A program made the translations under genes and the position numbers. DNA of 12,436 bases from positions 1 to 12,436 of the forward strand of contig JAILOC010000063.1 in NCBI GenBank assembly GCA_024691045.1. The letters run 5' to 3'. How positions within the stretch are numbered: the stretch's first letter is position 1; the number at the start of each line of letters is the position of its first letter. This DNA comes from Lachnospiraceae bacterium. Its GTDB lineage: Bacteria; Bacillota_A; Clostridia; Lachnospirales; Lachnospiraceae. Positions 1 through 12,436 of the stretch are shown piece after piece. Under the pieces are notes generated by a model that was not told the DNA's origin, searched no databases, and was given only the letters and a program-made list of their open reading frames with translations.

Positions 1-14
1 ATATAAAGTGAGAC

Positions 15-54
15 AAGGTATCGGTGTTCTGCTAGCAGAAAACACCGATACTTT
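15..54. repeat. Stem-loop 1 of the pre-tpiA cluster
   Basis: Inverted repeat. GGTATCGGTG (17-26) pairs with CACCGATACT (43-52, including one G-T wobble), extended by A15-T54 and A16-T53. Inside it, 27-40 is a perfect 14-base palindrome (TTCTGCTAGCAGAA), so the arm is almost fully paired with a two-base A bulge at 41-42. No T-run follows, so it is not a canonical intrinsic terminator for the unseen upstream gene. It could be a transcript-stabilising hairpin or a unit of a dispersed palindromic repeat. The structure is clear; the function is unknown. Confidence 0.75.
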
Positions 55-65
55 GGCGAACGAAA

Positions 66-115
66 CGGTTGAGCATTATCCCGCGTGTTACGCGGAAAAG
101 ATAATGCGAAAACCG
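66..115. repeat. Stem-loop 2 of the pre-tpiA cluster
   Basis: A nested three-segment hairpin. CGGTT (66-70) pairs with AACCG (111-115), GCATTATC (73-80) with GATAATGC (100-107), and CCGCG (81-85) with CGCGG (91-95), leaving a TGTTA loop at 86-90. Purine-rich internal loops separate the outer segments (GA at 71-72 against GAA at 108-110) and a four-A bulge lies at 96-99. Three paired blocks in register are unlikely by chance. It has no T-run and starts 11 bases after stem-loop 1. The function is unknown. Confidence 0.75.
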
Positions 116-116
116 G

Positions 117-148
117 CAGGATTTCGAGAGCGAAGCGGAGAAATCCTG
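117..148. repeat. Stem-loop 3 of the pre-tpiA cluster
   Basis: CAGGATTTC (117-125) pairs perfectly with GAAATCCTG (140-148), closing a 14-base purine-rich loop (GAGAGCGAAGCGGA) that may contain a small GC-GAA-GC hairpin. It begins one base after stem-loop 2 and ends about ten bases before the tpiA Shine-Dalgarno sequence, so it would sit in the tpiA 5' leader or the intercistronic RNA of a glycolytic operon. I see no anti-Shine-Dalgarno pairing, so a translation switch is not supported. Confidence 0.7.
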
Positions 149-173
149 ATATCGAAGAAAAGGAGAAATTTTT

Positions 174-920
174 ATGGCACGTAGAAGAATCATTGCCGGC
201 AACTGGAAGATGAACAAGACTCCTTCAGAGGCAGTAGCACTTTGTGCAGAGCTTAAGGATCTCGTTGTTAACGATGCTGTTGACGTAGTTTACTGCGTAC
301 CCGCTATCGACATCGTACCCGTTGCAGAGGCTGTTAAGGGCACCAACGTTCATGTAGGTGCAGAGAATTTCTACATCGAGGACAAGGGTGCATTCACCGG
401 TGAGATCTCAGCTCCCATGCTCAAGGATGCGGGTGTAGAATACATCATCATCGGACACTCTGAGAGAAGAGATATCTTCGGCGAGAATGATATCCTCATC
501 AATGCTAAGGTTAAGAAGGCATTTGCCGCAGGATTAAAGCCCATCCTCTGCTGCGGTGAGTCCCTTGCACTCCGCAAGGCAGGAACCTATAAAGAGTGGA
601 TCGCAAGACAGATCAAGTGGGATCTTGACGGTGTTACCGCAGATCAGGTCAAGGAGCTTGTTATAGCTTATGAGCCTATCTGGGCTATCGGAACCGGCGA
701 GACCGCAACTGCTGACCAGGCACAGGAAGTATGCAAGCTCATCCGTGATCTTATTGCTGAGATGTACGATGCAGCTACTGCAGAAGCAGTACGCATCCAG
801 TACGGCGGATCAATGAATGCAGGCAATGCAGCCGAGCTTCTTTCCAAGCCCGACATCGACGGCGGACTTATCGGCGGCGCTTCACTCAAGCCCGATTTCG
901 GCCAGATCGTAAACGCTTAA
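174..920 (+). CDS. tpiA: Triosephosphate isomerase
   Basis: Catalyses interconversion of dihydroxyacetone phosphate and D-glyceraldehyde 3-phosphate in glycolysis and gluconeogenesis. It is a cytoplasmic (beta/alpha)8 barrel that normally acts as a dimer. The 248-residue length is typical of bacterial TIMs. All catalytic elements are visible: N10 and K12 in GNWKMN, the electrophile H95 in GHSERR, the base E167 in [11 protein letters not shown] (the start of flexible loop 6), and the phosphate-binding GGSMNAGN (211-218) and GGLIGGASL (230-238) segments. The ATG at 174 has an AAAAGGAG ribosome binding site at 158-165, eight bases away, and begins with the usual short basic strand. No promoter is evident directly upstream, so it may be transcribed with a gene before the window (gap or pgk would be usual neighbours, but this cannot be seen). 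A strong terminator follows. Confidence 0.98.
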
Positions 921-937
921 TTTCCGGGAAATTTGTT

Positions 938-969
938 AAAAAGAGAGACCTCCGCGGTCTCTCTTTTTT
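938..969 (+). terminator. Intrinsic terminator after tpiA
   Basis: A 13-bp perfect stem (938-950 with 956-968: AAAAAGAGAGACC against its complement) closes a five-base TCCGC loop and runs into a T-tract at 964-969. It starts 17 bases after the tpiA stop and separates tpiA from the leucine-rich-repeat gene. The A-tract on the left arm could also allow termination from the minus strand. Confidence 0.93.
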
Positions 970-977
970 GATATAAT
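969..977 (+). promoter_or_regulatory. Extended -10 promoter for the LRR gene
   Basis: TGATATAAT is a TGn extended -10 joined to a perfect TATAAT (972-977). It sits directly on the T-tract of the tpiA terminator. No recognisable -35 box lies at the expected distance (949-954 reads CCTCCG), which extended -10 promoters tolerate. Transcription would begin near 984, giving a leader of about 40 bases before the start codon at 1024. Confidence 0.55.
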
Positions 978-1023
978 ATTCTTTACCCCTTGGCAGGATC
1001 GGGGGAAGGTAATCCCGAAACAT

Positions 1024-2124
1024 ATGGACAGAGAAAAGGTCTACAAGTTCATAATGTGTGCGTTTCCTGCGCTGCTGATCATTGCGGTCGTTTGCAGCGT
1101 TGCTTTTTCGCATGGGATGGTTTCGGATGCGGAAGAGGGAAATATCATCTCCGAAGAAGAGCAGAAGGAATCGAGGCTTACGGAGCTGCCGGAGGATGCA
1201 GCCCCGGCAGTAGACGAAGATTCTTCGCCTGACTCCACCGAGCACATCAACAACATCGCCACACCCGGCGTGATGTCCGCAACGGATTATGAAAACGCTG
1301 TGGCGGAAGCGGACGCATGGATCAAGGAGCACGGAATATACGTGCTCTCCGAATATGTTGATATATCACACAACGATATCAGTGATGTCGATATTGATAT
1401 GATCATTTCCAGATTTCCCAATGTTAACCGCCTTATCATGATCGACTGCGGACTTGATAATGCCGGCTATGCTGCGCTGCAGGACAGACATCCTGACATC
1501 AAGATCGTCTGGGAGATAGTTCTATCACACTGGACTATCCGCACCGATGTCGTGGCATTCAGTACTTTCAAGACAACTGCAGAGGAGTTCTACCTGCAGA
1601 ACGATGAAGCATATTATCTCAAGTACTGTAACGAGCTTGTGGCGCTCGATCTCGGACATAACTATGTTTCCGATCTTTCTTTTCTCGAGTATATGCCGGA
1701 TCTGAAGGTGTTGATCCTGGTAGATAACGTAAAGGAAAAAGACGGGGAAACGCTCAGGCACCTGACGGATCTGTCGGAGCTAAAGTATGTTCCGAAGCTC
1801 AGGTATCTCGAGATATTTGCAAATAACGTTTCGGACCTGTCATTTCTTGATTACATGCCGGATCTTGAAGACCTGAACATCAGCTACAATTCCGTGAGCA
1901 GCATCGAGCATATGAAGAATATGCCGAAGATCAAGAAGCTCTGGATGGAGCACACATACATATCGGGTGCGGGAGTAAGTACATTAAGACAGCTCTATCC
2001 CAACGCAAGGATAGTATCGAGCGGTGAAGGCTCCGTCGACCAGGGCTGGAGAAGCGGTGAGAGATACCGTGCGGTAAGAAGGATGTTTTTCGAAAACGTC
2101 ATTGAAGATCATTACAGGGATTAA
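1024..2124 (+). CDS. Membrane-anchored leucine-rich-repeat protein
   Basis: A 366-residue predicted surface protein. Residues 9-30 form a hydrophobic segment after MDREKVYK (signal anchor or signal peptide; no convincing lipobox). An acidic low-complexity linker follows at about 35-75. The rest contains leucine-rich repeats of the short internalin/SDS22 type: units near 111-140 (YVDISHNDISDVDID), 205-235 (LVALDLGHNYVSDLSFL), 247-275 (LRYLEIFANNVSDLSFL) and 279-310 (LEDLNISYNSVSSIEHM). The two SDLSFL-YMPDL units (216-227 and 270-281) are almost identical, pointing to recent internal duplication. The C-terminus is basic and lacks an LPxTG sorting signal. LRR domains generally bind protein or glycan partners; the partner here is unknown. 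The ribosome binding site is weak: GGGGGAAGG at 1001-1009 lies 14 bases from ATG 1024. No other in-frame start preserves the membrane segment. It appears to be transcribed from the promoter at 969-977. Confidence 0.85.
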   Translation: MDREKVYKFIMCAFPALLIIAVVCSVAFSHGMVSDAEEGNIISEEEQKESRLTELPEDAAPAVDEDSSPDSTEHINNIATPGVMSATDYENAVAEADAWIKEHGIYVLSEYVDISHNDISDVDIDMIISRFPNVNRLIMIDCGLDNAGYAALQDRHPDIKIVWEIVLSHWTIRTDVVAFSTFKTTAEEFYLQNDEAYYLKYCNELVALDLGHNYVSDLSFLEYMPDLKVLILVDNVKEKDGETLRHLTDLSELKYVPKLRYLEIFANNVSDLSFLDYMPDLEDLNISYNSVSSIEHMKNMPKIKKLWMEHTYISGAGVSTLRQLYPNARIVSSGEGSVDQGWRSGERYRAVRRMFFENVIEDHYRD

Positions 2125-2133
2125 AGATTGCAA

Positions 2134-2163
2134 GGTTAAGTTCCACACGAGGGAATCGAACCT
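2134..2163. other. Imperfect hairpin with tRNA T-loop-like sequence
   Basis: Read on the minus strand, 2162-2152 gives GGTTCGATTCC, matching the conserved G53-TTCRANTC-C61 core of a tRNA T-arm, and the next bases (GTGTGGA, then A) fall where an acceptor strand and discriminator base would be. However, the T-stem pairs poorly beyond two pairs, the 3' end reads CTT rather than CCA, and no matching 5' acceptor strand or anticodon arm exists nearby. On either strand it folds as GGTT/AACC plus TTCC/GGAA with a 3x3 internal loop. It may be a decayed tRNA 3' end or coincidence. It lies in the 80-base gap between the LRR and esterase genes. Confidence 0.3.
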
Positions 2164-2204
2164 GAAAAGTGATCTCTGAACATTAAAAATTCCGGAGGAA
2201 TAAT

Positions 2205-2987
2205 ATGGCTGAACTGAACGTAAGATTTTTTTCAAACTGTCTTCACAGGACCGTCGAATTCAGGATGCTCCTTCCCAATGAAGAAAGAAAGGATATCCCA
2301 TGGGAGGAGGAAAAGCACAGACCCGAGGATATGAAGACGATACTTCTTCTTCACGGATATACCGGTGACGGAGATATATGGGTGAACAGGGATGAAGCGA
2401 CGAATCTCAACATCGCTGTCGTTGCTCCTTCGGGTGAAAACGGCTTCTGGCTTGACGCGGAGGCAACCGGAAGACAGTACGCTTCATATGTCGGAGTCGA
2501 GCTCATCGATTACATCAGAAGAACATTCGGGATTGCGAAGACTCCCGATAAGACCGGTGTAATGGGTCTTTCAATGGGTGGCTTCGGTGCACTCCACACC
2601 GCACTTGCGTATCCCGAAACCTTCGGAAGCTGTGCCGCACTTTCATCAGCACTCATTCATCACGAGGTTGCGAAGATGAAGGAAGGGGAGGGCAATTCCG
2701 TAGCCAATTACGCATATTACAGGGAATGCTTTGGCGAGCCTTCAAAGCTTCTCGAAAGCGACAACAATCCGGAAACTCTGGTTAAGAAGATCAAAGCGGA
2801 CGGCAGGAAAATGCCAAGGATATTCATGGCCTGCGGAACAGAGGATTTCCTCCTCGAGCCCAACAGAAGATTCCACGAATTTCTTGTAAACGAAGGAATA
2901 GAGCATGTTTACGAGGAATCGGAAGGAGTCCACGACATGGTCTTCTGGAGCAGGTATTCCTCGATCTTCATGCCGCAGATGTTCTGA
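2205..2987 (+). CDS. Esterase-D-like alpha/beta hydrolase
   Basis: A 260-residue putative esterase of the esterase D / S-formylglutathione hydrolase superfamily (Pfam PF00756 type), similar in layout to tributyrin esterases of Gram-positive bacteria. It should hydrolyse short acyl or acetyl esters, including acetylated carbohydrates; the substrate cannot be told from sequence. The oxyanion-hole region is LLLHGYTG (47-54). The nucleophile is S123 in the elbow GLSMGG (121-126), the acid is D214 in GTEDFLL, and the base is H243 in GVHDMVFW, all in the family's usual order. There is no signal peptide, so it is probably cytoplasmic. The start at 2205 is set by GGAGG (2194-2198) seven bases upstream. 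No clear promoter is seen in the 80-base gap before it, so read-through from the LRR gene is possible. Fine functional names (acetylxylan esterase, S-formylglutathione hydrolase) are not supported. Confidence 0.9.
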   Translation: MAELNVRFFSNCLHRTVEFRMLLPNEERKDIPWEEEKHRPEDMKTILLLHGYTGDGDIWVNRDEATNLNIAVVAPSGENGFWLDAEATGRQYASYVGVELIDYIRRTFGIAKTPDKTGVMGLSMGGFGALHTALAYPETFGSCAALSSALIHHEVAKMKEGEGNSVANYAYYRECFGEPSKLLESDNNPETLVKKIKADGRKMPRIFMACGTEDFLLEPNRRFHEFLVNEGIEHVYEESEGVHDMVFWSRYSSIFMPQMF

Positions 2988-3012
2988 AACGCTGGAAACT
3001 CCTCGCTTTCAG

Positions 3013-3035
3013 GCGCCTGCGAACGTGCAGAGCGC
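3013..3035 (+). terminator. Possible weak terminator hairpin after the esterase
   Basis: GCGCCTGC (3013-3020) pairs with GCAG-A-GCGC (3027-3035), eight pairs with one bulged A and a six-base loop. Only a poor T-rich tail follows (ATTTAACTTT). A short CGG-AAA-CCG hairpin at 3046-3054 followed by ATTTTT (3055-3060) may help. Some stop signal is expected here because a new consensus promoter begins at 3062, but neither hairpin is convincing alone. Confidence 0.35.
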
Positions 3036-3061
3036 ATTTAACTTTCGGAAACCGATTTTTC

Positions 3062-3090
3062 TTGACTTGGAAACGAAAAAAATATATAAT
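3062..3090 (+). promoter_or_regulatory. Sigma-A promoter of the riboswitch-flotillin unit
   Basis: TTGACT (-35, 3062-3067) and TATAAT (-10, 3085-3090) are separated by exactly 17 bases, with an A-rich spacer. Transcription should begin around 3096-3098, which is the first base or two of the riboswitch closing helix. That agreement supports both calls. Confidence 0.9.
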
Positions 3091-3096
3091 CTTCTC

Positions 3097-3210
3097 AAGT
3101 GAAAGGGAGTAGCCAAAAGGCGGAAACTTTTTCCACCCGGCTTGAGATCGACACCCGGCGATGCAGCAGTTTTGCAGAGCCCGTATCAAGTGAGAAGGCA
3201 AGACTTTTAC
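3097..3210 (+). promoter_or_regulatory. yybP-ykoY-type manganese riboswitch aptamer
   Basis: The leader carries the hallmark strands of the yybP-ykoY family, known to bind Mn2+ (with Mg2+). These are GGAGTAGC (3106-3113) directly inside helix P1 and GCAAGA (3198-3203) on the returning strand. P1 forms from GTGAAAG (3099-3105) and CTTTTAC (3204-3210), seven pairs with one G-U. One arm is AAAAG/CTTTT (3115-3119 with 3127-3131, loop GCGGAAA). The long arm is closed by CTTGA/TCAAG (3141-3145 with 3186-3190) and contains TCGACA (3148-3153), which corresponds to the conserved TCAA/TCAACA-like block of the family. P1's 3' strand is also the 5' strand of the terminator at 3200-3243, so aptamer folding and termination exclude each other. 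I infer a transcriptional ON switch with Mn2+. Usual targets are Mn exporters or TerC-like proteins; here the next gene is a flotillin. Confidence 0.87.
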
Positions 3211-3243
3211 TGTAACTAAAGGTTGCGGTAAGAGTCTTTTTTT
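3200..3243 (+). terminator. Riboswitch-controlled intrinsic terminator
   Basis: AAGACTTTTAC (3200-3210) pairs with GTAAGAGTCTT (3228-3238). The helix continues through T3211-G3227 and GTAAC/GTTGC (3212-3216 with 3222-3226) to a five-base TAAAG loop, giving a continuous stem of about 17 bp with three G-U pairs. The T-tract is 3237-3243. The 5' strand overlaps the aptamer's GCAAGA element and P1, so ligand-stabilised P1 should block it. It lies about 100 bases before the flotillin start. Confidence 0.9.
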
Positions 3244-3293
3244 ATAGGATTACCGCATCCGCAACAACAAGTCGCCGGATGACGGTGACCGCA

Positions 3294-3312
3294 GTACATC
3301 GAACAGATGTAC
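3294..3312 (+). other. Short leader hairpin between the terminator and flotillin gene
   Basis: GTACATC (3294-3300) and GATGTAC (3306-3312) form a perfect 7-bp stem with a GAACA loop. There is no T-run, so it is not a terminator, and it leaves the flotillin ribosome binding site (GAGAGG, 3335-3340) free. It may protect the read-through transcript. No open reading frame of substance occupies 3244-3346. Confidence 0.5.
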
Positions 3313-3346
3313 CAGAGCCTGAAAAAGGCAGAAAGAGAGGAATTAT

Positions 3347-4861
3347 ATGGACGAGTATGTAGGAATTATTGTGATAGCGGTGATAGCGCTGATCCTGTTG
3401 GTCATCATTTTCATCACCGGCTATGTCAAGGCTTCGACCGATGAGGCTTTCATCATCACGGGTCTTCACAAGGAACCCAGATACCTGATCGGACGTGCGG
3501 GCATCAAGATCCCCTTCTTCGAAAAGAAGGACGTACTGAAGCTCCAGCTGATCCCCATCGATGTCAAGACAAGCTCCGCAGTTCCCACCGCAGACTACAT
3601 CAACATCATGGTTGATGCTACTGTAAACGTCCAGATCGGACATACCCCCGATCTCATCAAGAAGGCATCCAAGAACTTCCTGAACAAGAAGCCCGAGTAC
3701 ATCGCAGCCGTTGCGAGAGAAGTTCTCGAAGGTAATGTCCGTGAGATCGTAGGTAAGATGCACCTTGAAGAGATGGTTTCCGACCGTCAGAAATTCGCCA
3801 CTCTAGTTAAAGAGAACGCAGATCCCGATCTCGAGGCAATGGGTCTTGTGATCACCAGCTTCAACGTTCAGAATTTCGTAGATGACAATCACGTCATTGA
3901 GAACCTCGGTGTTGATAATGTTGTACGTATCCAGAAGGCTGCAGCTATTTCGAGAGCTGAGTCCGAAAGAGATATCAAGATCGCACAGGCACAGGCTGAC
4001 AAGGCTGCCAACGACGAGCAGGTAAAGGCTCAGACCGAGATCGCTACCAAGCAGAACGAGCTGGCTATCAAGCAGTCCGAACTGAAGCAGGAAGCTGATA
4101 CCAAGCAGGCTGCCGCAGACGCTGCTTATGAGATCCAGCAGCAGGAACAGAGAAAGACGATCGAAGTCACCAGAGCAAATGCGGACATCGCACGTCAGGA
4201 GAGAGAGACAGAGCTCAAGCAGCGTGAAGCTGATGTTAAAGAGCAGGTCCTCAATGCGGAAGTCAGAAAGAAAGCAGACGCAGAGAAGTACCGCCGTCAG
4301 CAGGAAGCAGATGCCGCTCTTATCGAAAGACAGCGTGAAGCAGATGCTAAGAAGTACGAGCAGGAGAAGGCAGCAGAGGCTGTCAAGGCTCAGGCAGACG
4401 CATCGGTTTATGCCAAGGAGAAGGAAGCAGCCGGTATTGCAGCCGTAGGTCGTGCAGAGGCAGAAGCTATTCAGGCAAAGGGTCTTGCAGAGGCAGAAGC
4501 AATGGAGAAGAAGGCAGAGGCATACGCTAAGTATAACAATGCCGCTATCACCGAGATGATCATCAAGCAGCTCCCTGCTATCGCCAAGGAAGTCGCAGCT
4601 CCCATCGCAGCAATCGAGAAGGTTACCGTTATCGATTCCGGCAGCGGTGATTCGGGAGTCGCAAGTGTCGGCGGATATACCCCCGCTGTCATGGCGAAGG
4701 TCATCGAATCCGTTAAGGAGACCACAGGCTTTGATCTTATGGATGTCATGAAGGCTCAGACCTATGACGCCAAGGTCAATAAGAACATCAACGTGACCGG
4801 ACTTGAAGCAGAGACCGTAAAGTCAGCTGTCAAAGCCGTCAGGAATGATGCAGAAGAGTAA
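3347..4861 (+). CDS. Flotillin-like SPFH-domain membrane protein
   Basis: A 504-residue flotillin of the SPFH/band-7 superfamily, a family that oligomerises in functional membrane microdomains and scaffolds other membrane proteins. An N-terminal membrane segment spans about 5-25 (GIIVIAVIALILLVIIFITG). It is followed by the flotillin-typical block YVKASTDEAFIITGL (26-40), IGRAGIKIPFFEK (48-60), and the SPFH domain to about 195. Residues 200-400 are a long Ala/Glu/Lys/Gln-rich coiled coil with EADAKK- and AEAEA-like repeats. A C-terminal region (about 400-504) has KQLPAIAKEVAAPI and a Gly/Ser-rich linker near 431-443. The start is set by GAGAGG (3335-3340). No NfeD-like partner gene is present in the window, although flotillins often sit beside one. 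The gene stands alone between the riboswitch-terminator and its own terminator, so its expression should be controlled by the leader. The family is certain; the Mn2+ link is inferred from the leader. Confidence 0.95.
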   Translation: MDEYVGIIVIAVIALILLVIIFITGYVKASTDEAFIITGLHKEPRYLIGRAGIKIPFFEKKDVLKLQLIPIDVKTSSAVPTADYINIMVDATVNVQIGHTPDLIKKASKNFLNKKPEYIAAVAREVLEGNVREIVGKMHLEEMVSDRQKFATLVKENADPDLEAMGLVITSFNVQNFVDDNHVIENLGVDNVVRIQKAAAISRAESERDIKIAQAQADKAANDEQVKAQTEIATKQNELAIKQSELKQEADTKQAAADAAYEIQQQEQRKTIEVTRANADIARQERETELKQREADVKEQVLNAEVRKKADAEKYRRQQEADAALIERQREADAKKYEQEKAAEAVKAQADASVYAKEKEAAGIAAVGRAEAEAIQAKGLAEAEAMEKKAEAYAKYNNAAITEMIIKQLPAIAKEVAAPIAAIEKVTVIDSGSGDSGVASVGGYTPAVMAKVIESVKETTGFDLMDVMKAQTYDAKVNKNINVTGLEAETVKSAVKAVRNDAEE

Positions 4862-4873
4862 GGCATTTTCACT

Positions 4874-4904
4874 CGGCCCGGGCCTCGAAGCCCGGGCCGT
4901 TTTT
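4874..4904 (+). terminator. Strong intrinsic terminator after the flotillin gene
   Basis: CGGCCCGGGC (4874-4883) pairs perfectly with GCCCGGGCCG (4890-4899) around a six-base CTCGAA loop, followed by TTTTT (4900-4904). The stem is all G-C and begins 13 bases after the stop codon. It closes the riboswitch-flotillin unit. Confidence 0.97.
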
Positions 4905-4905
4905 A

Positions 4906-4934
4906 TTGAAAAAATACGTATTTTCGGATAAAAT
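4906..4934 (+). promoter_or_regulatory. Sigma-A promoter of the HD-GYP sensor operon
   Basis: TTGAAA (-35, 4906-4911) and TAAAAT (-10, 4929-4934) have an exact 17-base spacing. The predicted transcription start is about 4940-4942, only 2-4 bases before the ATG at 4944, and no Shine-Dalgarno sequence exists before that ATG. This points to a leaderless or nearly leaderless mRNA. Confidence 0.75.
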
Positions 4935-4938
4935 ATCC
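4911..4938. promoter_or_regulatory. Operator-like palindromes inside the HD-GYP operon promoter
   Basis: AAAATACGTATTTT (4911-4924) is a perfect 14-base palindrome filling most of the -35/-10 spacer. GGATA-AAA-TATCC (4926-4938) is a second perfect inverted repeat overlapping the -10. Their placement is what a repressor operator would require. Low sequence complexity means the A/T-only outer parts could be partly chance. No cognate regulator gene is seen in the window. Confidence 0.45.
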
Positions 4939-4943
4939 AGTGT

Positions 4944-7900
4944 ATGGGGAAATTTGGGAGTGGAAAATTCAAGAACTCTCCTATTGGGACAATACTCATT
5001 GTTTTCTTTTGTATTGTCGTTAATTTTGTGGGCAAGCATATTGCCGTAAAATACGATCTTCCCCTCTGGCTCGATTCTCTCGGGACTGTCTTCGCAGCAT
5101 ATGTACTCGGCCCCGTCAGCGGTGCGATAATCGGATGCACCGGCAATATCATCTATTCATTCTGGGATGCCAATTCACTCGCATACAGCCTTACAAGCAT
5201 TTATATAGGCGCAAGCATGGGCGTTGCCGCAAGGAAGAAATACTTCGAGACCTTCTTCGGTGCGACTACGGTTGCGGGCGGTGTCACCATCGGCTCAGTA
5301 TTTGTTTCGACGATCCTGAACCTGTCATTCTACGGGGGCTACACCGGCAATGTCTGGGGCGACGGCGTCGTCAATTTCCTCATAGACAGGAATATCCCCA
5401 AGTTCATAGCATCGACCATAGGCGAGATGTATCTGGACTTTCTCGACAAGATCATCACCGTTCTGTTCATGTATTTCCTGATCAAGTTCGTAAGGGCATT
5501 CAGAAGACAGAAGGAAATAGATGATGCTCTCAAAGCTTCCGCAAAGGCGGGCTTTCTGATCGCGCTGATCCTTGCGGGATCTCTTTCGCCTGCCATAAGA
5601 ACAGAAGCTGCAGGCAGGAACACCGTTACGTATATCCAGAGAATCTTTAATGCGGACAACGGACTTCCCTGCGGACATGCCAACGACATCGTCCAGACCA
5701 ATGACGGGATCCTCTGGGTGGGAAGCTATTCGGGACTTTACAGATATAACGGAAGCTCCTTCCGCTTTATGGAGGAGTTCGATAATGTCAAGAATGTCAA
5801 CTGTCTCTACGTGGACGAAGAGGGCAGGCTCTGGATCGGAACCAACGACAGCGGTGTGGTAATCGCAATAGGCTCCGAGCAGGTCAACATTCTCAATACC
5901 ACCAAAGGACTTCCTTCAGACTCCGTAAGAAGCATCGTGCAGAGCTCGGATGGTGATTACTATATCGGAACTTCGGATCAGATGGTCGTTGTGCGCCTTA
6001 AGAACGGCATCACCATCTCTGACGAATTCCCAGGGATCCGATATGCGCAGAGCATAGCCGCTGACAGAAACGGCTATGTTGCGGCCGTAACAGCAGAGGG
6101 ACGTCTGTATCTGATCAAAGAAGGAAAGGTGATCTGCGAGGTTCCGAAGTTTGACGAAAGGACCTTCTATTCAGCCTGTGAATTCAGCAGTGAAGGGATC
6201 CTCTATGCCGGAACTACGGACGGCAGGGTCATGATGTTCAAGATCATGAATGATACCGCCTCGATAACCCATACACAGGCTTGTTCGGGTCTATCCGAGA
6301 TCAACAGGATCTATTTCACCGATACCGATACATGGGTTCTTTCGGATAACGGCATCGGAAGGATTCACGGCAATTCCTTCACCCCCGTTCCCACGGGTGA
6401 TTACAATTCATCCATCGAGAGAATGTGTGTCGACTATCAGGGTAACCTCTGGTTCGCATCGACAAGGCACGGACTTCTCCAGCTTTCCGAGTCGTGCTTT
6501 TCGGATCTGTATACTCTTTACGGCATCAACAGTGCGGTGGTAAATACAACGGCAATCCAAGAGGGCCTGCTATATATAGGTGCGGATAACGGACTTACGG
6601 AGGTTCATCTTTCGTCGGGTTCGCTTCGCCGTGACGAAATGACAGAAATGCTGAGCGGTGTCCGCATCAGATGCATACTTTCGGATTCTTCGGGCAATCT
6701 GTGGCTTTGCACATACGGCAAGGGACTCATCTGCCGGACGAAAAGAGGCGAGATCATTTTCTACAATTCCGAAGAGTACGGGATTGGAAACAGGGTAAGA
6801 GGATGCATTGAGATGTCCGACGGAAGCATTGCCGTCAGCGCAGACTCGGGTCTTTCCATTATCCGTAACGGCAAGGTCATAAACACTATCCCCTACGGCG
6901 ACGAACTCGGATCATCACAGATACTTTCTCTCTGCGAATATTCGGACGGCAAGCTTTATCTCGGAACCGACGGAAACGGGATAAGGATATATGAAAACGG
7001 GGAGATAACGGGACAGCTGACCAAGGAAGACGGACTCGGCTCCGGAGTCATCCTCAAGATGATCTATGACAAAGAATATGATGTGATGTTCATTGTCACC
7101 AGCAACTGCCTCTGCTATATGAAAAAGTCCGTCCTTACGCAGGTGAGCGGATTCCCTTATTCCAATAATTATGACATCGTACTCGATAACGACGGTGAAG
7201 CATTCGTTCTCGGAAGTGCGGGAATATACGTCGTCCGTAAAGAGGCCCTTTTGTCGGATGAACCTGTCGAATATATGCTCCTTAATTCCAGGCTCGGACT
7301 TCGCGGTGCGCTTACCGCCAATTCATGGAATGAAGTCACGGAGGACGGAGATCTGTATCTGTCCACTGACCGCGGCGTCATCAAGGTCAACCTCGATAAT
7401 TACAGATCCGTCAGACGCGCTTACAGACTGATGGTTTCGAAGGTCATCCTCGACGGAAAGCCCGTTTCTATCGAAAGAGGCAACAGGCTCATCGTCGACA
7501 AGGATGTTAATACCATCGAGTTCGTTCCGGAGATAGTCAATTTCTCGCTCGAAGATCCTAAGGTGTCGTATTATCTTGAAGGCGTCGACGGAAGCTACAA
7601 GACCGTTCCCCAGAGCGAGCTTTCAAGTGCGATATATACGAATCTTCCCTCCGGTGAATATGTATTCCACATCGCGATAATAGACGAAGAGACCGGAAGC
7701 ATCCTCGAGGAAAGCTCGTACGGCTTCGTAAAAGAAAACTCGATCTACGACAATAACTGGTTCATGTTCTACATGCTCTTCGTCGGCGGACTCTTCGTCG
7801 GATGGGCAACCTGGTTCTACACCAGATACTGGGCACAGAAGAAGATTACCATGCAGCAGCAGAGACTCACCCTCGCCCTCAAGCAGGTAGAGATGGGTAA

Positions 7901-8501
7901 CGAGACCATCATGGCTATCGCAAGGACAGTTGACGCGAAGGATTCGATGACGAGCAGGCATTCCCAGAGAGTATCCGAGTACTCCGTCCTTATTGCCAGA
8001 AAGATGGGCTTCTTCGAAGAGGAGATCGATAACCTCAGAAATGCCGCACTCCTTCACGACATCGGCAAGATCGGCATTCCCGATGCAATACTCAATAAGC
8101 CCGACAGGCTTACCGATGAAGAATACGCTAAGATGAAGGAACACACTACTCTCGGTGCGGAGATCCTCAAGGACTTCACACTTGTCGATCATGCTGCTGA
8201 GGGTGCGAAATACCACCACGAGCGCTATGACGGATCGGGATATCCCGAAGGCCTCAAGGGAGAGGATATACCTCTCTACGGAAGGATCATCGCGATAGCC
8301 GATGCATTCGATGCAATGACCGCAACCCGTGTTTACAGGAAGAGACTTTCCTTCGATCAGGTTATGAAGGAGCTTGAAGACGGACGCGGAAAACAGTTCG
8401 ATCCCGTGCTTCTCGATCTGTTCCTCGAGATGATCGGTGACGGCGATATAGACGTTGAAACTCTTTATACTGATCCGGAGGCTGTAAATGGAAGCCGCTG
8501 A
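4944..8501 (+). CDS. ECF-S-like / propeller / HD-GYP transmembrane sensor
   Basis: A 1185-residue multidomain receptor predicted to hydrolyse c-di-GMP. Residues 14-185 form a polytopic membrane domain resembling ECF-transporter S components (PLWLDSLGTVFAAYVLGPVSG at 40-60, NIIY at 68-71, FYGGYTGNVWGD at 129-140). A basic cytosolic linker (184-201) leads to a seventh membrane segment (about 202-218). About 228-820 is an extracellular beta-propeller of two-component-regulator type, with repeated LWVGSYSGLYRY-, LWIGTNDSGV- and LYLGTDGNGI-like blades. A Y_Y_Y-type domain spans about 828-930, and a further membrane segment 938-960. A short helical linker precedes the HD-GYP domain (about 985-1165): H1006, HD at 1038-1039, K1042, H1067, HH at 1091-1092, the DGSGYPEGLKG signature (1096-1106) and D1120. 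Topology is consistent: six helices, one out, propeller outside, one in, catalysis inside. The start has no Shine-Dalgarno but sits 2-4 bases after a predicted transcription start. The 3' end overlaps the next gene by 14 bases. All HD-GYP metal ligands checked are present, so activity is expected. The ligand is unknown. Confidence 0.92.
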   Translation: MGKFGSGKFKNSPIGTILIVFFCIVVNFVGKHIAVKYDLPLWLDSLGTVFAAYVLGPVSGAIIGCTGNIIYSFWDANSLAYSLTSIYIGASMGVAARKKYFETFFGATTVAGGVTIGSVFVSTILNLSFYGGYTGNVWGDGVVNFLIDRNIPKFIASTIGEMYLDFLDKIITVLFMYFLIKFVRAFRRQKEIDDALKASAKAGFLIALILAGSLSPAIRTEAAGRNTVTYIQRIFNADNGLPCGHANDIVQTNDGILWVGSYSGLYRYNGSSFRFMEEFDNVKNVNCLYVDEEGRLWIGTNDSGVVIAIGSEQVNILNTTKGLPSDSVRSIVQSSDGDYYIGTSDQMVVVRLKNGITISDEFPGIRYAQSIAADRNGYVAAVTAEGRLYLIKEGKVICEVPKFDERTFYSACEFSSEGILYAGTTDGRVMMFKIMNDTASITHTQACSGLSEINRIYFTDTDTWVLSDNGIGRIHGNSFTPVPTGDYNSSIERMCVDYQGNLWFASTRHGLLQLSESCFSDLYTLYGINSAVVNTTAIQEGLLYIGADNGLTEVHLSSGSLRRDEMTEMLSGVRIRCILSDSSGNLWLCTYGKGLICRTKRGEIIFYNSEEYGIGNRVRGCIEMSDGSIAVSADSGLSIIRNGKVINTIPYGDELGSSQILSLCEYSDGKLYLGTDGNGIRIYENGEITGQLTKEDGLGSGVILKMIYDKEYDVMFIVTSNCLCYMKKSVLTQVSGFPYSNNYDIVLDNDGEAFVLGSAGIYVVRKEALLSDEPVEYMLLNSRLGLRGALTANSWNEVTEDGDLYLSTDRGVIKVNLDNYRSVRRAYRLMVSKVILDGKPVSIERGNRLIVDKDVNTIEFVPEIVNFSLEDPKVSYYLEGVDGSYKTVPQSELSSAIYTNLPSGEYVFHIAIIDEETGSILEESSYGFVKENSIYDNNWFMFYMLFVGGLFVGWATWFYTRYWAQKKITMQQQRLTLALKQVEMGNETIMAIARTVDAKDSMTSRHSQRVSEYSVLIARKMGFFEEEIDNLRNAALLHDIGKIGIPDAILNKPDRLTDEEYAKMKEHTTLGAEILKDFTLVDHAAEGAKYHHERYDGSGYPEGLKGEDIPLYGRIIAIADAFDAMTATRVYRKRLSFDQVMKELEDGRGKQFDPVLLDLFLEMIGDGDIDVETLYTDPEAVNGSR

Positions 8502-9693
8502 AAAGAAAAAGATCATATGGGTCGTGCTGGCATCCTTCATCTGCATCCTTGAGTTCTTCGCCTACAGGCATCTGGAAGAAAAGCTGGATTTCGGACACAA
8601 GGAGATCACGGTCGGACTGATCGTTGACGGAGACGAGAGCACGCCCTACAGTGAAAACTTCATACACGCGATGGATACGATGAAGGAAGAATTCGGCGAC
8701 GACATCGATATCATGATCAGATGCAATGTCCCCTACGAAGAGGTGGAGGATGTACTCAGGGAGCTTGTCGATAAAGGCTGCGACATAATCTTCACCAACA
8801 GTTACGGATACGGTGAAACCGTTAAAGAAATCGCCAAAGAGTACCCGGGCATACAGTTCTGTCAGGCAACCTGCGATAACGGTGACAGGGATATCGTATC
8901 GAATTACCACACCTTCATGGGTGAGATATACGAGGGCAGATACATTGCCGGAATGCTTGCGGGACTTAAACTGACCGAGCTTGTTGACAAGGGAGTCATC
9001 ATCCCCGAGGAAGCCTGGATCGGTTACGTAGGTGCATATCCCTATCCCGAAGTCATATCCGGATACACGGCATTTTTCCTCGGTGCAAGACAGACCTGTC
9101 CGAGCGTAAGGATGAGAGTCAGGTATACGAATACCTGGACGAGCTATATGAAGGAGAAGGAACTCGCCGGGATACTTATTGACGAAGGCTGCATAATCAT
9201 CTCACAGCATTCGGATACAATAGGTCCTGCGGTCATGTGTGAAAATGCCGCTTCGGATCATCCCGTTTACCATGTCGGATATAATCTCGATATGATAGAC
9301 GTTGCACCCACGACATCGCTCATCGGGACCAGGATAAACTGGACGCCTTACATCCGCGAAGCCATCAGGGCAACAATGAACGGACGCAAGATAGAAGAGG
9401 TCATACGCGGACATGTTCACGGAAATGACATCGGTGCGGGCTTTGAAAGAGGATGGGTCGAGATGCTCGAGCTCAATCCCGCGATCGCACCCGAGGGCGG
9501 AGCAGAGCTTGTAAACAAAACGATAGACGATTTCAAGAACGGAAGGGTCCATGTCTTCCATGGAGATTATATAGGACTCAATCCCGCAGATCCGTCCGAC
9601 TCCTGGAATCTGAATACCGAGTTCATTGAAAACAGCGAGCGTTCGGCTCCTTCGTTCAGATACATACTTAAGGATGTTATAATCGTAGAATAG
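8488..9693 (+). CDS. Membrane-anchored BMP-family (PnrA-like) binding protein
   Basis: A 401-residue protein of the BMP/PnrA-like substrate-binding family (PF02608 type), a periplasmic-binding-protein fold. Known members bind purine nucleosides (PnrA) or riboflavin (RfuA), or act as regulators (Bacillus Med). Residues 9-26 form an N-terminal membrane anchor after EKKK, with no lipobox cysteine. The binding domain runs about 38-365: ITVGLIVDGD (40-49), YSENFIHAMDTMKEEF (54-69), GCDIIFTNSYGYGE (97-110), EGRYIAGMLAGL (149-160), WIGYVGAYPYPEVISGYTAFFLGA (177-200) and GAGFERGWVEM (316-326), matching family landmarks such as the G-Y-AG-LAG block. The ATG at 8488 follows GGAGG (8477-8481) and overlaps the HD-GYP gene's end by 14 bases, indicating translational coupling. 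No ABC ATPase or permease follows, so a sensory rather than transport role is favoured. The ligand cannot be assigned. Confidence 0.87.
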   Translation: MEAAEKKKIIWVVLASFICILEFFAYRHLEEKLDFGHKEITVGLIVDGDESTPYSENFIHAMDTMKEEFGDDIDIMIRCNVPYEEVEDVLRELVDKGCDIIFTNSYGYGETVKEIAKEYPGIQFCQATCDNGDRDIVSNYHTFMGEIYEGRYIAGMLAGLKLTELVDKGVIIPEEAWIGYVGAYPYPEVISGYTAFFLGARQTCPSVRMRVRYTNTWTSYMKEKELAGILIDEGCIIISQHSDTIGPAVMCENAASDHPVYHVGYNLDMIDVAPTTSLIGTRINWTPYIREAIRATMNGRKIEEVIRGHVHGNDIGAGFERGWVEMLELNPAIAPEGGAELVNKTIDDFKNGRVHVFHGDYIGLNPADPSDSWNLNTEFIENSERSAPSFRYILKDVIIVE

Positions 9694-9738
9694 GAGCGGG
9701 ACAAAGCGGCATGATCAGTGTCAGGAAGTGAGGTCTGT

Positions 9739-10761
9739 ATGAAGATTGGAAAGCTGCTGCTTTCAGCCTCAGCATTTATCATATCATTACTTGCCTGTGC
9801 ACAGACGGCTATAGCTGCGCCCGTGCAGATGGCCGACGGACAGCTTTTCGACCTGCAGTATTATGCTGCTTCGAATCCGGATGTTGTAAGCGTCTTCGGA
9901 ACGGATCCGAATTACCTGTACCTGCACTACGCAGTATGTGGAAAGGCTGAAGGAAGGCTCCCTTATGCACAGGGCACGGCTGCATCACTTCCTGCGGCGG
10001 GAGCAGGCATAGCACAGACTCGGATAAATGTCTTCGGTGCACTCGTGGGACACGGCGAGATCTGTGAGAACGGACGCATCACTTCCCGGTCTCCCGGATA
10101 TATGCAGATAGAGACGCCCGAGTATATCATGACCGTCACCGGAAGCAGCATTAATTTCTACCGCGACGAATCGGTGCTTTTTGATGCGAACGCATATGCA
10201 ATGCTGAACCCGGATATTGCTGCGGTCTGCGGGACCGATAAGGCAGCCCTCTGGAACGAATACAAGACGGAAGGCGTATATCAGGGAAGGCAGGCTTTGG
10301 GGACGACTCTTAATGCCAACGCAAAGCTTATCATCATTCAGGTCGCTCAGGCCATAACAACTCCGAATATGACTACGGAGCAGAAGATACGTGCCGTGCA
10401 CGACTGGATGGCCGCTTATGCGTGCTATGATGAATCCTTCGCAGAGGCTTCACAGACTATCGAGGGCTTCATATACAACCGGACCGCAGTATGTGCGGGA
10501 TATGCGAAGACCTTCGAATACTTCATGGCCGTCCTCGGGATTCCCTGTGAGACAGTAAGGGGTATCGCAGACGGTGAAGAACATGCATGGAACAGGGTTG
10601 CGGCAGACGGAGTATGGCTCAGCATCGACGTTACATGGGACGATCCCGTCTATACGCTGAACGGAGTGCGCACAGACAGGGTTTCACGCGACTATTACCT
10701 GATCCCCGAAGCAAGAATGAATGCGGATCATTTCCCTGTTTCATACCATGATTTCTATTAA
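9739..10761 (+). CDS. Secreted transglutaminase-like protein with duplicated module
   Basis: A 340-residue exported protein. The signal sequence MKIGK + LLLSASAFIISLLAC is ambiguous: LLAC (17-20) could be a lipobox with lipid attachment at C20, or cleavage may follow AIA (24-26). A GTG at 9718 would add seven residues, but ATG 9739 is better placed after GTGAGG (9728-9733) and gives a normal signal peptide. Two copies of an FD-YY-NPDV-GTD-L-Y-G-GR module follow (about 36-74 and 147-184); such modules recur in clostridial surface proteins. A transglutaminase-like core (about 205-340, PF01841 type) has the triad C252 (TAVCAGYAKTF), H282 (GEEHAWNRV) and D297 (SIDVTWDDP). Members of this fold act as cysteine proteases, amidases or crosslinkers; which applies here is unknown. 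It lies 45 bases after the BMP gene with no terminator between, so it is probably in the HD-GYP operon. Confidence 0.88.
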   Translation: MKIGKLLLSASAFIISLLACAQTAIAAPVQMADGQLFDLQYYAASNPDVVSVFGTDPNYLYLHYAVCGKAEGRLPYAQGTAASLPAAGAGIAQTRINVFGALVGHGEICENGRITSRSPGYMQIETPEYIMTVTGSSINFYRDESVLFDANAYAMLNPDIAAVCGTDKAALWNEYKTEGVYQGRQALGTTLNANAKLIIIQVAQAITTPNMTTEQKIRAVHDWMAAYACYDESFAEASQTIEGFIYNRTAVCAGYAKTFEYFMAVLGIPCETVRGIADGEEHAWNRVAADGVWLSIDVTWDDPVYTLNGVRTDRVSRDYYLIPEARMNADHFPVSYHDFY

Positions 10762-10806
10762 CGCAGGCAATGCACTTTTAATAAAATAATTAAAGGAGCT
10801 GAAAAT

Positions 10807-12054
10807 ATGATTTACAAATGTAAAAACTGTGGCGGCGATATGGTGTTCGAGCCTTCGATCGGCAAGATGAAGTGCCCGTTCTGCGATTCCACCGAGTGCG
10901 AGGAAGCAAGCACCGGTTCCGAGATCAAGGACGGCGACGTTGCGACCGAGGAAACTGCTCAGGAGCTCGGATATTCCGCAGCCGGAAATCTACTGTGCCC
11001 CAATTGCGGATGTGAGATCGAGCTCGGCAAGTTCACATCTGCGCTCAGATGTCCTGCCTGCGATTCGAACATCATCGTCGATTCCAGGATGAAGGGAGAG
11101 TACAGGCCGGAATTCATGACTCCCTTCAAGATAGATGAGAAGAAAGCCAAGGATATGATCAGGCAGAAATTTGCTTCGATGAAATTCGCTCCCAGGGACC
11201 TTGTCAGCGAAGCAAGGCTCAAGAAGATCCAGGGCTGGTATATGCCCACCTGGTTCTATGATATGGATACTACACTTGACTATTTTGCGACCGGTATCCA
11301 GGAGAAAAAGGAAACAAAGGGAAATACGGAATATACCCATATAGATTCATACGATGTAAACCGAGTCATCGATGCGAAGTTTAACAAGCTCCCCGTAGAT
11401 GCTGCGGATGACCTTCCCGATCAGATGATGGATCTGCTCGCTCCATTTGATACCAAGGATTCAATGCCATACGATTCCAGATATATGTCCGGCTTCTATT
11501 CGGAGCAGTATAATCAGTCTGCCGATCAGCTTCGCGTAAGAGCGGAGCAGCAGGTTGAGCATTTCGGAAGAAGCATGTGTCAGGAGGAGGCTCAGAGCGG
11601 AGCTCACGGCAGGTACAACAGGACCGAGAATGAGAACCTCAAGGTCCGGTACAATGATGTAAGCACTCATTACGGCCTTATGCCCGTATGGAAGTATGAT
11701 TATTCATACAAGGATCAGCCTTATCCCTTCTATATTAACGGTCAGACCGGTAAGATCGTCGGAACCGCTCCGGTTGACCCGAAGAGAGTATGGTCATTCG
11801 CTGCCATTGTCGGTGCTGTCATCATTGCGGTCGGAATCCTTCTGTCCTTCCTGATGGATTTCAGCTTCTTCCTTCCCATCGTTGCAGGTATCATCATCGG
11901 ACTTATCGTGGGCTTCGTGAACATGAATCCCGCAGCGGGCAAAGTGACCGTCAATTCCGCAACATACGTCTCTCCCGGTGATAAGCAGATCAAGCTTTCC
12001 ACCGATGTATATAGGGGAAGAGAGACCAAAACGCGTCAGCTGAACAGTAATTGA
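10807..12054 (+). CDS. Double zinc-ribbon membrane protein, TFIIB-type ribbon
   Basis: A 415-residue protein of unknown function. Two Cys4 zinc ribbons lie at the N-terminus: C5/C8 with C23/C26 (YKCKNCGG, MKCPFCDS) and C64/C67 with C82/C85 (LLCPNCGC, LRCPACDS), separated by an acidic linker. A soluble region follows (about 100-325) with TPFKID (105-110), WYMPTWFYDMD (144-154) and GLMPVWKYDYSY (290-301). These resemble a widespread Firmicutes family often labelled 'TFIIB-type zinc ribbon-containing protein'. Two membrane helices are predicted at about 329-348 and 355-372, then a short tail. Both termini are likely cytoplasmic, consistent with zinc ribbons and no signal peptide. The start is set by AAAGGAG (10792-10798), eight bases before the ATG. 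It follows the transglutaminase gene by 45 bases without a terminator. A weak promoter (TTAACG, 18 bases, TAAAAT at 10782-10787) cannot be excluded. No transcription-factor role is implied by the family name. Confidence 0.85.
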   Translation: MIYKCKNCGGDMVFEPSIGKMKCPFCDSTECEEASTGSEIKDGDVATEETAQELGYSAAGNLLCPNCGCEIELGKFTSALRCPACDSNIIVDSRMKGEYRPEFMTPFKIDEKKAKDMIRQKFASMKFAPRDLVSEARLKKIQGWYMPTWFYDMDTTLDYFATGIQEKKETKGNTEYTHIDSYDVNRVIDAKFNKLPVDAADDLPDQMMDLLAPFDTKDSMPYDSRYMSGFYSEQYNQSADQLRVRAEQQVEHFGRSMCQEEAQSGAHGRYNRTENENLKVRYNDVSTHYGLMPVWKYDYSYKDQPYPFYINGQTGKIVGTAPVDPKRVWSFAAIVGAVIIAVGILLSFLMDFSFFLPIVAGIIIGLIVGFVNMNPAAGKVTVNSATYVSPGDKQIKLSTDVYRGRETKTRQLNSN

Positions 12055-12064
12055 TAAATAACCG

Positions 12065-12093
12065 TTGACAAATCCGCGCAAAGTGGGTATATT
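12065..12093 (+). promoter_or_regulatory. Sigma-A promoter of rpsT
   Basis: A perfect TTGACA (-35, 12065-12070), 17-base spacer and TATATT (-10, 12088-12093) give the strongest promoter in the window, as expected for a ribosomal protein gene. Transcription should start near 12100, leaving a leader of about 110 bases. It lies 11 bases after the stop of the zinc-ribbon gene; I see no terminator between them. Confidence 0.92.
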
Positions 12094-12110
12094 AGCAAAG
12101 TGTGTGATGT

Positions 12111-12162
12111 TTTAGCGTGCGTGTCTCGCTTTGAATGCATCCCGTCAATGCATTAGGCTAAA
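12111..12162 (+). promoter_or_regulatory. Structured leader of rpsT
   Basis: TTTAGC (12111-12116) pairs with GCTAAA (12157-12162), enclosing a perfect AATGCAT/ATGCATT hairpin (12134-12140 with 12148-12154, seven-base loop). The GTGCGTGTCTCGCTTTG side (12117-12133) may form an additional small arm. The fold sits between the promoter and the rpsT ribosome binding site with no T-run. S20 autoregulates its own translation in Escherichia coli, so a regulatory leader is plausible, but no match to a known leader class is claimed. Confidence 0.45.
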
Positions 12163-12211
12163 GTCACCGGCACTGTAATAACTTGTATTGAATATTTTTG
12201 GAGGTGTTACT

Positions 12212-12436
12212 TTGGCTAACATTAAGTCTGCTAAGAAGAGAGTACTTGTTGATCGCAGGAACGAAGAGAGAAATAAGGCTATCCGTTCATCTGCAAAGAC
12301 CGCGATCAAGAAGGTTTATTCTGCAGTAGAAGGCGGAGACAAGAGCGCAGCTGAAGCTGAGCTCAGGGAAGCTACCAAGACTCTTGAGATGGCTGCTACC
12401 AAGGGCGTATATCACAAGAACAACGTAGCTAACAAG
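12212..12436 (+). CDS. rpsT: 30S ribosomal protein S20, partial (5' part, 75 codons)
   Basis: A primary 16S rRNA-binding protein of the small subunit body. After the start codon the product begins ANIKSAKKRVLVDRRNEERN and continues with a helical Lys/Ala-rich body (KTAIKKVYSAVEGGD, AEAELREATKTLE, KGVYHKNNVANK), the classic S20 pattern. The window ends inside the gene, probably about ten to fifteen codons before the stop given the usual 85-90 residue length. The start is TTG at 12212, supported by GGAGGTG (12200-12206). No ATG lies in frame between the ribosome binding site and the conserved N-terminus. E. coli rpsT also uses TTG, so the weak start may be part of the gene's control. Confidence 0.96.
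   Translation, partial: MANIKSAKKRVLVDRRNEERNKAIRSSAKTAIKKVYSAVEGGDKSAAEAELREATKTLEMAATKGVYHKNNVANK

Follow-up and report, generated by a model that had tools for sequence, protein, structure and literature searches.

A leader RNA found upstream of a flotillin gene in a 12,436-nt contig from a relative of rumen Lachnospiraceae (the whole stretch analysed, hereafter the window) is probably a yybP-ykoY-type aptamer joined to a terminator platform, which acts as a metal (most likely Mn2+) ON switch for this single gene and forms part of a wider use of such leaders at SPFH genes. The structure, conservation, covariation and gene associations of the leader, and the overlap of its helix P1 with the terminator, were observed in the sequences themselves; from these we infer the ligand, the switch direction and the physiological role.

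In the proposed mechanism, a metal ion, most likely Mn2+, would bridge L1 and L3 and stabilise helix P1.1, keeping its 3' strand out of the terminator and letting RNA polymerase read into the flotillin gene; with no metal present, the 18-bp terminator would form. Aptamers of this type appear to serve cation transporters and, repeatedly, genes for SPFH scaffolds (flotillin, HflK-HflC-like and others) as well as a gene pair encoding a protein of ~140 aa and YccF, and their likely role would be to tune membrane microdomains, and the FtsH-linked quality control of membrane proteins, at high intracellular metal. If Mn2+ does control flotillin and HflK-HflC together with their partners, this would tie metal overload directly to microdomain assembly and FtsH-linked quality control, and would provide a genetic handle on the open question of the purpose of bacterial SPFH proteins. 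Such control would fit a study on the Bacillus subtilis TerC proteins MeeF and MeeY (YkoY), which depend on FtsH; there, FtsH, FloT and FloA are listed among the co-immunoprecipitating membrane proteins and FtsH is essential in cells without both TerC proteins (PMC10246235). No description of a link between metal riboswitches and SPFH membrane scaffolds, including yybP with HflK, was found in the open-access papers searched.

Leader architecture and the downstream gene

All features lie on the + strand. A sigma-70-type promoter is located at 3062-3090 (-35 TTGACT at 3062-3067, 17-nt spacer, -10 TATAAT at 3085-3090), just 5' of the aptamer as the preliminary description had stated, and matches the consensus at 11 of 12 positions. 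It is among the two best of 18 such promoters in the window, a count that is uninformative by itself because shuffled sequence averages 14.3. The RNA would start near 3096-3098. Promoter-like sequence of a similar kind was seen by eye upstream of the leader in 12 related loci.

Isolated, positions 3097-3211 fold into P1.1, L1, P1.2, P2 and P3 at -31.5 kcal/mol, an energy that could not be separated from that of shuffled sequences (z -1.0; 26 of 200 shuffles equally good); single-sequence folding energy was not significant and was dropped as evidence for the aptamer. Conservation and covariation, unlike folding energy, do set the aptamer apart from shuffled sequence. These were evaluated in alignment A4 and in alignment A6, the latter combining SPFH-linked and transporter-linked leaders (39 leaders scored).

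The 5' strand of P1.1 (3098-3105) pairs with 3204-3211, with 95.1% of A4 cells paired. The window reads GGAGTAGC at 3106-3113 and GCAAGA at 3198-3203, and these enclose the two strands of the internal loop L1 between P1.1 and P1.2 that had been recognised beforehand as characteristic of the family: GGAGTA at 3106-3111, found in 39/39 A6 leaders and, by eye, in 40/40 A4 rows, and AAGA at 3200-3203 (AAGA in 28/39 leaders, GAGA in 11/39), in agreement with the form GGAGUA/(A or G)AGA. P1.2 is formed by GCC (3112-3114) and GGC (3197-3199), with a two-sided change from C-G to G-C in two relatives (L011, L019). All six pairs of the P2 hairpin (3119-3137; arms 3119-3124 and 3132-3137) vary on both sides in A4, and in the window pair 3121-3135 is C-A. 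P3 joins CTTGA (3141-3145) to TCAAG (3186-3190); its sequence is unchanging across 13 flotillin leaders, and two-sided changes were found at 4/5 pairs in A4 and 5/5 in A6. L3, GATCGACACC at 3146-3155, contains A3153, which corresponds to the adenosine that discriminates Mn2+, and carries A at 3151, where most relatives have T. The stem-loop P3.1 above L3 (3156-3183) pairs CGG (3156-3158) with CCG (3181-3183) around a variable hairpin, and is less well supported (84.6% of cells paired and no two-sided change in A4; 78.4% and one in A6).

The 3' strand of P1.1 (3204-3211) lies within the 5' arm of an intrinsic terminator at 3200-3245, the expression platform, whose stem (3200-3238) is followed by a T tract. 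The shared strand had been described in advance and was recovered, while the stem length of 17 bp given with it was revised to 18 pairs. The folding energy of 3200-3245 is -21.9 kcal/mol (z -7.5), the terminator wins over P1 when 3097-3240 is folded, and it is kept in 11/11 flotillin leaders of alignment A2. Sequence and folding display the competition between P1.1 and terminator expected of yybP-ykoY expression platforms, in which the rival of P1.1 is either a terminator or a helix at the ribosome site. An alternative pairing using bases just 5' of the expected RNA start was set aside because these bases should be untranscribed.

A Shine-Dalgarno-like AGAGAGG, read from the sequence at 3334-3340, precedes a gene at 3347-4861 encoding a flotillin family protein of 504 aa, in which Pfam detects both SPFH/Band_7 (PF01145, 83.8 bits) and the flotillin C-terminal domain Flot (PF15975, 33.7 bits) above cut-off. 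Its score against the FloT equivalog NCBIfam NF058507 is 305 bits, below the 700-bit cut-off. The one-gene unit ends at a strong intrinsic terminator at 4874-4904 (10 GC pairs at 4874-4899), so the earlier reading of a flotillin as the next gene, followed by a terminator, was upheld.

Exporters do stand behind other leaders of yybP-ykoY type, and the leader might on that account belong to an exporter gene that was lost or overlooked, with accidental read-through into flotillin. The distance between leader and aligned flotillin start, 103 nt in the window and ~60-120 nt in the others where the start aligns, is too small for a gene in all 13 loci with a full leader, and the same arrangement recurs at other flotillins and at HflK-like genes. 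This explanation, which the preliminary description had itself named as a possible refutation, is largely refuted and was considered extremely improbable.

Covariation and recognition by RNA models

In A4, 94.6% of cells pair and 13 of 25 pairs vary on both sides; 115 cells show two-sided change, where shuffles average 31.4 and slid controls give 3-25. A6 has 188 such cells (shuffle average 55.2; slid controls 18-48). Both alignments had been fitted to the model, R2 matches (see below) or known leaders were picked as A6 rows, and the sites are phylogenetically non-independent. Taken alone, the 13 flotillin leaders hold only three pairs with two-sided change, a number equalled by 65 of 500 shuffles.

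The Rfam yybP-ykoY model RF00080 gave no match to the leader at E<=10, and the gathering cut-off was not reached; this check counts against the preliminary description. A scan of the leader against Rfam returned no relevant family, and RF00080 found no match in four related genomes. Over 298 genomes of the same family, 6 had a match at E<=0.001 and none exceeded the cut-off (strict filters; 3/14 control genomes positive), and at E<=1 the model missed leaders preceding a P-type ATPase (L085) and a CNNM gene (L083); the test is accordingly low in power for Lachnospiraceae. The genes that follow the RF00080 matches L120, L121 and L124 resemble MntP genes by eye. As the cut-off was not reached, the leader is filed as a variant of yybP-ykoY type and not as a member of RF00080.

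An earlier model, R1, aligned transporter-linked leaders poorly, and a second covariance model, R2, was built from the window leader and its close relatives (40 leaders, none known upstream of a transporter); A5 was left out of the counts. At E<=0.001, R2 had matches in 45/341 genomes of the class. Among the 42 R2 sites examined, 41 lie upstream of cation transporters (P-type ATPases 12, Na/Ca exchangers 17, OadB 12) and one upstream of hflK. This bridge to transporter-linked leaders, together with conservation and covariation, supports the original assignment of a yybP-ykoY-type aptamer and terminator controlling flotillin, and suggests that the standard RNA model overlooks many such leaders. 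Mn2+ induction as stated with that assignment was too firm: Mn2+ is the probable ligand, and the window subtype has a shortened L3.

The same results bear on whether the structured leader senses metal at all, or whether flotillin is instead controlled by a protein-bound attenuator or a constitutive terminator. The failure of RF00080 to recognise the leader, the altered L3 and the very stable terminator would agree with such control; drift would, however, be expected to wear down the metal core first, and L1, the discriminator A and the P1/terminator overlap are all retained, while R2 recovers transporter-linked leaders. We regard control without metal sensing as very unlikely.

Genes behind related leaders

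Besides transporters, such leaders precede flotillins, HflK-HflC-like genes and a gene for a ~140-aa protein, with YccF in many cases the next gene. The labels P-type ATPase, Na/Ca exchanger, OadB, CNNM, YccF, SPFH and hflK were assigned to representatives by Pfam/NCBIfam and to other sites by protein similarity; MntP-like (L120, L121, L124), HflC-like second genes and Na/phosphate-cotransporter-like (L195) were assigned by eye. The nearest NCBIfam models to the P-type ATPases are PMR1/SERCA-type calcium ATPases, below cut-off and with the frame cut by the locus end. The ~140-aa protein had no Pfam/NCBIfam match in the members tried; its 1843 homologues are 'hypothetical protein' wherever named, and weak matches to it were found in L090 (40 bits) and the first frame of L102 (30 bits).

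The leader is present upstream of flotillin in the window and in 12 of the 80 other flotillin loci retrieved, and a 3' piece only is found in L004. An R2 search of 66 other flotillin loci gave no matches, and all 66 are closer to the window flotillin than L115, L186 and L188 are, whose flotillins stand behind leaders with a 3-nt L3 spacer (49, 50 and 63% identity to the window flotillin, respectively). The leader as a companion of every close flotillin was rejected, since L013-L018, L020-L024 and the rest are without it. It was found at 4/30 HflK loci and 9/30 loci of the ~140-aa protein examined, which makes the association patchy. A narrow pattern (TGNGC form) searched in 246 genomes of the order gave two sites of identical sequence, both upstream of an HflK gene, and provides no frequency estimate because it excludes the window itself. 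The pairing of aptamer and SPFH gene recurs at flotillins and HflK-like genes but is patchy, and the association extends beyond flotillin to the ~140-aa/YccF pair.

In seven close-relative genomes the flotillin leader is the sole R2 match at E<=1, and the MntP genes present in 5/7 have no such leader upstream, so no exporter there ties the aptamer to Mn2+. Genome G182 has four leaders with a 3-nt L3 spacer, preceding a flotillin, an HflK-HflC-like pair, the ~140-aa protein/YccF pair and a P-type ATPase.

The L3 subtype and comparison with known riboswitches

The assignment of A3153 as discriminator (A41 in the Lactococcus lactis aptamer, A48 in that of Xanthomonas oryzae) follows from alignment with the CGUCA/CGACA leaders and from comparison with PMC6754395, an equivalence of sequence and not of structure, and the A is kept in 39/39 A6 leaders. 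CGACA of the window also occurs in transporter leaders L151 and L153, and resembles ACA48 of the Xanthomonas structure, in which Mn2+ stabilises the switch helix P1.1 (PMC6754395).

The spacing of L3 from the A to the next C-G pair is 2 nt in the window and in the flotillin leaders of alignment A3, shorter than the transporter type (at least 3 nt). Among 61 transporter-linked sites, 44 have 3 nt, none has 2 nt and 17 were unscored by the pattern (several 4-5 nt by eye); 2-nt L3 was found at 22/32 SPFH/~140-aa/YccF sites (L106-L108 collapsed to one, L087 scored by eye). The association with gene class (Fisher 5e-14, or 9e-12 without the 17 unscored sites) is uncorrected for relatedness. One genome can carry leaders of the two kinds, as in G036, G249 and G259 by pattern and in G246, G136 and G032 by eye, and such pairs are material for testing ligand switching. 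As the short L3 of the window subtype was seen before non-transporter genes only, a changed ligand is possible.

The 2-nt subtype could accordingly have arisen from Mn2+ riboswitches and respond to another ion or signal, serving SPFH and ~140-aa/YccF membrane genes and not export. Besides the distribution of spacings and their coexistence within genomes, the replacement of the discriminator A by U in L114 and L116 would agree with this, as would a Breaker-lab review (PMC7266159), which expects variants of yybP whose specificity for divalent ions has changed. Against it, the discriminator A and L1 of the window are unaltered, 3-nt L3 also occurs at some SPFH and ~140-aa/YccF genes (L115, L132, L186, L188, L189, L192, L203), and the 2-nt type may be merely one leader lineage. 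A change of ligand is thus considered unlikely. It seems likewise unlikely that the 2-nt L3 and three-way junction mark a separate riboswitch class that has branched off from Mn2+ riboswitches in Lachnospiraceae, responds to some other ion or to a metal cue linked to the membrane, and has SPFH, the ~140-aa family and YccF, and not export, as its regulon. The preferred reading is still the Mn2+-type switch.

Between P3 and P1.2 the leader has no P4, whereas the solved yybP-ykoY structures form a four-way junction (PMC6754395, PMC11087558). The three-helix R2 model could be aligned over its whole length with 38 further leaders, among them transporter-linked ones (chosen as matches or known leaders). 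P4 is therefore probably no defining feature here, and its absence was rejected as a peculiarity of flotillin leaders.

Weak sub-cut-off matches of SSRC10 (RF02617, Streptococcus sRNA 10), whose consensus includes GGGAGuag and CGUCaaUACG, were obtained to the yybP-ykoY-like leaders L082, L120 and L123 (E 0.18, 0.009 and 0.67); it is listed as an sRNA and not a riboswitch, and does not match the window leader. With yybP-ykoY (RF00080; L. lactis and X. oryzae aptamers), the leader shares P1.1/P1.2 with L1 GGAGUA and AAGA, the L3 discriminator A and a terminator competing with P1.1; it differs in having no P4, an L3 one nt shorter and a flotillin gene downstream in place of a Mn2+ exporter. Known Mn2+ riboswitches have transporters such as P-type ATPase and MntP in their regulons, and R1/R2 matches likewise precede P-type ATPases, Na/Ca exchangers and OadB, whereas the SPFH scaffold genes and the ~140-aa protein/YccF pair set these leaders apart as non-transporter targets.

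Leader and flotillin gene

A Mn2+ riboswitch (yybP-ykoY, RF00080) controlling a flotillin gene had been proposed in the preliminary description, and the layout given there (promoter, aptamer strands, P1/terminator overlap, flotillin and strong terminator) was correct in substance. On the forward strand, a near-consensus promoter (TTGACT-17-TATAAT, 3062-3090, 11 of 12 positions) precedes an RNA with an expected start near 3097, which carries the aptamer strings GGAGTAGC (3106-3113) and GCAAGA (3198-3203). Folded alone, 3097-3211 forms P1.1, internal loop L1, P1.2, P2 and P3, which carries L3 as a side loop and has a distal hairpin. When downstream sequence was added, P1.1 was replaced by a terminator (3200-3238 and a T tract), whose 5' arm includes the 3' strand of P1.1; this shared strand was described correctly before, with 17 bp for the hairpin where 18 pairs were counted. 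The next gene is the flotillin gene (start 3347, forward strand; Pfam matches to Band_7 and Flot pass their cut-offs), with the strong terminator 3' of it at 4874-4899 on the same strand. Further along, 4944-8501 encodes a 1185-aa protein with a two-component-regulator beta-propeller, a Y_Y_Y domain and a C-terminal HD_5/HD domain; its N-terminal region is hydrophobic by eye and the fusion looks unusual. A Clostridiales-1 RNA (RF01699, 1-154, 58.7 bits, clipped at the 5' end of the window) lies directly upstream of triosephosphate isomerase.

For comparison, 80 flotillin loci of reference genomes were used, the best among the matches listed. The association of aptamer and flotillin extends beyond the window: the whole leader lies directly upstream in 12 of the 80, with flotillins of 91-98% identity to the window's, and its 3' end is present in locus L004. 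Locus L012 offered no upstream sequence for comparison. Among the 13 aligned aptamers (window and 12 loci), L1, L3 and P3 are nearly invariant, P1.1 and P3 show little or no variation, P2 and the distal hairpin differ in both length and sequence, and L011 and L019 have GCG/CGC in P1.2 in place of GCC/GGC. Three pairs are changed on both sides, which was equalled by 65 of 500 shuffles; paired cells and doubly changed cells exceeded all shuffles. That the leader is more than chance is decided by comparison and not by folding energy, which was not decisive for the aptamer against shuffles (z -1.0).

Distribution of the leader and genes downstream

When 298 genomes from the family of AC2028, a relative, were searched with a covariance model of the 13 flotillin leaders (R1), 47 of them yielded 60 sites in total (E<=0.01, strict filters). 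Alignment A4 joined 27 of these sites to the 13 flotillin leaders; 94.6% of its cells are paired, and both partners change at 13 of the 25 pairs. Double changes fill 115 cells, where shuffles average 31.4 and slid controls give 3 to 25. A4 leans towards the structure because it was fitted to the model, which the slid controls answer only in part. In 12 of these loci scanned with RF00080, no match at E<=1 was obtained.

Downstream same-strand genes were classed by protein similarity at all 60 R1 sites, and representatives were checked with Pfam and NCBIfam. SPFH genes follow at nine: at L087, where AC2028 has its own copy of the window's arrangement, a site expected by construction; at L115, L186 and L188, where they are flotillins; at L091, L096 and L102; and at L192 and L203, where they are HflK-HflC-like. 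A ~140-aa protein, YccF or both follow at 24 sites, transporters at 20 (12 P-type ATPases, three OadB, three Na/Ca exchangers, one CNNM, and L195, whose first gene is Na/phosphate-cotransporter-like by eye and second OadB), and other genes or a contig end at seven. The ~140-aa protein (L097:1753-2184 and relatives) has 1843 homologues, is often followed by YccF, and gave no Pfam or NCBIfam match in the members tried.

R2 was built from A4, whose 27 additional leaders precede SPFH genes, the ~140-aa protein/YccF, a penicillin-binding protein (L111), a Pfam-less gene (L088) or a contig end (L110). The 66 other flotillin loci, compared over upstream stretches of varying length, had no R2 match at E<=1. 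Across the whole class, AC2028's family included, R2 had matches in 45 of 341 genomes (E<=0.001, strict filters); 47 sites were listed, one being L087 again, and 42 of the other 46 were examined. A transporter lies downstream at 41 (12 P-type ATPases, 12 OadB, 17 Na/Ca exchangers) and hflK at one. No training leader is known to precede a transporter, yet transporter leaders were retrieved; nothing else points as strongly to the window's leader being a metal riboswitch of yybP-ykoY type. OadB, the Na+-pumping decarboxylase beta subunit, is directly downstream at L125 (domain-checked), L136, L138, L139, L144, L146, L148, L149, L213, L216, L218 and L223; at L128 / L211, two consecutive leaders are each followed by their own Na/Ca exchanger gene.

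SPFH-linked sites (10 of 102) lie far above chance, with a binomial of 9e-14 computed for 10/100 and 4.5e-12 for 9 of 101 sites without L087; these values assume six SPFH genes in 2500 (three to six per genome in nine genomes checked), the sites are not independent, and R1 and R2 were seeded from a flotillin leader. Seen from the protein side, the association with HflK and ~140-aa protein genes is recurrent but patchy. HflK is encoded by 38 of 119 genomes (E<=1e-20), with a leader upstream at 4 of 30 loci examined, two of them already known; for the ~140-aa protein (38 of 119, E<=1e-5) the count was 9 of 30, most already known. One leader before HflK-HflC-like genes, in genome G253, was found this way and is absent from the R1 sites listed.

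L3 spacer, ligand and regulation

The L3 spacer was scored by a simple pattern, with L087 counted by eye and L106-L108 collapsed to one. Among 61 transporter sites, 44 have 3 nt, none has 2 nt and 17 were unscorable (several 4-5 nt by eye); 2 nt was found at 22 of 32 SPFH/~140-aa protein/YccF sites (Fisher 5e-14, or 9e-12 without the 17 unscorable sites, kinship ignored). Both forms co-occur within single genomes. The difference could reflect tuned affinity, or one leader lineage descending together with its genes. It could also reflect a changed ligand, and yybP variants with altered divalent-ion specificity are expected in a review by the Breaker laboratory (PMC7266159). A shared ligand is favoured by the 3-nt spacer being found before SPFH and ~140-aa protein/YccF genes too. 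In the 7.4 Mb genome G182, four leaders, all with a 3-nt spacer, precede a flotillin, an HflK-HflC-like pair, a ~140-aa protein/YccF pair and a P-type ATPase.

In seven close-relative genomes, the flotillin leader is the only R2 match at E<=1. R1 failed on five of six RF00080-found leaders, so leaders of that form could be missed there; none was found with RF00080 in three of the seven. MntP genes, found in five of the seven, had no leader by pattern or Rfam. Given the leaderless MntP and no other R2 match, homology alone points to Mn2+ as the putative ligand in the window's lineage.

P1.1 and the terminator are mutually exclusive, and the aptamer core is present. Metal binding would stabilise P1.1, as Mn2+ does for this switch helix (PMC6754395), and stabilised P1.1 would prevent the terminator and turn the flotillin gene on; antitermination of this kind is described for yybP-ykoY (PMC6754395). 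In B. subtilis, FtsH, FloT and FloA are among the membrane proteins co-immunoprecipitating with the TerC proteins MeeF and MeeY(YkoY), and loss of both makes FtsH essential (PMC10246235); HflK and HflC assemble with FtsH into a single large complex (PMC12005517). With more SPFH scaffold under metal load, FtsH-linked quality control and the export machinery could be adjusted.

Comparison with the yybP-ykoY family

Among the matches listed from the open-access literature searched, no report was found of a yybP-ykoY leader with flotillin, HflK or YccF, or of any riboswitch with SPFH genes, the one match for the latter being unrelated. Of the matches listed for riboswitches with flotillin and manganese, only the TerC work (MeeF, MeeY) looked relevant.

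Alignment A6 contains 39 leaders, SPFH-linked and transporter-linked. L1 GGAGUA and the discriminator A of L3 are present in all 39 (35 CGUCA, three CGACA, one CGCCA), the other L1 strand is AAGA in 28 and GAGA in 11, and double changes fill 188 cells, where shuffles average 55.2 and slid controls give 18 to 48. Exceptions lie outside A6: two transporter sites, L202 and L214, do not fit the L3 pattern, and the discriminator is U (CGUCU) in L116 and in L114, a site also numbered L290, both with the ~140-aa protein gene downstream and candidates for changed ligand specificity. SSRC10 (RF02617, 'Streptococcus sRNA 10') weakly matches the yybP-ykoY-like leaders L082, L120 and L123 and shares their core strings, and may be a Mn2+ riboswitch catalogued under an sRNA name.

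The RF00080 search proposed earlier did not detect the window's leader. This has little weight, because the model rarely matches here (at E<=0.001 in 6 of the family's 298 genomes, none over its cut-off) and fails to find leaders that precede a P-type ATPase and CNNM. Its printed consensus (L119-L121 alignments) shows no pairing for the 5' P1/L1 strand, and this would account for its low sensitivity in these genomes. Apart from this non-detection, the window's leader differs from the family in its missing P4 and its 2-nt L3 spacer. The former is probably common among leaders here, since the transporter-linked leaders tried could be aligned over their full length with the three-helix model; the latter is a real difference. 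In published structures, Mn2+ sits on the discriminator adenosine, A41 in L. lactis (UCA) and A48 in X. oryzae (ACA) (PMC6754395), and the ACA form is common to the window and the X. oryzae aptamer.
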